From Streptomyces sp. NBC_01244 (GTDB taxonomy: Bacteria; Actinomycetota; Actinomycetes; Streptomycetales; Streptomycetaceae), in the NCBI RefSeq assembly GCF_035987325.1, contig NZ_CP108488.1:5890001-5954000 (forward strand): a stretch of DNA of 64,000 nt. The letters are read 5' to 3'. Each line of letters begins with the position of its first letter. The stretch's first letter is position 1. Below the pieces are notes generated by a model that was not told where the DNA came from, did no database searches, and saw nothing but the letters and a program-made list of their open reading frames with translations. Shown here piece after piece: positions 1 through 64,000 of the stretch. Position numbers and translations under genes: made by a program.

Positions 1-555
1 CGCTCCGCCCTGGCACAGGGCGACCTGGCCGGCTATCAGATCTCCGCGAACGGCAAGAATCCGAACGCCCCCGACGGCCAGCCGCAGGCGGACCGCAAGG
101 CCTGTCAGCCGCTCGCCGACATCATGGGCGACAAGCCCGACCCGGCGGCGCGCGAGACCGTCAACCGGGGCATCGGCTCCCAGAAGCAGATGGGCCTGGC
201 CGTCTCCGCCTCCGTCAGCTCCTACGCCGAGTCCGACGCCAAGGCGCTGATCGCCCGGCTGAAGGACGCCGTGGCCGCCTGTGCCACCGGCTTCACCGCC
301 ACCGTCGAGAAGCAGAGCGGCGCCTACCGCGAGGTGAAGGCGGCCGACTACGAGACGGGCGGCGACGAGAGCGTCAGCTGGACCACGACCGCGGCCGCCG
401 AGGGCGTCACCGCCCAGGTGCACCTGGTCGTCGTACGCCAGGGCGACACCGTCGTGCGCCTCATGGCACTCAACGTCGCGGGCGGCCGCCAGACCCCCCA
501 GGTCCCGCACGAGGTCGCGGACAAGCAGCTCCAGAAGGTCCGCGCCGCCCGCTGA
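1..555 (+). CDS. Secreted/lipoprotein-like hypothetical protein (5' end outside window)
   Basis: The reading frame is open from base 1 to a TGA at 553-555, giving the last 184 residues; the true start lies upstream of the window. The visible part is hydrophilic. It holds two Cys (in KACQPL and AACATG) that could form a disulfide, and alternating segments ending in VHLVVVRQGDTVVRLMALN, reminiscent of extracellular sensor-like lipoprotein domains such as the PknH C-terminal type. No catalytic motif is visible. An internal ATG at 124 would cut through the conserved-looking region and is not chosen. Function is unknown; an extracytoplasmic location is inferred. Confidence 0.7.
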   Translation, partial: RSALAQGDLAGYQISANGKNPNAPDGQPQADRKACQPLADIMGDKPDPAARETVNRGIGSQKQMGLAVSASVSSYAESDAKALIARLKDAVAACATGFTATVEKQSGAYREVKAADYETGGDESVSWTTTAAAEGVTAQVHLVVVRQGDTVVRLMALNVAGGRQTPQVPHEVADKQLQKVRAAR

Positions 556-572
556 ATTCCGGGTCCGGCCGA

Positions 573-785
573 TTACCAGCCGGTGGCGGCGGAAGAGGCG
601 CTCGACTTCTCGTTCGGCAGGAGCACCCACAGCGCCAGGTAAAGGAGGAACTGCGGTCCGGGCAGCAGGCACGAGACGACGAAGATGATCCGCATCGTGT
701 TCGCGGATATTCCGAATCGGCGCGCCAGACCGGCACAGACTCCGCCGATCCATCGTCCGTCACGGGGGCGGGCAAGGGCGCTCAT
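573..785 (-). CDS. PspC domain membrane protein, 70 aa
   Basis: This is a stand-alone PspC domain. The N-terminal ARPRDGRWIGGVCAGLARRFGI is the family hallmark, followed by one hydrophobic segment (about residues 31-56, ending LALWVLLPNE) and a short Ser/Ala tail. PspC proteins sit in the cytoplasmic membrane and are linked to envelope-stress responses; in Streptomyces, short PspC proteins also occur as N-terminal domains of sensor kinases. The ATG at 783-785 is chosen because it places the motif at residue 3. The gene ends 17 nt from the convergent upstream gene. The overlapping longer frames here are shadows. Confidence 0.85.
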   Translation of the reverse strand: MSALARPRDGRWIGGVCAGLARRFGISANTMRIIFVVSCLLPGPQFLLYLALWVLLPNEKSSASSAATGW

Positions 786-835
786 GGTCTCTCCTCGGTC
801 GTTGTGCGGTCCGCGGGATGTTTTCCCGCGATGCC

Positions 836-1405
836 TCAATACTCCCGCTGAACAGAGGACAGAACGTCGGTCCAGGGGCCGAGCCCGACCCTGGTAATTC
901 TCGGGGTCGTGCCCTGAGAACGCCGCAGCCGGCACCGCAGGGCCGGGACGACGGCCAGGTGCGCGAGCATCACGCCGAGGGTGTTCAGCAGGACCGAATC
1001 CACGTCGACCACCTGCCCCGGGACCGCCATCTGCAGCATCTCGATGCCGACGGAGAACAGCGCGCCCGCGGCGGCCGTCCGGACCAGCGAGGACCACGTG
1101 GCCAGCGGCGAAAGCTCCACACGCCCGCTGATCAGCGGCAGCAGCACCCCGAGCGGGGCCAGCAGCGCCAGCCCGCCGCCGATCCGGCGGGCAGACTCCA
1201 GGGGCCCGTAGGAGAGGTCCGCCCTGATCCCTTCCAGCGGGGTCAGATTGGCCGCCGCCGCCCAGGGCACGTCGAGCGGGCGCAGCATCAGCCAGCCGAC
1301 GAGGAGGAGGTGTGCGGCCAGCAGGACCCCGGCGAGAAGCCGGATCCACAGCTGTACGGCAGCGCTGCCACTGCCCTTGACACGGTTGCCCTTGAGACGG
1401 TGCAC
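836..1405 (-). CDS. VanZ-like family membrane protein
   Basis: The 189-residue product has about four hydrophobic segments (roughly residues 20-38, 77-92, 110-128 and 139-160). It contains the VanZ-family signature region around NLTPLEGIR, followed by IEMLQMAVPGQVVDVDSVLLNTLGV (Q-x(5)-R/Q-x-x-D-V-D-D-x-x-x-N-T-x-G pattern). VanZ-like proteins are integral membrane proteins; the founding member gives low-level teicoplanin resistance, and the function of most homologues is unknown. The start is the in-frame GTG at 1403-1405; it has no convincing ribosome binding site, so the N-terminus is uncertain. It is transcribed in the same direction as the PH-domain gene upstream (50 nt gap). Confidence 0.8.
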   Translation of the reverse strand: MHRLKGNRVKGSGSAAVQLWIRLLAGVLLAAHLLLVGWLMLRPLDVPWAAAANLTPLEGIRADLSYGPLESARRIGGGLALLAPLGVLLPLISGRVELSPLATWSSLVRTAAAGALFSVGIEMLQMAVPGQVVDVDSVLLNTLGVMLAHLAVVPALRCRLRRSQGTTPRITRVGLGPWTDVLSSVQREY

Positions 1406-1455
1406 GCCAGTGGAGACGCGGCTTCCGGTGCTCGCGGTTCCGGGGAAACCGCCGG

Positions 1456-2073
1456 TCAGCCGGTGGCGAGCAGCACAATCAGGATGAGTGCGCCGATCAC
1501 GGAGGGCGCGATGATCTCGTACGACCAGGAGACCTTCACCGGGCCCTGGGCGCCGGCGCGCGAGGCGCACCGCTCGTGCAGTTCCCGCAGCTCGTCGATG
1601 ATGCGGTCGGCGGAGGCCTGGCGGACGTCCTCGTCCGGGGTCTTGGCCTGACCGTTGCCCAGGCCGAGCCGGCCCGCCTGGCGGCGGTTGGCCTTCTTGC
1701 GCTCCCGCAGGGAGACCGCGATCGACCACATCTGGTACGTCGTCCCCTCCGCGATCACCTCGGCGGCGAACCGGGCCCGCACGGTGTCGACGGCCGCCCA
1801 GGGCAGCTCGATGATCCGGAAGGGGTTGCGCACGCGCAGCCGGTCGTCGTTGGCGAAGACGGCCGGACGGACCGTGAACGCGACGATGACGGGGGCCAGG
1901 CACAGTGCGGAGGCGAGGGCGATCCACGGGACGTTCCCGGAGCCCCGCACCACGGCGTCCCCGCAGAGCCATGCGAGCAGCGCGAGCAGCACCACCCCGG
2001 TGACAGTGGCCATCGGGGAACGGTAGACCCGGTCGTCGTACGCAGGCTCTTCGGTGGGCTGATCGCTGCTCAT
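1456..2073 (-). CDS. Bacterial PH domain membrane protein
   Basis: The 205-residue protein has two N-terminal hydrophobic segments (about residues 20-40 and 48-66). A bacterial pleckstrin-homology-like region follows (about 70-125: VFANDDRLRVRNPFRIIELPWAAVDTVRA). Then comes a basic linker (RERKKANRRQAGRLGLG) and a C-terminal hydrophobic helix (186-203). This arrangement matches the common actinobacterial PH domain-containing membrane proteins of unknown role. The ATG at 2071-2073 gives a complete product. It probably shares a transcript with the downstream VanZ-like gene. Confidence 0.8.
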   Translation of the reverse strand: MSSDQPTEEPAYDDRVYRSPMATVTGVVLLALLAWLCGDAVVRGSGNVPWIALASALCLAPVIVAFTVRPAVFANDDRLRVRNPFRIIELPWAAVDTVRARFAAEVIAEGTTYQMWSIAVSLRERKKANRRQAGRLGLGNGQAKTPDEDVRQASADRIIDELRELHERCASRAGAQGPVKVSWSYEIIAPSVIGALILIVLLATG

Positions 2074-2098
2074 GCGGCAGATTCTGCCTCAAGCCGTC

Positions 2099-2722
2099 TC
2101 AGCCCACGAGATCGGCGTACAGGATGATGTTGTCGGGACGGTGACCGTCGGTGATTTCACCGCCGCAGGTGATCACGCGCAGCTCGGGGCGGGCGGTGTT
2201 CCCGTAGACCTTGTCGGTGGGGAAGCGCTTCTTGTCGACCTGCTCCAGCTCGCGGACGCGGAACACGGCGGTGCTGCCGTCCGCGCGGGAGACGGTCACC
2301 TCGTCGCCGATGCGGACCTTGGAGACGTCCTTGAGCACGGCGGGGCCGCGGGCGGTGTCGAAGTGGCCGATCAGCACGGCGGGCCCGGTCTCCCCGGGGG
2401 TGACGCCCTTGTCGTACCAGCCGATCTTGTCCCCGTCGGCCACGGAAGGCACCTCGACGGTGCCGTCGGCGGCCAGGCCGAGCGACAGCAGCGGCGAAGC
2501 GTCGACCCCGGCCGCGGGGATCCGTACGCGTACGGGCGCGGAGGCGGGCTTCGGAGCGGCCGGGGCCGGGGCCGCCGGGGCGGAGGTCGGGGTGACGGCG
2601 GGCGGCGCGGAGGCCGCGCCGGGGGTCGCGGGCGTGGCGGCGGGCGTGGCGCCGCCGCATCCGGTCAGCGCGGCGGCCAGGAGGGCGGCGGCGATCAGCG
2701 GCCGGGCGGTACGGCGGGTCAT
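2099..2722 (-). CDS. Class F sortase, lipoprotein-type N-terminus
   Basis: Sortases are cysteine transpeptidases that cut a sorting signal and join surface proteins to the cell wall. The 207-residue product has a lipobox-like signal (AALTGC, Cys22), an Ala/Pro-rich linker (about 25-62) and a sortase domain with His120 (IGHFDT), Cys186 (VITCGG) and Arg195 (DGHRPDN) as the likely triad. The short domain and the GHFDTARGPAVL block are typical of actinobacterial class F sortases. The ATG at 2720-2722 gives the complete signal. It lies downstream of the anchored secreted protein at 2806-3729 in the same direction, which suggests an enzyme/substrate or envelope partnership. Confidence 0.9.
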   Translation of the reverse strand: MTRRTARPLIAAALLAAALTGCGGATPAATPATPGAASAPPAVTPTSAPAAPAPAAPKPASAPVRVRIPAAGVDASPLLSLGLAADGTVEVPSVADGDKIGWYDKGVTPGETGPAVLIGHFDTARGPAVLKDVSKVRIGDEVTVSRADGSTAVFRVRELEQVDKKRFPTDKVYGNTARPELRVITCGGEITDGHRPDNIILYADLVG

Positions 2723-2805
2723 GGGAGGCTCCGGCGGAACGGGCCGAGGCGGGCCACCCGGGGGTGGCCCGCCGGAGGCGAGTCGAGATCTGAAGGGGTC
2801 GCGTG

Positions 2806-3729
2806 TCAGCCCTGGGCGCGGCGGCGGCGCAGGAACACGCTCGCGCCGAGCGCACCGAAGACCGTGACCAGACCGGCGCCGGCCGCCAGCGTGGTGGTGT
2901 TGTCGGTGTCGGCGACGCTCTCGACCGGCAGCTCGGCACCCGCGGCCACCGGGCCCTTGGGGACGACGCTGGTCTGCGCGCCCGGCTTCGGCTTCGGCTT
3001 CGGCGCAGGCTTCGGGCCCTGCTCCTCGGTGGTCTGGTAGTCGAGCTTGCAGCCCTTGGGGAGCGCGGGGAAGGAGGCGCTCTTGGTGACGTCGCCGACC
3101 TGGTACTCCCACCGGAACACCGGCTTGGCGCCGTTCGGGTTCTCGATGCGCAGGGAGTCCGAGCTCCGACCCGGGTGGGTGCGGTCCAGGGTCCGCGGGT
3201 TGGGCTGCCCTTCCAGGGTCTGCACGAAGGCCTTCGGGCCCTTGGGGGACATCGTCAGGTCTGCGGACAGGTACTCGCCGAGCCGCACCGTCTTGACCTC
3301 GGAGACGCAGGAGCCGGTCCCGGTCTCGGCGGCCTTGCCCTTCGGCAGCGGGAACGACGTGGTCTTGCCGCTCTCGCTGTCGAACACGGTGAGGACCGGC
3401 TCGGCCGAGTCCGCCTTGGTGAGGGCGAAGGTCGTGCCCTGGACCGAGACCTTGGTGTGCTTGCGGTCGAGGGACACGATCGCCTTCGGGTGGACCGTGC
3501 CGTCCCCGAGCACGGCGAAGACCTTGACCGAGGGCGCCTCCGTCGCGGAGTTGATCATGTCGGCGACCAGGCTCTTGCTGAGGGTGACCCGCTTGGCCTT
3601 GGACGCGGCTACCTCCGTCGAGGTCACTGCCTGCGGTGCGGACGCCGCGAAGGCGGAGCCGGCGGCCGGTGCGAGCATCGCGCCGGCGAGCGCGGCGGTG
3701 ACGATCGAGGTGCGGAGGGCGGTACGCAT
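2806..3729 (-). CDS. Secreted protein with C-terminal membrane anchor
   Basis: The 307-residue product starts with a cleavable-looking signal peptide (RTSIVTAALAGAMLAPAAGSAFAA). A long extracellular region follows with two Cys (GSCVSE and PKGCKL), then a Pro/Lys linker (GPKPAPKPKPKPG). It ends in a hydrophobic helix and RRRRAQG. That C-terminal shape (helix plus basic tail) resembles a cell-wall sorting signal, but no LPXTG or LAXTG is present; the closest element is ELPVESVADTDN. The next gene in the same direction is a class F sortase. The ATG at 3727-3729 is preferred over an ATG 75 nt further upstream because it begins the signal peptide. Confidence 0.8.
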   Translation of the reverse strand: MRTALRTSIVTAALAGAMLAPAAGSAFAASAPQAVTSTEVAASKAKRVTLSKSLVADMINSATEAPSVKVFAVLGDGTVHPKAIVSLDRKHTKVSVQGTTFALTKADSAEPVLTVFDSESGKTTSFPLPKGKAAETGTGSCVSEVKTVRLGEYLSADLTMSPKGPKAFVQTLEGQPNPRTLDRTHPGRSSDSLRIENPNGAKPVFRWEYQVGDVTKSASFPALPKGCKLDYQTTEEQGPKPAPKPKPKPGAQTSVVPKGPVAAGAELPVESVADTDNTTTLAAGAGLVTVFGALGASVFLRRRRAQG

Positions 3730-3941
3730 AACGACTCCAGAAGCGTGGGTGAGGAAAGTGGAAGAGAGTCGCATGCCGCGTTGAGTCTGTTCGGTCGGGT
3801 TCACCGGGTCAGGTGTGGCGGGCTGCTGAGAAAGAATTTACGGATCTTGTGCGCGTGAACGATCTGCTTCCTGTCATGGCCGCGTAACAGCAAACGGGGT
3901 GTCCGATTCCGAATGAATCGGGGGGAGGGGGTGACAGGCCG

Positions 3942-3953
3942 CTACGCGCGTAG
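3942..3953. promoter_or_regulatory. Putative deo operator upstream of deoC
   Basis: The perfect 12-bp palindrome CTACGCGCGTAG ends 19 nt before the deoC start. The identical 12-mer, again followed by AGAT, lies at 15501-15512, 25 nt upstream of the purine nucleoside phosphorylase start. At about 72% GC, a given 12-mer of this composition is expected about 0.007 times in 64 kb. Two copies both abutting nucleoside catabolic genes point to a shared repressor site overlapping the promoter. The regulator is not shown by the sequence. Confidence 0.7.
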
Positions 3954-3972
3954 ATATGCTCATGTGGTGACC

Positions 3973-4935
3973 ATGCCCACCACCCTCACCGCATTCGCTG
4001 ACGTGACGACGTCCGACAGTGCGCTGCGCCGCTTCCTGCACGGGCTGCCCGGCGTCGACGCTGTCGGCCTGGAGGCCCGCGCGGCCTCCCTCGGCACCCG
4101 TTCGATCAAGACGACGGCCAAGGCGTACGCCATCGACCTCGCCATCTCGATGATCGACCTGACGACGCTGGAAGGCGCGGATACCCCGGGCAAGGTCCGG
4201 GCGCTCTCCGCCAAGGCAGCCAACCCCGATCCGACCGACCGCACCACGCCCATGACGGCCGCCGTCTGCGTGTACCCCGACATGGTGGCCACCGCCAAGG
4301 CCGCCCTGAACGGCGCCGACGTCAAGGTCGCCTCCGTCGCCACCGCCTTCCCGGCCGGCCGCGCGGCCCTGCCCGTCAAGCTCGCCGACACGGCCGACGC
4401 CGTGGCCGCCGGCGCCGACGAGATCGACATGGTCATCGACCGTGGCGCCTTCCTCGCCGGCCACTACCTCGACACCTACGAGCTGATCCGCTCCGTCAAG
4501 GCGGCCTGCGTCCGCCCCGACGGCAGCGCGGCCCGGCTCAAGGTGATCTTCGAGACCGGCGAGCTGTCCACGTACGACAACATCCGCCGCGCCTCCTGGA
4601 TCGGCATGATGGCCGGGGCCGACTTCATCAAGACGTCCACCGGCAAGGTCGGGGTCAACGCGACGCCGGCGAACACGCTCCTCATGCTCGAAGCCGTCCG
4701 CGACTTCAAGGCGCAGACTGGAATCCAGATCGGCGTGAAGCCGGCCGGCGGCATCCGGACCACCAAGGACGCGATCAAGTTCCTGGTCCTGGTCAACGAG
4801 ACCGTGGGCGAGGACTGGCTGTCCAACCACTGGTTCCGCTTCGGAGCCTCCAGCCTGCTCAACGACCTGTTGATGCAGCGCCAGAAGCTGAGCACCGGCC
4901 GTTACTCCGGTCCCGACTACGTGACGGTGGACTGA
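3973..4935 (+). CDS. deoC: Deoxyribose-phosphate aldolase
   Basis: DeoC cleaves 2-deoxyribose-5-phosphate to glyceraldehyde-3-phosphate and acetaldehyde, the last step of deoxynucleoside breakdown, in the cytoplasm. The 320-residue protein contains the Schiff-base lysine in ADFIKTSTGK (Lys220) and the second lysine in GVKPAGGIR (Lys256), with the acid Asp in DEIDMVID (around 149-156). The ATG at 3973 is chosen because homologues begin near MPTTLTAFADV; upstream in-frame starts extend into the operator. It leads an apparent operon, with the aldehyde dehydrogenase gene starting 4 nt after the stop. The palindrome at 3942-3953 probably controls it. Confidence 0.95.
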   Translation: MPTTLTAFADVTTSDSALRRFLHGLPGVDAVGLEARAASLGTRSIKTTAKAYAIDLAISMIDLTTLEGADTPGKVRALSAKAANPDPTDRTTPMTAAVCVYPDMVATAKAALNGADVKVASVATAFPAGRAALPVKLADTADAVAAGADEIDMVIDRGAFLAGHYLDTYELIRSVKAACVRPDGSAARLKVIFETGELSTYDNIRRASWIGMMAGADFIKTSTGKVGVNATPANTLLMLEAVRDFKAQTGIQIGVKPAGGIRTTKDAIKFLVLVNETVGEDWLSNHWFRFGASSLLNDLLMQRQKLSTGRYSGPDYVTVD

Positions 4936-4939
4936 GACC

Positions 4940-6385
4940 ATGAAGACGCAGACATCCGCATTCGAGTACGCACCCGCCCCCGAGTCCCGCTCCGTCGTCG
5001 ACATCGCCCCCTCCTACGGGCTGTTCATCGACGGCGAGTTCACCGACGCGGCGGACGGCAAGGTCTTCAAGACCGTCTCCCCGGCCTCCGAAGAGGTCCT
5101 CTCCGAGATCGCGCAGGCCGGCGCCGCCGACGTGGACCGCGCCGTGAAGGCCGCCCGCAAGGCCTTCGAGAAGTGGTCCGCGCTGCCCGGCTCCGAGCGC
5201 GCCAAGTACCTCTTCCGCATCGCCCGGATCATCCAGGAGCGCAGCCGCGAGCTGGCCGTCCTGGAGACCCTCGACAACGGCAAGCCGATCCGGGAGACCC
5301 GCGACGCGGACCTCCCGCTCGTCGCCGCGCACTTCTTCTACTACGCGGGCTGGGCCGACAAGCTCGACCACGCGGGCTACGGGGCCAACCCGCGCCCCCT
5401 CGGCGTGGCCGGCCAGGTCATCCCGTGGAACTTCCCGCTGATGATGCTCGCCTGGAAGATCGCCCCGGCGCTCGCCACGGGCAACACGGTCGTGCTCAAG
5501 CCGGCCCAGACGACCCCGCTCTCGGCGCTCTTCTTCGCGGACATCTGCCGCCAGGCGGGCCTGCCCAAGGGCGTCGTCAACATCCTCCCCGGGTACGGGG
5601 ACGCGGGCGCGGCCCTCGTCGAGCACCCGGACGTGAACAAGGTCGCCTTCACCGGCTCCACCGCCGTCGGCAAGGCCATCGCGCGCCAGGTCGCCGGTAC
5701 CTCCAAGAAGCTCACCCTGGAGCTGGGCGGCAAGGGCGCCAACATCGTCTTCGACGACGCCCCCATCGACCAGGCCGTCGAGGGCATCGTCAGCGGCATC
5801 TTCTTCAACCAGGGCCAGGTCTGCTGCGCGGGCTCGCGCCTCCTGGTCCAGGAGTCGATCCACGACGAGCTGATCGACTCGCTCAAGCGCCGGCTGACCA
5901 CGCTGCGCCTGGGCGACCCGCTCGACAAGAACACCGACATCGGCGCGATCAACTCCGCCGAGCAGCTCGCCCGGATCACCGCCCTCGCGGACACCGGCGA
6001 GGCGGAGGGCGCCGAGCGCTGGTCGGCGCCGTGCGAACTGCCGAACGCCGGCTACTGGTTCGCCCCGACGCTCTTCACGAACGTCTCCCAGTCGCACACC
6101 GTCGCCCGTGACGAGATCTTCGGCCCGGTGCTGTCCGTGCTGACCTTCCGTACGCCCGACGAGGCCGTCGCCAAGGCCAACAACAGCCAGTACGGCCTGT
6201 CCGCCGGCATCTGGACGGAGAAGGGCAGCCGCATCCTCGCGGTCGCCAACAAGCTCCGCGCGGGTGTGGTGTGGGCCAACACGTTCAACAAGTTCGACCC
6301 GACCTCGCCCTTCGGCGGCTACAAGGAATCGGGCTTCGGGCGCGAAGGCGGCCGCCACGGCCTGGAGGGCTACCTCGATGTCTGA
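4940..6385 (+). CDS. NAD(P)+-dependent aldehyde dehydrogenase (catalytically complete)
   Basis: This enzyme should oxidise an aldehyde to its acid using NAD(P)+. The 481-residue length is normal for the family. Visible landmarks are IPWNFPL (161-167, cofactor site), FTGSTAVGK (237-245), the general-base Glu261 in ELGGKG, the catalytic cysteine in GQVCCAGS (Cys295/296) and EIFGPVLSV near the C-terminus. It begins 4 nt after deoC and is followed, with an 8-nt overlap, by a shortened paralogue. Acetaldehyde released by DeoC is the obvious candidate substrate, but specificity cannot be read from sequence. Confidence 0.92.
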   Translation: MKTQTSAFEYAPAPESRSVVDIAPSYGLFIDGEFTDAADGKVFKTVSPASEEVLSEIAQAGAADVDRAVKAARKAFEKWSALPGSERAKYLFRIARIIQERSRELAVLETLDNGKPIRETRDADLPLVAAHFFYYAGWADKLDHAGYGANPRPLGVAGQVIPWNFPLMMLAWKIAPALATGNTVVLKPAQTTPLSALFFADICRQAGLPKGVVNILPGYGDAGAALVEHPDVNKVAFTGSTAVGKAIARQVAGTSKKLTLELGGKGANIVFDDAPIDQAVEGIVSGIFFNQGQVCCAGSRLLVQESIHDELIDSLKRRLTTLRLGDPLDKNTDIGAINSAEQLARITALADTGEAEGAERWSAPCELPNAGYWFAPTLFTNVSQSHTVARDEIFGPVLSVLTFRTPDEAVAKANNSQYGLSAGIWTEKGSRILAVANKLRAGVVWANTFNKFDPTSPFGGYKESGFGREGGRHGLEGYLDV

Positions 6386-7286
6386 GTCTGCTGCGTCGTC
6401 TTCGACGCGTCTGAGCGTCTTCAAGACCTACAAGCTGTACGTCGGGGGCAAGTTCCCCCGCTCCGAGAGCGGCCGGGTGTACGAGGTGAGTGACTCGAAG
6501 GGCAAGTGGCTGGCCAACGCCCCGCTGTCCTCCCGCAAGGACGCCCGTGACGCGGTCGTCGCCGCCCGCAAGGCCTTCGGCGGCTGGTCGGGCGCGACCG
6601 CGTACAACCGCGGCCAGATCCTCTACCGCGTCGCCGAGATGCTGGAGGGCCGCCGCGAGCAGTTCGTCCGCGAGGTCGCCGAGGCGGAAGGTCTGTCGAA
6701 GTCCAAGGCCGCTTCCGCCGTCGACGCGGCCATCGACCGCTGGGTCTGGTACGCGGGCTGGACCGACAAGATCGGCCAGATCGTCGGCGGCGCCAACCCG
6801 GTCGCGGGCCCGTTCTTCAACCTCTCCACCCCCGAGCCGACCGGTGTCGTCACGGTCGTCGCCCCGCAGGCCTCGTCCTTCCTCGGCCTGGTCTCCGTGA
6901 TCGCCCCGGTGATCGCCATCGGCAACACGGTCGTCGTCATCGCCTCCGAGAAGGCGCCGCTCCCGGCGCTCTCCCTCGGCGAGGTCCTGGCCACCTCCGA
7001 CCTGCCCGGCGGCGTCGTCAACATCCTGTCCGGCAAGGCCGCCGAGATGGGCCCGCACCTGGCGTCCCACCAGGACGTCAACGCGATCGACCTGGCGGGC
7101 GCCGACGAGGCGCTGGCCAAGGAGCTGGAGATCGCGGCCGCGGACAACCTCAAGCGCGTCCTGCGTCCACAGCCTGTGGACGACTGGAGCGCGGACCCGG
7201 GCACGGCGCGCATGACGGCGTTCCTGGAGACCAAGACCGTCTGGCACCCCACGGGGTCGCTGGGCGCGGGCGGATCCTCGTACTAG
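6378..7286 (+). CDS. Truncated aldehyde dehydrogenase paralogue, probably non-catalytic
   Basis: The 302-residue product aligns with the N-terminal two thirds of aldehyde dehydrogenases (YVGGKFPRSESG, AFGGWSGATAYNRGQ, GNTVVVIASEKAPLPAL, GGVVNILSG). It lacks the PWNFP signature (VVAPQASSFLG instead), the ELGGK glutamate and the GQxC cysteine, and ends shortly after the region that normally precedes the catalytic loop. The ATG at 6378 overlaps the end of the active enzyme by 8 nt, so translation is probably coupled. A strong terminator follows directly, so the short length is not a window or assembly effect. It may be a structural partner of the active subunit, comparable to the dead second domain of vertebrate ALDH16A1; this is inference. 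Confidence 0.85.
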   Translation: MSESAASSSTRLSVFKTYKLYVGGKFPRSESGRVYEVSDSKGKWLANAPLSSRKDARDAVVAARKAFGGWSGATAYNRGQILYRVAEMLEGRREQFVREVAEAEGLSKSKAASAVDAAIDRWVWYAGWTDKIGQIVGGANPVAGPFFNLSTPEPTGVVTVVAPQASSFLGLVSVIAPVIAIGNTVVVIASEKAPLPALSLGEVLATSDLPGGVVNILSGKAAEMGPHLASHQDVNAIDLAGADEALAKELEIAAADNLKRVLRPQPVDDWSADPGTARMTAFLETKTVWHPTGSLGAGGSSY

Positions 7287-7301
7287 AGATCCCCGAAGAC
7301 G

Positions 7302-7334
7302 GGCCCCGGCAGTGTCCCCCGCGCTGCCGGGGCC
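7302..7334 (+). terminator. Terminator of the deoC-aldehyde dehydrogenase operon
   Basis: An 11-bp perfect stem (7302-7312 with 7324-7334, GGCCCCGGCAG/CTGCCGGGGCC) with an 11-nt loop lies 15 nt after the truncated aldehyde dehydrogenase stop and is followed by TCTTC. Confidence 0.8.
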
Positions 7335-7352
7335 TCTTCATGCCTACGGGAG

Positions 7353-7715
7353 CTACTTGGCGGTGCCCGGCAGCAGCGGGCCCAGCAGCGAGGAGGCCGC
7401 GGCGGTGGGCAGCTCGCCGACCGACGGCCCCCGGGTCAGGATGCCCGTGACCATGCCGGTGCCGACCGAGGGGAAATCCGCGACCTTGGTGGCGACGCCG
7501 TTGTCGAGGGGGTCCACTCCGGTGTGGGCCAGAGGGTTCACCTTGAGATTCGAGATCGGGTCGGAGACCCCCGCGAGGGCCGCCGGAACATCGAGCTCCC
7601 CCGCCTGGGCGCCGCCGGCGGCCATCGCGAGGGCCGCGCCGGCCATCGAGAGGCTCAGGCCTGCGGTGCGCAGCGCCTTGGTGTGGGGTGCTTTGGGGGC
7701 TGCGTGACGTGCCAT
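7353..7715 (-). CDS. Small secreted hypothetical protein
   Basis: The 120-residue product has a basic N-terminus (MARHAAPKAPHTKALRTAG), a hydrophobic stretch (LSLSMAGAALAMAAGGAQA) and a signal-peptidase-like AQA site near residue 38. The mature part is about 80 residues, rich in Leu/Pro/Gly, without cysteines or recognisable domains. The ATG at 7713-7715 gives the full signal peptide. It is convergent with the deoC operon. Function is unknown; secretion is the only supported statement. Confidence 0.65.
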   Translation of the reverse strand: MARHAAPKAPHTKALRTAGLSLSMAGAALAMAAGGAQAGELDVPAALAGVSDPISNLKVNPLAHTGVDPLDNGVATKVADFPSVGTGMVTGILTRGPSVGELPTAAASSLLGPLLPGTAK

Positions 7716-7779
7716 GGATTCCCGCCTGTGGGCTCGTGTGGTGACGTAGTCGTGCGCGCACGCAGCGTAGCGAGATGGG

Positions 7780-8253
7780 GTGGCTCACCGGTATCTCGAC
7801 CTGGGCGCCGTCACTCGTTCGAGGAGATCCCTGGGGATAGCCATGGATGGAGAGGAATCGCGACGCTACGCAGCAGTGTTCCGCAGCAAACTGCACAAGA
7901 AGGTGACCCGGCAGCGCCAGGACACCGCCCGCAAGTGGGCCAAGACCGTCGTGCGCGACCACGACGCCCTTGCTGTGGAGGACTTCCGGCCGAAGTTCCT
8001 CGCCAAGTCGACCATGGCCCGGAAAGCGGCCGATGCGGCGATCTCCGCCACCAAGCGCGAGCTGATCAATATGGGGCGCAAGCACCAGCGAATGCTGTGT
8101 CTGGTGCATCCGTCGCACACCACCATGGACTGTGGGCGGTGCGGAGCGAGACACAAGAACTCCGCACGCGTGATGCTCGTCCGGGCAGGTCTCGACCCGG
8201 TCGGCGCTGATCGCGGAGGACCTGTCGGTCCGTCGGGCTGCCAGGCTGCGTGA
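7780..8253 (+). pseudogene. Broken IS200/IS605-family tnpB (RNA-guided nuclease relic)
   Basis: TnpB is the RuvC-type RNA-guided nuclease carried by IS200/IS605 and IS607 elements, normally about 370-400 residues. Only 157 residues remain. Recognisable parts are the basic bridge region (YAAVFRSKLHKKVTRQRQDTARKWA), the RuvC-II glutamate block (ALAVEDFRP), KRELINMGRKH and half of the zinc ribbon (MDCGRCGA). The frame then jumps to KNSARVMLV, losing the second CxxC pair and the RuvC-III Asp (usually DxNxA; here RHKNSA). The N-terminus with RuvC-I is absent. The gene is 5'-truncated and internally deleted, so it cannot be an active nuclease. A transposon right end follows. Confidence 0.85.
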
Positions 8254-8297
8254 GCCGGGAATCCCCCTCTTTTGTCTTTGGGAGGGGGAGGAGTCAA
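8251..8297 (+). mobile_element. Right end (RE) hairpin of the tnpB element; fossil omega-RNA scaffold
   Basis: Directly after the tnpB relic is a stem of 8 bp (8262-8269 TCCCCCTC with 8282-8289 GAGGGGGA) and a T-rich 12-nt loop, ending in GGAGTCAA. This matches the imperfect-palindrome right end of IS605-type elements in Streptomyces. In intact elements the 3' end of the guide RNA comes from this hairpin, and the guide from the DNA just beyond it, here about 8298 onward, which runs into the start of the kinase gene at 8309. Confidence 0.65.
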
Positions 8298-8308
8298 ACT
8301 GTTGTTCC

Positions 8309-8941
8309 GTGAGCTGTTCCTCTCCTTTGCCTACGCGTGTCGTCCTGCTGACCGGACCCTCGGGGTCCGGCAAGTCCTCGCTGGCGGCCCGTTCGGGGCT
8401 GCCCGTGCTGCGCCTGGACGACTTCTACAAGGACGGCGACGACCCCACCCTCCCGCTCGTCGACGGCAGTGCCGACATCGACTGGGACTCCCCGCGGTCC
8501 TGGGACGCGGAGGCGGCCGTGGCCGCGATCGCCGCGTTGTGCGCGGCCGGGCGGACCGAGGTCCCCGTCTACGACATCGCCACCTCCTCGCGGACCGGTA
8601 CGGAGGCGCTGGACATCTCCCGGACCCCGCTGTTCATAGCCGAGGGGATCTTCGCGGCGGACGTCGTGGGCCGGTGCCAGGAGCTGGGGCTGCTGGCGGA
8701 CGCCATCTGCCTGCGCGGGCGGCCCAGCACCACCTTCCGGCGCCGGCTGGCCCGGGACCTGCGCGAGGGCCGCAAGTCGGTGCCGATGCTCCTGCGGCGG
8801 GGCTGGCGGCTGATGCGGGCCGAGCGGGGCATCGTGGCCCGGCACACCGCGCTGGGCGCTCACGCGTGTGGGCGTGACGAGGCGCTCGGGCGGCTGGCCG
8901 CAGCAGCGGCCGGACGGCACCGGGCTGCGGCCCCGGCGTAG
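8309..8941 (+). CDS. Uridine kinase-like P-loop kinase
   Basis: The 210-residue protein has a Walker A motif GPSGSGKSS (about 16-24), LRLDDFYKDGDD (substrate/DFY motif of the uridine kinase/phosphoribulokinase family), DWDSPRSWD and a lid-like basic region (RGRPSTTFRRRLARDLREGRKS). Such kinases phosphorylate uridine/cytidine with ATP/GTP in pyrimidine salvage; the sequence alone does not fix the substrate. The start is GTG at 8309, only 11 nt beyond the tnpB element's right end, so its promoter and ribosome binding site may be transposon-derived or displaced. A bidirectional terminator follows. Confidence 0.8.
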   Translation: MSCSSPLPTRVVLLTGPSGSGKSSLAARSGLPVLRLDDFYKDGDDPTLPLVDGSADIDWDSPRSWDAEAAVAAIAALCAAGRTEVPVYDIATSSRTGTEALDISRTPLFIAEGIFAADVVGRCQELGLLADAICLRGRPSTTFRRRLARDLREGRKSVPMLLRRGWRLMRAERGIVARHTALGAHACGRDEALGRLAAAAAGRHRAAAPA

Positions 8942-8964
8942 CCGGGACGTGAAGACGGGACGTG

Positions 8965-9010
8965 AAAAGGCGGGACCCTGCGGACCCCCGGCCGCATGAT
9001 CCCGCCTTTT
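8965..9010. terminator. Bidirectional terminator between the kinase gene and sigQ
   Basis: An 11-bp stem (AAAAGGCGGGA at 8965-8975, TCCCGCCTTTT at 9000-9010) gives an A-tract on one side and a T-tract on the other, as expected for a terminator serving both convergent genes. Confidence 0.85.
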
Positions 9011-9021
9011 CCCCCGTGGCC

Positions 9022-9045
9022 CCCGTCCCACCCCCGTGGGACGGG
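9022..9045 (-). terminator. Second hairpin downstream of sigQ
   Basis: A 10-bp perfect stem (9022-9031 CCCGTCCCAC with 9036-9045 GTGGGACGGG) and a 4-nt loop lie 32 nt past the sigQ stop. This is probably part of sigQ termination. Confidence 0.55.
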
Positions 9046-9077
9046 CCCCCTGGCCCGATGGTTCCGTGTGGTCGCCG

Positions 9078-9797
9078 TTAGGCGACCAGGTCCTCGAAGG
9101 ACTCCGACTCGTCGCGGCCGAAGCTCAGCGCCTCGTCCTCGCGCATGCGGCGCAGCGAGCGCCAGATGCTCGACTTCACCGTGCCGACGCTGATGCCCAG
9201 GATCTCCGCGATCTCCGGGTCCGTGCGGCCCTCGTAGTACCGGAGCACCAGCATCGTGCGCTGCGGCTCCGGGATGCGGGTGAGCGCCTGCCACAGCACG
9301 GCACGCAGCTCCGTACCGCCCATGGCGTCCGTGTCCGAGGCCGTCTCCGGCAGCTCTTCCGTCGGGTACTCGTTGAGCTTGCGCCGGCGCCAGGCGCTGA
9401 TGTGCAGGTTCGTCATGGTGCGGCGCAGGTACCCGCCGACGGCGGCCTTGTCGCTGATGCGGTCCCAGGCTCGATACGTGGAGAACAGCGCGGTCTGCAG
9501 CAGGTCCTCGGCCTCGTAGCGGTCGCCGGTCAGGTGGAAGGCCGTCGCGTAGAGGGCGGCCCGCCGCTCCTGGACGTACGCCGTGAACTCGGCTTCGTTG
9601 GAGGAGTCCGGGACGTCCGGGGAGCCCGCCGTGCGCTGGGCGGGGACGGAGGGGCGCTCGTAGGTCTTCGCGTCGATGGCCACCACGTGCGCCGGCCGCC
9701 GGGAAGGGGCCGTCGCCGTACGGATTGCCGTGCGGCGGTTCACATCGTGCAGCCGCGTGACAACCGCGCCGGTGCTGGTGCTGTGCAGCGTGTTCAT
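9078..9797 (-). CDS. sigQ: ECF-type RNA polymerase sigma factor SigQ (SigE family)
   Basis: The 239-residue protein has an unusual N-terminal extension of about 70 residues, then sigma region 2 (FTAYVQERRAALYATAFHLTGDRYEAEDLLQTALFSTYRAW) and region 4 (LTRIPEPQRTMLVLRYYEGRTDPEIAEILGISVGTVKSSIWRSLRRMRE). It is divergent from the afsQ1/afsQ2 two-component genes. That arrangement is the published sigQ-afsQ1-afsQ2 locus of S. coelicolor, in which AfsQ1 activates sigQ and SigQ opposes AfsQ1 control of antibiotic production. An AfsQ1-type site lies between the genes. The ATG at 9795-9797 fits. Confidence 0.9.
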   Translation of the reverse strand: MNTLHSTSTGAVVTRLHDVNRRTAIRTATAPSRRPAHVVAIDAKTYERPSVPAQRTAGSPDVPDSSNEAEFTAYVQERRAALYATAFHLTGDRYEAEDLLQTALFSTYRAWDRISDKAAVGGYLRRTMTNLHISAWRRRKLNEYPTEELPETASDTDAMGGTELRAVLWQALTRIPEPQRTMLVLRYYEGRTDPEIAEILGISVGTVKSSIWRSLRRMREDEALSFGRDESESFEDLVA

Positions 9798-9878
9798 CTC
9801 GCGCCCCCCGTCGTGGAGTCTGTCTGGTCCGTTGCCAAGAAGACTGCCCGCCCGACATAACCGGGGTGTCCTTCGACT

Positions 9879-9894
9879 GTCACAGGCCTGTCAC
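9879..9894. promoter_or_regulatory. AfsQ1 box between sigQ and afsQ1
   Basis: GTCAC-AGGCCT-GTCAC matches exactly the GTnAC-n6-GTnAC direct repeat described as the AfsQ1 binding consensus. It lies 82 nt upstream of the sigQ start and 81 nt upstream of the afsQ1 start, a position suited to control of one or both divergent promoters. Confidence 0.8.
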
Positions 9895-9974
9895 AGGGAC
9901 CCCGCGGGAGCCGCGCCGGGATTGGAAGCGCAGGGCGGTCGAAGTCCCGAGGGGCGATGGGACAGAATGAGGCC

Positions 9975-10652
9975 GTGCCTTTCCTGTTGCTCATCGAGGA
10001 CGACGACGCCATCCGCACGGCCCTCGAACTCTCCCTGTCACGCCAGGGCCACCGTGTGGCCACCGCGGCGACGGGCGAGGACGGCCTCAAACTGCTGCGC
10101 GAGCAGCGGCCCGACCTGATCGTGCTCGACGTCATGCTGCCCGGCATCGACGGCTTCGAGGTGTGCCGGCGCATCCGCCGCACCGACCAGCTGCCGATCA
10201 TCCTGCTCACCGCGCGCAACGACGACATCGACGTGGTCGTCGGCCTGGAGTCGGGAGCCGACGACTACGTCGTCAAGCCCGTCCAGGGGCGGGTGCTCGA
10301 CGCCCGCATCCGGGCCGTGCTGCGCCGCGGCGAGCGCGAGGCCACCGACTCCGCCGTCTTCGGCTCGCTGGTCATCGACCGCAACGCCATGACGGTGACC
10401 AAGAACGGCGAGGACCTCCAGCTCACCCCGACCGAGCTGCGGCTGCTCCTGGAGCTCAGCCGCCGGCCCGGCCAGGCGCTCTCCCGCCAGCAGCTGCTGC
10501 GGCTGGTGTGGGAGCACGACTACCTCGGTGACTCGCGCCTCGTCGACGCCTGCGTGCAGCGGCTGCGCGCCAAGGTCGAGGAAGTGCCCTCCTCGCCCAC
10601 CCTGATCCGTACCGTGCGGGGCGTCGGCTACCGACTGGACTCCCCGCAGTGA
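9975..10652 (+). CDS. afsQ1: Response regulator AfsQ1 (OmpR family)
   Basis: The 225-residue OmpR/PhoB-type response regulator has an acidic pocket (IEDDD, residues 7-11), phosphoacceptor Asp52 (LIVLDVMLPG), conserved Thr/Lys (LLTARND and DDYVVKP) and a C-terminal winged helix (about 125-225, ending VRGVGYRLD). With AfsQ2 it forms the nutrient/nitrogen-responsive system controlling antibiotic synthesis, nitrogen uptake genes and development in S. coelicolor. The GTG at 9975 reproduces the family N-terminus (MPxLLLIEDDD); the longer frame from ATG 9957 adds six residues. The stop overlaps the afsQ2 GTG. Confidence 0.95.
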   Translation: MPFLLLIEDDDAIRTALELSLSRQGHRVATAATGEDGLKLLREQRPDLIVLDVMLPGIDGFEVCRRIRRTDQLPIILLTARNDDIDVVVGLESGADDYVVKPVQGRVLDARIRAVLRRGEREATDSAVFGSLVIDRNAMTVTKNGEDLQLTPTELRLLLELSRRPGQALSRQQLLRLVWEHDYLGDSRLVDACVQRLRAKVEEVPSSPTLIRTVRGVGYRLDSPQ

Positions 10653-12136
10653 TCAGAGCCCTGTTCGCGGGCCGGCGCTGGACCAGCCTGCGGCTGCGGG
10701 TCCTCGTCGTGTTCGCACTGGTCGCGCTGACGGCCGCCGTCTCCGCTTCCGGGATCGCGTACTGGCTCAACCGCGAGGCCGTCCTGACGCGGACCCAGGA
10801 CGCCGCCCTCGGCGACTTCCGGCAGGAGATGCAGGACCGCGCCGCGGCGCTGCCCGCCGACCCGACGCAGGACGAGCTGCAGCACACCGCCGAGATGATG
10901 GCGGGCAGCAGCCCGGGCTACAGCGTGCTGCTCGTGGACGAGAAGGACGGCCACAAGGTGGCCGGCGCCGCCGGTCCCGACGCCTTCTCGCTGGCCGACG
11001 TACCGAAGTCGCTCCAGCACGCCGTCGACGACCGGCAGAAGACCACCTCGGCCAACGACGCCGAGTACCACGTGTACTGGCAGCGGACGAAGCCGAACGG
11101 GAACCCGTACCTGGTCGGCGGCACCCGGATCGTGGGCGGCGGCCCGACCGGCTACATGTACAAGTCCCTCGCCCAGGAGCGCGACGACCTCAACGCCCTG
11201 GCCTGGTCGCTGACCATCGCCACCGGTCTCGCGCTGCTCGGGTCCGCGCTGCTCGCGCAGGCCGCGGCCCGTACGGTGCTGCGGCCCGTGCAGCGGCTCG
11301 GCGACGCGGCGCGCCGGCTCGGCGAGGGGGAGCTGGACCACCGGCTTGAGGTGTCCGGGACGGACGAACTCGCCGACCTGGCCCACACCTTCAACAAGAC
11401 GGCGGAGGCGCTGGAGAAGAAGGTCGCCGACATGAGCGCGCGGGAGGAGTCCAGCCGGCGGTTCGTCGCGGACATGTCCCACGAACTGCGCACGCCGCTG
11501 ACGGCGCTGACCGCGGTCGCCGAGGTGCTGGAGGACGAGGTCGACGGCCTCGATCCGATGATCGCGCCGGCGGTGGGTCTGGTCGTGAGCGAGACCAGGC
11601 GGCTGAACGACCTCGTGGAGAACCTCATGGAGGTCACCCGCTTCGACGCGGGGACGGCGCGACTGGTGCTGGACGACGTGGACGTCGCCGACCAGGTGAC
11701 GGCGTGCATCGACACGCGGGCGTGGCTCGACGCGGTCGAACTCGACGCGGAGCGCGGGATCGTGGCGCGGCTGGACCCGCGGCGGCTCGACGTGATCCTG
11801 GCCAACCTGATCGGCAACGCGCTCAAGCACGGCGGATCGCCGGTACGGGTCTCCATCCGGGTGGAGGGGGACTGGCTGGTCATCGCCGTACGGGACAACG
11901 GGCCCGGCATCCCCGAGGCCGTACTGCCGCACGTCTTCGACCGGTTCTACAAGGCGAGCGCGTCGCGCCCGAAGTCGGACGGCAGCGGTCTCGGCCTGTC
12001 CATCGCGATGGAGAACGCGCACATCCACGGCGGCGACATCACCGCGGAGAACGGGGCGGAGGGCGGTGCGCTGTTCACGCTGCGGCTGCCGGTGGACGTG
12101 GGGAAGGTGATCGCCGGTGACGACGACGAGGCGTAG
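10649..12136 (+). CDS. afsQ2: Sensor histidine kinase AfsQ2
   Basis: The 495-residue membrane sensor has two transmembrane helices (about 17-38 and 185-206) enclosing an extracellular domain of about 145 residues. HAMP follows (VLRPVQRLGDAARRLGEGELDHRL), then the H-box FVADMSHELRTPL with phosphorylated His278, the N-box LANLIGNALKHG and G-boxes DNGPGIPE and GSGLGLS. It phosphorylates AfsQ1. The GTG at 10649 overlaps the afsQ1 TGA by 4 nt, and its 3' end overlaps the lipoprotein gene by 20 nt, so the three genes are probably translated as a unit. Confidence 0.95.
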   Translation: MIRALFAGRRWTSLRLRVLVVFALVALTAAVSASGIAYWLNREAVLTRTQDAALGDFRQEMQDRAAALPADPTQDELQHTAEMMAGSSPGYSVLLVDEKDGHKVAGAAGPDAFSLADVPKSLQHAVDDRQKTTSANDAEYHVYWQRTKPNGNPYLVGGTRIVGGGPTGYMYKSLAQERDDLNALAWSLTIATGLALLGSALLAQAAARTVLRPVQRLGDAARRLGEGELDHRLEVSGTDELADLAHTFNKTAEALEKKVADMSAREESSRRFVADMSHELRTPLTALTAVAEVLEDEVDGLDPMIAPAVGLVVSETRRLNDLVENLMEVTRFDAGTARLVLDDVDVADQVTACIDTRAWLDAVELDAERGIVARLDPRRLDVILANLIGNALKHGGSPVRVSIRVEGDWLVIAVRDNGPGIPEAVLPHVFDRFYKASASRPKSDGSGLGLSIAMENAHIHGGDITAENGAEGGALFTLRLPVDVGKVIAGDDDEA

Positions 12137-12806
12137 GACGGCGGAGCCCGGGACGCCGCGGCGCGGAGCGACGGCCGCGGTGGCGGTCCTGGGCCTGCTG
12201 TCCCTGGGACTCCTGTCGGGGTGCGGGATCCGCGCGACCACCGTGCCGGTGGACGTGGGCCCGGCGCCCTCGCGGGTCTCGTGCAAGACCCCGGCGGGGG
12301 CGGCGGCCGGAACGGGCGGGATGCAGGGCGTCCGGACCACGGTGGAACTGGTGTGCGGGGCGCAGCTTGTGGGCGTCCAGCGGGTGGTGCCGGTGCCGGA
12401 GAAGCGGCCGGCGCGGGACGTGGCGGTGCTCGTCACCCAGGCCCTGCTGGAGGTGCTCCAGCGCGAGCTGTCGGCTGAGGAGAAGGAGGCCGGTTTCTCG
12501 ACCGAGGTACCGGCCCTGCTGACGGCTTCGGCGCCGCGGCCGGGCGATCCGGAGGGCACGGTGCGGCTGAGCCGCAAGCCCGAGGACCTGCCTCCGGTGG
12601 CGCTGTCGCAGCTGGTGTGCACGCTCGCGGAGAGCGACGCGGTGTCGGCGGAGCCGGGCCCGGTGGTCCTGGGCGGCCCCGACGCGGATCCGCCGAGGGC
12701 CTGGGAGTGCACGGACGCCGTCCGCTCCCGTCCGGAGGCGGTCCCGACCCTGGGCGACGTGGTCCGGCCGACGGCCACGCCCGCTCCCGCGCCCTCGGCT
12801 TCCTGA
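12117..12806 (+). CDS. AfsQ-operon lipoprotein
   Basis: The 229-residue product has a basic N-terminus, a hydrophobic stretch (AAVAVLGLLSLGLLSGC) and a lipobox LLSGC placing the lipidated Cys near residue 36. The mature protein contains three further Cys and a Pro/Ala tail (TATPAPAPSAS), with no recognised catalytic domain. The GTG at 12117 overlaps the end of afsQ2 by 20 nt. Its tight coupling to the AfsQ system suggests an accessory role in signal perception at the outer face of the membrane; this is inference from position. The equivalent in S. coelicolor also follows afsQ2. Confidence 0.85.
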   Translation: MTTTRRRTAEPGTPRRGATAAVAVLGLLSLGLLSGCGIRATTVPVDVGPAPSRVSCKTPAGAAAGTGGMQGVRTTVELVCGAQLVGVQRVVPVPEKRPARDVAVLVTQALLEVLQRELSAEEKEAGFSTEVPALLTASAPRPGDPEGTVRLSRKPEDLPPVALSQLVCTLAESDAVSAEPGPVVLGGPDADPPRAWECTDAVRSRPEAVPTLGDVVRPTATPAPAPSAS

Positions 12807-12821
12807 CCCGGTCACGACGAA

Positions 12822-12849
12822 GGCCCCCCGAGCAGGAGCTCGGGGGGCC
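12822..12849. terminator. Terminator of the afsQ1-afsQ2-lipoprotein operon
   Basis: A 12-bp perfect stem (12822-12833 with 12838-12849, GGCCCCCCGAGC/GCTCGGGGGGCC) and AGGA loop lie 15 nt after the lipoprotein stop. It may also serve the convergent sugar mutase gene. Confidence 0.85.
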
Positions 12850-12933
12850 GTTGCATGCCTGCCGGGTCGACGGACGGAGTCCGGCGCAGCGACGCGAAGC
12901 CCGCGCAGCGGTGCGAGCGGCGCGTCGAGAGGG

Positions 12934-14592
12934 CTAAATGCCGGCCGCCGCCGCGAGGTCCTTCTTGATCGCGTCGAGGACTTCCTGGCCGCGGGCGCGG
13001 GCCGGGAGCAGGTCGGAGGCCTCCGCCACCGGGACCACGACCTCCAGGTAGCACTTCAGCTTGGGCTCCGTGCCGGACGGGCGGACGATCACCCGGGCCT
13101 TGTAGTCGCCCTCCAGGTAGTAGCGCAGCCCGTCCGTGGGCGGGAGCGTCGCCGTGCCCTCGTTCAGGTCCTCCGCCGAGGTGACCCGCAGGCCCGCCAG
13201 CGAGACCGGGGGCTCCGCGCGCAGCGCCGCCATCGCCGAGGCGATGACCGACAGGTCCTCCACGCGGACCGACAGCTGGTCGGTGGCGTGCAGACCGTGC
13301 TCCATCGCCAGGTCGTCCAGCAGGTCGGTCAGGGTGCGGCCCTGCTCCTTGAGCTCCGAGGCCAGCTCCGCGACGAGCAGGGCGGCCGTGACGCCGTCCT
13401 TGTCGCGGACGCCCTCGGGGTCCACGCAGTAGCCGAGCGCCTCCTCGTACCCGTAGCGCAGGCCCTCGACGCGGGAGATCCATTTGAAGCCCGTGAGGGT
13501 CTCCTCGTAGCCCACGCCCGCCGCCTCCGCGATCCGCCCGAGGAGGGAGGAGGAGACGATCGACTCGGCGAAGACGCCGGTGGCGCCCTTGTGCACCAGG
13601 TGGGCGGCGAGCAGCGCGCCGACCTCGTCGCCGCGCAGCATCCGCCAGCCGGAGGCCGAGGCGGCGTCCGGGACGGCCACCGCGCAGCGGTCGGCGTCCG
13701 GGTCGTTGGCGATGACGATGTCCGGGCTGACCCGGGCGGCCGTCGCGAAGGACAGGTCCATCGCGCCCGGCTCCTCCGGGTTGGGGAAGGCCACCGTCGG
13801 GAAGGCCGGGTCCGGCTCGGCCTGCTCGGCCACGAGGACCGGGGCCGGGAAGCCGGCACGGGCAAAGGCGGCCAGGACCACGTCCTTGCCCACGCCGTGC
13901 ATGGCCGTGTAGACGGTCCGCACGCCGCGCGGGGACCCGGGGGTCAGGACGGCGTCCGTACGTGCCAGGTAGGCCTCCAGGACCTCGTCGCCGAGGTCCT
14001 GCCAGCCGTCCTCGGCCCGCGGTACGTCGGCCAGCGCGGCGATCGCGTCGATCTGCGCGGCGATCTCCGCGTCGGCCGGGGAGACGATCTGCGAGCCGTC
14101 GCCGAGGTAGACCTTGTAGCCGTTGTCCCGGGGCGGGTTGTGGCTCGCGGTCACCTCGACGCCGGCGACGGCGCCCAGGTGCCTTATGGCGTACGCGAGG
14201 ACGGGCGTCGGCAGCGGCCGGGGCAGGACGGCGGCGCGCAGTCCGGCGCCGGTCATCACCGCGGCGGTGTCGCGGGCGAAGTCGGCCGACTTGTAGCGGG
14301 CGTCGTAGCCGACGACGACCAGGCCGCCGTCGTGGCCCTGGGCCTTGAGGTAGGCCGCGAGGCCCGCCGCGGCCCGGATCACCACGTTGCGGTTCATCCG
14401 CATCGGGCCCGCGCCCAGCTCACCGCGGAGTCCGGCGGTGCCGAACTGCAGCATGCCGGAGAAGCGGTCCGCGAGCTCGGTCGTGTCACCGGCCTCGATG
14501 AGCTTCGCGAGCTCGTCGGCCGTCTCCGGGTCCGGGTCCTCGGCCATCCAGGCCCGGGCCCGCGCGATCAGATCGTCCTGCACGTCCTGCAC
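12934..14592 (-). CDS. Phospho-sugar mutase, probable phosphopentomutase
   Basis: The 552-residue alpha-D-phosphohexomutase-family enzyme has phosphoserine loop TASHNP (Ser150), metal loop NDPDADR, sugar-specificity region GYEEALGYCVD and phosphate-binding RPSGTEPK. Length and motifs match PGM2-type mutases, several of which act as phosphopentomutases interconverting (deoxy)ribose-1-phosphate and -5-phosphate. It follows the purine nucleoside phosphorylase gene (76 nt gap, same strand). A phosphopentomutase would link that enzyme's product to DeoC, so this activity is favoured over phosphomannomutase, though not proven. The ATG at 14590-14592 fits. Expression may depend on the palindrome at 15501-15512. 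Confidence 0.88.
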   Translation of the reverse strand: MQDVQDDLIARARAWMAEDPDPETADELAKLIEAGDTTELADRFSGMLQFGTAGLRGELGAGPMRMNRNVVIRAAAGLAAYLKAQGHDGGLVVVGYDARYKSADFARDTAAVMTGAGLRAAVLPRPLPTPVLAYAIRHLGAVAGVEVTASHNPPRDNGYKVYLGDGSQIVSPADAEIAAQIDAIAALADVPRAEDGWQDLGDEVLEAYLARTDAVLTPGSPRGVRTVYTAMHGVGKDVVLAAFARAGFPAPVLVAEQAEPDPAFPTVAFPNPEEPGAMDLSFATAARVSPDIVIANDPDADRCAVAVPDAASASGWRMLRGDEVGALLAAHLVHKGATGVFAESIVSSSLLGRIAEAAGVGYEETLTGFKWISRVEGLRYGYEEALGYCVDPEGVRDKDGVTAALLVAELASELKEQGRTLTDLLDDLAMEHGLHATDQLSVRVEDLSVIASAMAALRAEPPVSLAGLRVTSAEDLNEGTATLPPTDGLRYYLEGDYKARVIVRPSGTEPKLKCYLEVVVPVAEASDLLPARARGQEVLDAIKKDLAAAAGI

Positions 14593-14668
14593 TACTTCCG
14601 CCTTACCTCTCGTACGGTCGGTCGTCCGGTTCGTCCGGTCGCCCGGTCGCGGCCGTCCGGTTCGTCGT

Positions 14669-15475
14669 TCAGATCCGGGCGAGGACCTGGGTCAGCAGCT
14701 TGCCCATGCGCGCGGCCGAGTCGCGGCCGGCCTGGAGCACCTCTTCGTGGTTCAGCGGCTCGCCGGAGAGGCCCGCCGCCAGGTTGGTGACCAGCGAGAT
14801 GCCGAGCACCTCGGCGCCGGCCTCACGGGCGGCGATGGCCTCCAGCACGGTGGACATGCCGACCAGGTCGGCGCCCATGACGCGGATCATGTTGATCTCG
14901 GCCGGGGTCTCGTAGTGCGGGCCGGGGAACTGCACGTAGACGCCCTCTTCGAGGGTCTCGTCGATCTCCTTGCACATCGCGCGCAGACGCGGCGAGTACA
15001 GGTCGGTCAGGTCCACGAAGTTCGCGCCGACGATCGGCGAGGTGGCCGTGAGGTTGAGGTGGTCGCTGATCAGGACGGGCTGGCCGGGCTTCATGCCCTC
15101 GCGCAGACCGCCGCAGCCGTTGGTCAGGACGATGGTCTTGCAGCCGGCGGCGACGGCCGTGCGCACGCCGTGGGCGACGGCGGCGACGCCGCGGCCCTCG
15201 TAGTAGTGGGTCCGGCCGAGGAAGAGCAGGGCGCGCTTCTCGCCGATCTTGTACGAGCGGATCTTGCCGCCGTGGCCCTCGACGGCGGGGGGCGGGAAGC
15301 CGGGCAGCTCGGTGACCGGGAACTCGGCCTCGGGCGCGCCGAGCGCCTCTGCGGCGGGGGCCCAGCCGGAGCCCATCACGAGGGCGACATCGTGGGTCTC
15401 GGCGCCGGTCAGCTCGCGCAGGCGGGCGGCGGCGGCGTCGGCGGCGGCGAAGGGGTCGGTAACAGATGCGTTCAC
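14669..15475 (-). CDS. Purine nucleoside phosphorylase (trimeric type)
   Basis: The enzyme cleaves purine (deoxy)nucleosides with phosphate to free base and (deoxy)ribose-1-phosphate. The 268-residue length and motifs fit the trimeric PNP family: [53 protein letters not shown] and [33 protein letters not shown]. The GTG at 15473-15475 (VNASVTDPF) is preferred to the longer frame because the upstream extension overlaps the operator palindrome. It is first in an apparent operon with the phosphopentomutase-like gene. It carries the same 12-bp palindrome as deoC in its upstream region. Confidence 0.93.
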
Positions 15476-15500
15476 GCGGAAGAGCGTAGCCGCTCTTCGC

Positions 15501-15512
15501 CTACGCGCGTAG
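15501..15512. promoter_or_regulatory. Putative deo operator upstream of purine nucleoside phosphorylase
   Basis: This second exact copy of the perfect palindrome CTACGCGCGTAG is centred about 31 nt upstream of the phosphorylase start codon. It matches the deoC site at 3942-3953, including the AGAT that follows on the + strand. Confidence 0.7.
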
Positions 15513-15595
15513 ATGGCGCAGCTCACGGTGTTCGGATCGTTGCCTTGTCGTTTCCGACGAATTGTCCCCGTCGGGGTGGACGGTGCGGCGCCGTT

Positions 15596-15645
15596 GCCGG
15601 GGCTCCGCCCCGGACCCCGCGCCTCAAACGCCGGCGAGGCTGGAT
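15596..15645. repeat. Dispersed intergenic repeat, copy 1
   Basis: The copy is built of GGGGCTCCGCCCCGGACCCC followed by GCGCCTCAAACGCCGGCGAGG and CTGGA. The same modules recur at 18899-18959, 29085-29137, 29163-29213 and (inverted) 29287-29335. It lies between convergently placed genes and contains a short GC-rich hairpin. Confidence 0.75.
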
Positions 15646-15656
15646 TCGGCCTGAGC

Positions 15657-16094
15657 TCAGCAGGGGCGCTTGCGCAGTTCCATCACGTAGTCGTGCGGGG
15701 CGCCCGCGGATTCGGCCGCGTCGGCGAGTTCGCCCAGGTAGCGGGCCGAGGGCAGGCCGCCCTCGTAGCCGTTCAGGACGTACACCCAGGCCGCTTCCTC
15801 GCCGTCCAGGGTGTGCACGCGCACCCGCATGCGGCGGTAGATGTCGAGCCCGACGCCTTCCCACCGGTCCAGGGAATCCTCGTCGAGCGGGGCCACGTCG
15901 TACAGCGCGACGAAGACCTGGTGGCGCGGCGCTTCGACGATCGTCGCCAGCGCGCCCTCCCAGCCCATCTGCTCGCCGCCGAAAGTCAGCCGCCAGTCGT
16001 TGATCCAGCCCGTGCCGCGCAGCGGCGAATGCGGAGCGCGGCGCGTCATCAGCCGCGGGTCGAGGTTGCCGGCGTACGCGGCGTAGAGCGACAT
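15657..16094 (-). CDS. Gamma-glutamylcyclotransferase-like protein
   Basis: The 145-residue protein starts [13 protein letters not shown], resembling the YGSN motif of the gamma-glutamylcyclotransferase (BtrG/GGCT) fold. It continues with [34 protein letters not shown] (the acidic catalytic Glu is expected in this turn), [35 protein letters not shown]. Family members cleave gamma-glutamyl amines or peptides to 5-oxoproline; the substrate here is unknown. The ATG at 16092-16094 fits the N-terminal motif. It is divergent from the flavoprotein gene at 16293. Confidence 0.85.
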
Positions 16095-16292
16095 GAGGTC
16101 GAGGGTACGGGAGGGGCGGCCCCGGCTGCGCTCCCGGCCGCGTACGGGCCCTGCGTCCCGGATGGTGGGACCGGGCGTGAAGCACCTTGATGCGTGCGGG
16201 ACAATGACGTACGGAATGCATCCCCCGGGGACACCCCCCGGAAGCCCCGGCCGGGGCGGCAGCCGGCCGGGTAGACGTGAGGCGGAGTTTTC

Positions 16293-17732
16293 GTGACCCG
16301 GATCGTGATCATCGGCGGCGGACCCGGCGGGTATGAGGCGGCCCTCGTGGGGGCCCAGCTCGGCGCGGAGGTGACCGTCGTGGACTGCGACGGCCTGGGC
16401 GGCGCGTCGGTGCTCACCGACTGCGTGCCCTCCAAGACTCTCATCGCGACCGCCGAGGTCATGACGACCTTCGACTCGTCGTACGAGGAGCTCGGCATCG
16501 TCGTCGCGGACGACACCCCGCACATCGAGCAGGCCGCGCGCGTCGTCGGCGTGGACCTCGGCAAGGTGAACCGGCGCGTCAAGCGCCTGGCGCTCGCCCA
16601 GTCCCACGACATCACCGCGTCCGTCACCCGGGCCGGCGCCCGGGTCGTACGGGGCCGCGCCAAGCTCGGCGGCCCGCAGGGCATCGACGGCACGCGGGAC
16701 GTCATCGTCACCGCCGCCGACGGCTCGGAGACGATCCTCACCGCCGACGCCGTGCTCATCGCGACCGGCGGGCACCCCCGCGAGATCCCCGACGCCATGC
16801 CCGACGGCGAGCGGATCCTGAACTGGACCCAGGTCTACGACCTCGAAGAGCTCCCCGAGGAGCTCATCGTGGTCGGCTCCGGCGTGACCGGCGCCGAGTT
16901 CGCCGGCGCGTACCAGGCCCTCGGCTCCCGGGTGACCCTCGTGTCCTCCCGCGACCGCGTGCTCCCCGGCGAGGACCCGGACGCCGCCGCCGTGCTGGAG
17001 GACGTCTTCCGGCGCCGCGGCATGAACGTCATCGGCCGCTCCCGCGCCGAGTCCGCCAAGCGGGTGGGCGACCGGGTCGAGGTCACCCTCTCCGACGGCC
17101 GGGTCATCAGCGGTACGCACTGCCTGATGGCGGTCGGCGCGATCCCGAACACGAGCAACATGAACCTGGAGGAGTCCGGGGTCAAGCTCAAGGAGTCCGG
17201 GCACATCTGGACCGACAAGGTCTCCCGCACCTCCTCGCCCGGCGTGTACGCGGCCGGAGACGTGACCGGGATCTTCGCCCTGGCCTCGGTGGCCGCCATG
17301 CAGGGGCGCATCGCGATGTACCACTTCCTCGGCGACGCGGTGGCCCCGCTGAACCTGAAGACGGTCTCCTCGAACGTGTTCACCGACCCCGAGATCGCCA
17401 CCGTCGGCTACACCCAGGCCGACGTGGACTCCGGCAAGATCGACGCCCGCTGCGTGAAGCTCCCGCTGCTGCGCAACCCGCGCGCCAAGATGCAGGGCAT
17501 CCGGGACGGCTTCGTGAAGCTGTTCTGCCGTCCCGGCACCGGGATCGTCGTGGGCGGCGTGGTCGTCTCCCCGCGCGCGAGCGAGCTCATCCACCCGATC
17601 TCGATCGCCGTCGACAACAACCTGACGGTCGAGCAGATCGCAAACGCGTTCACCGTGTACCCCTCGCTGTCCGGTTCGATCGCCGAGGTCGCCCGCCAGC
17701 TGCACACGCGGAAGTCCTCCGGCGAGGCGTAA
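16293..17732 (+). CDS. NAD(P)H-quinone dehydrogenase, LpdA type (non-lipoamide flavoprotein)
   Basis: The 479-residue FAD/NAD-binding protein has the fold of dihydrolipoamide dehydrogenase (GGGPGGYEAAL at 8-18, VGSGVTGAEFAG, AAGDVTG). The redox motif reads GGASVLTDCVPSK, so only one Cys (Cys44) of the usual CxxxxC pair remains. The C-terminal HxxxxE is replaced by VYPSLSG. These changes match mycobacterial LpdA (Rv3303c), which lacks lipoamide activity and reduces quinones with NAD(P)H. A protective redox role at the membrane is therefore more likely than a role in pyruvate dehydrogenase. The GTG at 16293 gives the standard N-terminus. Confidence 0.88.
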   Translation: MTRIVIIGGGPGGYEAALVGAQLGAEVTVVDCDGLGGASVLTDCVPSKTLIATAEVMTTFDSSYEELGIVVADDTPHIEQAARVVGVDLGKVNRRVKRLALAQSHDITASVTRAGARVVRGRAKLGGPQGIDGTRDVIVTAADGSETILTADAVLIATGGHPREIPDAMPDGERILNWTQVYDLEELPEELIVVGSGVTGAEFAGAYQALGSRVTLVSSRDRVLPGEDPDAAAVLEDVFRRRGMNVIGRSRAESAKRVGDRVEVTLSDGRVISGTHCLMAVGAIPNTSNMNLEESGVKLKESGHIWTDKVSRTSSPGVYAAGDVTGIFALASVAAMQGRIAMYHFLGDAVAPLNLKTVSSNVFTDPEIATVGYTQADVDSGKIDARCVKLPLLRNPRAKMQGIRDGFVKLFCRPGTGIVVGGVVVSPRASELIHPISIAVDNNLTVEQIANAFTVYPSLSGSIAEVARQLHTRKSSGEA

Positions 17733-17744
17733 GTACCGATAACG

Positions 17745-17762
17745 GCCCTTGTGCGCAAGGGC
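17745..17762 (+). terminator. Terminator after the LpdA-like gene
   Basis: A 7-bp stem (GCCCTTG at 17745-17751, CAAGGGC at 17756-17762) with a TGCG loop is followed by TTTGG, 12 nt after the stop codon. Confidence 0.7.
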
Positions 17763-17907
17763 TTTGGAGCGGGTGGTCGGCCCGTCGCGGAGCAGGTGCG
17801 CGGCGGGCCGGCGGCGTATACCACTAGTTGCCCCACGGTATGGACAACTTCGGAATTCCGGCGCAAAGAGCTGAAAGCAGATGGTCGTTGGGGTTACTGT
17901 CAGTTTC

Positions 17908-18867
17908 GTGTTCGCTGCAGAACGTCGCCAATTGATCCTCGAAATGGTGCGGGCCAACGGAGCGGTATCGCTCCGGGAGCTCGCCCGCGTCGTCCAGACC
18001 TCCGAAGTGACCGTACGGCGGGACGTGCGGGCACTGGAGGCAGAAGGACTCCTCGACCGCCGGCACGGCGGTGCGGTACTGCCGGGCGGTTTCACGCGAG
18101 AATCCGGCTTTCCGCAAAAGTCCCATCTCGCGACGGCGGAGAAGACCGCCATCGCCGATGTCGCGGCCGGACTCGTCGAAGAAGGCGAGGCCGTGGTCGT
18201 CGGCGCGGGCACCACCACCCAGGAGCTGGCCCGCCGGCTCGCCAGGGTGCCCGGACTCACCGTCGTCACCAACTCGCTGCTCGTCGCACAGGCGCTGGCC
18301 CATGCGAACCGGGTGGAGGTGGTGATGACGGGCGGAACCCTGCGCGGCTCCAACTACGCGCTGGTCGGAAGCGGTGCCGAGCAGTCCCTCCAGGGGCTGC
18401 GGGTCTCGCGGGCCTTCCTGTCCGGCAGTGGTCTCACCGCCGAGCGCGGGCTGTCCACCTCCAACATGCTCTCCGCGAGCGTGGACCGGGCGCTGGTGCA
18501 GGCCGCGGCGGAGGTGGTGGTCCTGGCCGACCACACGAAGCTCGGGACGGACACCATGTTCCAGACCGTGCCCACCGATGTGATCACCCGTCTGGTGACG
18601 GACGAGCCGCCGCCGCACGACGACCGGGCCGGTACGGAGCTGCAGGCACTGGCGGACCAGGGCGTGCAGATCACCGTGGCCGGGGCCGCGGGTGCCTCCG
18701 GCGGTGGGTCCGGAGAGGGGATGGCCGGGCGGCGTCCGCGCCGGGAGTCCCCGCTGCCGGTCCAGCGGCGGGGCGGGCCGACGGCGCAGCTCCGTAGCGC
18801 GGGGCCGCCGTTGCACGAGCAGCAGGCGAGCGAGCGGGCGCGGGTCGCGGACATGCGGCGCCGTTAG
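17908..18867 (+). CDS. DeoR/GlpR-family transcriptional regulator
   Basis: The 319-residue protein has an N-terminal DeoR helix-turn-helix (ERRQLILEMVRANGAVSLRELARVVQTSEVTVRRDVRALEAEGLLDRRHGG). The C-terminal RpiA-like sugar-phosphate sensor domain has GAGTTTQELAR, VTNSLLVAQAL, GGTLR and ADHTKLG. A Pro/Arg-rich tail of about 70 residues (from about 250) is atypical for the family and probably disordered. GTG 17908 (VFAAERRQ) matches typical family starts; ATG 17881 would add nine residues. Family members respond to phosphorylated sugars, so it is a candidate for the nearby deo palindromes, but no copy lies at its own promoter. Confidence 0.88.
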   Translation: MFAAERRQLILEMVRANGAVSLRELARVVQTSEVTVRRDVRALEAEGLLDRRHGGAVLPGGFTRESGFPQKSHLATAEKTAIADVAAGLVEEGEAVVVGAGTTTQELARRLARVPGLTVVTNSLLVAQALAHANRVEVVMTGGTLRGSNYALVGSGAEQSLQGLRVSRAFLSGSGLTAERGLSTSNMLSASVDRALVQAAAEVVVLADHTKLGTDTMFQTVPTDVITRLVTDEPPPHDDRAGTELQALADQGVQITVAGAAGASGGGSGEGMAGRRPRRESPLPVQRRGGPTAQLRSAGPPLHEQQASERARVADMRRR

Positions 18868-18898
18868 GCGGGTGCCGCGCCGTTGCAGGGGACCGGTC

Positions 18899-18959
18899 CC
18901 CGGACCCCTGCGCCTCAAACGCCGGCGGGGCTGGATGAATCCAGCCCCGCCGGCGTTTG
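18899..18959. repeat. Dispersed intergenic repeat, copy 2, forming a terminator
   Basis: This copy of the repeat carries CCCCGGACCCCTGCGCCTC, then two perfect 21-nt inverted arms (18916-18936 and 18939-18959). It lies between the convergent DeoR-type and carboxylase alpha genes and would act as a strong bidirectional terminator. Confidence 0.8.
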
Positions 18960-18970
18960 CGTGCGGGACG

Positions 18971-20725
18971 TCAGTCCTTGATCTCGCAGATGGCCGCGCC
19001 CGAGGTGAGCGACGCGCCGACCTCTGCCGCGAGGCCCACGATCGTGCCCGAGCGGTGCGCGTTCAGCGGCTGTTCCATCTTCATGGCTTCGAGGACCACG
19101 ATCAGGTCGCCCTCGTTGACCTGCTGGCCCTCCTCGACCGCGACCTTCACGATCGTGCCCTGCATGGGCGAGGCCAGCGTGTCGCCGGAAGCGGCCGGGC
19201 CGGACTTCTTGGCGGCGCGGCGCTTGGGCTTCGCGCCGCCCGCGGCGGCCGTACGGGCCAGGGTCATGCCCAGCGAGGACGGGAGGGAGACCTCCAGGCG
19301 CTTGCCGCCGACCTCGACGACCACGGTCTCGCGGCCCGGCTCGTCCTCGGAGTCGTCCGCGGCGGGAACCACGAACGCCGGGATCTCGTTGACGAACTCG
19401 GTCTCGATCCAGCGGGTGTGGATCGTGAACGGGTCGGCCGTGAAGGCGGGGTCGACGACGACCGCGCGGTGGAACGGGATGGCCGTGGCCATGCCCTCCA
19501 CCTCGAACTCGGCCAGCGCGCGCGCCGCCCGCTGCAGGGCCTGCTCGCGCGTGGCACCCGTAACGATGAGCTTGGCGAGCAGGGAGTCCCAGGCGGGGCC
19601 GATGACCGAGCCGGACTCGACGCCCGCGTCGAGGCGGACGCCCGGACCGGTCGGCGCGGCGAACTTGGTGACGGTGCCCGGAGCCGGCAGGAAGCCGCGG
19701 CCCGGGTCCTCGCCGTTGATGCGGAACTCGAAGGAGTGACCGCGCAGGACCGGGTCCCCGTAGCCGAGCTCCTCGCCGTCGGCGATGCGGAACATCTCGC
19801 GGACCAGGTCGATGCCGGTGACCTCTTCGGTGACCGGGTGCTCGACCTGCAGGCGGGTGTTGACCTCCAGGAAGGAGATCAGGCCGTCGGCGGAGACGAG
19901 GAACTCGACCGTGCCGGCGCCGACGTAGCCGGCTTCCTTCAGGATCGCCTTCGACGCGGCGTACAGCTCGGCGTTCTGGGCCTCGGTCAGGAACGGCGCC
20001 GGGGCCTCCTCGACCAGCTTCTGGTGGCGCCGCTGCAGCGAGCAGTCACGGGTGGACACGACGACCACGTTGCCGTGGGAGTCGGCCAGGCACTGGGTCT
20101 CCACGTGCCGCGGCTTGTCGAGGTACTGCTCGACGAAGCACTCGCCGCGGCCGAAGGCGGCGACGGCCTCGCGGACGGCGGAGTCGTAGAGCTCCGGAAC
20201 CTCTTCGAGGGTCCGGGCGACCTTCAGGCCGCGACCGCCGCCGCCGAAGGCGGCCTTGATCGCGATCGGCAGGCCGTGCTCCTTGGCGAAGTCGACGACC
20301 TCGTCCGAACCGGAGACCGGGTCGGGCGTGCCGGCCACGAGCGGCGCGCCGGCGCGCAGCGCGATGTGGCGGGCGGCGACCTTGTCGCCGAGGTCGCGGA
20401 TGGCCTGCGGCGGCGGGCCGATCCAGGTCAGGCCCGCGTCGATGACGGCCTGCGCGAATTCGGCGTTCTCGGAGAGGAAGCCGTATCCGGGATGGATGGC
20501 GTCCGCACCGGAATCGGCTGCGGCCTGAAGGATCTTGGACATGTCCAAGTAACTCGCGGCCGGGGTGTCACCGCCCAACGCGAAAGCTTCGTCGGCCGCG
20601 CGGACGTGCAGAGCGTCCCGGTCCGGATCGGCGTAGACGGCTACGCTCGCGATCCCGGCATCCCGGCAGGCCCGAGCAACGCGGACTGCGATTTCGCCAC
20701 GGTTGGCGATGAGCACCTTGCGCAC
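18971..20725 (-). CDS. Acyl-CoA carboxylase alpha subunit (biotin carboxylase + biotin carrier)
   Basis: The subunit carboxylates its own biotin using ATP and bicarbonate, then donates it to beta subunits making malonyl- or methylmalonyl-CoA. The 584-residue protein has the biotin carboxylase domain ([69 protein letters not shown]) and a C-terminal carrier domain with EAMKMEQ, biotinylated Lys549. An Ala/Lys-rich linker joins them. The layout equals the AccA1/AccA2 proteins of S. coelicolor. It is separated from the beta/epsilon genes by Maf and a membrane protein gene. Confidence 0.95.
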
Positions 20726-21122
20726 GATGGCTCCCTCCTTGAAACAAGCTGAGTTTAGGGACAGCCCACACGGCCTTTCGACCCTTCCCCAGTGGTGACC
20801 TTGCCCACACGGACTGTTATCCGAGTCGACCTCGAGTCGAAAGAACCCTTGTGGCGCCCCATGTCAGGGGGATCCCCGACTGCACAGTAACCCTGCCGTG
20901 TGTCCGGGGTCTCTGTTCGCCGGGTCAGCGGGCCGGGGTGATTCTTTGTCGAATCCCTACGAACGGCCCATGCATTCCTTGCACGGGCGCGGCGTCGGCA
21001 CCGGGGTGGGCCCGGTACGGCGCACCGACCGTAACGAAGAGGCCCCGGCCCCTTGTCCGAAGGTTTACCCGTTAGTAGCCTCCAGGCGTCGAACGGGCTT
21101 GTGCATGCGGGGTGGGGGCGTC
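20726..21122. other. Intergenic region between carboxylase alpha and the membrane protein gene
   Basis: This divergent promoter region of about 397 bp has somewhat lower GC near the carboxylase start (TGAAACAAGCTGAGTTTAGG). The sequence TTGTCC...TTAGTAG (about 21053-21078) resembles a loose promoter for the rightward gene. No coding potential, repeat or strong hairpin was found beyond short GC-rich stems. Confidence 0.4.
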
Positions 21123-21722
21123 GTGGCTGGTGTGAGTGGTGTGGGTGGAGTGGTGCTGCGGAGATCCGTGGCCGGAGTGACCGCGGTCGTACTCGTCGTG
21201 GAGGCGGCGGTACTCGGCTTCGTCCACCTCGTCCTGGGCCGGACCACCGAGAACCAGTCCATGTCCATCGCGGGCGCCGATCCGGATGTCATGTCCAAGG
21301 CAACCTATGCGCTGGGCGCCGGCATGGCCGTGTTCCTGCTGGCCTGCGCGCTGTCCCTGCTCTTCGCCGCGGCCCGCGACCAGGCCCTGGGCGCCTTCGC
21401 GCGCGTGCTCCTGATCAGCGCCGCCGTCACCCACGGACTGCTCGGCGCCCTCGTCGTCGGCCTGGTGGGCTGGGGCGCCTTCGCGGTGATGATGCTGATC
21501 CTGTGCCTGCTGGTGCTGAGCCTGACGCTCTACGCGGCCAAGGGCGTGGGCGGGGCCGGCGACGGCGGCCCCGCGGAGGGCTCCACCGGCCCCTGGGACG
21601 GCCTCGGCGGCCCGGGCGCCCCGGACGACCGGCCCGAGATCCGGGACGCGCCGCCGGGCCACCCGCTCGCGGACTTCGGGGACTTCGGCAAGCTCGGGGA
21701 CGTCAAGCCCACAAGTCCGTGA
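21123..21722 (+). CDS. Four-helix membrane protein of unknown function
   Basis: The product of about 199 residues has four hydrophobic segments ([88 protein letters not shown]) and an acidic, Gly/Pro-rich cytoplasmic-type tail. The GTG at 21123 has GGGGG about 6 nt upstream and is preferred; an ATG at 21105 would add six residues. The 3' end overlaps the convergent maf gene by 20 nt. No known domain was recognised. Confidence 0.7.
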
Positions 21723-22311
21723 TGGACACGTCCAGTTCGCCCAGCAGTGAGCGCAGCAGCGGCATGGAGATCCCGATCACATTGCCGTGATCCCCGTCGA
21801 TGCCCTCGATGAAGGGGGCCGACAGGCCGTCCAGGGTGAACGCCCCCGCCACGTGCAGGGGTTCCCCGCTCGCCACGTACGCCGCCACCTCCGCGTCCGT
21901 GGGCTCGCCGAAGCGGACCGTCGTCGACGCCGTGGCCGAAACCCGGCGGCCGCTCGCCGTGTCGATCACGCAGTGCCCGGTGCGCAGCACCCCGGCGCGC
22001 CCGCGCATCGACTTCCAGCGGGCCGTGGCCTCCTCGGCGTCCGCCGGCTTGCCCAGCGCCTCGCCGTCCAGCTCCAGTACCGAGTCGCAGCCGATCACCA
22101 GCGCGCCCGCGGCCTCGTCCAGGGCCGCCACGACGGCGGCCTTCGCCTCGGCCAGCGCGAGGGCCAGCTCGGCGGGGGAGTCGGCGGTGAGGGCGTCCTC
22201 GTCGAACCCGCTCACGATCACGTGCGGGGCGAGCCCGGCCTGCCGCAGCAGGTTCAGCCGGGCGGGCGAAGCGGAGGCGAGGACGAGGGCGTGGCGGGGG
22301 GCAGCAGTCAT
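21703..22311 (-). CDS. maf: Maf-family nucleoside triphosphate pyrophosphatase
   Basis: Maf proteins hydrolyse canonical or modified (d)NTPs to monophosphates and PPi and are linked to septation and house-cleaning. The 202-residue product contains [17 protein letters not shown] (substrate loop), [40 protein letters not shown] (with catalytic Asp) and [31 protein letters not shown]. The ATG at 22309-22311 is used; an in-frame ATG 9 nt upstream is possible. It is transcribed with the small membrane protein and carboxylase beta/epsilon genes. Confidence 0.92.
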
Positions 22312-22391
22312 GCCTGCCATCGTAGGGGCGCCCGGTACGGGCCCCGGCGGGTTCGGGCGGCCTGTGGGCGGCTTGGGGGCGGCGTGCGGCC

Positions 22392-22526
22392 CTAGAAACC
22401 GCCCACGCCCAGCACGTACACCACGACGACCATCGCGATGACGACGATCACCGTCATCCGCCGGACCATCGCCGCGGCGTCGCGCATGTCCTTCGGCGGC
22501 TCGTTCTTCGGGTCTGACCAGAGCAT
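22392..22526 (-). CDS. mmpB: Small single-pass membrane protein, MmpB-like (44 aa)
   Basis: The 44-residue product has a polar N-terminus ([16 protein letters not shown]), a short basic patch (VRRM) and one strongly hydrophobic helix ([20 protein letters not shown]) ending at the C-terminus. An AGGA lies 7 nt before the ATG at 22524-22526. Size, sequence style and position between maf and the carboxylase epsilon gene fit what I recall of the Streptomyces morphogenic membrane protein MmpB, so the symbol is tentative. It is shorter than most ORF cut-offs. A perfect 18-nt inverted repeat separates it from the upstream epsilon gene. Confidence 0.65.
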
Positions 22527-22550
22527 GCTCCGATCCTGTCCCCGAGCACG

Positions 22551-22588
22551 CCCGTGGCGCCTGAGTACGGGTACTCAGGCGCCACGGG
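22551..22588 (-). terminator. Perfect inverted repeat between carboxylase epsilon and the small membrane protein gene
   Basis: Two perfectly complementary 18-nt arms (22551-22568 and 22571-22588) with a GG centre form a very stable hairpin. It follows the epsilon gene by 32 nt and precedes the 44-residue gene by 24 nt. It may terminate or attenuate the carboxylase transcript. Confidence 0.75.
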
Positions 22589-22620
22589 CAGTTCACGCCA
22601 TCTTCACTCGCGTCCGGCGG

Positions 22621-22830
22621 CTACGCGGGCCAGTACGTACGGCCCCACGCGCCCGGTCCGGGGTGCGGCAGGGTGCGGCGGGCCACCCGGCCCGGCGCCG
22701 ACCACGCGTCGGCCACCCGCTCCGCGCCCGACGGCTCCGACGCGAGGGCCGCCGCGCGCGCTCGGACCACCGCCAGTGCGGCGGCCAGCTCCTCCGGGGT
22801 CGGGTTCCCCTTGACGACCTTGATCACCAC
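22621..22830 (-). CDS. pccE: Acyl-CoA carboxylase epsilon subunit
   Basis: The 69-residue protein starts VIKVVKGNPTPEELAAALAVV, the recognised epsilon-subunit motif. It ends with a Trp/Arg-rich stretch (WSAPGRVARRTLPHPGPGAWGRTYWPA) typical of these small actinobacterial subunits. Epsilon subunits bind and stimulate the alpha/beta carboxylase complex. The gene follows the beta-subunit gene by 27 nt on the same strand, as pccB-pccE do in S. coelicolor. The spacer contains a short direct repeat (TAGCGTCC twice) overlapping the beta stop codon. Confidence 0.9.
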   Translation of the reverse strand: MVIKVVKGNPTPEELAAALAVVRARAAALASEPSGAERVADAWSAPGRVARRTLPHPGPGAWGRTYWPA

Positions 22831-22857
22831 GGGACTGCCTCCTAGCGTCCTAGCGTC

Positions 22858-24453
22858 CTAGAGGGGGATGTTGCCGTGCTTCTTCGGGGGCAGGGACTCC
22901 CGCTTGGTGCGCAGCTGCCGCAGCCCCTTCACGATGTGCGCCCGGGTCTCCGACGGCATGGTCACCGCGTCGACGTAGCCGCGCTCGGCGGCCGTGTACG
23001 GGTTGAGCAGCGCGTCCTCGTACTCGGTGATGAGCCGCGCCCGGGTCTCCTCGGCGGTGCCGGCCTCCTCCGCTTCGGCGATCGCGCGGCGGTGCAGGAT
23101 GTTGACCGCTCCCTGCGCGCCCATGACGGCGATCTGCGCCGTCGGCCAGGCGAGGTTGAGGTCGGCGCCCAGGTGCTTGGAGCCCATCACGTCGTAGGCA
23201 CCGCCGAAGGCCTTGCGGGTGATGACGGTGATCAGGGGGACGGTCGCCTCGGCGTACGCGTAGATCAGCTTGGCGCCGCGCCGGATGATTCCGTTGTACT
23301 CCTGGTCGGTGCCCGGCAGGAAGCCCGGCACGTCGACGAAGGTCAGCACCGGGATGTTGAAGGCGTCGCAGGTCCGGACGAACCGGGCCGCCTTCTCGGA
23401 GGCGTCGATGTCCAGACAGCCGGCGAACTGCATCGGCTGGTTGGCGACGACCCCGACCGGGTGCCCCTCGACGCGGCCGAAGCCGGTGAGGATGTTCGGC
23501 GCGAAGAGCGACTGGGTCTCCAGGAACTCCGCGTCGTCGAGCACGTGCTCGATTACCTTGTGCATGTCGTACGGCTGGTTCGCGCTGTCCGGGATCAGGA
23601 CGTCGAGCTCGCGGTCGGTCTCGGAGACCTCGGTGTCGGCTTCCTCGGGGAAGGCCGGGGGCTCGGAGAGGTTGTTCGACGGGAGGTAGGACAGCAGCGA
23701 CTTCACGTACTCGATGGCGTCCTTCTCGTCACCCGCCATGTGGTGCGCGACGCCGGACGTGCTGTTGTGCGTGCGCGCCCCGCCCAGCTCCTCGAAGCCG
23801 ACGTCCTCGCCGGTGACGGTCTTGATGACGTCCGGGCCGGTGATGAACATGTGCGAGGTCTGGTCGACCATGACCGTGAAGTCGGTGATGGCCGGGGAGT
23901 ACACGGCGCCGCCTGCGCACGGGCCGACGACCAGGCTGATCTGCGGGATCACCCCGGAGGCGTGGACGTTGCGGCGGAAGATCTCGCCGTACATGCCGAG
24001 CGCGCTGACGCCCTCCTGGATGCGGGCGCCGCCGGAGTCGTTGATGCCGATCAGCGGGCAGCCGGTCTTCAGCGCGAAGTCCATCACCTTCATGATCTTC
24101 TGGCCGTAGACCTCGCCGAGGGCCCCGCCGAAGACGGTGAAGTCCTGCGAGAACAGGGCGACGGGGCGCCCGTCGACGGTGCCGTAGCCGGTGACGACGC
24201 CGTCGCCGTACGGGCGGGTCTTCTCCAGCCCGAAGTTCGTCGACCGGTGCCGGGCGAACTCGTCCAGCTCGACGAAGGACCCCTCGTCCAGCAGCAGGGC
24301 CACCCGCTCACGCGCCGTCAGCTTGCCCTTGGCGTGCTGCTTTTCCACCGCCCGCCCGGACCCGGCGTGTGTGGCTTCCTCGACGCGGCGCTGCAGATCC
24401 GCGATCTTCCCCGCGGTGGTGTGCATGTCGATCGGCTCTGACGGTTGTGACAT
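22858..24453 (-). CDS. pccB: Propionyl-CoA carboxylase beta subunit
   Basis: The carboxyltransferase subunit moves CO2 from biotin to propionyl-CoA, giving methylmalonyl-CoA for polyketide and odd-chain metabolism. The 531-residue protein shows the crotonase-type domains with [34 protein letters not shown] and [14 protein letters not shown]. The Asp in GGAYDVM is the residue (Asp422 in S. coelicolor PccB) that favours propionyl- over acetyl-CoA. The ATG at 24451-24453 ([16 protein letters not shown]) is preferred over a longer frame without family similarity. It is divergent from the biotin ligase gene, 131 bp away. Confidence 0.94.
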
Positions 24454-24584
24454 CGGGGTCGCGGCTCCCTGCGTGGTGTCAACTGCCTGGTGACTTACTT
24501 GGTTCCTACTAGCTACTGGTGCGTAGCGTATCGGCGGGCATGGCGCTCGGCGGTGCGGCGTTTGACACACCTAATCTGGCTTGC

Positions 24585-25463
24585 ATGACGCCATCAGATG
24601 CATCAGGCGGGGCTTCGAACGGAGCTCCCGCGGGCCGTTGGTCGAGTCTGGACCGGCCGCCCTTGAACGTTGCCGCGCTGCAGCGGGCCCTCGTGACCGG
24701 TGACGGGCTGTGGAGCTCGCTGGAGGTGGTGGGCTCCACCGGGTCCACCAACAGCGATCTCGCCGCGCGGGCCGCGAAGCTGCCCGAGGGGGCCGTGCTC
24801 GTCGCCGAGGAGCAGACCGCCGGACGGGGCAGGCTCGACCGGAGCTGGGTCGCGCCCGCGCGGTCCGGACTGTTCTTCTCCGTACTCCTCAAGCCCGGGC
24901 CCTCGGTGCCGCAGGAGCGGTGGGGCTGGCTGACGCTGCTGGCCGGGGTGGCCGCCGCCACCGGGCTCTCGCGCGCCGCCGGCGTGGACACCGCCCTCAA
25001 GTGGCCCAACGACCTGCTGGTCACCGTGGACGGGGAGGAGCGCAAGACCGGCGGGATCCTCGCCGAGCGCGTGGGCGACGGGGTCGTCGTCGGGATCGGC
25101 CTCAACGTGACGCTGACCGACGCCGAGCTGCCGGTGGACACCGCCGGGTCGCTGTTCCTGGCCAAGGCCACCGTCACCGACCGGGACCCGCTGCTCAGGG
25201 CCGTACTGCGCTCCCTGGAGCAGTGGTACGGAAACTGGCGCGCGGCCGGCGGCGATCCGGCGGCCAGCGGTCTGCAGGAGACGTACGCGGCGGGCTGCGC
25301 GACCCTCGGCAAGCACGTGCGGGCGGAGCTGCCCGGCGGGCGCACCCTCACCGGGACGGCCGAAGCGGTGGACGCCGATGGACGGCTCGTCGTACGGACG
25401 GCGGAGGACAAGCACGAGGCCGTGGGGGCAGGGGACGTCGTCCATCTGCGGTCCGTGCGGTAG
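24585..25463 (+). CDS. birA: Biotin--[acetyl-CoA-carboxylase] ligase
   Basis: BirA activates biotin with ATP and attaches it to the lysine of biotin carrier domains. The 292-residue protein contains GSTGSTNSDLA, the biotin/AMP loop GRGRLDRSW, SGLFFSVLLKP, KWPNDLLV and KTGGILAE, followed by the C-terminal SH3-like domain (GRTLTGTAEAVDADGRLVV). No N-terminal helix-turn-helix is present, so it is a monofunctional ligase and not a repressor. The ATG at 24585 begins the visible product. The divergent neighbour is a carboxylase subunit and the biotinylated alpha subunit is 4 kb away, consistent with a shared pathway. Confidence 0.94.
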   Translation: MTPSDASGGASNGAPAGRWSSLDRPPLNVAALQRALVTGDGLWSSLEVVGSTGSTNSDLAARAAKLPEGAVLVAEEQTAGRGRLDRSWVAPARSGLFFSVLLKPGPSVPQERWGWLTLLAGVAAATGLSRAAGVDTALKWPNDLLVTVDGEERKTGGILAERVGDGVVVGIGLNVTLTDAELPVDTAGSLFLAKATVTDRDPLLRAVLRSLEQWYGNWRAAGGDPAASGLQETYAAGCATLGKHVRAELPGGRTLTGTAEAVDADGRLVVRTAEDKHEAVGAGDVVHLRSVR

Positions 25464-25587
25464 CCCGCGGGGGGCCCGCCCCGGGTGACGGAGTAGGGGA
25501 GTGAGCTACGGCACACCTGCCGTATGGTTTAGGCGATCCCGGTCCTCGCGGTGATCACCCGGTTCGGCAGTGCGCACGGCAATGGAC

Positions 25588-25602
25588 AGGAGGCGGCCCT
25601 TG
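25588..25602 (+). promoter_or_regulatory. Ribosome binding site fixing a TTG start for adenylate cyclase
   Basis: A perfect AGGAGG (25588-25593) lies 6 nt before a TTG at 25600-25602, and no equally spaced ATG or GTG exists. In-frame ATGs at 25570 and 25582 lie upstream of or inside this site. Confidence 0.7.
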
Positions 25603-26805
25603 ACCGTCGACGACCCTCGGTCCAGCGCGCCCGCCCCCGGAACGGCGACGGGCGGTGCGGGCGGCTCCGGCGGCTCGGGCGCCTCCGGCGGTTCCGGAGT
25701 CCACGCCACCCCGATCGGGCGCGAGCGGCACACTCCCCACCACGAGGTCGACCACACGGCGCAGCCGACGGCCGACCCGCTCGCCATCCGCCTGGAGCAG
25801 CTGATCCTGGGCGCCGAGCGCCGGTACACCCCCTTCCAGGCGGCCCGTAGCGCCGGGGTCTCGATGGAGCTCGCCTCCCGCTTCTGGCGGGCGATGGGCT
25901 TCGCGGACATCGGCCAGGCCAGGGCCCTGACGGAGGCCGACGTACTGGCGCTGCGCCGGCTCGCCGGCCTCGTCGAGGCCGGGCTGCTGAGCGAGCCGAT
26001 GGCGGTCCAGGTGGCGCGGTCCACCGGGCAGACCACGGCCCGGCTCGCGGAGTGGCAGATCGATTCCTTCCTGGAGGGCCTGACGGAGCCGCCGGAGCCG
26101 GGGATGACCCGTACGGAGGTCACGTACCCGCTGGTCGAGCTGTTGCTGCCGGAGCTGGAGGAGTTCCTCGTCTACGTGTGGCGGCGCCAGCTCGCGGCCG
26201 CGACCGGGCGGGTCGTGCAGGTGGCGGACGACGAGGAGATGGTCGACCGGCGCCTCGCGGTGGGCTTCGCCGACCTGGTGGGCTTCACGCGCCTGACGCG
26301 GCGGCTGGAGGAGGAGGAGCTCGGCGAGCTGGTCGAGTCCTTCGAGACGACCTCGGCGGACCTGGTGGCGGCGCACGGCGGCCGGCTGATCAAGACGCTG
26401 GGCGACGAGGTGCTGTACTGCGCCGACGACGCGGCGACGGCGGCGGAGATCGCGCTGCGGCTGATCGAGACGATGGAATCCGACCCGCAGATGCCGGAGC
26501 TGCGCGTGGGCATCGCCTTCGGGACGGTGACCACCCGGATGGGCGACGTCTTCGGGACCACCGTGAACCTGGCCTCGAGGCTGACCTCGATAGCGCCGAA
26601 GGACGCGGTCCTGGTGGACGGCGCGATGGCCCAGGAACTGGGCCGCACGGGCGCGGCGCCGGTCTCGGAGAAGGAAGCGGAGAACGAGGAGGGCGGCGGC
26701 TCCTACCGCTTCGCACTCCAGCCGATGTTCCAGCGCCCGGTGCGCGGCCTGGGCGTCGTGGAGCCCTGGTCGCTGACGCGCCGGACCCCTAAGATCCCCG
26801 GATAA
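25600..26805 (+). CDS. cya: Class III adenylate cyclase
   Basis: The enzyme makes cAMP from ATP, a signal for germination and development in Streptomyces. The product of about 401 residues has a low-complexity Gly/Ser N-terminus, a predicted helical regulatory region (about 60-215, resembling the pH-sensing domain of mycobacterial Rv1264), and a cyclase domain. The latter has metal Asp (VGFADLVGFTRL), IKTLGDEVLY (Lys and second metal Asp), MGDVFGTTVNLASRL (substrate Asp, Asn and Arg). The TTG start follows a perfect AGGAGG. The enoyl-CoA hydratase gene begins 24 nt downstream, so the two are probably cotranscribed. Confidence 0.92.
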   Translation: MTVDDPRSSAPAPGTATGGAGGSGGSGASGGSGVHATPIGRERHTPHHEVDHTAQPTADPLAIRLEQLILGAERRYTPFQAARSAGVSMELASRFWRAMGFADIGQARALTEADVLALRRLAGLVEAGLLSEPMAVQVARSTGQTTARLAEWQIDSFLEGLTEPPEPGMTRTEVTYPLVELLLPELEEFLVYVWRRQLAAATGRVVQVADDEEMVDRRLAVGFADLVGFTRLTRRLEEEELGELVESFETTSADLVAAHGGRLIKTLGDEVLYCADDAATAAEIALRLIETMESDPQMPELRVGIAFGTVTTRMGDVFGTTVNLASRLTSIAPKDAVLVDGAMAQELGRTGAAPVSEKEAENEEGGGSYRFALQPMFQRPVRGLGVVEPWSLTRRTPKIPG

Positions 26806-26829
26806 CGTTCGTTAACCGGGAGGGTCGCC

Positions 26830-27612
26830 GTGTCCGAATTCGTGATGGTGCGCAGGCATGAGGGCGGCGTCGCCGAGCTGGTGCTCGATCGGCCCAAGGC
26901 GATGAACGCCGTGTCGACCGAGATGGCGCGGGGCATCGGCGCCGCGTGTGCGGAGCTGGCCGCGGACGCGTCGGTACGGGTCGTCGTGCTCTCCTCGACC
27001 GCCGAGAGGGCGTTCTGCGTGGGCGCGGACCTCAAGGAGCGCAACTCCTTCTCGGACGCCGAGCTGCTGCGGCAGCGGCCGACCACGCGGGGCGCGTACG
27101 GGGGAGTGCTGGAGCTTCCGATGCCGGTGATCGCGGCGGTGCACGGGTTCGCGCTGGGCGGCGGCTTCGAGTTGGCCCTCGCCTGCGATGTCATCGTGGC
27201 CGACGAGACGGCCGTCGTCGGGCTGCCCGAGGTGTCGGTGGGGGTGATCCCGGGCGGCGGCGGCACGCAGCTGCTGCCCCGGCGGGTGGGGGCGGCGCGG
27301 GCCGCGGAGCTGATCTTCACCGCGCGGCGGGTGGAGGCGGCGGAGGCGCTGGACCTGGGGCTGGTGGACTCGGTGGTGCCGGCGGGGTCGGACCGCGAGG
27401 CCGCCCTGGCGATGGCCGCGGCGATGGCGGCGAACTCCCCGGTCGGGCTGCGGGCCGCGAAGCGGGCGCTGCGGCTCGGGCACGGCATGGACCTGACGGC
27501 CGGGCTGGAGATCGAGGACGCGGCGTGGCGGACGGTGGCCTTCTCGGGCGACCGGGCCGAGGGTGTGGCCGCGTTCAACGAGAAGCGGAAGCCGCAGTGG
27601 CCCGGGGTGTGA
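26830..27612 (+). CDS. Enoyl-CoA hydratase/isomerase family protein
   Basis: The 260-residue crotonase-fold protein has oxyanion-hole segments AFCVGADLKE and HGFALGGGFELALACD, and the catalytic-Glu region GLPEVSVGVIPGGGGTQLLPR. Both Glu residues needed for hydration appear present. Expected activity is hydration of 2-enoyl-CoA in beta-oxidation or a related CoA reaction. The GTG at 26830 follows GGGAGGGTC. It sits between cya and the GGDEF gene; no metabolic reason for that placement is apparent. Confidence 0.9.
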   Translation: MSEFVMVRRHEGGVAELVLDRPKAMNAVSTEMARGIGAACAELAADASVRVVVLSSTAERAFCVGADLKERNSFSDAELLRQRPTTRGAYGGVLELPMPVIAAVHGFALGGGFELALACDVIVADETAVVGLPEVSVGVIPGGGGTQLLPRRVGAARAAELIFTARRVEAAEALDLGLVDSVVPAGSDREAALAMAAAMAANSPVGLRAAKRALRLGHGMDLTAGLEIEDAAWRTVAFSGDRAEGVAAFNEKRKPQWPGV

Positions 27613-27734
27613 GGCGGAGGCGGGGCGTCGGAGTGTGTCCGTCCGGCCCCCGATCGTGACCGCGTGTGATCTTGGTGCCACCGAATGTCGCGCCAATTAT
27701 CACTAAATCGGACAAAACTCCCTAACCTGGGGTG

Positions 27735-28853
27735 ATGGGTGTTGACGGGCGGCTTCGAGCCGTTGTGGGCCTCGCGCAGGCCATGGCGGCCGCGTGCGCG
27801 CCGCGGGACAGTGTGCGGGCCGCCGCGCGCGGGGCGAGGCTGGCGATGGACGGGTCGTTCGCCGCGATCTCCGCGTGGGAGCGGGAGCGGGGGCGCCTGC
27901 GGGTGCTCGTGAACGAGGGGGAGCGCAGGGACGGGGAGGAGGAGTTCCCCGAGGACGAGTCGTACCCCGTGCACGATTTCCCCGAGATCACGGAGTTCCT
28001 GCACGAGCGCTGGGTCGGCGGGGGCGGTCCCCACGCCTGGGTGGACAGCGCGGTCGGGGACCGGCCGGGCCGCAGGGGCGAGGCGCTGCGGCGGCGCGGA
28101 CGCGGTACCTGTGTCGTCGCCCCGATCGTGCTGAGCGGGCGGGCCTGGGGCGAGCTGTACGTCGCCCGGGACGAGGGCATGGCGGACTTCGACGAGGACG
28201 ACGCGGAGTTCGCGACCGTGCTCGCGGCGGTGATCGCGGCCGGGCTGGCGCAGAGCGACCGGCTGGAGGAGGCCCGGCGGCTCGCCTTCACCGACCCGCT
28301 GACCGGGCTGGCCAACCGGCGGGCCGTGGACATGCGGCTCGACGAGGCACTGGAGGAGCACCGCAGGGGTGGGGCCGACGTCGTGGTGAGCCTGGTCGTC
28401 TGTGACTTGAACGGACTGAAGAAGGTCAACGACACCCTGGGCCACGCGATGGGCGACCGGCTGCTGGAACGGTTCGGCTCCGTGCTCAGCCTGTGCGGGG
28501 CGATACTGCCCGGCGCGCTGGTCGCGAGGCTGGGCGGGGACGAGTTCTGCCTGGTCAGCGTGGGGCCTTCGGCGGACGAGGTGGTACGGGTCACCGAGGA
28601 GGTGTGCCTGCGGGCCGCCGAGCTGGAGCTGGGCGAGGGGGTCGCCTGCGGGGTCGCGTCCACGGGGGACCCGATCGGGCCGGTGAAATCCTCGCGGCGG
28701 TTGTTCCGGCTGGCGGACGCGGCGCAGTACAAGGCGAAGGCGGCGCGGTCGGCGAAGCCGGTGGTGGCGGGGCGGGACACGGCGGTGGTCCGGCTCGCCG
28801 ACGCGGAGCCCGGGGGGCCGGGGGAGCGGCGGCGGTTCCGGGGCCGGGCCTAG
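27735..28853 (+). CDS. Diguanylate cyclase, GAF-GGDEF (CdgE-like)
   Basis: The protein of about 372 residues has a GAF-like sensor domain (about 20-175; GTCVVAPIVLSGRAWGELYVARDEGM), a helical linker, and a GGDEF domain (LAFTDPLTGLANRRAVDMRL, CDLNGLKKVNDTLGHAMGD, VARLGGDEFCLV). The intact GGDEF predicts c-di-GMP synthesis. The product-inhibition RxxD site five residues before GGDEF is absent (LPGA instead). There are no transmembrane helices. GTG 27732 and ATG 27735 are both possible starts. Position after cya and enoyl-CoA hydratase matches S. coelicolor SCO4931, which I recall as cdgE. A -10-like TAACCT lies at 27722-27727. Confidence 0.88.
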   Translation: MGVDGRLRAVVGLAQAMAAACAPRDSVRAAARGARLAMDGSFAAISAWERERGRLRVLVNEGERRDGEEEFPEDESYPVHDFPEITEFLHERWVGGGGPHAWVDSAVGDRPGRRGEALRRRGRGTCVVAPIVLSGRAWGELYVARDEGMADFDEDDAEFATVLAAVIAAGLAQSDRLEEARRLAFTDPLTGLANRRAVDMRLDEALEEHRRGGADVVVSLVVCDLNGLKKVNDTLGHAMGDRLLERFGSVLSLCGAILPGALVARLGGDEFCLVSVGPSADEVVRVTEEVCLRAAELELGEGVACGVASTGDPIGPVKSSRRLFRLADAAQYKAKAARSAKPVVAGRDTAVVRLADAEPGGPGERRRFRGRA

Positions 28854-29559
28854 CGGTGGCCCGGCGGGCCGGCCGCGATGCCCGTCTGGGGCGCTGCCCC
28901 CCGCCTGGGGTATGTCCCGCCCGGGTGATGGGAGCCGTCCCGGCGGCGGGCGGGCTCCCGCTCGGCTGCCGACGCTCCGGCCGGCCTCGCGGCGGCTGCC
29001 CCGCCCCGGCGGGCCGCGGGCCCGACTGCGGGTGCGGGTGTTCCGCTGCGCGGGGCGAAGTCCCCTACCCGCCCTTCCCCCGTTCCCCGGGCGCTGCCCG
29101 GACCCCGGTCCTCAAGCGCCGGACGGGCTGGAGGGGGTGGCCGGGCTGCGCCCGGACCCCCTTGGGGCTCTGCCCCAGACCCCGGTCCTCAAGCGCCGGA
29201 CGGCTGGAGGGGCTGAGCCCGGTCCTCAGGCGCCGGAGGGGCCCTGGACCTCGGGTGTCGGACGGTCGGAGGGGGGCAGGGGGCATTCCAGCCTCGCCGG
29301 CGTTTGAGGCGCGGGGTCCGGGGCGGAGCCCCGGGGAACGGGCGAAGGGTGGGTAGGGGAACCGGCCCCGCAGGGCGGACTTGGCCGCACCCGCCCAGCG
29401 GGGCCCGCCCCAGGCGGCAGGGGCGGCACCGCCGACCGGCCACCGCCGGACGGAGTTCGGCGCGGTGGCGCGAAGCCGGTAAGGCCCGCCGGGGCCGCAC
29501 CGCGCGAGCGGCGCCTTGAAGGGGTGACATGAAGGGATTCAGTCCGTAGGCTGCTGAAT
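28854..29559. repeat. 706-bp intergenic region packed with dispersed-repeat copies
   Basis: No gene is supported here. Copies of the CTCAAGCGCCGGACGGGCTGGAG module lie at 29085-29137 and 29163-29213, a short one at 29221-29250, and an inverted, better-conserved one at 29287-29335 (TCGCCGGCGTTTGAGGCGCG plus GGGTCCGGGGCGGAGCCCC). The rest is very GC-rich. The hutH promoter must lie near the right edge, where composition changes (29525-29559). Confidence 0.75.
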
Positions 29560-31107
29560 ATGGATATGCACACTGTCGTGGTGGGAACGTCCGGGACCAC
29601 CGCCGAAGACGTGATCGCGGTCGCCCGCGGCAACGCCCGCGTCGAGCTTTCCGGCGAGGCCGTCGCCGCGCTCGGGCGGGCCCGGGAGATCGTGGAGGCG
29701 CTCGCCGCGAAGCCCGAGCCCGTCTACGGGGTGTCCACCGGGTTCGGGGCGCTCGCCTCCCGGCACATCAGCCCCGAGCTGCGCGCGCAGCTCCAGCGCA
29801 ACATCGTCCGCTCGCACGCCGCCGGCATGGGCCCGCGCGTCGAGCGCGAGGTCGTGCGTGCGCTGATGTTCCTGCGGCTGAAGACCGTCGCCTCCGGGCA
29901 CACCGGCGTCCGGCCGTCCGTCGCACAGACGATGGCCGACGTGCTCAACGCCGGGATCACCCCGGTCGTGCACGAGTACGGCTCGCTGGGCTGCTCCGGC
30001 GACCTCGCCCCGCTCTCGCACTGCGCGCTCGCGCTGATGGGCGAGGGCGACGCGGAGGGCCCCGACGGGACCGTCCGTCCGGCCGGGGAGCTGCTCGCGG
30101 AGGCCGGGATCGAGCCCGTCGAGCTGCGCGAGAAGGAGGGCCTGGCCCTCCTCAACGGCACCGACGGCATGCTCGGCATGCTGGTCATGGCCCTCGCCGA
30201 CCTCGGCAAGCTGTACACCGCCGCCGACATCACCGCCGCGCTGACCCTGGAGGCGCTGCTCGGCACCGAGAAGGTGCTCCAGCCCGAGCTGCACGCCATC
30301 CGCCCGCACCCGGGCCAGGGTGCCTCCGCCGCGAACATGGCCGCCGTCCTGAAGGGTTCCGGGCTCGTCCGGCACTACCAGGAGGAGACCGCCCCGCGCG
30401 TGCAGGACGCCTACTCCGTGCGCTGCGCCCCGCAGGTCGCCGGCGCGGGCCGCGACACCATGGCGCACGCCGCCCTCGTCGCCTCCCGCGAGCTGGCCTC
30501 CGCCGTCGACAACCCGGTGGTGCTTCCCGACGGGCGCGTGGAGTCCAACGGGAACTTCCACGGCGCCCCGGTCGCCTACGTGCTCGACTTCCTCGCCATC
30601 GCCGCCGCCGACCTCGGGTCGATCGCCGAGCGCCGCACCGACCGGCTGCTCGACAAGAACCGCTCCCACGGCCTGCCGCCGTTCCTCGCGGACGACGCCG
30701 GCGTGGACTCCGGGCTCATGATCGCCCAGTACACGCAGGCCGCCCTGGTCAGCGAGATGAAGCGGCTCGCGGTCCCGGCCTCCGCCGACTCGATCCCCTC
30801 CTCCGCCATGCAGGAGGACCACGTCTCGATGGGCTGGTCGGCCGCGCGCAAGCTCCGTACCGCCGTCGACAACCTCACCCGGATCATCGCGATCGAGATG
30901 TACGCGGCCACCCGCGCCATCGAGCTGCGCCACGGGCTGACCCCGGCGCCGGCCAGCCAGGCCGCCATCGCGGCGGCGCGTGCGGCGGGCGTGGAAGGTC
31001 CCGGGCCGGACCGGTTCCTCGCGCCCGACCTGGCCGCCGCGGACGCCTTCGTTCGTTCGGGTGGACTCGTGGACGCCGTCGAGGGCGTCACCGGCCCCCT
31101 CGCCTGA
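29560..31107 (+). CDS. hutH: Histidine ammonia-lyase
   Basis: HutH converts L-histidine to urocanate and ammonia, the first step of histidine use. The 515-residue protein has Tyr56-containing EPVYGVSTGFG and the MIO cofactor triad Cys145-Ser146-Gly147 (GSLGCSGDLAPLSH). Most family members have Ala-Ser-Gly, and the Cys variant is known from Streptomyces HutH. Also present are QDAYSVRCAPQ, SVDNPVV-like DNPVVLPDG and QEDHVSMGW. The start is ATG 29560 (or 29566). No other hut genes are adjacent, as is usual in Streptomyces. A strong terminator follows. Confidence 0.96.
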   Translation: MDMHTVVVGTSGTTAEDVIAVARGNARVELSGEAVAALGRAREIVEALAAKPEPVYGVSTGFGALASRHISPELRAQLQRNIVRSHAAGMGPRVEREVVRALMFLRLKTVASGHTGVRPSVAQTMADVLNAGITPVVHEYGSLGCSGDLAPLSHCALALMGEGDAEGPDGTVRPAGELLAEAGIEPVELREKEGLALLNGTDGMLGMLVMALADLGKLYTAADITAALTLEALLGTEKVLQPELHAIRPHPGQGASAANMAAVLKGSGLVRHYQEETAPRVQDAYSVRCAPQVAGAGRDTMAHAALVASRELASAVDNPVVLPDGRVESNGNFHGAPVAYVLDFLAIAAADLGSIAERRTDRLLDKNRSHGLPPFLADDAGVDSGLMIAQYTQAALVSEMKRLAVPASADSIPSSAMQEDHVSMGWSAARKLRTAVDNLTRIIAIEMYAATRAIELRHGLTPAPASQAAIAAARAAGVEGPGPDRFLAPDLAAADAFVRSGGLVDAVEGVTGPLA

Positions 31108-31113
31108 GGGCAA

Positions 31114-31160
31114 GCGAAAGGGTGCGGTGTCCGGGGGATCCCGGGGCCGCACCCTTTCGC
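31114..31160. terminator. Terminator after hutH
   Basis: A 14-bp perfect outer stem (31114-31127 GCGAAAGGGTGCGG with 31147-31160) encloses a second GC hairpin. It lies 6 nt after the hutH stop, followed by three tandem GTGTCCG units (31161-31181), and may also serve the convergent small gene. Confidence 0.85.
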
Positions 31161-31193
31161 GTGTCCGGTGTCCGGTGTCCGGTGCGGCGGCCG

Positions 31194-31484
31194 CTACGCC
31201 GTGCGCGAGCGGCGTACGGAGAAGGCCACGAAGCCGGCTCCGGCGCCCAGGAACAGCGTGCCGCCGAGCAGGTAGGGCGTGGTGTCCACGCCGCCCGTGT
31301 CGGCGAGCTCGAGGGCGGGGCCGGGCGCGGAGGCGGCCTGGACCCGGGTGTTCGCGGCGGCGGGCGCGCCGGAGGCGGCCTTCGCGTGCTCGGGCGCGGT
31401 GGCTCCCGCCGAGGGGACGAACCACAGGGCGGCGAGGAGGGTGGTCGCTCCGAGAGCGGTGAGTGTTGATCGGCGTGCGGACAC
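31194..31484 (-). CDS. Small LADTG-type cell-wall-anchored protein
   Basis: The 96-residue protein has a signal peptide (RSTLTALGATTLLAALWFVPSAGA), an Ala/Pro-rich mature region of only about 30 residues and a C-terminal sorting signal: LADTG followed by a hydrophobic helix (TPYLLGGTLFLGAGAGFVAFSV) and RRSRTA. LAxTG is the motif preferred by Streptomyces class E sortases. Once cut at Thr-Gly the anchored peptide would be very short, suggesting a surface tether or decoration. The ATG at 31482-31484 fits the signal peptide. No sortase is adjacent. Confidence 0.8.
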   Translation of the reverse strand: MSARRSTLTALGATTLLAALWFVPSAGATAPEHAKAASGAPAAANTRVQAASAPGPALELADTGGVDTTPYLLGGTLFLGAGAGFVAFSVRRSRTA

Positions 31485-31591
31485 GGTGCGATCCCCCTTG
31501 TGGCAGCAGCGAATTGGCCCCGTGCGGTGATGCTACGGAAAGGGGCGGGTCGTGGGAAAGCCGGGGCTGCCGCGGGATTACTCTCCGTCGT

Positions 31592-31933
31592 ATGAACCCT
31601 TCTGAGAACTCACGATATGTACGTCTTCGGGTTGATTTGGTACTTGAAGTGCCGGACGTCGACGCGCTCACCGGAGCCGCCCTCGCGCACATCAAGGCCG
31701 ACGAGTTCATGCCGGACGAGGAGCGCGGCCACGCCGAGGCGGCCGTCCGGGAGGACGAGTCGGAGGCGCTGGCCTACCTGGTGGACCCCACCGACCTGGT
31801 CGCGGACATCCCCGGCGTGGAGCTCGCGCAGGCCTCCTGGAGCAGCGAGCCCGTGGAATACGACCCCGAGTCCATGGAGTGGGACCTCGACGAGGAAGAT
31901 GGGGAGCTCGACGAAGAGACTGACAACGCCTGA
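31592..31933 (+). CDS. Conserved acidic hypothetical protein
   Basis: The 113-residue cytoplasmic-type protein starts MNPSENSRYVRLRVDLVLEVPD and is strongly acidic, especially at the C-terminus (EYDPESMEWDLDEEDGELDEETDN). No signal peptide, cysteine or known domain is visible. The ATG at 31592 is chosen because the upstream frame extension shows no protein-like composition. It precedes the L,D-transpeptidase gene with a 128-nt gap containing an inverted repeat. Function is unknown. Confidence 0.75.
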   Translation: MNPSENSRYVRLRVDLVLEVPDVDALTGAALAHIKADEFMPDEERGHAEAAVREDESEALAYLVDPTDLVADIPGVELAQASWSSEPVEYDPESMEWDLDEEDGELDEETDNA

Positions 31934-31945
31934 CGGTGGGGTTGA

Positions 31946-31966
31946 CCACATTCGAACGGAATGTGG
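31946..31966. promoter_or_regulatory. Inverted repeat upstream of the L,D-transpeptidase gene
   Basis: CCACATTC-GAACG-GAATGTGG forms a perfect 8-bp dyad, 95 nt before the transpeptidase start. Its moderate GC and lack of a T-tract argue for a protein-binding site as much as for a terminator of the preceding gene. Confidence 0.4.
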
Positions 31967-32061
31967 CAGCACCTCGGGGTGTAATGCGTTGTCAGGACGA
32001 GGCAGGGGGGTCATGCCCCCTGCCCGGGGAGTTCGGGGTTCCGGCAACGATGGAGTGGCGT

Positions 32062-33330
32062 GTGAGGACGGACAGTAAGCGGCGGAGAAGGTCCCTGGTG
32101 GCCATATCCGCCGTACTCGGCGGCGTACTGGTGCTCGCGGGATGCGGTGGCGACGATGACGGCGGCAAGACGCCGAAGTCCAGCGGGGAGGCGTCGGCCA
32201 AGTCCCAGGCGGACGTGGACGCGGCCGCGGCCAAGGACGCCTCCAAGGCCAAGATAGCCATCACGCCCAAGGACGGCGCCACCAACGTCGGCCTGAACGA
32301 CGCGGCCACCGTGGCCGTCACCGAGGGCACGCTCACCCAGGTCGAGCTGAAGAGCTCCGAGGGCACGAAGGTGCCGGGCAAGATAGCCGCCGACGGCAAG
32401 AGCTGGAAGCCGGACGGCGCGCTGAAGCGCTCGACCAAGTACGCCCTGTCGGCGACCGCGAAGGACGAGGCGGGCCGCGAGGCGCACGAGAACGCCTCCT
32501 TCACCACCATCTCCCCGCAGAACAGCTTCGTGGGCTCCTTCATCCCGGACGCGGGTCAGACGGTCGGCGTGGGCATGCCGGTCTCCATCACCTTCGACAA
32601 GCAGATCAAGGACAAGAAGGCCGTCCAGGCGGGCATCACCGTCACCTCCAGCAGCGGCCAGGAGGTCGTGGGCCACTGGTTCAGCACGCAGCGGCTGGAC
32701 TTCCGCCCGGAGAACTACTGGAAGGCCGGCTCCACCGTCACCCTGAAGCTGGCGCTGGACGGGGTCCAGGGCGGCCCGGGCATCCAGGGCGTGCAGAGCA
32801 AGACCGTCACCTTCAAGATCGGCCGGAGCCAGGTCTCCACGGTCGACGCGAAGTCGAAGAAGATGACGGTCACCCGTGACGGTGCGGTCCTCAAGACCAT
32901 CCCGATCTCGGCGGGCTCCCCGGAGAACCCGACCTACAACGGCCAGATGGTGATCTCCGAGAAGTTCAAGGAGACCCGGATGAACGGCGCCACCGTCGGC
33001 TTCACGGACGACGACGGCAAGGGCGAGTACGACATCAAGGACGTGCCGCACGCGATGCGCCTGTCGAACTCCGGCACCTTCGTGCACGGCAACTACTGGG
33101 GACCGGACTCGGTCTTCGGCAGCGCCAACACCAGCCACGGCTGTGTCGGCCTGAACGACGCCAAGGGCGCGAACGACCCGAGCCAGCCCGGGGCCTGGTT
33201 CTACGACAACTCCCTCATCGGAGACGTCGTCACGGTCGTCAACTCCCCGGACAAGACCATCAAGCCGGACAACGGCCTCAACGGCTGGAACATGAACTGG
33301 GCGGACTGGAAGGCCGGCTCGGCCGTCTGA
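32062..33330 (+). CDS. L,D-transpeptidase lipoprotein (YkuD domain with Ig-like repeats)
   Basis: The enzyme forms 3-3 cross-links in peptidoglycan outside the membrane. The 422-residue product has a basic N-terminus, a lipobox VLAGC (Cys about residue 28), two Ig-like domains (about 60-150 and 155-250; actinobacterial LdtMt2-like), then the YkuD domain with HGNYWG and SHGCVGLN carrying nucleophile Cys361. A C-terminal Trp-rich tail (GLNGWNMNWADWKAGSAV) matches mycobacterial Ldt ends. The GTG at 32062 has GGAG 6 nt upstream; the longer frame begins before this site. A very strong terminator follows. Confidence 0.94.
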   Translation: MRTDSKRRRRSLVAISAVLGGVLVLAGCGGDDDGGKTPKSSGEASAKSQADVDAAAAKDASKAKIAITPKDGATNVGLNDAATVAVTEGTLTQVELKSSEGTKVPGKIAADGKSWKPDGALKRSTKYALSATAKDEAGREAHENASFTTISPQNSFVGSFIPDAGQTVGVGMPVSITFDKQIKDKKAVQAGITVTSSSGQEVVGHWFSTQRLDFRPENYWKAGSTVTLKLALDGVQGGPGIQGVQSKTVTFKIGRSQVSTVDAKSKKMTVTRDGAVLKTIPISAGSPENPTYNGQMVISEKFKETRMNGATVGFTDDDGKGEYDIKDVPHAMRLSNSGTFVHGNYWGPDSVFGSANTSHGCVGLNDAKGANDPSQPGAWFYDNSLIGDVVTVVNSPDKTIKPDNGLNGWNMNWADWKAGSAV

Positions 33331-33357
33331 CCGCCGATATCGACAGCTGAACCCCGC

Positions 33358-33403
33358 GACGGACGGCGGGGAGCCCCGACCAGGGGGCTCCCCGCCGTCC
33401 GTC
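33358..33403 (+). terminator. Terminator after the L,D-transpeptidase gene
   Basis: A 20-bp perfect stem (33358-33377 with 33384-33403) with a 6-nt GACCAG loop, followed by TGTGCGT, lies 28 nt after the stop codon. Confidence 0.9.
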
Positions 33404-33489
33404 TGTGCGTCATCTGTGAGTTCGCGTTCTCATCCGGCTCTTATGGACGGCTTATCCGACCGTCACGGGTGCTGCCTACGTTCGGCCGC

Positions 33490-34989
33490 ATGTTCTTCAC
33501 CTACCTCCGGCGCGAACTGCGCCGACGCAGGAAGGCGGCGCTCGTCGTCGCCTCCGGACTCGCGCTGGGCATCGCCCTCGTCATCGTCGTCACCTCCGTC
33601 TCGGCGGGCATGACGCAGGCCCAGGGCAAGGTCCTCCAGTCGCTCTACGGCCTCGGCACGGACATGACCGTCACCAAGGCCCAGGCCCCGCCCGCGGAGG
33701 GGGAGGCCGCGGCCCGGCCCCGGTTCCGGTTCGACGCGAAGGGCGAGGGCGACGAGGAGGCCGGGGCCGAGCAGAGCAGCGACCTCGTCATGCCGCAGGG
33801 CTTCGAGACCCTCGACGCCGCGACCGTGGCCAAGGTGTCCGGCCAGGACGGCGTCGCGCAGGCCGTCGGCGGACTCAGTCTGCAGGTGATGAAGGTCAAC
33901 GGGCAGTTCAAGCGGGGGGAGTTCACGCGCGCGGAGGGCGGCGGCACGGCCGCCAAGCCGGGCGCCACCGGCGGCGGCACAGGTGGTACGGGTGGTACGG
34001 GCGGCACGGTCGAGGGTGGCGGCGCCGACTTCGACGTCAACTCCTTCTCCGTCTACGGCGCGGACGTCACCCGGCCCGAGCTGGGCCCGCTCACCACCTC
34101 CGCGATCACCTCGGGCCGCACCTTCGCGGCCGGCGAGACCGACGCGGCCGTCGCCGTCGTCGACAGCGCCTACGCCACGAAGAACAAGCTCGCCGTCGAC
34201 TCCGAAATCACGGTCAAGGGCGCCAAGTTCAAGGTGATAGGGATCGCCACCGCCGACAGCGGCGACGCCGCCGCCAACGTCTACGTCCCGCTCAAGCAGG
34301 CCCAGACCCTCGCCGGAACCCCCGACAAGATCACCACGGTCTACGTCCAGGCCGAGGACTCCCAGGCCATCGGCTCCGTCAAGCAGGCCATCCAGAAGAA
34401 CGTCCCGGACACCACCGTCACGACCTCGGCCGACCTCGCCGACACCGTCTCCGGCTCGCTCTCCACCGCCGCCTCCCTCGCCTCCACCGTCGGCACGTGG
34501 CTCTCGTACGCGGTCCTCCTCGCCGCCTTTCTCGTCGCCGGCCTGCTGACCTCCTCGGCCGTGTCCCGGCGCGTCCGCGAGTTCGGCACGCTCAAGGCAC
34601 TCGGCTGGAAGAGCGGCCGCGTCACCGGACAGGTCGCCGGCGAGGCCCTGGTCAACGGCCTCATCGGCGGAGCGCTCGGCATCGGCCTCGGGCTCGGAGC
34701 CGCCTACGCCATCACCGCGATCAGCCCGCAGCTGACCGCGCAGCTCGCGGGCGGCGCCGGCCGGCTCCAGGGCCCGGGCGGCGGGGGCGGGGGTGGCGGC
34801 GGGATGATGCGCTCCGCGCAGCAGAGCGCCGGCAAGGCCCTCGACATCGCGCTCACCGCGCCCGTCTCGCTCTCCACCATCGGCCTGGCCGTCGCGCTCG
34901 CCGTCGCGGGCGGACTGATCGCAGGCGGCTTCGGCGGCTGGCGCGCTTCCCGGCTGAGGCCGGCGGACGCACTGCGTCGCGTCGAATAG
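33490..34989 (+). CDS. MacB/FtsX-type ABC transporter permease
   Basis: The 499-residue protein has an N-terminal helix (ALVVASGLALGIALVIVVTSV), a large extracytoplasmic MacB-like domain (about 45-330) with a Gly/Thr-rich insert, and three C-terminal helices. The FtsX core is visible (SYAVLLAAFLVAGLLTSSAVSRRVREFGTLKALGWKSG; GLIGGALGIGLGLGAAYAI; GLAVALAVAGGLIAGGFGGWRASRLRPADALRRVE). Such permeases couple ATP hydrolysis to mechanical work or export on the periplasmic side. The ATG at 33490 is used; GTG 33469 would add seven residues. The ATPase gene follows after 118 nt. Confidence 0.9.
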   Translation: MFFTYLRRELRRRRKAALVVASGLALGIALVIVVTSVSAGMTQAQGKVLQSLYGLGTDMTVTKAQAPPAEGEAAARPRFRFDAKGEGDEEAGAEQSSDLVMPQGFETLDAATVAKVSGQDGVAQAVGGLSLQVMKVNGQFKRGEFTRAEGGGTAAKPGATGGGTGGTGGTGGTVEGGGADFDVNSFSVYGADVTRPELGPLTTSAITSGRTFAAGETDAAVAVVDSAYATKNKLAVDSEITVKGAKFKVIGIATADSGDAAANVYVPLKQAQTLAGTPDKITTVYVQAEDSQAIGSVKQAIQKNVPDTTVTTSADLADTVSGSLSTAASLASTVGTWLSYAVLLAAFLVAGLLTSSAVSRRVREFGTLKALGWKSGRVTGQVAGEALVNGLIGGALGIGLGLGAAYAITAISPQLTAQLAGGAGRLQGPGGGGGGGGGMMRSAQQSAGKALDIALTAPVSLSTIGLAVALAVAGGLIAGGFGGWRASRLRPADALRRVE

Positions 34990-35107
34990 CCCGCGGCCGC
35001 AGGTTCGTACGGCCGTTCGCCTTTCCGTGTGCGCGGCCCCGCGCATCCCTGCCGGCCCGCCTGCCCGCCCGTCCCACCGCCCCGCAACCCGAGGGAACGA
35101 ACCAGAG

Positions 35108-35785
35108 ATGTACCAACTCACCGGTGTCACCAAGCGTTACCAGCGCGGCAAGGAATCCATCGACGCGCTCGCCGGCGTGGACCTCACCATCGAGGACGGC
35201 GGCCGGCTCGTCATCCAGGGCCCCACCGGCGGCGGCAAGTCCACCCTGCTCCAGATGCTCGGCGCCCTGGACCGCCCGACGGCGGGACAGATCGTCCTCG
35301 ACGGACTCGACCTCGCCACCGTCTCCGAATCCCGCCTCACCCGGGTCCGCGCGGAGAGCATCGGCTTCGTGTTCCAGTCCTTCAACCTGATCCCGACGCT
35401 CACCGCCCAGGAGAACGTCGAGACGGCCCTCGTCCCGCTCGGCCTGAAGGCCCGCGAGCGGCGCGACCGGGCCGCCGAAGCGCTGGACTCCGTGGGCCTC
35501 GGCGAGCGGATGGGGCACCTGCCCGGGGAGATGTCCGGCGGCCAGCAGCAGCGCGTGGCCATCGCGCGGGCGCTGGTGAAGCGGCCGAAGGTGCTGCTGG
35601 CCGACGAGCCGACCGGCAACCTCGACGAGTCCATGCGCGACGAGGTCATGGAACTGCTCGAAGGACTGTGGAAGGAACACGGCCTGACCTTCGTCATGGT
35701 CACCCACGACAGCGCGCTCGCGAAGCGGGCACCGCGGGTGGCGACCATCCGCCGGGGGAAGGTGACCATCACCGAAAACGCCTGA
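35108..35785 (+). CDS. ABC transporter ATP-binding protein (MacB/LolD type)
   Basis: The 225-residue ATPase has Walker A GPTGGGKST (about 40-48), Q-loop FVFQSFNLIPTLTAQENV, signature MSGGQQQRVAIARAL, Walker B VLLADEPTGNLDE and H-loop VMVTHDS. These match the LolD/MacB class that pairs with FtsX-like permeases such as the preceding gene. The Walker A third residue Thr replaces the usual Ser. The ATG at 35108 is preceded by GAGGGA. The stop codon lies inside a 22-bp tandem duplication (35764-35785, 35786-35807) that repeats the last codons with one base difference. Confidence 0.92.
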   Translation: MYQLTGVTKRYQRGKESIDALAGVDLTIEDGGRLVIQGPTGGGKSTLLQMLGALDRPTAGQIVLDGLDLATVSESRLTRVRAESIGFVFQSFNLIPTLTAQENVETALVPLGLKARERRDRAAEALDSVGLGERMGHLPGEMSGGQQQRVAIARALVKRPKVLLADEPTGNLDESMRDEVMELLEGLWKEHGLTFVMVTHDSALAKRAPRVATIRRGKVTITENA

Positions 35786-35841
35786 GACCGTCACCGAAAA
35801 CGCCTGAGCGCCCCGCCACGCTCCGGTTTAGGGTCCGGAGC

Positions 35842-36822
35842 ATGATGATCACCCCACTCTCCGTACCCCCGACCGACACCGAGATCGACCACTGGTGGGC
35901 CGTCCTGGCCGCGGCCAGGACGGCCGACCTGCCGGGGACTCCGCCGCCCTCCCGGACGGAGGTGGCCGGAGCGCTGCGGGTGCCCTCGGCGCGGGGGCGC
36001 TCGCTGCACTGGGCGACGGACGACGCCGTCGCCTCCCTCGTGCTCTTCACCGACGGCGTCAACGACCACACGGCGTTCCTGGACGAGCTGACCGTACGGC
36101 CCGACGCGCGGCGCCGCGGTGCGGGAGCGGCCCTGTGGGCGCTGGTCCGCGAGGAGCTGCTCGCGGACGGCCGGACCTCGGTCGCGGCGGAGCTGGACCT
36201 GAAGGGTCCGGGTCAGGCGTTCGCCGAGTCCCTGGGCTTCGAGAACGTCCTGTCCATGGCCTGGTACGTACAGGACGTGCGGGAGGCGCGGTGGGCGCAG
36301 GGTGCGCAGGCGGCGAAGGGGGAGGCGGCGCCCCTCGCGCCCGGCTACGAGCTGCACTGCTGGCCCGGGCTGGTGCCCGACGACCGGGCGCAGGCCGTGG
36401 CCGTCGCCCACGGGGCGATGGAGGACGCGCCGACGGGGGAGCTGGACCAGCAGATCCAGACCTGGACGGCGGAGCGCCTGCACGCGGCGCACCGCAAGGT
36501 CCTGGACCGGGGAGGCGCTCTGACCACGGTCGCCGCCGTCACCCCGGACGGCGAGGTGGCGGCCTACACGGAACTGGTCCTCCCCGACCCGGCCGGCCCG
36601 CGCGCGCTCCAGTACGACACCGTGGTGGTCCCCGGCCACCGGGGCCACGGCCTCGGCCGCGCGGTCAAGCTCCGCATGCTGGCGGAGGCGGCGACCCGCC
36701 ACCCGGACCTGCGCACCATCGCCACCTCGGTGGCGGACGACAACACCCCGATGCTCGCGGTCAACGCGGCCCTGGGCTACCGGCGCGAGCGCGGGGTCGG
36801 GTACTTCCAGCTGACGCTGTAG
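35842..36822 (+). CDS. Tandem-domain GNAT N-acetyltransferase
   Basis: The 326-residue protein carries two GNAT folds. The first (about 60-150) has LDELTVRPDARRRGAGAALWALVREELLADG. The second (about 165-326) has LQYDTVVVPGHRGHGLGRAVKLRMLAEA and DNTPMLAVNAALGYRRERGVGYFQL. Both have the R/Q-x-x-G-x-G/A acetyl-CoA loop. The two-domain layout resembles mycothiol synthase and other actinobacterial tandem GNATs, but the substrate is unknown. ATG 35842 (with another ATG at 35845) is used. The 3' end abuts a 9-bp triplicated repeat shared with the convergent regulator's stop region. Confidence 0.85.
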   Translation: MMITPLSVPPTDTEIDHWWAVLAAARTADLPGTPPPSRTEVAGALRVPSARGRSLHWATDDAVASLVLFTDGVNDHTAFLDELTVRPDARRRGAGAALWALVREELLADGRTSVAAELDLKGPGQAFAESLGFENVLSMAWYVQDVREARWAQGAQAAKGEAAPLAPGYELHCWPGLVPDDRAQAVAVAHGAMEDAPTGELDQQIQTWTAERLHAAHRKVLDRGGALTTVAAVTPDGEVAAYTELVLPDPAGPRALQYDTVVVPGHRGHGLGRAVKLRMLAEAATRHPDLRTIATSVADDNTPMLAVNAALGYRRERGVGYFQLTL

Positions 36823-36827
36823 CCGCC

Positions 36828-36854
36828 CTACGGGGCCTACGGGGCCTACGGGGC
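36828..36854. repeat. Three 9-bp tandem repeats across a stop codon
   Basis: CTACGGGGC is repeated three times perfectly (36828-36836, 36837-36845, 36846-36854). The stop of the convergent regulator (TAG on the minus strand, 36846-36848) lies in the third unit, so copy-number change would leave the protein's end nearly unaffected or slightly extended. Confidence 0.8.
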
Positions 36855-37748
36855 GGATTCCCCGACGGGGCCGGGAGCGTGCTCCCGGTCCTGGTCCGTG
36901 GGTGACGCGGACCAGGAGGCGAGGAGGCTGAGGGCGTCGGCCGAAGGGGAGCCCGGGGGTGCGTGGTAGGTGACCAGGAACTGCGCCGGGTCGTCCGGGA
37001 GGGCCAGGGTCTCGAAGGACAGCCGGAGCTCGCCGACCAGCGGGTGCCGCAGCCGCTTGACTCCGTGGATCTTGTTGTCCGCCACCGTGTGGGCCGCCCA
37101 CAGCCTGCGGAACTCCTCGTTCTTGACGGACAGTTCACCGACCAGCGCGGACAGCCGCTCGTCGTCCGGGAACTGCCCGGCGTACACGCGCAGATTGCTC
37201 ACCACCTCGCACGCCCGGCATTCCCAGTCCGCGTACAGCTCCGCCGTCGCCGGGTCCAGGAACACCAGCCGCACCAGGTTGCGCTCCTGCGCCGGGAGCT
37301 TCCCGAAGTCGCCGAAGACCGCCGCCGCCAGGCTGTTCCAGGCTATGACGTCCTGCCGCCGCCCGACCAGGTACGCCGGTACGCCGTCCATCGCGTCCAG
37401 CAGCGTCCGCAGCTCCGGCCGGACCTGCTCGGGGCGCGGGGCCTGGCGGCGCCTGCGCGGCTTGGGGCCGGCCAGGTGGCTCAGGTGCGCGCGCTCCGTG
37501 CCGTCCAGGCGCAGGGCCCGCGCGATGGCGTCGAGGATCTCCGCCGACACGTTCTGGCCGTGGCCCTGCTCGAGGCGCGTGTAGTACGCGACCGACACCC
37601 CGGCCAGCTGCGCCAGCTCCTCGCGGCGCAGGCCGGGGACCCGGCGGTGGCGCCCGTAGTCGGGCAGGCCCACGTCCTCGGGGCGCAGCCGGGCGCGCCG
37701 GGAGCGCAGGAACTCGCCGAGCTCGGCTCGCTGATCAAGCTGGTCCAT
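36846..37748 (-). CDS. MmyB-type helix-turn-helix regulator
   Basis: The 300-residue protein has an N-terminal XRE-type helix-turn-helix (RREELAQLAGVSVAYYTRLEQGHGQNVSAEILDAIARAL, about 41-80). A MmyB-like ligand-binding domain follows (about 110-280; VPAYLVGRRQDVIAWNSLAAAVFGDF, NLVRLVFLDPATAELYADWE, HPLVGELRLSFETLALPDDPAQFLVTYHA). MmyB-type regulators in actinobacteria often sit beside and control a divergent oxidoreductase gene and may bind fatty-acid-like ligands. Here the divergent neighbour is a zinc alcohol dehydrogenase. The ATG at 37746-37748 fits. Confidence 0.9.
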   Translation of the reverse strand: MDQLDQRAELGEFLRSRRARLRPEDVGLPDYGRHRRVPGLRREELAQLAGVSVAYYTRLEQGHGQNVSAEILDAIARALRLDGTERAHLSHLAGPKPRRRRQAPRPEQVRPELRTLLDAMDGVPAYLVGRRQDVIAWNSLAAAVFGDFGKLPAQERNLVRLVFLDPATAELYADWECRACEVVSNLRVYAGQFPDDERLSALVGELSVKNEEFRRLWAAHTVADNKIHGVKRLRHPLVGELRLSFETLALPDDPAQFLVTYHAPPGSPSADALSLLASWSASPTDQDREHAPGPVGESAP

Positions 37749-37808
37749 TACCCCAGTATCCCCGCGCGGGGGCGCGGGCCGGGGGTGTCAGCCTGACCCC
37801 GCCAAGGG

Positions 37809-37825
37809 TAGGTTCGGCAGACCTA
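37809..37825. promoter_or_regulatory. Possible operator of the MmyB-type regulator
   Basis: The inverted repeat TAGGT-TCGGCAG-ACCTA lies 60 nt from the regulator start in the 224-bp divergent region. It is the clearest dyad there. Two perfect 14-bp direct repeats, GCACCGCAGGTCCC, follow at 37916-37943 near the dehydrogenase gene. Confidence 0.4.
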
Positions 37826-37972
37826 GGCAGGGCAGGGGGATGGGTGTCCGGGGCGCGGGAGTGCAGGCTGTGAACACACAGCGGAACCGCACCACACGTC
37901 CGCACCGCGGGACCAGCACCGCAGGTCCCGCACCGCAGGTCCCCGCACCGCAGTCTTCCGAGGAGCCCCATC

Positions 37973-39019
37973 GTGTCCGTCACCCAGGTCGCCGCCTACG
38001 CCGCTCCCGCGCCCAAGGCCCCGCTGGAGCGCATCACCGTCCCGCGCCGTCCGGTCGGCGCGCACGACGTCCTCATCGACATCAAGTTCGCCGGCATCTG
38101 CCACTCCGACATCCACCAGGTCACCGACGGCTGGGGCGAGGGCATCTACCCCATGGTCCCGGGCCACGAGATCGCCGGTGTCGTCACCGAAGTCGGCTCC
38201 GGAGTCACCAAGTTCGCGGTCGGCGACCGCGTGGGCGTCGGCTGCTTCGTCGACTCCTGCCGCGAGTGCGAGCAGTGCCTCGCCGGGCAGGAGCAGTTCT
38301 GCGCCAAGGGCATGACCGGCACGTACAACTCCCTCGACAGGAACGGCGAGCCCACGTACGGCGGTTACTCCACGCACGTCGTCGTCGACGAGAACTACAC
38401 CGTCCGCATCCCCGACGGCCTCGCCCTCGACATCGCCGCCCCGCTGCTGTGCGCCGGCATCACGCTGTACTCCCCGCTCAAGCACTGGAAGGCCGGCCCC
38501 GGCAAGCAGGTCGCGGTCGTCGGCCTCGGCGGCCTCGGCCACATGGGCGTCAAGATCGCCCACGCCCTCGGCGCCGAGGTCACGGTCCTCTCCCAGACCC
38601 TGCGCAAGCAGGAGGACGGGCTGAAGCTGGGGGCCGACCACTTCTACGCGACGAACGACGAAGCCACCTTCAAGGAGCTGGCCGGCCGCTTCGACCTGAT
38701 CGTGTCGACCGTCTCCGCTCCGCTCGCCCTCGACGCCTACCTGGGCCTGCTCAAGGTCGACGGCGCCCTGGTGAACGTCGGCGCCCCCGAGGAGCCGGTC
38801 TCGCTGAACCTGTTCTCCGTCATCGGCGGCCGCAAGACCCTGGCCGGCTCGATGATCGGCGGGATCGCCGAGACGCAGGAGATGCTCGACTTCTGCGCGG
38901 AGCACGGGCTCGGTGCGGACATCGAGCTGATCCGCGCCGATGAGGTCAACGAGGCCTACGAGCGCGTCCAGTCGGGCGACGTCCGCTACCGCTTCGTCAT
39001 CGACACCTCGACCATCTGA
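37973..39019 (+). CDS. Zinc-dependent NAD(P)-alcohol dehydrogenase
   Basis: The 348-residue medium-chain dehydrogenase has catalytic-zinc ligands Cys43 and His65/Glu66 (GICHSD, GHEIAG), structural-zinc cysteines 96, 99, 102 and 110, and the nucleotide motif GLGGLGHMG. It resembles YahK/cinnamyl-alcohol-type enzymes that reduce broad aldehydes with NADPH. The serine/threonine pattern after the fingerprint ([11 protein letters not shown]) fits NADP(H) preference. The GTG start at 37973 follows GAGGAG with a short spacer. It is divergent from, and probably controlled by, the MmyB-type regulator. A terminator lies at 39060-39100. Confidence 0.92.
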
Positions 39020-39059
39020 CGGCCGGCCCGCTCCCGGCGGGCCCCGTCCGGTACCTGCT

Positions 39060-39100
39060 CGGCCCCCGGGGCGCGCTCTGCGAGCCCGCTCCGGGGGCCG
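39060..39100 (+). terminator. Terminator after the alcohol dehydrogenase gene
   Basis: A 10-bp stem (39060-39069 CGGCCCCCGG with 39091-39100) with a 21-nt structured loop lies 40 nt past the stop. Confidence 0.7.
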
Positions 39101-39189
39101 TCACACGTTCTTCATGCCCCGTGCATGGTCTCGGCGGCCCTCCGCGCGGACGATCTTCCCATCAGCCTTCAGCCACCGGGGAGTTCGAG

Positions 39190-41364
39190 ATGCCCAGCCG
39201 CCGCCACTTCCTCGCGGGTTCCGCGGCCGCCGCCGTCGGCCTCGCGGCGCTCCCGCAGGCCGTCCAGCCCGCACGGGCGGCCGCCGCCGGGACGGAGGGT
39301 CCGCCGAACCTCGTGGTGATCCTGGCCGACGATCTGGGCTACGGCGACCTGGGCGCGTACGGCCAGAAGCTGATCAGCACCCCGCACATCGACCGGCTCG
39401 CCGCCGAGGGGCTCCGCTTCACCGACGCCTACTCCGCGGCCGCCGTCTGCGCGCCCTCCCGCGCCGCGCTGCTGACCGGCCTGCACACCGGCCACGCCGC
39501 CGTCCGGGCCAACCCCTCCGGCGGCGGCCAGGGCAGCCTCGGCGCGGGCGACACCACCTTCGCGGAGGTGCTCCGGGCACGCGGCTACCGTACGGGCCTC
39601 TTCGGCAAGTGGGGCTTCGGACCGGAGGCCGGGGACCAGCCGAGCCACCCGTCCGCGCGCGGCTTCGAGGAGTTCTACGGGTACATCGACCACGGCCACG
39701 CCCACCAGTACTACCCGGCGTACCTGTGGAACGGCAACGCCAAGGAGACCGTCCCGACGGGCACCTTCGCCCCCGACGCGATCGCCGCACGCGCCCTCGG
39801 CTTCATCGACGCCCACGCCGCCGGCCCCGCCCCCTTCCTGCTCTTCCTCACCCCGAACCTCCCGCACGCCCCGAGCGAGATCCCCGACGCGAGCGCCTAC
39901 GCCTCGCGGTCCTGGACGCAGGCGAACAAGTCGCACGCGGCGCAGATCAGCCTCCTCGACGCGCAGGTCGGCGCGATCGTCGACCGGCTGCGGGCGCGGG
40001 GCGTCGCGGAGCGCACGGTCGTCCTGGTGGCCTCCGACAACGGCCCGCACGAGGAGGGCGGGGTGAACCCGGACCTCTTCGACGCCAACGGCCCGCTGCG
40101 CGGCTACAAGCGGAACCTGTACGAGGGCGGCGTCCGCGTCCCCCTCGTCGCCTGGTCCCCGGGCCGGATCGCCCCCGGCACCACCAGCGCCCGCCCCACC
40201 CCGCTCTACGATCTCCTGCCCACCCTCGCCGACCTGGCGGGCGGCGCCCCGGCCCCCTCCGACATCGACGGGCTCTCGGCGGCACCCGTCCTGAACGGCT
40301 CCCCGGCGCTCGCCCCGGTCCACGACCACCTGTACTGGTACCGGGACGAGCAGGGCGTCACCAGCCGGGCCAACACGCAGGACGGCGGCCGGGCGAAGCA
40401 GGTCGCGGAGGCCATCCGCAAGGACCGGTGGAAGGCCGTACGGTTCGCCCCGGCGCGGGACCGGACCGTACCGGACGCGCAGTGGCGGTTCGAGCTCTAC
40501 GACCTGTCGGCGGACCTCGGCGAGCAGCACGACGTGGCCGCCGCGAACCCGGCCGTGGTGGCCTCCCTCACCGCACTGCTCCGCTCCTCCTGGGCCGATG
40601 TGTACACCCGCCGCCCCTGGGGCCTGACCACGGCCGCCTCCCCGTCCGCCGGCACGCTCACCACCACCCTGGCCAACGGCACGGCCCGCCCCTGGGCCGA
40701 CGCCCGGGTCTCCCTGACCGCCCCGGCGGGCTGGACCGCGACCCCGGCGGGCCCCGCCGCGGCCGCCTCGCTCGCCCCGGGAGCGACCCTGACGACGGTG
40801 TGGACCCTGACCGCCCCGCCGGGAGCCGCGGCCACCACCCTCACCGCGTCCGCCACGGCGGGCGGCCACACCTTCACCGCGAAGACCCCGTACGCCCCGC
40901 TGCCCGCCCCGCCCACCCGGGACAGCTACCTCAGCGACCTCCCCTGGGTCTCCGCGGCCAACGGCTGGGGCCCGGTCGAGATCGACCGCTCCAACGGCAA
41001 ACAGCCGGCGGGCGACGGCACCCCGATCGCCTTCGGCGGGGTCACCTACGCGAAGGGCCTCGGCGTGCACGCCCCGTCGGAGATCGTCTACCACCTGGGC
41101 GGCCGCGGGAACCGCTTCACCGCCCTGGTCGGCATCGACGACTTCTCGACGAAGCAGTCGTCGGCCGGAGGCACCCGCGCGACGGTGCGCGGCGACGGGC
41201 GCACGCTGGCCACGACGGGCCTGCTGACCGGCGCCTCGGGACCGACGGCGCTCGACGTCGACGTACGGGGGGTACGGCTGCTCCACCTGGTGGTGGAGGA
41301 TGCCAACGCGAAGTCGTCCTTCGACCACACGTCGTGGGCGCTGGCACGGGTGACGGTGCTCTGA
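39190..41364 (+). CDS. Tat-exported sulfatase with NEW3-like and NPCBM domains
   Basis: The 724-residue product starts with a twin-Arg signal (SRRHFLAGSAAAAVGLAALP, cleavage near residue 30). The sulfatase domain (about 40-480) has metal-binding ILADDLGYGD and the formylglycine motif CAPSR (Cys87), then GKWGFG and SDNGPH. Downstream are a NEW3-like beta domain (about 490-575) and an NPCBM carbohydrate-binding domain (about 580-724). It should hydrolyse sulfate esters on a polysaccharide outside the cell. Maturation needs a formylglycine-generating enzyme, not seen in this window. The ATG at 39190 begins the Tat signal; the ATG at 39121 is not chosen. Confidence 0.92.
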   Translation: MPSRRHFLAGSAAAAVGLAALPQAVQPARAAAAGTEGPPNLVVILADDLGYGDLGAYGQKLISTPHIDRLAAEGLRFTDAYSAAAVCAPSRAALLTGLHTGHAAVRANPSGGGQGSLGAGDTTFAEVLRARGYRTGLFGKWGFGPEAGDQPSHPSARGFEEFYGYIDHGHAHQYYPAYLWNGNAKETVPTGTFAPDAIAARALGFIDAHAAGPAPFLLFLTPNLPHAPSEIPDASAYASRSWTQANKSHAAQISLLDAQVGAIVDRLRARGVAERTVVLVASDNGPHEEGGVNPDLFDANGPLRGYKRNLYEGGVRVPLVAWSPGRIAPGTTSARPTPLYDLLPTLADLAGGAPAPSDIDGLSAAPVLNGSPALAPVHDHLYWYRDEQGVTSRANTQDGGRAKQVAEAIRKDRWKAVRFAPARDRTVPDAQWRFELYDLSADLGEQHDVAAANPAVVASLTALLRSSWADVYTRRPWGLTTAASPSAGTLTTTLANGTARPWADARVSLTAPAGWTATPAGPAAAASLAPGATLTTVWTLTAPPGAAATTLTASATAGGHTFTAKTPYAPLPAPPTRDSYLSDLPWVSAANGWGPVEIDRSNGKQPAGDGTPIAFGGVTYAKGLGVHAPSEIVYHLGGRGNRFTALVGIDDFSTKQSSAGGTRATVRGDGRTLATTGLLTGASGPTALDVDVRGVRLLHLVVEDANAKSSFDHTSWALARVTVL

Positions 41365-41387
41365 GCCGCTCGCTCGGGAGCACGCAC

Positions 41388-41426
41388 GAGGCCCCGGCCC
41401 CCGCGAAACGCGGTGGCCGGGGCCTC
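41388..41426. terminator. Terminator after the sulfatase gene
   Basis: A 12-bp perfect stem (GAGGCCCCGGCC at 41388-41399 with 41415-41426) encloses a smaller CCGCG-AAA-CGCGG hairpin, followed by TTCC. It lies 24 nt after the sulfatase stop and before the displaced msrA end. Confidence 0.85.
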
Positions 41427-41455
41427 TTCCGTCAGTCGACCAGCCCGTCGGCCGG

Positions 41456-41550
41456 TCAGCTGTCGGCGCGGGCCGCGCCGATCGGGCAGCTCACGCCCGT
41501 GCCGCCGATGCCGCAGTAGCCGCCGGGGTTCTTGTCCAGGTACTGCTGGT
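41456..41550 (-). pseudogene. Displaced 3' end of msrA
   Basis: On the minus strand this encodes [30 protein letters not shown] and a stop, closely matching the C-terminus of the intact MsrA at 43193-43867. It has no start or upstream coding part; sequence similarity stops at the 17-bp repeat at 41534-41550. It is read as the original chromosomal msrA end, cut off when the integrase element inserted. Confidence 0.85.
41534..41550. repeat. Left attachment-site core
   Basis: GTCCAGGTACTGCTGGT is identical to 43280-43296. It lies within the msrA coding sequence in both copies, and similarity to msrA changes side at this point, as expected for a recombination core. Confidence 0.8.
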
Positions 41551-41602
41551 TGTACCACTTCTCTTTGTGTGGAATTAGTGACTCTTCGTAAAGGGGTGGG
41601 AA

Positions 41603-43022
41603 GTGAACGAAGCGGCACCGGTGATCCCGGTTGTCTCGTACGCGCGTATCTCCGCCGACACGGCCAGGGACGGCCACGGCGTCGAGGACCAGCACAAGGT
41701 GAACGGTGAGACGGCGGCCCGTCTCGGCTGGACGATCGTGCACCGCTGCACCGACAACGACCTGTCGGCGGCCAAGGCAGCGGTGGTGCGCCCGGACTTC
41801 GAGGCCATGGTGAAGGCGCTCAAGTCGGGACACATGCCGGACGGGCAGCCCGTACGCGGCGTCATCGTGGTCGCGGACGACCGGCTCACGCGCCGGGCGG
41901 GCGACTATGAGCGGTTCGTGGACGCGCTCACGTACGAGGAAGGACGGCTCTACGCCGACGCCAAGGGGTCGAAGAACCAAGATGCAGCGGCGGGCGCGCC
42001 GCTCACACCGCGCTCGCGCGGAGCTGGGCATCCCGGTGGGTGGGAAGCGCCCCTTCGGCTGGCAGGACGACAAGCTCACGCTGGAGCCCGAGGAAGCGGC
42101 GTGGCTGGCGAAGGGCGCCCGCGAGGTGATCGCGGGCAAGTCCATGCACTCGATCCTTCGCGAGTGGCGTGAGGTCGGCGTCCGCACGATCAACGACAAG
42201 GAATGGGCGAGCCGCTCGCTCAAGCTCGCCCTGTGGAACCCACGGCTGTGTGGCTGGCGCAAGCACAACGGAGAGCTGGTACGCGACGCCAACGGCGTGC
42301 CGGTCGTGGGTCGCTGGGAGCCCATCATCACGCCGAAGGAGTGGATGGCTATCGACGCCATCTTCTCGGCGCGGGTGGGCCCCAATGTGAAGTCTGACGG
42401 AACGGTCACGGACTATCGCACCCCGTCGTACCTGCTGACGGGAATCCTCCGATGCGGAAAGCCTCGCGAGGACGGCCAGATCTGCAATTCGCCCCTTCGG
42501 GCGACCGCACGAGCGGACCTCTCCGGGGGTTATCTCTACCAATGCCCCAGTAAGGAAATGGGCGGATGTGGGGGAACTGGACGGAACGGCGCCAAGATCG
42601 ATGAATTCATTACGGGGGCCGTACTCGCGAAGCTGGAAGCGAGGGCGGCCAGGGCGACGCGCGCCGACGAGCTGTGGGGAGGGGAGGAAGAGCCGGCCCG
42701 TCTGATGGCCAAGCAGCGCAAGCTGCTTCAGGCGTGGCAGGAAGACCAGGTCTCGGATGAGCTGTTCTTCCCCGAGAATCAGAAGATGGAAGCGCGCGTC
42801 AAGGAACTTCGTGCGGACAGGACACGTCATGTGCTGAGGCGACAGCGGGCCGCCGAAGTCACTGGCGACGTACGCGAGCGTTGGACCTCGGGCAGGCTGG
42901 ACCTGGCGCAGAAGCGTGCCCTGATCAGGGAAGCGCTGCACGCGGTGATCGTGCTGCCGGCGGGAGGCGGAGGTCGGCGCCCGTTCAACCCTGACCTGCT
43001 GGTCCCGAAGTGGCGGGACTGA
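41603..43022 (+). pseudogene. Large serine integrase, disrupted by an internal deletion/frameshift
   Basis: The first frame (41603 to about 41980) encodes the resolvase-type catalytic domain: [12 protein letters not shown] with the nucleophile Ser, then [20 protein letters not shown] and YADAKGSKN. The second frame (about 41979-43022) carries [26 protein letters not shown], the recombinase domain, a zinc ribbon (CGKPREDGQIC...CPSKEMGGCGG) and a C-terminal helical region. About 20 residues of the linker between these blocks, expected in intact relatives, are missing, and the frames differ, so a deletion near 41975-41981 is inferred. The whole would be about 470 residues. It lies just inside the left attachment core. 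Confidence 0.88.
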
Positions 43023-43043
43023 CGGGGATAGTGGAAACGGAAT

Positions 43044-43070
43044 GGGGCACCGCCGTCTGGCTGGTGCCCC
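43044..43070 (+). terminator. Terminator after the integrase relic
   Basis: An 8-bp stem (GGGGCACC at 43044-43051, GGTGCCCC at 43063-43070) followed by TTCGTTT lies 21 nt past the integrase stop. It looks like an original part of the element. Confidence 0.75.
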
Positions 43071-43192
43071 TTCGTTTGCCTTGCGTGTATGGACTACCGC
43101 TGACTGCGTTGGGCCTTGGCCGAGTCAAAGTCCTCCAACCTGAAGAGGGACCCAAGGTCTCCCATGGGGCTCCGGCGTGAGTGTGTTGTGCG

Positions 43193-43867
43193 TCAGCCGT
43201 CCGTTGACGGGGCTTCAGCGACGCCGATCGGGCAGGCCACGCCCGTGCCGCCGATGCCGCAGTAGCCATTGATGTTGCGGTCCAGGTACTGCTGGTGGTA
43301 CGCCTCCGCCGGCCAGAAGGGGCGCTCCGAGGCCGGCAGGACGGCCGTGGTGATCGTGCCGTAGCCGGAGGCGGTCAGGACGCGCTGGTAGGCCTCGCGG
43401 GAGGCCTCGGCGGTGGCCTGGGCGGCGGGGGAGTGGGTGTAGAGCGCCGAGCGGTACTGGGTGCCGACGTCGTTGCCCTGGCGGAAGCCCTGGGTGGGGT
43501 CGTGGGACTCCCAGAAGAGCTTCAGCAGGGCTTCGTAGGAGACCAGCGAGGGGTCGAAGACGACCCGGACCACCTCGGTGTGGCCGGTGCCGCCCGAGCA
43601 GACCTCTTCGTAGGTCGGGTTCTCGGTGAAGCCGCCCTGGTAGCCGGCCAGGGTGGTCCACACGCCGGGGGCCTGCCAGAACTTGCGCTCGGCGCCCCAG
43701 AAACAGCCGAGGCCGAAGTCGGCGACCTGGAGGTGGGCGGGGTACGGGCCCGCGAGGGGGTTGCCGAGCACGGTGTGCACGGCGGGCAGCCCGAACAGCG
43801 GCTCCGCGCGGCCGGTCAGGGCTTCCTCGCGGGTGGGGAGCTCGGGCGTGCGGCGGTACGAGAACAT
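43193..43867 (-). CDS. msrA: Peptide-methionine (S)-S-oxide reductase (host/element hybrid gene)
   Basis: MsrA reduces methionine-S-sulfoxide in oxidised proteins. The 224-residue protein has catalytic Cys55 in [33 protein letters not shown], and the C-terminal [16 protein letters not shown] with resolving cysteines. The last 30 residues (43193 to about 43280) appear to have been supplied by the inserted element, because a diverged copy of the same end sits beyond the left attachment core. The reading frame stayed open, so function should be kept. The ATG at 43865-43867 fits. Confidence 0.92.
43280..43296. repeat. Right attachment-site core within msrA
   Basis: This is the second copy of GTCCAGGTACTGCTGGT. 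To its left the msrA end differs from the displaced copy ([22 protein letters not shown] versus [22 protein letters not shown]); to its right is the only msrA body. Confidence 0.8.
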
Positions 43868-43961
43868 GGATTCCCTCCTTGTGGTCTACCGATAACGGCG
43901 GACGGCGGTCGGGGATTCCCTCACCCCCGGATTTCCGTACGAAGGTGCAGGTGGGTGACCA

Positions 43962-43994
43962 GGACGGCCCGGGGCTCAGAGCCCCGGGCCGTCC
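43962..43994 (-). terminator. Terminator after the RHS toxin/immunity genes
   Basis: A 15-bp perfect stem (43962-43976 with 43980-43994) and CAG loop lie 17 nt beyond the stop of the minus-strand gene at 44012-44299. Confidence 0.88.
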
Positions 43995-44011
43995 GTCATT
44001 CAGAGGGTGGA

Positions 44012-44299
44012 TCAGTCGGTGTAGAAGTACGCCTCCTCGGCGATCTCGTGCACTGCTTCCTCACCCAGCTCCTGTTCCAGGGCTGTGCCGATGACATTCC
44101 GAAGGTTGCCCAAGCGGCGCAGTACCTTGCGATCTACGACGTAGTCACAAAGGATCTCCGGGTCCTTACCTCCGGTACCGATGCGGGAGAGGATCCTGTC
44201 CAGCGAGACGACGTACTCGTTGAGATCTCGGGTCGCTTGGATCGCGTCGGCCAGGGAGATCTCCACCCGTCCCTTTCGCATCCCCATCTCATCGCTCAT
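44012..44299 (-). CDS. Candidate immunity protein for the RHS toxin
   Basis: The 95-residue, helix-rich, acidic protein (VEISLADAIQATRDLNEYVVSLDRILSRIGTG; RRLGNLRNVIGTALEQELGEEAVHEIAEEAYFYTD) has no signal peptide or recognised domain. Its ATG (44297-44299) overlaps the toxin TGA by 4 nt, so it is translated in step with the toxin. Immediate 3' placement, small size, acidity and moderate GC are standard for immunity genes of polymorphic toxins. No family assignment is made; the role rests on context. Confidence 0.8.
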   Translation of the reverse strand: MSDEMGMRKGRVEISLADAIQATRDLNEYVVSLDRILSRIGTGGKDPEILCDYVVDRKVLRRLGNLRNVIGTALEQELGEEAVHEIAEEAYFYTD

Positions 44300-47200
44300 C
44301 GCACGATCTTCACATTCTCGATTGCAATATCTCCCACTGCGACCCACTCCCAGAAACCAAACTTCTTGTTGTATTCCTTGGTGATCCGATTCGCCGGTAC
44401 GTCGAATTCCACTACCTTGCTTCCGCGGCCCATGCCGATGCCGAGCTTGGGTTCCGCGTCCTTCGGAGCCATCAGCTTCCCCTTCGCAGGGAGGAGGAAT
44501 ACCTTGTTCTGGTCGCGAGCCCGCATGATTTTCGATTCTACGATGCCCCGCGCGCCGGCACTGTTCGTGTAGTGCCGCATCCGGACCATCTCTACAGGCT
44601 TTTCAGCCTTCCCGCCGCTTCCCTCAGCGGTGGGGCAATTGTGCACGAGCAGCGACGCGGCGCCTGCGAGCACGTAGTAGGTGTGGAACTCGTCGACGGT
44701 GAGGTTGTGGGTCGTGACGGCGTACGGATAGGTGCGCGTCGCCTGGACCGTGAGGGTGGTGCCGTCGGGCTGGCGGAGCTTTTCGCCGGCAATGAGCTCG
44801 CCGGCGTCGACCCACTGCTGTCGGGTCGCGCTCCAGTAGGGGTGGTGGTAGGTGGAGGTGATCTTCGCCGGCGGGCCGCGAGGGCTGGCCTCGTCGGTGA
44901 CGGTGAGGTCGGTGAAGTCCTTGTCGTCGGGCGTGGTGATGGTGGTGGTGACGGTCTTGGGCCGGGTTTCGCCGGTCTGCGGGTCGGTGGCCATGACCAC
45001 GTCCCCGTCCTTGACGTCCTCGATGGACTTCGCGGACCCGTCGGCCATCAGGACCTGGACGCCGGTGGGGAAGCTGTTGCACTTGGTCGTGCCCGACGGG
45101 GCATCGCCCCCGCCGCTCCTGGCTTCGGGCTCGGCCCTGCTGGTGCTCTTCGCGGCGTCGGACTCCTTCGCCACGAGTCGGGACTCGGTTCCCGCGCTGT
45201 CGCTCAGGGATTCCTTGGCGGCCTTATCCGATGCGGCCTGGGCTGCCTTGGCTTCGGCGTCACGCGCTTCCTTGGCCGCCTTCTTGACGGAGCTGACGGC
45301 ATCGGCGGCCTTCGAGGCTCCGCGTTCGGCTTCGTGGATGGCGTCGTAGGCCTTGTTCATCTCCTTGTAGATCTTGAAGGCCTTGATGCCGACCTTGACG
45401 GCCTTGACGAGCTTGCCCCAGGGGACGAAGTTCAGGGCCGTGTTGATGCACGCCATCACGTCGCCCTTGGTGAAGCAGTCCCGGGCGTCGTTGTATCCAA
45501 TCAGGTCACCGACCACGTCGATGACTTCGTCGATCAGCTTGTCGCGCTTCTTCTTGGCCTTGGTGACGTTGTTGTTCGCCTGGTCCAAAGCCTTTTGGGC
45601 CTGCCCTTCCCCGTCGTCACCACCACCCCAGAGACTGATGTTGTGGCTCTCTGTGTACTCGTACTGCTCACAGTTGCTACTACACGTGATCTGTTGCGCC
45701 AGGCCGCTGGGGTCGGAGGCGTTGACGGGGCTGTTGTTGGAGTAGGCGTAGGCGTTCCACTGTTGCGGGTCGCTTACGTCGAGGACCGGGTCGGGGCTGA
45801 TGAAGCGGCCGGTGGTGGGGTCGTATTCGCGGGCGCCGAGGAGGGTGAATCCGGTGGATTTCTCCTTGGTGCCGCCGACGAATCCCTTGTCTCCGGCCCA
45901 GGTGCCGGGGGCGGGCTGGGTGCCGCGTTCGTTGCCGAACGGGTCGGAGGCCCGGCGGACGTGGCTGAGGTCGGAGGCCTTGAACTGAACTCCGCCGGTG
46001 CCGTGGTGGTCCGCGCCCTGGTACGTGAGCGTGGCCGCGACCGTGCTGGTGGTGCGGGTGACGGACAGGCCGCCGGGGGCGGGGTAGCTGCGGACGTTGG
46101 CAACCTTGCCGCTGGCGGTGTCCAGCGTGATCTGGTCGGCGCCGATGTTGAGGGTGGTGCTGGTGGGGTCGCGGCGGATGAGCTGGTTGCCGGCGGTGTC
46201 GTAGAGATAGCTGGTGCCGGCGCTCTCCCCGGTACCGACGATCTTGTCGAGCTTGCCCTGTCCGTTCCAGGTCAGGGTCTTGGTGCCGGCGGTGTTGGTG
46301 ATACCGGCGGTGTTGCCGGACTGGTCGTAGGTGTAGGAGGTGACCTTGGTTCCGGACGGGCCGGTCTCGGTCGAGGACATCAGCGCGTGCGGGCCGCCCG
46401 TGCCGCCGCCCGTCTTCGGGTCGGAAGACGGGGTGTTGTTCTTCGGTCCGAACGTCTGGGTGGTCGTGACGTCCTTGGCCGCGTTGCCGGTGACGTCCTT
46501 CCTCACCAGCTTCTTGCGGTTGCCCATCGCGTCGTACTCGTACTGCTGCCAGTACGGAGCAGGACCGCCGACACTCGGCTTGCCCGTGCCGTCGACCGCG
46601 GGGCCGGCTGCGTTGGTGCAGCCGCCGATGCCGCGGACGCTGGGTGCGGGAGCCGTGGTCTGGGTGCCGGTGTCGGTCCAGGCCTGAGTCAGCCGTCCCA
46701 GGTAGTCGTGCGTGAAGCACTGCAGGTCACGGCCCGCGCCGTCCTGCGTGTCACCGATCGAGGTCAGCTGGCCGACCTTGTTGTAGGTGTAGTCCAGGAC
46801 ATCCACGCTGGCCGTCGCGGCGGTCTGCTTGTCCAGGGTCGAGCGGACCGGACGGCCGGTGCCGGCGTCGTAGTCGGTCGTGGAGACCACCTGCAAGCCG
46901 GTGTCACCGACGGTGCTACGGATGGCCCGCCCGTAGGGGTCGTAGCGCACGTCCACGAGGTACGGGGTCCTGGCGAGCCCGATCTTGCCACTGAGCGAAG
47001 TGGTGTTGCCCGCGACATCGGTACCGAACGTCAGCGTCTCGGCGCCGAGGCCGGCCTTGGGGATGCCGGGCAGGGCCGAGGTCTTCAGCTGGCCGTAGGC
47101 GTCGTAGGTGTTGGTCGTCTGGTAAGTACCAGCCAGCTCCTTCTCGGCCGCCGGGATGGTGACCTTGGTGCCGAGGGGCCGGTAGCCGCCGTCGTAACCG

Positions 47201-50200
47201 GTGACCTCCGTGGCGTAGGCGCTGCCCGTCTTGCCACCCACGTAGCGGGTGGCGCTGTCGGCCTTGCCGAGCTTCTTGGCGTCGTACGTGAACGCGCCGA
47301 CCTGCTTGGCGGGGTCGACGGCCGTGCCCTCGTACGTCGCGATGGTGCGACCGAGGAGGTCGGCCTCCAAGGTGGCGCTCTTGAGGCGGGCGTCGGTGGT
47401 GGTGGTGAGGTTCTTCTTGTCGTCGTAGACGGTCGTGCTGATCCCGGCATCCGGGTCGGTGGTCTTCACCACGCGGCCCAGCAGGTCGTAGGTGAAGGTC
47501 CACTCGTTGCCGGCGGAGTCCTTCCGCGACAGCTCCTGGCCCTCGGAGTTGGACACGTACGTCGTGTCGTCGTAGGCACCGGTGGGCGTGTTCGACTTGA
47601 ACTGGCGCAGGATCGAGGTGGTGCCGTTGGTGATCGTCGCCGTGGCGAACCCGCCGGCCGGCGGAATCTGACGGCTCTCGTCCACGCCCGGGTACTGAGT
47701 CGTGGAGCGGGACTGCTCCACGCCGAAGGACTGGCTGATGGATGCGGTGACGCGGCCGAGGCCGTCGAAGACGGAGACGGTCTGGGCCGGGATCTTGCTG
47801 TCGGGCTGGACCCCGCCGTTGGGCAGGAAGACCGCCGCGGAGGGCGCGCCCTGGTCGGTGTAGTAGGCCGAACTGGTCTTGACCTGCCAGCCGTGGGAGT
47901 CGAACAGTGCGTCCGTGATCATCCGGCCGGCCACGCCCGAGGGAGGAGTGGCCTGCGTCTGGCGGACGCGGCCCATACCGTCGTAGATCGTGTACGAGGA
48001 CGTGTAGCTGTTGTCGTTCATGAGCGCCTGGCTCAGAACGGCGGACGGCGCGTTCGTGCCGTTCATCGTGTACGACAACTTGCGCACCGGGAGAGCGCTG
48101 TTCGCACGTTCCTGGCCCGGCTGCCAGATGGAGGTGACCCGCCCGAGCGCGTCGTACTCGCGTTCGGCGACGTGGTTGTTCTCGTCGGTGCTCTTCAGCG
48201 GCTGTGAGCGGCCGATGTCGAGCGTGGTGACCGACTTCCAGCCCAGCGGGTTGGTGTGGGTGATGGTGTCCGGAAGCACACCCGTGGCAGGCGCGTACTG
48301 GGTCGTGGTGACCGCGCCGCCCGGGTGGGCGGTGTCGGTGCGGACCTTGTTGGTGTTGCTGGTGACGCGGCCGTAGGTGTCGTAGGTGGAGGTGGAGTTG
48401 AGGCGGTAGACCGGCTTGCCGGTGCCGTCGTACTTCTCCAGGACCTCAGTGCCCGTGCCGTCCGCCGTCGCTCCGACCTGGCCGTAGGGCAGACCGTCGA
48501 AGTACGAGCGGGTGTCGCCGACGGTGTTGGCCGCGGTCGGCGTCTGACCGCAGACACCGGACAGGACCAGGGTGCGCGCAGCGATCTCGGTGACCGCGCC
48601 GCCCGGGCCGGTCGGGTACTCGAACGTGGTGCACAGACGCTGGTCCGTGCGGGAGATGTCGCTGTTGTCGTCGACCTGGAGGGGCCGGGTGACGAGCGTG
48701 GTGTCGTACGTCGACGAGCGCTCGCTCGTGCGCCAGCTGCCGTTGGCGAGCTTCGCGCGGGTGGTGACCTTAGCCGTGTTCAGCGCGCGGGCCGTGATCG
48801 GCGGCATCCCGGCGGACTGGGCGCGGGTTGCGGTGACCGGGCCGATCCAGGGGGTGGTGACCTCGTCGGAGACCACCGCGCCGCCGTCGCGGTCGTAGGT
48901 CTGGGTCTGGCGGGCGAAGCCGGACAGAACTTCTTCGTCCTTGATCGTCCCGCCCTGCGTGTCATCGACCGACACGCTGCGCTTGGTGCCGTTGGCCAGG
49001 ACGTCGCCGTCCATACCGCGCAGGTAGGTGGTGACGTTCTTGGTGCGCGGGGCTTCGCTCGCGTTGCCGCTGCCCGTGCGGGTCGTCACCGTGGCGTAGC
49101 CGCGGAACTGGTCCCAGGTGCGGGTCTTGGGGTCGGTGAACTCGGAGTCGTTGCGGTGCCAGGCGATGCCGCCGCCGTACTCGTAGTCGGTGACGGTGGA
49201 GACCTGGCCGCCGACCTTGTCCTGCTGGGTGACGGACTGGACGACGACCTTGTTGAACCAGTCGTTGACCGGGTCCGCGAAGGACTGGCCGGGCAAGTAC
49301 CACTTGACCGGCATGCAGGCCATCGTGTTGCCGTCCTCGGTGGACGGCATCGTGCCGTTGAGGCGCGAGCACTCCGGTGCCTTGTAGGCGACGTTGATCT
49401 GGCCACCGGTTTCGGTGGTGATCGTCTGGATCCGCGGACGCCGATAGCTCGGAGCCGAAGCGTCCGTACCGTCGGGGCGGCGGACGACGCCGTCGACACG
49501 GTTGGGGAACTGCGTCGCCTGGAACAGGACCGCGGGGAGCTTGATCGCGGTCTTGCTGTTGCTGGCGTTGCGCTGGATCGAGTCGAGCCACAGGGTCGGG
49601 GACGTGCCGTCACCCGGGTCCTGGAAGGAGTGCTTGAGGTCGTACCAGTCGACCGTGCGCCACGCGGTGCCCGTCCAGACCTGACTGGCGATCTGGGTGA
49701 ACTTCTTCGTCGTGAAATAGGTCGGCGAGAGGTTCAGGCACTGACCGGTGGCCGGGCATTCCTGGTCGATGGGGGTATCCGGCCAGGAAGCGGCGTTCGC
49801 CTTCACACGCTGAGCGGTGTCCGTGCAGGTGACGGTCCCGATCACGACGCAGCGTTCGGCGTTCTTGATGTTGATCTGGACGGCCGGCTTGGCCGTGCCC
49901 TTCGCCGTGATCTGCTCGGGCAGGCGCTGGCCGTAGCCGATCCAGGTCGGGTAGGAGCCGCGCTGGTACTTCGTGTTGGTGCCGGTGCCGCCGTTCTGGC
50001 CGCCACCACGCCCGTAGAAGTTGTCTTCCTGCTCGTAGCGGTAGGAGACCAGGTTCTGGTGCGGGTCCACGACGTAGTCGAGGTTCCACTGCCAGCCCAG
50101 CTGCTGCCACGTCCCGTTCGCGGGAGTGTCAGCGCCCAGGCACTTGTCCTGGCCGCTGTTGAAATACACCGGGACCGTGGAGACGGATTTGGCCTCCGGG

Positions 50201-51555
50201 TCGGTGCCGTCGCCGCCGGGGAGGCGGTTGGAGCCGAAGTAGTACTGGGTTCCGTCGGTCGTGGTGACCTTGAAGCCCTCGCCCTTCCAGGCGGCGTTGC
50301 GCTGCCCGGTCAGCCGCTCGATCTTTGTGCCGTCCTCACCCTGAAGGTGATACACGCACGAGGTGTCGTCGCGGACGATCTGGCCGGCGTGGCCGGCGAG
50401 GTTCAGGGACAGGATGTCCCCGGCCCAGCACTCGTCACCCGACTCCGCTATCCCCGCGTCTTTGCAGCCCTTGTAGGAACGCGAGATCGAGCCCGGACTC
50501 CAGTCCCAACCCTCACCGAAACCGGACGCCTGCGCGTTCGTCGACGCCGTACGGCCATCGATGGAGGACGAGTCATAGGCCAGGCCCACATCCGGACCCG
50601 CACCCGCGATCGCGGAGGGAACCTCGACGGTGTAGCCGTAGGTGAAGTTCGCGGCGTTCGCGCCGGCCTGCCACGACATGGACGGCGCCAGCGGGGTAGC
50701 GGTGAAGTCACCACTCGCACCCGACGGACCCGCCTCCACGGCGAGGGCCACGGCCTGCGAGGCCAGCATCTGCGGAGCATCCGACGGAGCCGACTTGAAG
50801 GCAGTCGCCTTCGTCTTGGGGGCGTCGATCTCCGCGACCAGACGGCCCGACGCATCCGTGTGGGAAGCCACCGGGGTACGGGCCGTGCAGCCCTTCGCGC
50901 CCGGAGTCGTCAGCGCACAGTCGGGAAGACGCACCACCCGTGCACGATCAGCCCAGTTCGCGCCAGTCGTCTTCGCCAACGCCGAGACGTCGAAACCGAC
51001 CTGGACCTTGCCCGAAGCAGCACTGCCCGCCGCATCGGTCAGAGCGACGAGGACGCCCCCGACACCAGCCGCACGCGTCTTCGCCTCGTCCTTCACCTCC
51101 ACCCGAAGCGAACCCTCACCAGAACCGGAACCAGAACCGGAACCGGAAGTAGCGAGCTCCGACAACTTCGCCGAACGGTTCACACCCTTGGCGGGAGCAA
51201 CCCATACGGGCAAAGAGCCGGCCTGAACCGACTTTCCTGCGGCTGCGGTTGTCGCTCCACCGGTAATGGCGAGCGGAACGGTCGCCGAACCGGACGGGGC
51301 CTTCGCCTTCGCATCCGGCTTCCACGCCTTACCGACCGGCGCCTTGGCGTTGACGGGCTTGGCATTCGAGCCCTTGACGGGCTTGGTCTGCGGGAGCGCC
51401 GTATTCGGCGGCACCCACACCTTCGGTGGCTTCGCCACCGCTTCGACCGCGGGCAAGCCCAGGCCGGAGATGAACACCGCGAGCACGGCGACCATCGCAA
51501 CACGTGGCCGTCTCGCGCGTGCGCGCGAAAGCAAACCACCCTGACGAGACAACAA
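44296..51555 (-). CDS. Giant secreted RHS-repeat polymorphic toxin with Hint and ART-HYD1-like tip
   Basis: The 2,419-residue protein has an N-terminal signal/anchor (RRPRVAMVAVLAVFISGLGLPAVEA), a SpvB/TcaC-like beta region (about 300-350), many YD/RHS repeats and the RHS core (LGAREYDPTTGRFISPDP...NASDPSGL, ending about 1947). A Lys/Ala-rich coiled segment follows, then a Hint autoprotease (about 2159-2307, CNSFPTGVQVLMADG to LLVHNC) and a 112-residue tip. The tip starts with RHYTNSAGARGIVESKIMRARDQNKVF, resembling HYD1-type ADP-ribosyltransferase toxins. The RHS shell should encase the tip, which Hint releases. The start is TTG (51553-51555) with a GGGGG close upstream. The overlapping antisense frames are shadows. 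Confidence 0.9.
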   Translation of the reverse strand: MLSRQGGLLSRARARRPRVAMVAVLAVFISGLGLPAVEAVAKPPKVWVPPNTALPQTKPVKGSNAKPVNAKAPVGKAWKPDAKAKAPSGSATVPLAITGGATTAAAGKSVQAGSLPVWVAPAKGVNRSAKLSELATSGSGSGSGSGEGSLRVEVKDEAKTRAAGVGGVLVALTDAAGSAASGKVQVGFDVSALAKTTGANWADRARVVRLPDCALTTPGAKGCTARTPVASHTDASGRLVAEIDAPKTKATAFKSAPSDAPQMLASQAVALAVEAGPSGASGDFTATPLAPSMSWQAGANAANFTYGYTVEVPSAIAGAGPDVGLAYDSSSIDGRTASTNAQASGFGEGWDWSPGSISRSYKGCKDAGIAESGDECWAGDILSLNLAGHAGQIVRDDTSCVYHLQGEDGTKIERLTGQRNAAWKGEGFKVTTTDGTQYYFGSNRLPGGDGTDPEAKSVSTVPVYFNSGQDKCLGADTPANGTWQQLGWQWNLDYVVDPHQNLVSYRYEQEDNFYGRGGGQNGGTGTNTKYQRGSYPTWIGYGQRLPEQITAKGTAKPAVQINIKNAERCVVIGTVTCTDTAQRVKANAASWPDTPIDQECPATGQCLNLSPTYFTTKKFTQIASQVWTGTAWRTVDWYDLKHSFQDPGDGTSPTLWLDSIQRNASNSKTAIKLPAVLFQATQFPNRVDGVVRRPDGTDASAPSYRRPRIQTITTETGGQINVAYKAPECSRLNGTMPSTEDGNTMACMPVKWYLPGQSFADPVNDWFNKVVVQSVTQQDKVGGQVSTVTDYEYGGGIAWHRNDSEFTDPKTRTWDQFRGYATVTTRTGSGNASEAPRTKNVTTYLRGMDGDVLANGTKRSVSVDDTQGGTIKDEEVLSGFARQTQTYDRDGGAVVSDEVTTPWIGPVTATRAQSAGMPPITARALNTAKVTTRAKLANGSWRTSERSSTYDTTLVTRPLQVDDNSDISRTDQRLCTTFEYPTGPGGAVTEIAARTLVLSGVCGQTPTAANTVGDTRSYFDGLPYGQVGATADGTGTEVLEKYDGTGKPVYRLNSTSTYDTYGRVTSNTNKVRTDTAHPGGAVTTTQYAPATGVLPDTITHTNPLGWKSVTTLDIGRSQPLKSTDENNHVAEREYDALGRVTSIWQPGQERANSALPVRKLSYTMNGTNAPSAVLSQALMNDNSYTSSYTIYDGMGRVRQTQATPPSGVAGRMITDALFDSHGWQVKTSSAYYTDQGAPSAAVFLPNGGVQPDSKIPAQTVSVFDGLGRVTASISQSFGVEQSRSTTQYPGVDESRQIPPAGGFATATITNGTTSILRQFKSNTPTGAYDDTTYVSNSEGQELSRKDSAGNEWTFTYDLLGRVVKTTDPDAGISTTVYDDKKNLTTTTDARLKSATLEADLLGRTIATYEGTAVDPAKQVGAFTYDAKKLGKADSATRYVGGKTGSAYATEVTGYDGGYRPLGTKVTIPAAEKELAGTYQTTNTYDAYGQLKTSALPGIPKAGLGAETLTFGTDVAGNTTSLSGKIGLARTPYLVDVRYDPYGRAIRSTVGDTGLQVVSTTDYDAGTGRPVRSTLDKQTAATASVDVLDYTYNKVGQLTSIGDTQDGAGRDLQCFTHDYLGRLTQAWTDTGTQTTAPAPSVRGIGGCTNAAGPAVDGTGKPSVGGPAPYWQQYEYDAMGNRKKLVRKDVTGNAAKDVTTTQTFGPKNNTPSSDPKTGGGTGGPHALMSSTETGPSGTKVTSYTYDQSGNTAGITNTAGTKTLTWNGQGKLDKIVGTGESAGTSYLYDTAGNQLIRRDPTSTTLNIGADQITLDTASGKVANVRSYPAPGGLSVTRTTSTVAATLTYQGADHHGTGGVQFKASDLSHVRRASDPFGNERGTQPAPGTWAGDKGFVGGTKEKSTGFTLLGAREYDPTTGRFISPDPVLDVSDPQQWNAYAYSNNSPVNASDPSGLAQQITCSSNCEQYEYTESHNISLWGGGDDGEGQAQKALDQANNNVTKAKKKRDKLIDEVIDVVGDLIGYNDARDCFTKGDVMACINTALNFVPWGKLVKAVKVGIKAFKIYKEMNKAYDAIHEAERGASKAADAVSSVKKAAKEARDAEAKAAQAASDKAAKESLSDSAGTESRLVAKESDAAKSTSRAEPEARSGGGDAPSGTTKCNSFPTGVQVLMADGSAKSIEDVKDGDVVMATDPQTGETRPKTVTTTITTPDDKDFTDLTVTDEASPRGPPAKITSTYHHPYWSATRQQWVDAGELIAGEKLRQPDGTTLTVQATRTYPYAVTTHNLTVDEFHTYYVLAGAASLLVHNCPTAEGSGGKAEKPVEMVRMRHYTNSAGARGIVESKIMRARDQNKVFLLPAKGKLMAPKDAEPKLGIGMGRGSKVVEFDVPANRITKEYNKKFGFWEWVAVGDIAIENVKIVR

Positions 51556-51809
51556 ACTTCCCCCACAAAAAGGAACGGCAAAGTCCGGCTCTGGCAGAGG
51601 CCGGACAGCGCACCTTAAGGACGGGGGGTTTCAATCGTTAAATTTTCCTGAGGATCCTCTTGCATGATCAATGTCACTTGACGGCCAAGATAATCCTTAC
51701 TGAGGTGAACCGGACATACCGTGCTTATGAAATCTTGACAGGTTTTCGGCCAGCAAGGAACGTGCGCGTGACCTTCGTTCACCGACGCACATTGCGAGGA
51801 CCTCTGCAC
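51556..51809. promoter_or_regulatory. AT-richer divergent promoter region of the RHS and LamG protein genes
   Basis: The 254-bp spacer is clearly less GC-rich than the flanks (for example GATAATCCTTACTGAGG and TGCTTATGAAATCTTGACAGG). TTGACA at 51735-51740 and TTGACG at 51678-51683 are possible -35 elements for the rightward gene; matching -10 boxes are weak. It must serve both giant genes. Confidence 0.45.
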
Positions 51810-54800
51810 ATGAGGCCATCTTCTTCTTCATCCGACGCCAGACCGGGGGCCCTCCGGCGTCGACGAGCATCCGCGGCCGCGATGCTCCCCCTTGCAGGCG
51901 CTGTTGCGCTGTCCCTCGGGGCCGGGCTCATCACCGCCCCGGGTGCCTTCGCCTCGAACGGGCCGGCCGACAGCAACTGGCCCGCTTCGACCCCCAAGCC
52001 CGAGCCCACCGCCGAGCAGAAGGCGGTGGAAGCCGCGCTGGCGCAGGCGAAGAGCAGCGGCAAGCGCGTGGTCATCGAGCACCTGACGACCGGCAACTCG
52101 CGGACGTTCGCCAACCCGGCCGGCACCCTCAGCGTGGACGCCGCCTCGGTGCCCGAGCGGGTGAAGCAGGCGAACGGGTCGTGGCGGGCGATCGACACCA
52201 CGCTCCGGGTCAACGCCGACGGGACGATATCCCCGGCGGCCGTTCCTTCCCCGTTGAGCATCTCCGGTGGCGGCAGCGGGCCGATGGCGACGATGACCAC
52301 GGCCGACGGCAAGAAGCTGGCCTTCAAGACGCCCTTCAAGCTGCCCAAGCCGGTCCTCGACGGCAACGACGCCCTCTACAAGAACGTCCTGCCCGACGTC
52401 GACCTGCGCCTGACCGCCACCCAGCTCGGCGGCTGGAGCCAGGTCCTGATCGTCCACACCGCGCAGGCCGCCGCGAACCCGGCGCTGAAGAAGATCCGCC
52501 TCGGTGTCGACGCCCCGGGGCTGAAGACCACCGCCGACGCCGCGGGCAACATCAGCTTCAACGACGCCCAGGGCAAGGCCCGCTTCACCAGCCCCACCTC
52601 CTTCATGTGGGACTCCACGAAGAAGCCCCTCCCCGAGGCAGCGTCCGCCCCGCAGGGCAGCAGCAAGAGCAGCAAGAGCGGCAAGTCCGCGGCCGCGAGC
52701 GGCACCGACGCCCCGCCGTCGGCGCCGGCCGCCGCCGACCGGGTCATCGCCTCCAGCGCAGACGCCCCCGGCGACACCGCCAACGTCAAGCCCATCGGCG
52801 TCAAGGCCGATGCCACCGGCATCGACCTGATCCCCGACACCTCGCTCCTCGGCCAGGGCACCGGCCCCTGGTACATCGACCCCGGCGTCAACCCCTCCGC
52901 CGACAGCGCCAACCAGGCGTGGTCGCAGGTGCAGGAGGCGTACCCGGACACCAACGAGTTCAACGGCACCGCGGACGGCCAGAACACTCCCGCCGCCGGC
53001 TACTGCGGATACTCGACCTGCACCCGCAAGGGCCGCGAGCGCGCGTACTTCCAGATCGGCATCAACTCGGGCATCCACGGTGCCGAGGTCCTCGACGCGC
53101 GGCTCTACGCCACCGTCGTCTCCTCCTCCAGCCCGAGCACGGCCACGCCGATGGGTCTCTACCACAGCCCCACGGGCATCAGCAGCCCCACGAGCTGGAA
53201 CCGGCAGCCCTGCGACAAGAACTCGCGGATGGGCGGCTGCACCAAGATCGGTGGCGCCACCATCTCGGGCACCGGTGAGATCCAGTACAACGTCACCGGC
53301 CAGATGAAGAACGCGGCCTCCGGCCGCTGGTCGACCTTCACCTTCGGCCTCGCGCCGGACGACGAAGGCAACATGTACTACCGCCAGCGGTTCAGCAACG
53401 CCCCGCACATCGTCACCACGTACGACTTCCAGCCCCACATCGGCAACCCGCGCACCAGCCCCACCCCGGGCTTCGCCGGCACCGGCACCTACTCCGCCTG
53501 CACCACCCCGGGTGCGGCCCAGCCCTGGGACAACCCGGGCTGGATCGGCGCCAACACCAACGTGCACCTGACGTCCGAGACCTGGTCGCCCACCGGCCGC
53601 CAGCTCCAGACCACCTTCCAGATCTGGGACGACGACGCCGCCGGTGCCTCCGTGTGGCACCAGACCGGCTGGAACGGCTCCGCGGGCGACGCCGTCGTCA
53701 ACGCCGGCACGCTCATCGAGGGCCACCAGTACGGCTGGACCTCGCGCACCACGGACGACACGCTGACCAGCGCCGAGAGCAACTGGTGCTTCTTCCGCGT
53801 CGACCGGACCCCGCCGTCCGCGGCCGTGACCTCGACCGACTTCCCGCTGTCCGGTACCACCGGCGGTCACCCCAAGCGCGTCGACGAGCCGGGCACCTTC
53901 ACCCTCGCCGGTGCGGACAACGCCCCGACCACCGGCACCAACCGCAGCTCGGGCCTGGCCTGCGCCCGCTGGACCATGGACCCGGTCCAGGCGGCTTCCG
54001 ACTGGAACTGCACCGACGCCGACCCGCAGATCATCAAGACCTTCACCGCGGGCAAGGCGAACATCACCTACACCCCGCGCGCCTGGGGCACGAACTACCT
54101 GTACCTCCAGACGCAGGACAACGCGGGCAACATGTCCCAGCCCGTCGTCCACAGCTTCTACGTCCCGTCGAACCCGAACAGCCCCGCGCCGATCTTCGGC
54201 GACATCAACGGTGACAAGAAGGCCGACGTCGTCCTCGCCGACTCCGCCGGCAACATCCGCCAGATCAACGGCGGCGGCGACCCCGCCGCCTCACCCGTGG
54301 CCCTCGCCCGCTCCAGCGTGAGCGGCAACGGCTGGAACGGCATCCAGCTCACCCACCGCGGCAGCCTCGGCAACAAGAACGTCGACGACCTCCTCGCCCA
54401 CGAACCGGGCAAGCCCAACCTCTACAACTTCACCAACAACAACACCGGCCTCGTCGACGGCCAGGCACCCATCAACGTCGCCAAGCCCAACGCCTGCGCC
54501 AAGACCGACTTCACCCCCATCGACTGCGCCGCCCACGGCTTCTCCACCGCGAACTGGACCAACGTCACCCAGATCGCCGCCTACGGCTCCGTCACCGGAG
54601 ACAGCAAGGCCGGACTCCCGAACTCCCTGCCCCAGAGCTCCCTCCTCTTCGTGGAGAACGGGCGCCTGTGGCTCGCCATCCCCGGCGCCACCCACCAGCT
54701 CGACTCGCCGGCGATCCTGATCTCCGCCAACGACACCAAGTGGGACGGCTACGAGCTGCTCACCCCGGGCCGCGCCAAGGGCACCAACTTCGCGACCCTG

Positions 54801-56216
54801 TGGGCCCGCAACAAGACCGACGGCGGCACCCTGCACGCCTTCGCCATCACCGGCGGCACCCCCGAGGCCCCGGTCCTGACCGCCGCCACCAACCCCGCCG
54901 CGGGCCTCATCACCGGCAAGATCGACCCCGCCCGCTACCCGCGCGTCGGCTCCGACGGCGACCTCACCGGCGACAACATCCCCGACCTCTGGGCCGTCGA
55001 CAAGGAACAGCAGCTCGTCGCGTTCAACGGCGTGGGCATCGCCCCCAACGGCACGAGCATCCTCTACCCCACCGTCACCGGCATCGCCCCCACCTTCACC
55101 CTCCAGGGCAACCTCAACACCCCCACCCACCAGTGGAAGCTGAACACGGCGACCGCAGGCAAGACCCCCAGCGCCGGCGGCAACAAGACCCCGGGCACGA
55201 TCGCGGGCGCCGTCACCTTCCCCACCGCGGTCATCGAAGGCCGTAGCACTCCCTACGCGGCGTTCGGCGGTGCCGGGGCCACCATCACCACCTCCGGTAC
55301 GAACACGGGTGTCGACACCCGTAAGGACTTCACCGTCTCCGTCTGGGCCAAGCACGGGTCGACGACCCCGGGGCCCACGACGAGCATGATCGTCAGTCAG
55401 GACGGCACGCAGAACAGCTCGTTCATGATCTACGGCGACAAGAACACCGGTCAGTGGCACTTCGCCATGGCCAACGCGCAGGGCGGAGGCTGGCCCTTCG
55501 ACTACACCGGCGTGGCCAACCAGAACGCCCGGTGGACCGCTGACGCCTGGACCCGCCTGACCGCCGTCTACAACGCCGGCAGCGGTCTGATGAGCCTCTA
55601 CGTCAATGGTGTCCTCGCCAGCACCGGCCAGCACGCGGCGAGCACCAGCCCCGCCCCCAGCGGTTCGATCGTCTTCGGCCGCTACAAGGTCTCCGGGGCC
55701 AACGCGGACGTCCTCAACGGCGGCGTCAGCAACTTCGCCGCCTACCCCTACGCGGCCGCCCCCACCGCTCCGGCCACCGTGGGCCGGATCTCGATGACCG
55801 CGGCTCCGGGCTCCTGCGTGGACAACGACTACGCCCGCCCCGACGACGGCAACCCGATCCAGATCGCGGGCTGCAACGGCACGGCCGCCCAGGACTTCGA
55901 GGTCCGGGGTGACGGTTCGCTGCGGATCCAGGGCAAGTGCGTGAACGCGGCCAACGCGGGAACGGGCAACACCACCCTGCTCGAACTGCGGACCTGCGGC
56001 GGTACGCCGACGCCGGCCCAGATCTTCGTGCCCCGCGCCGACGGCTCGGTCTACAACCCGGTCTCGGGCCGGTGCATGGACCTCGGCAGCTTCGACACCA
56101 CGCCGGGCCATCAGCTCTGGCTGTTCGACTGCAACAGCTCGGACGCCCAGCGCTGGACGATCACGACCCTGGGCACCGCGCCCCTCCCCATCCCCACGCT
56201 GGACGCGGCACCCTAG
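51810..56216 (+). CDS. Giant secreted LamG/ricin-lectin protein, divergent partner of the RHS gene
   Basis: The 1,468-residue protein has a signal peptide (ASAAAMLPLAGAVALSLGAGLITAPGAFA), an N-terminal beta region common in Streptomyces proteins encoded beside RHS genes (GKRVVIEHLTTGNSRTF..., about 80-270) and a Ser/Ala linker. Further on are a DNRLRE-like beta domain (about 360-520), FG-GAP/VCBS-like calcium repeats (FGDINGDKKADVVLADSAGN, about 795-1090), a LamG/concanavalin-like domain (about 1143-1325) and a ricin-type beta-trefoil (about 1327-1460, ending QLWLFDCNSSDAQRWTI). It should bind glycans at the cell surface or outside. The ATG at 51810 has GAGGA 9 nt upstream; the longer frame adds non-signal sequence. 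Confidence 0.88.
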   Translation: MRPSSSSSDARPGALRRRRASAAAMLPLAGAVALSLGAGLITAPGAFASNGPADSNWPASTPKPEPTAEQKAVEAALAQAKSSGKRVVIEHLTTGNSRTFANPAGTLSVDAASVPERVKQANGSWRAIDTTLRVNADGTISPAAVPSPLSISGGGSGPMATMTTADGKKLAFKTPFKLPKPVLDGNDALYKNVLPDVDLRLTATQLGGWSQVLIVHTAQAAANPALKKIRLGVDAPGLKTTADAAGNISFNDAQGKARFTSPTSFMWDSTKKPLPEAASAPQGSSKSSKSGKSAAASGTDAPPSAPAAADRVIASSADAPGDTANVKPIGVKADATGIDLIPDTSLLGQGTGPWYIDPGVNPSADSANQAWSQVQEAYPDTNEFNGTADGQNTPAAGYCGYSTCTRKGRERAYFQIGINSGIHGAEVLDARLYATVVSSSSPSTATPMGLYHSPTGISSPTSWNRQPCDKNSRMGGCTKIGGATISGTGEIQYNVTGQMKNAASGRWSTFTFGLAPDDEGNMYYRQRFSNAPHIVTTYDFQPHIGNPRTSPTPGFAGTGTYSACTTPGAAQPWDNPGWIGANTNVHLTSETWSPTGRQLQTTFQIWDDDAAGASVWHQTGWNGSAGDAVVNAGTLIEGHQYGWTSRTTDDTLTSAESNWCFFRVDRTPPSAAVTSTDFPLSGTTGGHPKRVDEPGTFTLAGADNAPTTGTNRSSGLACARWTMDPVQAASDWNCTDADPQIIKTFTAGKANITYTPRAWGTNYLYLQTQDNAGNMSQPVVHSFYVPSNPNSPAPIFGDINGDKKADVVLADSAGNIRQINGGGDPAASPVALARSSVSGNGWNGIQLTHRGSLGNKNVDDLLAHEPGKPNLYNFTNNNTGLVDGQAPINVAKPNACAKTDFTPIDCAAHGFSTANWTNVTQIAAYGSVTGDSKAGLPNSLPQSSLLFVENGRLWLAIPGATHQLDSPAILISANDTKWDGYELLTPGRAKGTNFATLWARNKTDGGTLHAFAITGGTPEAPVLTAATNPAAGLITGKIDPARYPRVGSDGDLTGDNIPDLWAVDKEQQLVAFNGVGIAPNGTSILYPTVTGIAPTFTLQGNLNTPTHQWKLNTATAGKTPSAGGNKTPGTIAGAVTFPTAVIEGRSTPYAAFGGAGATITTSGTNTGVDTRKDFTVSVWAKHGSTTPGPTTSMIVSQDGTQNSSFMIYGDKNTGQWHFAMANAQGGGWPFDYTGVANQNARWTADAWTRLTAVYNAGSGLMSLYVNGVLASTGQHAASTSPAPSGSIVFGRYKVSGANADVLNGGVSNFAAYPYAAAPTAPATVGRISMTAAPGSCVDNDYARPDDGNPIQIAGCNGTAAQDFEVRGDGSLRIQGKCVNAANAGTGNTTLLELRTCGGTPTPAQIFVPRADGSVYNPVSGRCMDLGSFDTTPGHQLWLFDCNSSDAQRWTITTLGTAPLPIPTLDAAP

Positions 56217-56286
56217 CCACCCGTAGCGCCCGGTGGCCGGCAGGATCGCCTCGCCGCTGACACCGGGCGCCACCACGGCGCAAACA

Positions 56287-56320
56287 ACGGCCGCCCCTCC
56301 CGTCCGGGAGGGGCGGCCGT
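56287..56320. terminator. Terminator between the LamG protein gene and the convergent membrane-anchored gene
   Basis: A 16-bp perfect stem (56287-56302 with 56305-56320) with a TC centre lies between two convergent genes and can serve both. Confidence 0.88.
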
Positions 56321-56348
56321 CGCCGTGTGCGGGGGCGTGTCCCGCCCG

Positions 56349-57461
56349 TCAGTGCGGCAGCGTCGCCGGGGAGCCGCCGTTGGCCTCGTAGCCCGCCACC
56401 GCCAGGGCGCGGTAGATGGCGTACGAGGCGGCCGGGTCCTGGTCCGCGGACCAGGGAAGGGCGCCCACGTAGCCGTCGACGTGGCGGATCTGGTCCATCG
56501 CCTCCGCCCAGCGCTCACCGCCGACCAGGAAGAGGATCAGCAGGTGGCGTACGTGCGCCAGCATCGGGTCGTCGGGACGCGCGCTGTGCACCGCGTACAG
56601 CGCGCCCTCCACCGCCCGGGTCACGGACGCGCTCTGGTGGAAGCTGCGGATCAGGACGACGTCCGGGACGTGTTCGTACAGGGCGAAGAGGGGGAGCGCT
56701 GCCAGCAGGGAGCCCTGCGGGGCGCGGGCCGCGGCGTGGTGGGTGAAGGCGTCGGCCTTCTCGCGGGAGCCGTGCCACTTCTCGCACCAGTAGTTCAGCG
56801 CCGCCAGGTGCGCGCCCATGTGCTGCGGCGCCCGGTCGATGATCTTCGCCCAGAGGGCGTCGTACTCGGGCTCCGAGTAGTGCAGCATGCGGGCCACGGA
56901 CAGCTCGATGATGTACGGGACCGGGTCGCCCGGGGCCAGCAGCGCGGCCTTGTGGCAGGACTCCCGGGCTTCCTCCGCGATGATCCTCACGTCGTCTCCG
57001 CCCTCGCTCATGCCCTCCGGGCGCCGCCACATCTGCTGCGCCAGCAGCTCGGCGTGCACCTGCGCACCGCCCGCGTCCTTCGGGGCCTCCAGCCGCCACG
57101 CCTTCAGCCAGCGCGCCCCGGCCCCGGGCTCCCGGGAGAGCTCCAGCGCCGCCGAGCCGGCGAAGGCCTGGACGCGCTGCCAGCGCACCTCGCCCTCCCG
57201 GGCGGTGCCGGCCAGCAGCTGGGAGGCGGCCTGCCACTGCCCGGTCCGCCGCACGTGGTCGAGGGCGTCCATCAGGTCCGGGTCGGGGCCCGGGATCCGG
57301 ATGTCGAGCTCCTCCTGGAGGGCGAATCCGTAATCCGCCGGGTCGGCGGCGTCCGGGCTCCCGGGCGTGACCAGGCGCAGTCCGCCGCGCCTGCGCCGCA
57401 GGATCGGTCCGACGGCGGCCAAGAGCAGGGCCATCGCGAGCAGGAACCACAGAATCTCCAT
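56349..57461 (-). CDS. Membrane-anchored helical-repeat protein of unknown function
   Basis: The 370-residue protein begins with one transmembrane helix (ILWFLLAMALLLAAVGPIL) and RRRRGG. A long all-helical region follows, with TPR-like helix pairs (for example QWQAASQLLAGTAREGEVRWQRVQAFAGSAALELSREPGAGARWLKAWRLE), but no strict TPR consensus. The helical part is expected on the cytoplasmic side, following the basic stop-transfer residues. The ATG at 57459-57461 begins the membrane helix; the longer frame upstream is Gly/Arg-rich and crosses a minisatellite. No catalytic motif was recognised. Confidence 0.8.
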   Translation of the reverse strand: MEILWFLLAMALLLAAVGPILRRRRGGLRLVTPGSPDAADPADYGFALQEELDIRIPGPDPDLMDALDHVRRTGQWQAASQLLAGTAREGEVRWQRVQAFAGSAALELSREPGAGARWLKAWRLEAPKDAGGAQVHAELLAQQMWRRPEGMSEGGDDVRIIAEEARESCHKAALLAPGDPVPYIIELSVARMLHYSEPEYDALWAKIIDRAPQHMGAHLAALNYWCEKWHGSREKADAFTHHAAARAPQGSLLAALPLFALYEHVPDVVLIRSFHQSASVTRAVEGALYAVHSARPDDPMLAHVRHLLILFLVGGERWAEAMDQIRHVDGYVGALPWSADQDPAASYAIYRALAVAGYEANGGSPATLPH

Positions 57462-57562
57462 CCCCCCAGCGAACCAGACACACCCCGGGAATGGCCAATA
57501 GGAGGCAAAGGGCGACGCGAAACGGTCTTCCCGTCGGCGCTCGCCGCGGCCCCCTCGACGGG

Positions 57563-57610
57563 CACCTCCGCAGACACCTCCGCAGACACTTCCGCAGACC
57601 CCTCCGCGCA
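57563..57610. repeat. 12-bp minisatellite upstream of metB
   Basis: Four tandem 12-bp units, CACCTCCGCAGA twice, then CACTTCCGCAGA and CCCCTCCGCGCA, lie between the divergent membrane-protein and metB genes, ending 50 nt before metB. Confidence 0.8.
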
Positions 57611-57660
57611 CCCCGGAGGCGGGGCCGCGCGGGGCCCGGACGGGGCATAGCATCGGGTTC

Positions 57661-58818
57661 ATGAGCGACGACAGCCACGAGCACCAGAGCTTCGAGACCC
57701 GCGCCATCCACGCGGGCAATACGGCGGACCCGCTGACCGGCGCGGTCGTACCCCCGATCTACCAGGTGTCCACGTACAAGCAGGACGGCGTCGGCGGACT
57801 GCGCGGCGGCTACGAGTACAGCCGCAGCGGCAACCCGACCCGTACCGCGCTGGAGGAGAACCTCGCGGCGCTGGAGGGCGGCCGGCGCGGCCTCGCCTTC
57901 GCGTCCGGGCTCGCCGCCGAGGACTGCCTGCTGCGCACGCTGCTTTCCCCGGGCGACCACGTGGTCATCCCGAACGACGCGTACGGCGGCACCTTCCGCC
58001 TCTTTGCGAAGGTCGTCTCCCGCTGGGGCGTCGAGTGGTCGGTCGCCGACACCTCCGACCCGGCGTCGGTGCGCGCGGCCATCACCCCGAAGACCAAGGT
58101 CATCTGGGTCGAGACCCCCTCCAACCCGCTGCTCGGCATCACGGACATCGCCGTCGTCGCCGACATCGCGCGGACGGCCGGCGCCAAGCTGGTCGTGGAC
58201 AACACCTTCGCGTCCCCCTACCTGCAGCAGCCCCTCGCGCTCGGCGCGGACGTGGTCGTGCACTCGCTGACCAAGTACATGGGCGGCCACTCCGACGTCG
58301 TCGGCGGCGCCCTCGTCGCCGCCGACGCGGCGCTGGGCGAGGAACTGGCCTACCACCAGAACGCCATGGGCGCGGTGGCCGGTCCCTTCGACTCCTGGCT
58401 GGTGCTGCGCGGCATCAAGACGCTGGCCGTCCGCATGGACCGGCACGCGGAGAACGCGGGCAAGATCGCCGAGATGCTGGTCCGCCACCCCAAGGTCCAC
58501 ACGGTCCTCTACCCGGGCCTGCCCGAGCACCCGGGCCACGAGATCGCCGCCAAGCAGATGCGCAACTTCGGCGGCATGATCTCCTTCCGGGTCACCGGCG
58601 GCGAGGAAGAGGCCGTCGCGATCTGCGACCGGACCAAGATCTTCACGCTCGGCGAGTCCCTCGGCGGCGTCGAGTCCCTCATCGAGCACCCGGGCCGCAT
58701 GACCCACGCCTCGGTGGCCGGCTCCGCCCTGGAGGTCCCGGGCGACCTGGTCCGCCTGTCGGTCGGCATCGAGAACGCCGACGACCTGCTGGCCGACCTC
58801 GCGCAGGCGCTGGGCTAG
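57661..58818 (+). CDS. metB: Cystathionine gamma-synthase
   Basis: This PLP enzyme joins an activated homoserine with cysteine to give cystathionine in methionine synthesis, or acts as the related gamma-lyase in reverse transsulfuration. The 385-residue protein shows YEYSRSGNPTR, FASGLAAEDCLL, VDNTFASPYLQQPLALGADVVVHSLTKYMGGHSD with PLP-binding Lys205, and ESLGGVESLIEHPGRMTHAS. Actinobacterial members of this clade are usually called MetB; synthase and lyase activity cannot be separated by eye. ATG 57661 fits. No methionine-pathway neighbour or riboswitch was seen. Confidence 0.9.
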   Translation: MSDDSHEHQSFETRAIHAGNTADPLTGAVVPPIYQVSTYKQDGVGGLRGGYEYSRSGNPTRTALEENLAALEGGRRGLAFASGLAAEDCLLRTLLSPGDHVVIPNDAYGGTFRLFAKVVSRWGVEWSVADTSDPASVRAAITPKTKVIWVETPSNPLLGITDIAVVADIARTAGAKLVVDNTFASPYLQQPLALGADVVVHSLTKYMGGHSDVVGGALVAADAALGEELAYHQNAMGAVAGPFDSWLVLRGIKTLAVRMDRHAENAGKIAEMLVRHPKVHTVLYPGLPEHPGHEIAAKQMRNFGGMISFRVTGGEEEAVAICDRTKIFTLGESLGGVESLIEHPGRMTHASVAGSALEVPGDLVRLSVGIENADDLLADLAQALG

Positions 58819-58823
58819 TCAGG

Positions 58824-58863
58824 CCGCAGAACCGCAGAACCGCAGAACCGCAGAACCGCAGGC
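58824..58863. repeat. 8-bp tandem repeat after metB
   Basis: CCGCAGAA is repeated four times perfectly (58824-58855), followed by a fifth imperfect unit and further degenerate CGCAG units to about 58900. It lies in the spacer between metB and the convergent small membrane protein gene. Confidence 0.8.
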
Positions 58864-58926
58864 CTGCAGAGCCCAGAACCGCAAGGCGCAGGCCCGCAGA
58901 GCCCGCCGCAACCGGGTCTCCCCGTC

Positions 58927-59169
58927 CTACCAGGGCGGGGAGACCTCGCTCGAAGGCGTGGACCAGGCGCCGGTCAGCGAGGCCCACACCACGAAGGCCA
59001 CCACCGCTGCCCACAGCAGGGCCCAGCCGGTCCGCCGAACGGCCCTGCGCCGTCGCAGCAGCCGGTCGCCGCGCGCGGCCGCGCCCGCCGCGAGATCGGG
59101 CGGCACCGCCGGGTACGGGCCCTCCAGCAGCCGCCTGACCTGGGCTTCCCGGGGGTCGGGGCGACTCAT
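58927..59169 (-). CDS. Small membrane protein coupled to a sigma-like protein
   Basis: The 80-residue protein has a polar, Arg-rich N-terminal half (SRPDPREAQVRRLLEGPYPAVPPDLAAGAAARGDRLLRRRRAVRR). One transmembrane helix follows (GWALLWAAVVAFVVWASL) with a short outer tail. The ATG at 59167-59169 overlaps the stop of the sigma-like gene by 4 nt (ATGA). Size and layout (cytoplasmic helical segment plus single helix) recall a minimal anti-sigma factor, but no zinc-binding HxxxCxxC motif is present, so the role is inferred only from coupling. Confidence 0.75.
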   Translation of the reverse strand: MSRPDPREAQVRRLLEGPYPAVPPDLAAGAAARGDRLLRRRRAVRRTGWALLWAAVVAFVVWASLTGAWSTPSSEVSPPW

Positions 59170-59714
59170 GCCGCCTCCTTGCGGCGGGCGTCCGGCCCGG
59201 GTTTCCCGGGAACCGCTCCGGGACGGGTGCGCAGCTCGCCGACGGCCCGGTCGCACAGGGCCCGTACGCGCTCGGGCGCCAGCCCCAGCTGCGCGGCCGT
59301 GACCTCCTCCGCGACCCCTTCGTAGAGCCGCAGCACCACGACGAGCCGCTCCAGCGGGGCCAGCCGCCCGAGCACCCCGCTGCCCCGGTGGTGGCGGCGG
59401 CCGGTGCGGGCGAAGGCGGCGCACAGTTCCTGGCGGGTGTAGTCGTACGGGTCGTCCCCGCGCAGGGTGCGCCAGTTCGCGTACGTACGGGCCAGCGCGC
59501 CGCCGAGCAGCCCGCGCGCGGCGGGGGCTTCGGCCGCGGCGGTGGCGTCGGACGGGACCGGGGCGCCGGCCGGGCCATCGGCCCCGGTGTCGGCCGTGGC
59601 CGTCGGGGGCTCCGCCGTCAGCAGGATCGCGACACGCAGGAGCCGCCCCGCCGCACCCGCGACGAAGGCTTCGAACTCCGCGTAGGGGCCCGGTCCGTGG
59701 TCCACACACCACAT
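59166..59714 (-). CDS. ECF sigma-like helix-turn-helix protein
   Basis: The 182-residue protein resembles SigE-family ECF sigma factors. The N-terminus YAEFEAFVAGAAGRLLRVAILLT corresponds to region 2, and the C-terminal LAPLERLVVVLRLYEGVAEEVTAAQLGLAPERVRALCDRAVGELR to region 4. Region 2 is interrupted by an Ala/Thr/Asp-rich insertion of about 35 residues, and the -10 recognition part is poorly kept, so promoter melting ability is uncertain. It ends in an ATGA overlap with a small membrane protein gene, a pairing typical of sigma/anti-sigma modules. The ATG at 59712-59714 fits. Confidence 0.8.
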   Translation of the reverse strand: MWCVDHGPGPYAEFEAFVAGAAGRLLRVAILLTAEPPTATADTGADGPAGAPVPSDATAAAEAPAARGLLGGALARTYANWRTLRGDDPYDYTRQELCAAFARTGRRHHRGSGVLGRLAPLERLVVVLRLYEGVAEEVTAAQLGLAPERVRALCDRAVGELRTRPGAVPGKPGPDARRKEAA

Positions 59715-59752
59715 AGTGCGGCCGGAGGGACCGCCTCGGAAGGGGTCGGGCG

Positions 59753-60307
59753 TCAGGAGGCGGGGCCGGCCTCGGACCCGGGCTCGGAGCCGGCCGACAT
59801 CAGCTCGGACAGCGAGACGTTGAAACGCGTCAGCAGACCCGTGAACGCCACGCGCTCCTCCTCGTCCCAGCCGTCCGTCACCCGGGCCATCAGCTCGCGC
59901 CGCGAGGAGCGGACCTCCTCCAGCCGCGCCAGCCCGCGCGGGGACAGCGCGAGTACGACGGCCCGCCCGTCCTCGGGGTGCGAGGTCCGCTTGACCAGAC
60001 CGCTGTCGACGAGCGGGGCGACCTGGCGGGTGACGGTGGAGGAGTCGATGCCCATCCCGCCGGCGAGCGCCTTGACGCCCATCGGGCCTTCCAGGTCGAG
60101 CCGGTTCAGCAGCAGGTACGCGGCCCGGTCCATGGAGTTGCGGGCCTGGCCGACCCCGCCCAGGCGGGTCTGCTCGGCGCGCCGGGCGAAGACCGCCACC
60201 TGGTGCTGGAGCGCGTCGAGGAGACCGGCTTCGGCGGGCGCGCCGGCCGGCGCGGGCAGGTCGGAACTGGCCGGGGTGGAGGGCATGGCCGTGGGCTCTC
60301 TTCGCAT
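59753..60307 (-). CDS. MarR-family transcriptional regulator
   Basis: The protein of up to 184 residues has a winged-helix domain: LNRLDLEGPMGVKALAGGMGIDSSTVTRQVAPLVDSGLVKRTSHPEDGRAVVLALSPRGLARLEEV, with the MarR wing DGRAV. Flanking helices would form the dimer. The N-terminal 30 residues are Ala/Pro-rich and probably disordered; ATG 60305-60307 and an in-frame ATG 21 nt inside are both possible. The ligand and targets are unknown. The next gene to the right is ilvA, divergent after a repeat-bearing spacer. Confidence 0.9.
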   Translation of the reverse strand: MRREPTAMPSTPASSDLPAPAGAPAEAGLLDALQHQVAVFARRAEQTRLGGVGQARNSMDRAAYLLLNRLDLEGPMGVKALAGGMGIDSSTVTRQVAPLVDSGLVKRTSHPEDGRAVVLALSPRGLARLEEVRSSRRELMARVTDGWDEEERVAFTGLLTRFNVSLSELMSAGSEPGSEAGPAS

Positions 60308-60644
60308 GGGGCCGACAAGGATGGGGGACAGAGTACGCGGCCGTGCGGCGGCTCGTACTCCTCGTACAAGAACTGATACGGCAGCGATGAAACGGCGACT
60401 ACGAGCCGTCCCGCATGGCGAGATATCGCCGCTCCAGGCCCGGCTCCGGGTCCGGCTCCAGGCCCGGCTCCGGGTCCGGCTCCGGCCCGGGGCCCGCCGG
60501 GGGTCCGCCCGGCTCCCACACCGCGTCCTTGCGCCCCTCCCGCAACCGTCCGGAGGCCTCCCGCAACCGCCCGGCGGCCCCGCCCCTCACCCGTCCCGCC
60601 CAGCGCAGCGGAACGCGCGGCGGACCGGCTGCGAGACTGGCGGC
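60308..60644. repeat. 337-bp spacer with a duplicated 24-bp unit
   Basis: Two perfect 24-bp copies (60431-60454, 60455-60478; GCTCCAGGCCCGGCTC plus CGGGTCCG) and a partial third lie midway between the MarR-type and ilvA genes. Near the MarR gene the DNA is AT-richer (GTACAAGAACTGATACGG, about 60365), probably its promoter. No gene is supported here. Confidence 0.75.
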
Positions 60645-61877
60645 ATGAACTACCGCGTGCCGCAGCCCGTCCCGCAGGTCATCCTCGACGACATCCGGGG
60701 GGCCCAGAAGATGCTCTCCGGCGTCTCCCGGGTGACCGCGATGGAGGGCAGCCGGTACCTCTCCTCCCTCACCGGCTCCCCGGTCCACTTCAAGTGCGAG
60801 AACCTCCAGCGCACCGGCTCCTTCAAGCTGCGCGGCGCCTACGTGCGCATCGCGGGCCTGCGCCCCGAGCAGCGGGCCGCCGGGGTCGTCGCCGCCAGCG
60901 CGGGCAACCACGCCCAGGGCGTGGCGCTGGCCTCCTCCCTCCTCGGGGTCCGCTCGACCGTGTTCATGCCGGTCGGGGCGCCCCTGCCGAAGGTGGCCGC
61001 GACCCAGGACTACGGCGCCGAGGTGCGGATGCACGGACAGGTCGTGGACGAGACGCTGGCCGCGGCCCAGGACTACGCGGACCGCACGGGCGCGGTGTTC
61101 ATCCACCCCTTCGACCACCGCGACATCATCGCGGGCCAGGGCACGGTCGGCCTGGAGGTCCTGGAGCAGTGCCCCGAGGTGCGCACGATCCTGGTCGGCA
61201 TCGGCGGCGGCGGGCTCGCCGCCGGGGTGGCGGTCGCGGTGAAGGCGCTGCGCCCCGACGTCCGGGTGATCGGAGTCCAGGCGGCGGGCGCGGCCGCGTA
61301 CCCGCCCTCGCTGAAGGTCGGGCACCCGGTGTCCATCGACAACCCGAACACGATGGCGGACGGCATCAAGGTGGGCCGGCCCGGCGACATCCCCTTCAAA
61401 ATCATTGGCGAGCTGCTCGACGACGTCCGTACGGTGTCGGAGGACGCGCTCTCCAGCGCCCTGCTGCTGTGCCTGGAGCGGGCGAAGATGGTCGTCGAGC
61501 CGGCCGGGTGCAGCCCGGTGGCCGCGCTGCTGAGCGAGCCCGAACTGTACGGGGACGGCCCGGTGGTGGCCGTGCTGTCCGGCGGAAACATCGACCCGCT
61601 GCTCCTGCAGAGGATCCTGCGCCACGGCATGGCGGCGGCCGGCCGCTACCTGTCGCTGCGGCTGCGGGTGACCGACCGGCCGGGGGCACTGGCCGGTCTG
61701 CTGGGGGAGTTGTCAGTGGTGGATGCGAACGTGTTGGACGTGAGTCACGTGCGGACGGATCCGCGACTGGGGCTCACGGAGGTGGAGGTGGAGCTGCACC
61801 TGGAGACGAAGGGGCCGAAGCACTGCGCGGAAGTCGCGCGGGCGCTGCACGGCGCGGGGTACAAGGTCATGAGCTAG
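60645..61877 (+). CDS. ilvA: Threonine ammonia-lyase (threonine deaminase)
   Basis: This PLP enzyme turns threonine into 2-oxobutanoate and ammonia, for isoleucine synthesis or for propionyl-CoA supply. The 410-residue protein has PLP-Lys61 in GSFKLRGAY, SAGNHAQGVA, the glycine loop GIGGGGLAAG and VVEPAGCS. A single C-terminal ACT domain (about 330-410; LRLRVTDRPGALAGLLGELSVVDANVLDVSHVR) indicates the shorter form, which may be less isoleucine-sensitive or catabolic. The ATG at 60645 fits the family start. The DrrA-like gene follows after 162 nt. Confidence 0.92.
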   Translation: MNYRVPQPVPQVILDDIRGAQKMLSGVSRVTAMEGSRYLSSLTGSPVHFKCENLQRTGSFKLRGAYVRIAGLRPEQRAAGVVAASAGNHAQGVALASSLLGVRSTVFMPVGAPLPKVAATQDYGAEVRMHGQVVDETLAAAQDYADRTGAVFIHPFDHRDIIAGQGTVGLEVLEQCPEVRTILVGIGGGGLAAGVAVAVKALRPDVRVIGVQAAGAAAYPPSLKVGHPVSIDNPNTMADGIKVGRPGDIPFKIIGELLDDVRTVSEDALSSALLLCLERAKMVVEPAGCSPVAALLSEPELYGDGPVVAVLSGGNIDPLLLQRILRHGMAAAGRYLSLRLRVTDRPGALAGLLGELSVVDANVLDVSHVRTDPRLGLTEVEVELHLETKGPKHCAEVARALHGAGYKVMS

Positions 61878-62039
61878 CAAGCTCACCCCCCGGGGTGACA
61901 CTCCCCGATCCGGTGGCGAGACGCGATATGACGCGATACGGTGTCGCCCGTTCGGCCGAGCGCGGTCGGCTCGGCGCCCATAAGATTCGCGTAGGAATGT
62001 CACGATTCAACCGGTTCGATTCGCACTGGGAGTACCCAT

Positions 62040-63080
62040 ATGCCAGGCGCCATCTACGCCGAAGGTCTGGTCAAGACCTTCGGCGACGTAAGGGCTCTGG
62101 ACGGCGTTGACCTCGATGTACCCGAAGGCACGGTCCTCGGGCTGCTCGGCCCGAACGGCGCGGGCAAGACCACGACCGTACGCGTCCTGACCACCCTGCT
62201 CCAGCCCGACAGCGGCAAGGCGGTCGTGGCCGGGATCGACGTCCTCAAGCACCCCAACGAAGTCCGGCGCTCGATCGGCCTCTCCGGCCAGTTCGCCGCC
62301 GTCGACGAATACCTCACCGGCCGCGAGAACCTCCAAATGGTCGGCCAGCTCTACCAGATGGGGGCCAAGGCGGCCAAAGCCCGGGCCGCCGAACTGCTGG
62401 AGCGCTTCAACCTCGGCGACGCCGCCGACCGCACCGCCCAGACCTACTCCGGCGGCATGCGCAGACGGCTCGACCTCGCCGCGGCCCTCGTCGTCAGCCC
62501 GCCCGTGATGTTCATGGACGAGCCCACCACCGGTCTCGACCCGCGCAACCGCCAAGCGCTGTGGGCCATCATCCAGGAGCTCGTCGCGGGCGGCACCACC
62601 CTGCTGCTCACCACGCAGTACCTGGAGGAGGCCGACCACCTCGCGCACGACATCTGCGTGGTCGACCACGGCAGGGTCATCGCACGCGGCACCTCCGACC
62701 AGCTCAAGGCCCAGACGGGCGGCGAGCGCGTCGAGGTCGTCGTGCACGAGCGCGACCACATAGTCACGGCCCGCGAGGTCCTCGCGGGCTTCGGCAAGGG
62801 CGAGACCACCGTCGAGGACCACACCCGCAAGCTGACCGTGCCGGTCTCCGGCGGAGCCAAGCTGCTCGCCGAGGTCATCCGCGAACTCGACGGACGCGGC
62901 ATCGAGATCGACGACATCGGCCTGCGCCGTCCCACCCTGGACGACGTGTTCATCTCCCTGACCGGCCACGCGGCGGAGCTCACCGCCGAGGAAAACGGAG
63001 AGGCCCCCGCCGACGCGAAGTCCGCGAAGGCCGCGAAGTCGACGGGCAGCCGCAAGGACCGCAAGGAGGCGGCGAAGTGA
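62040..63080 (+). CDS. DrrA-type ABC transporter ATP-binding protein
   Basis: The 346-residue ATPase has Walker A GPNGAGKTT (37-45), Q-loop IGLSGQFAAVDEYLTGREN, signature YSGGMRRRLDLAAAL, Walker B VMFMDEPTTGLDPRNR and H-loop LLTTQYLEEAD. The C-terminal domain (about 220-315, ending GLRRPTLDDVFISLTG) is typical of DrrA daunorubicin-resistance ATPases. A Lys/Ala-rich tail of about 30 residues (DAKSAKAAKSTGSRKDRKEAAK) is added. ATG 62040 fits. Its stop overlaps the permease GTG by 4 nt. Drug or lipid export is likely; the substrate is unknown. Confidence 0.93.
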   Translation: MPGAIYAEGLVKTFGDVRALDGVDLDVPEGTVLGLLGPNGAGKTTTVRVLTTLLQPDSGKAVVAGIDVLKHPNEVRRSIGLSGQFAAVDEYLTGRENLQMVGQLYQMGAKAAKARAAELLERFNLGDAADRTAQTYSGGMRRRLDLAAALVVSPPVMFMDEPTTGLDPRNRQALWAIIQELVAGGTTLLLTTQYLEEADHLAHDICVVDHGRVIARGTSDQLKAQTGGERVEVVVHERDHIVTAREVLAGFGKGETTVEDHTRKLTVPVSGGAKLLAEVIRELDGRGIEIDDIGLRRPTLDDVFISLTGHAAELTAEENGEAPADAKSAKAAKSTGSRKDRKEAAK

Positions 63081-63928
63081 CCCTCACCTCCACGACCCCG
63101 GAGCGGGCGGCGCCCCGCCCGCGCGGCGGCATCGTCCAGGGGATCAACGACTCGCTCGTGATGGCGAAGCGGAACCTGATCCGCATGTCCCGCATCCCCG
63201 AGATGGTCATCTTCGGGCTGATCCAGCCGATCATGTTCGTCGTGCTGTTCAGCTACGTCTTCGGCGGCTCGATGATGATCGGCGGCTCGACCAGCGCCAG
63301 CGACTACCGGAACTTCCTGATGGCCGGCATCTTCGCGCAGACCGTCACCTTCGCCACCGCCGGAGCCGGCGCGGGCATCGCCGACGACATGCACAAGGGC
63401 CTGATCGACCGCTTCCGGTCGCTGCCGATGGCCCGCGGCGCGGTCCTCACCGGCCGCACCCTGGCCGACCTCGTGCAGACCGCCCTGACCATGGTGGTCC
63501 TGGCGATCGTGGCGCTCCTCGTGGGCTGGCGCATCCACGAGGGCGTACCGAAGGCGCTCGCGGGCTTCCTCCTGCTCCTGCTCCTCGGCTACGCCTTCTC
63601 CTGGATCGGCGCCCTGATCGGCCTGTCGGTGCGGACCCCGGAGGCCGCCACTTCGGGCGGGCTGATCTGGCTGTTCCCGGTCACCTTCATCTCCAACGCC
63701 TTCGTGCCCACCGAGAACATGGCCGGCTGGCTCCAGCCGATCGCGGAGTGGAACCCGTTCAGCGCGACCGTGCAGGCCTGCCGCGAACTCTTCGGCAACC
63801 CGGGTGTGTCGCCGTCGGACGCCTGGCCGATGCAGCACCCGGTATGGGCCTCGCTGCTCTGGTCCGTTGTGATCATCGTGGTGTTCCGCACCCTTGCCGT
63901 ACGCAAGTACCGCTCGGCGACGGCGTAG
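63077..63928 (+). CDS. DrrB-type ABC transporter permease
   Basis: The 283-residue ABC-2 membrane protein has about six helices: MVIFGLIQPIMFVVLFSYVFGG, FLMAGIFAQTVTFATAGAGAGIA, ALTMVVLAIVALLVGW, ALAGFLLLLLLGYAFSWIGALIGLSV, ATSGGLIWLFPVTFISNAF and a last helix near the C-terminus. The conserved DMHKGLIDRFRSLPM and the NPFSATVQACRELF blocks are typical of DrrB. The GTG at 63077 overlaps the ATPase stop (GTGA), showing translational coupling. A strong terminator follows at 63957-63994. Confidence 0.92.
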   Translation: MTLTSTTPERAAPRPRGGIVQGINDSLVMAKRNLIRMSRIPEMVIFGLIQPIMFVVLFSYVFGGSMMIGGSTSASDYRNFLMAGIFAQTVTFATAGAGAGIADDMHKGLIDRFRSLPMARGAVLTGRTLADLVQTALTMVVLAIVALLVGWRIHEGVPKALAGFLLLLLLGYAFSWIGALIGLSVRTPEAATSGGLIWLFPVTFISNAFVPTENMAGWLQPIAEWNPFSATVQACRELFGNPGVSPSDAWPMQHPVWASLLWSVVIIVVFRTLAVRKYRSATA

Positions 63929-63956
63929 GCACCGCCCCCCCCGGCACGCCCTCAAC

Positions 63957-63994
63957 ACGACGCCCCGCCGAGCGGCAGCCCGGCGGGGCGTCGT
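63957..63994 (+). terminator. Terminator of the DrrAB-type operon
   Basis: A 14-bp perfect stem (ACGACGCCCCGCCG at 63957-63970 with 63981-63994) with a 10-nt loop lies 28 nt after the permease stop. Confidence 0.88.
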
Positions 63995-64000
63995 AGTGAA

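Follow-up and report, generated by a model that had tools for sequence, protein, structure and literature searches.

How does a gene come to possess two 3´ ends? In the stretch of Streptomyces sp. NBC_01244 DNA analyzed here (64,000 nucleotides of contig NZ_CP108488.1, positions 5,890,001 to 5,954,000; hereafter the window), an intact msrA gene is followed, beyond the remains of a serine integrase, by a second msrA 3´ end. An earlier note on this DNA proposed that a mobile element had brought its own msrA ending and had restored the gene on insertion. The empty-site alignment, the types of the msrA tails and the affinities of these tails all agree with that proposal, and we consider it very likely that the DNA between the two ends is what remains of an actinomycete integrative element, and that the large serine integrase of this element joins its attP to an attB located in the final ~35 msrA codons. 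The features of the locus are listed in Table 1.

Table 1. Features of the msrA locus, in window positions. Host or element origin is as predicted from the comparisons described in the text.
Feature	Position	Strand	Remarks
17-bp repeat, integrase-start-side junction	41534..41550		crossover within 41541-41548, probably 41544-41548
17-bp repeat, msrA-side junction	43280..43296		crossover within 43287-43294, probably 43290-43294
Integrated element remnant	41549..43294		1,746 bp between exchange points
Integrase pseudogene, 5´ part	41603..41977	+	Resolvase N-terminal domain; GTG start
Integrase pseudogene, 3´ part	41978..43022	+	carries the Recombinase and zinc-ribbon domains; frame shifted relative to the 5´ part
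Element right-part remnant	43023..43208		from alignment with related elements
Intact msrA	43867-43193	minus	224 aa; Pfam PMSR, E 9e-58
msrA body, start codon to crossover, host-derived	43295..43867	minus	PMSR domain; nearest-relative identities
msrA 3´ end, element-derived	43193..43294	minus	33 sense codons and stop; both C-terminal cysteines
Original host msrA 3´ end, displaced	41456..41548	minus	DKNPGGYCG, as in integrase-free msrA

Two msrA 3´ ends flank a broken serine integrase

The 17-bp repeats (GTCCAGGTACTGCTGGT) that the earlier note had placed at the two junctions are found exactly at these positions. They sit inside a longer match between the two msrA ends (80 bp, 86% identity; 41476-41555 and 43222-43301, at the same msrA reading position), and the shared sequence extends past the 17 bp. 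The surrounding genome is 10.0 Mb in size. A search of this genome with msrA (E 0.001) finds the gene itself and, besides it, only the fragment at window 41459-41560; the fragment aside, the gene of the window, a hybrid as described below, is the only msrA found.

Between the repeats, as had been claimed, the sole recognisable gene is that of a large serine integrase, which lies in two frames. Domains PF00239, PF07508 and PF13408 exceed their cut-offs on the two pieces, which is the architecture of large serine integrases. The word fossil, which the earlier note used for this gene, is apt: relative to the related integrase of locus L062 (Streptomyces sp. AP-93), 65 bp are absent at about 41978 and the frame is shifted, and the window copy does not retain an intact frame with the catalytic serine. 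Over 125 residues the 5´ part shares 99.2% identity with the integrase of L033 (the same gene as that of L062), and the 13 aligned integrase relatives share an invariant serine, S17 in the motif YARIS, which we take to be the catalytic residue.

The closest intact counterpart of the window element is a 5.6-kb element of Streptomyces sp. AP-93 (G316), with which three segments of the window align (41455-41978, 41978-43102 and 43209-43920). Compared with it, the window lacks 65 bp in the integrase gene and ~3.9 kb of cargo, in place of which stand 106 bp of other sequence. Positions 43025-43102 match the DNA that follows the integrase gene in the AP-93 element, and in L066 and L084 the match extends to 43125; among the loci compared, 43126-43208 match (E 1e-3) the window itself alone. 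The integrase pseudogene stands by itself between the att repeats, and the three modules of an actinomycete integrative and conjugative element (AICE), namely an integrase, a RepSA-type replication protein and an FtsK/TraB-type translocase, do not occur together on the window element. The window copy has the appearance of a relic left by internal deletion of a 5.6-kb AP-93-like element, and by itself this relic informs little on the cargo of the full element.

Empty sites and the origin of the two msrA ends

The earlier note expected strains without the integrase to carry an uninterrupted msrA, and the loci tested do. A query in which 41380-41548 is joined to 43295-43920, with the element omitted, gives one alignment across the junction at 9 of 9 integrase-free loci tested, with 0-11 gap bases; the best is that of G083 (720 bp, 0 gaps, 92.8% identity), whose only msrA has an end that can be aligned to each of the two msrA ends of the window. 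Here and below, integrase-free means that this integrase has no match in the flank covered. Two patterns had been named as evidence against insertion, namely both msrA ends in strains that lack the integrase, and a right-hand end of ancestral type. Neither is observed. A second end is detected by motif at none of 68 loci (with downstream DNA of ~1.5 kb in a first batch and 0.25-6.1 kb in a second), and the ending of the left-hand type, K-N-P, is read at 65 of the 68 loci not known as carriers.

These counts derive from 70 Streptomyces msrA genes (the 29 loci L003-L031, 40 further loci and G018), in which the residues after QQYLx are K-N-P in 65 genes, R-N-P in three (G074, G041 and G059) and R-N-I in two (G025 and G060). 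G037 is counted among the elements (as L077), and genomes with only distant MsrA matches are left out of the 70. The integrase is present in G025 and G074; G041 and G059, with their R-N-P endings, are not known carriers of the element, and G060 (L147) has an element-type ending with none of this integrase within 6 kb.

Could the right-hand end nevertheless be the ancestral host end, the left copy having come with the element? It is in frame with the intact msrA, and G060, an integrase-free locus, ends in R-N-I, the type of the restored tail of the window at this diagnostic position. Against this reading, the displaced tail of the window has the K-N-P that prevails at loci with no known element. 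Among the tails compared, its seven most similar are all from integrase-free genes (87-90%), and the six tails most similar to the restored one are all element-borne (80-87%). The displaced tail also adjoins host flank DNA that flanks msrA in G083, despite ~1.3 kb of extra DNA lying between the two in that genome. An ancestral right-hand end is therefore rejected on tail types, tail similarity, flank comparison and empty-site alignments, and we hold it to be highly improbable.

Judged by these comparisons, the intact msrA is a hybrid in which ~191 codons are of host origin and 33 codons plus the stop codon are of element origin, because the displaced tail resembles integrase-free genes, the restored tail resembles element tails and the joined flanks align. 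The nearest relatives of the msrA body are those of the element carriers G316 (97.2%) and G074 (95.5%), followed by the integrase-free G083 (94.1%) and G012 (93.0%).

Position of the exchange

To locate the crossover, the restored and displaced junctions of 14 elements were compared base by base, with the degenerate L068 excluded. The base preceding CAGCAG and bases 2-5 of CAGCAG are identical in 14 of 14 elements, and base 1 in 13 of 14 (L062 differs). L067, L072 and L083 differ at the second-last base on the left of CAGCAG; on the right side, L086 differs at the sixth base, and L070, L072, L083, L086 and L088 at the ninth. By this comparison the exchange point maps to the first eight bases of CAGCAGTA, limited on the right by five elements, and to the first five of them if the single-base difference in L086 is original. 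The 2-bp crossover usual for serine integrases would lie within these five to eight bases. The exchange falls at the codons for QQY in the motif YHQQYLD, upstream of the GYCG and CP cysteines, and the surrounding GGTACCACCAGCAGTACC forms a partial dyad (12 of 18 positions, raw count). A target of the tRNA type is rejected, since the window contains no tRNA or tmRNA gene.

The arrangement recurs with related integrases

Following the earlier suggestion to look for msrA beside close relatives of this integrase, we find that the lineage has used the msrA site repeatedly. Across 392 genomes (with no more than five candidates scored in each), integrases of at least 54% identity occur in at least 14 Streptomyces genomes, the window's included, and the next match is at 45%. 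An msrA tail lies just before the integrase gene in all 14 carriers found (12 clear; 2 degenerate, G074 and G443), and a full msrA is present at the opposite end in 12 of them; G228 reaches the contig end, and in G215 the gene is not seen in 20 kb. No msrA match occurs at any of 16 loci with integrases of ~45% identity or below (L046-L061, ~1.5 kb per side, shorter for L060).

From the window alone, where the integrase is dead and no other mobile feature is left, the second msrA end might be taken for a chance tandem duplication or the product of some other rearrangement, with the integrase there by coincidence. The recurrence of the tail-integrase-msrA order with related integrases in many genomes, together with its absence from 16 of 16 distant integrases, leads us to reject this explanation, to which we give practically no credence; the exchange point is also constant within a few bases across elements.

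A scan of a named genome collection yields 48 loci, 15 from Streptomycetaceae and 33 from elsewhere. Eight of the 15 are the same records as genomes of the 392-genome scan (L082, L085 and L091-L096 duplicate L062, L065, L072, L071, L073, L074, L077 and L076, respectively). All 15 Streptomycetaceae loci (Streptomyces, Actinacidiphila and Streptantibioticus) carry the msrA tail, which the motif recovers in 14 and which is degenerate in L087. Outside this family the tail is found in 4 of 33 relatives, L106 (Dactylosporangium), L115 (Actinoplanes), L113 (Actinomadura) and L127 (a Pseudonocardiales MAG), of which L106 and L115 also have a full msrA at the far end; it is not seen at the other 29 of the 33 loci, among which L101 offers only 45 bp upstream, too short a piece to judge. 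Many Streptomycetaceae, and a few actinobacteria from other families, thus show this arrangement around related integrases, in elements of ~2 to 17 kb.

Some relatives without an msrA tail sit in other genes, by Pfam an aldo/keto reductase (L102) and RtcB (L105). A second target copy with the motif is found in none of 10 aldo/keto-type loci in the DNA covered; at L100 and L108 the motif missed the first copy too. One further group resembles exonuclease III by eye, and Pfam gives no confirmation. Self-comparison by tblastx of the aldo/keto reductase, RtcB and other target loci is dominated by frame shadows of GC-rich DNA.

The tree of 51 integrases places the 20 Streptomycetaceae msrA users on one side of a branch with support 94/85. 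The L106/L115 pair and L113 fall outside this branch, and therefore msrA targeting may either be ancestral or have arisen more than once.

The elements at msrA belong to an AICE lineage

The modules that define AICEs include a replication protein and a translocase besides the integrase (PMC9513070, PMC3218068). The elements at msrA measure 1.7 to 16.9 kb (n=16). Three of them that are delimited at both ends (L073, L074 and L077) combine, on one element, the integrase with RepSA, an FtsK/SpoIIIE translocase (FtsK/TraB type) and a GntR regulator. L089, L090 and L096 have RepSA and FtsK beside the integrase gene, and their far ends are not found in the DNA covered; in L088, L106 and L115, RepSA is present and an FtsK match is absent on the same contig. 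RepSA together with an FtsK-type translocase is thus present in six of the larger relatives, and the msrA-element lineage is therefore, by gene content, assigned to the AICEs and to no known phage. The earlier note had anticipated full prophages or ICEs at this site; the larger relatives are of the ICE kind, as AICEs with RepSA and FtsK, rather than prophages. The cargo of other, smaller elements includes DUF3885, DUF7019 and NB-ARC/TPR proteins, a second resolvase and a DDE transposase, as read from a scan of 50 proteins that are a subset of the open reading frames. PADLOC detects no convincing defence system among 10 cargo proteins. Its output includes TPR and viperin-like matches in L070 and weak regulator matches in L073.

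A temperate phage as the source of the fossil would be in keeping with the abundance of large serine integrases in Streptomyces phages, with distant integrase matches in 346 phage records, and with phage-named domains in the cargo, where L066 and L084 have a Phage_zn_bind_8 zinc finger and L062 has a weak match to Pam3_gp59. These 346 records, out of 50,697 and with Conan and Yosif among them, are however all below 60% identity, the best-ranked at 30.2%; no viral contig encodes a relative of the integrase, as searched with two peptide patterns; the larger elements at the msrA site hold RepSA and FtsK; and neither phage structural domains nor lysis genes accompany the integrase in the 50 cargo proteins scanned. 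Phage records, viral contigs and cargo thus lend a phage origin little support, and we regard it as improbable. Among plasmid records the sole strong integrase match (54%) is to a Nonomuraea record of 11.9 Mb, which is chromosome-sized.

Not every member of the AICE lineage need itself be an AICE, because several elements of no more than 2.3-2.8 kb, in which the integrase frame is open, lack transfer genes among the proteins scanned. The short members could be autonomous minimal elements that move by their integrase only, perhaps conjugated with the help of other AICEs, and the window copy a dead member of this kind. Such elements of ~2.3-2.8 kb with an open integrase frame are seen in G074, G368, G193, L083 and L086, and a DUF3885 gene lies at the msrA-side end of the short G074 and L086 elements, as it does in the larger L084. 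Yet the match to the window beyond the integrase gene ends differently in each element (at window 43027 to 43107), as separate deletions predict, and the closest relative of the window has a 5.6-kb element. We consider a minimal element unlikely and prefer deletion from a larger AICE.

For this AICE origin we propose the following course. The large serine integrase, its catalysis predicted from sequence, would recombine attP with attB. As the sequences show, the element has an msrA-like 3´ end past its own crossover, and its insertion yields a complete hybrid msrA on one side and moves the host 3´ end to the integrase-start side. In the lineage of the window, later deletions would have shortened the integrase gene by 65 bp and the cargo by ~3.9 kb. 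These deletions would have locked the element in and made msrA a permanent host/element hybrid; the hybrid is probably fixed because the integrase is dead.

Restored tails keep the C-terminal cysteines

The C-terminal cysteines of MsrA regenerate the enzyme. The msrA tail aligns with the tails of solved MsrA structures, and the element may carry an msrA end because, without one, insertion would cost the gene both of these cysteines. Both are kept in 17 of 17 restored tails, and pN/pS in these tails is 0.18 (n=15, 24 codons); the low ratio and the kept cysteines fit selection for the function of the restored tails. The gene end that the element displaces is replaced by one that it brings along, as in gene-restoring integration.

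Apart from the degenerate displaced ends (L064, L068 and L087) and the loci outside Streptomycetaceae, 18 displaced and 17 restored tails were compared. K-N-P occurs in 16 of the 18 displaced tails, the exceptions being L090 (R-N-P) and L067 (N-N-P), and R-N-I/V/K in 13 of the 17 restored ones. Off-type restored tails are those of L073 (K-N-P in both its tails), L070 and L072 (SSSKNPNG) and L064 (R-N-P). Tail types are hence not always diagnostic of host versus element origin. A further-reaching idea is that the element-borne ending does more than patch the gene neutrally, and that AICEs of this family repeatedly swap the MsrA cysteine tail for one of their own class (DRNxNG or SSSKNPNG), which would give a distinct hybrid MsrA and leave the host ending as a spare that returns only on excision. 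We find this doubtful; if true, the persistence of the element would be tied to oxidative-damage repair in the host.

Relation to known systems

Staphylococcal SCC elements enter rlmH/orfX by means of the serine recombinases CcrAB or CcrC. Like them, the msrA elements have a large serine recombinase whose target is the 3´ end of a conserved gene for a protein, with an element-supplied ending that would keep this gene functional. Unlike them, they reside in another host phylum, with a different recombinase group and target, and supply ~33 codons with two cysteines. The Resolvase, Recombinase and zinc-ribbon architecture of the integrase is shared with Streptomyces phage integrases (phiC31, phiBT1 and phiJoe); the matches to phage records are of the low identities given above. 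Integrations of such phages interrupt their targets and are not known to restore them.

The msrA elements of ~12-17 kb resemble pSAM2-type AICEs in their RepSA (Pfam "Replication initiator protein, pSAM2"), FtsK/SpoIIIE translocase, GntR-type regulator and integrase, and in entering the 3´ end of a gene that is restored; the window copy differs from AICEs in retaining no transfer or replication genes. In pSAM2 itself the integrase is of the tyrosine kind and the target is a tRNA gene (PMC3218068), whereas the msrA elements use a serine integrase and a protein-coding gene. The same survey (Ghinet et al., 2011) reports serine recombinases in 19 of 144 AICEs, some of them in protein-encoding genes. 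In other surveys, attB genes are predicted for many serine integrases (PMC10083194; Integrase-On-Demand, PMC12884075), and many islands restore the gene that they enter (PMC12884075).

The earlier note regarded the msrA 3´ end as a possibly undescribed integration target, a view that stands: the titles, abstract openings and main texts searched, supplements lying outside, contain no msrA attachment site for an integrase. Neither msrA nor methionine sulfoxide occurs in the main texts of PMC9513070, PMC3218068, PMC12884075 and PMC10083194, whose supplementary tables may list the pair. Gene-restoring integration and AICEs are known kinds; what appears to be undescribed in the searchable literature is their combination with a serine integrase and an msrA tail. 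This combination would represent AICEs whose serine integrase inserts them into a protein-coding gene, which they repair with an element-borne tail bearing conserved cysteines, and a serine integrase family whose closely mapped attB lies in a gene conserved widely among actinobacteria. An attB of the msrA type could be useful for vector construction because the target gene stays complete after insertion. The hybrid origin would also explain the off-type C-terminus of some streptomycete msrA genes, and it suggests that msrA and the short "orphan" integrases at this locus be annotated as a single event.

Relatives of the integrase at other target genes

Integrases lie mid-gene in aldo/keto-reductase-like genes at ten loci from other genomes (L100, L102-L104, L108, L116, L119-L121 and L124) and in RtcB-like genes at two more (L105 and L111). 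These integrases, at about 50-55% identity, indicate that the group has switched targets. The target genes were assigned by eye, with Pfam used for L102 and L105.

Off-type and paired msrA tails

The msrA gene of the Streptomyces genome G060 ends in the element-type ARNINGYCG, and no match of this integrase was found within the 6 kb read at this locus (L147); the tail is possibly the scar of a lost element. The displaced tails of L065 and L066 terminate in GIAEAPGA/GIAEAPGE, as element tails do, a pattern suggestive of either a previous insertion or sequence exchange involving both msrA ends. In L127, a Pseudonocardiales MAG locus, two msrA tails that both lack the gene body lie ~1.2 kb apart, arranged as in a tandem insertion.

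Gene content of the elements and the msrA neighborhood

A DUF3885 gene adjoins the restored msrA end in several elements of otherwise differing content. The radical-SAM and NB-ARC/TPR genes of the L070 element are possibly defence-related cargo, and the Streptomyces zhaozhouensis element (L077) carries an APH-family phosphotransferase gene. In the window, msrA is adjoined by a 2,419-residue ORF of RHS/polymorphic-toxin type by eye; the small ORF that comes after it could be its partner.

Features of msrA elements, msrA tails and window ORFs
Feature	Position	Remark
DUF3885 gene	L064:8906-9511	beside restored msrA end
DUF3885 gene	L084:12906-13511	beside restored msrA end
DUF3885 gene	L086:11745-12371	beside restored msrA end
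DUF3885 gene	L062:16308-16909	split in two frames; beside restored msrA end
DUF3885 gene	L070:7961-8299	partial; beside restored msrA end
Radical-SAM protein and NB-ARC/TPR protein near it	L070:11146-16395	weak viperin-like match of the radical-SAM protein
APH-family phosphotransferase	L077:16878-17795	
Displaced tail	L065:8750-8660	
Displaced tail	L066:16797-16890	
msrA tails	L127:8780 and 9941	
2,419-residue ORF	window 44296-51555 (-)	
Small ORF	window 44012-44347	candidate partner
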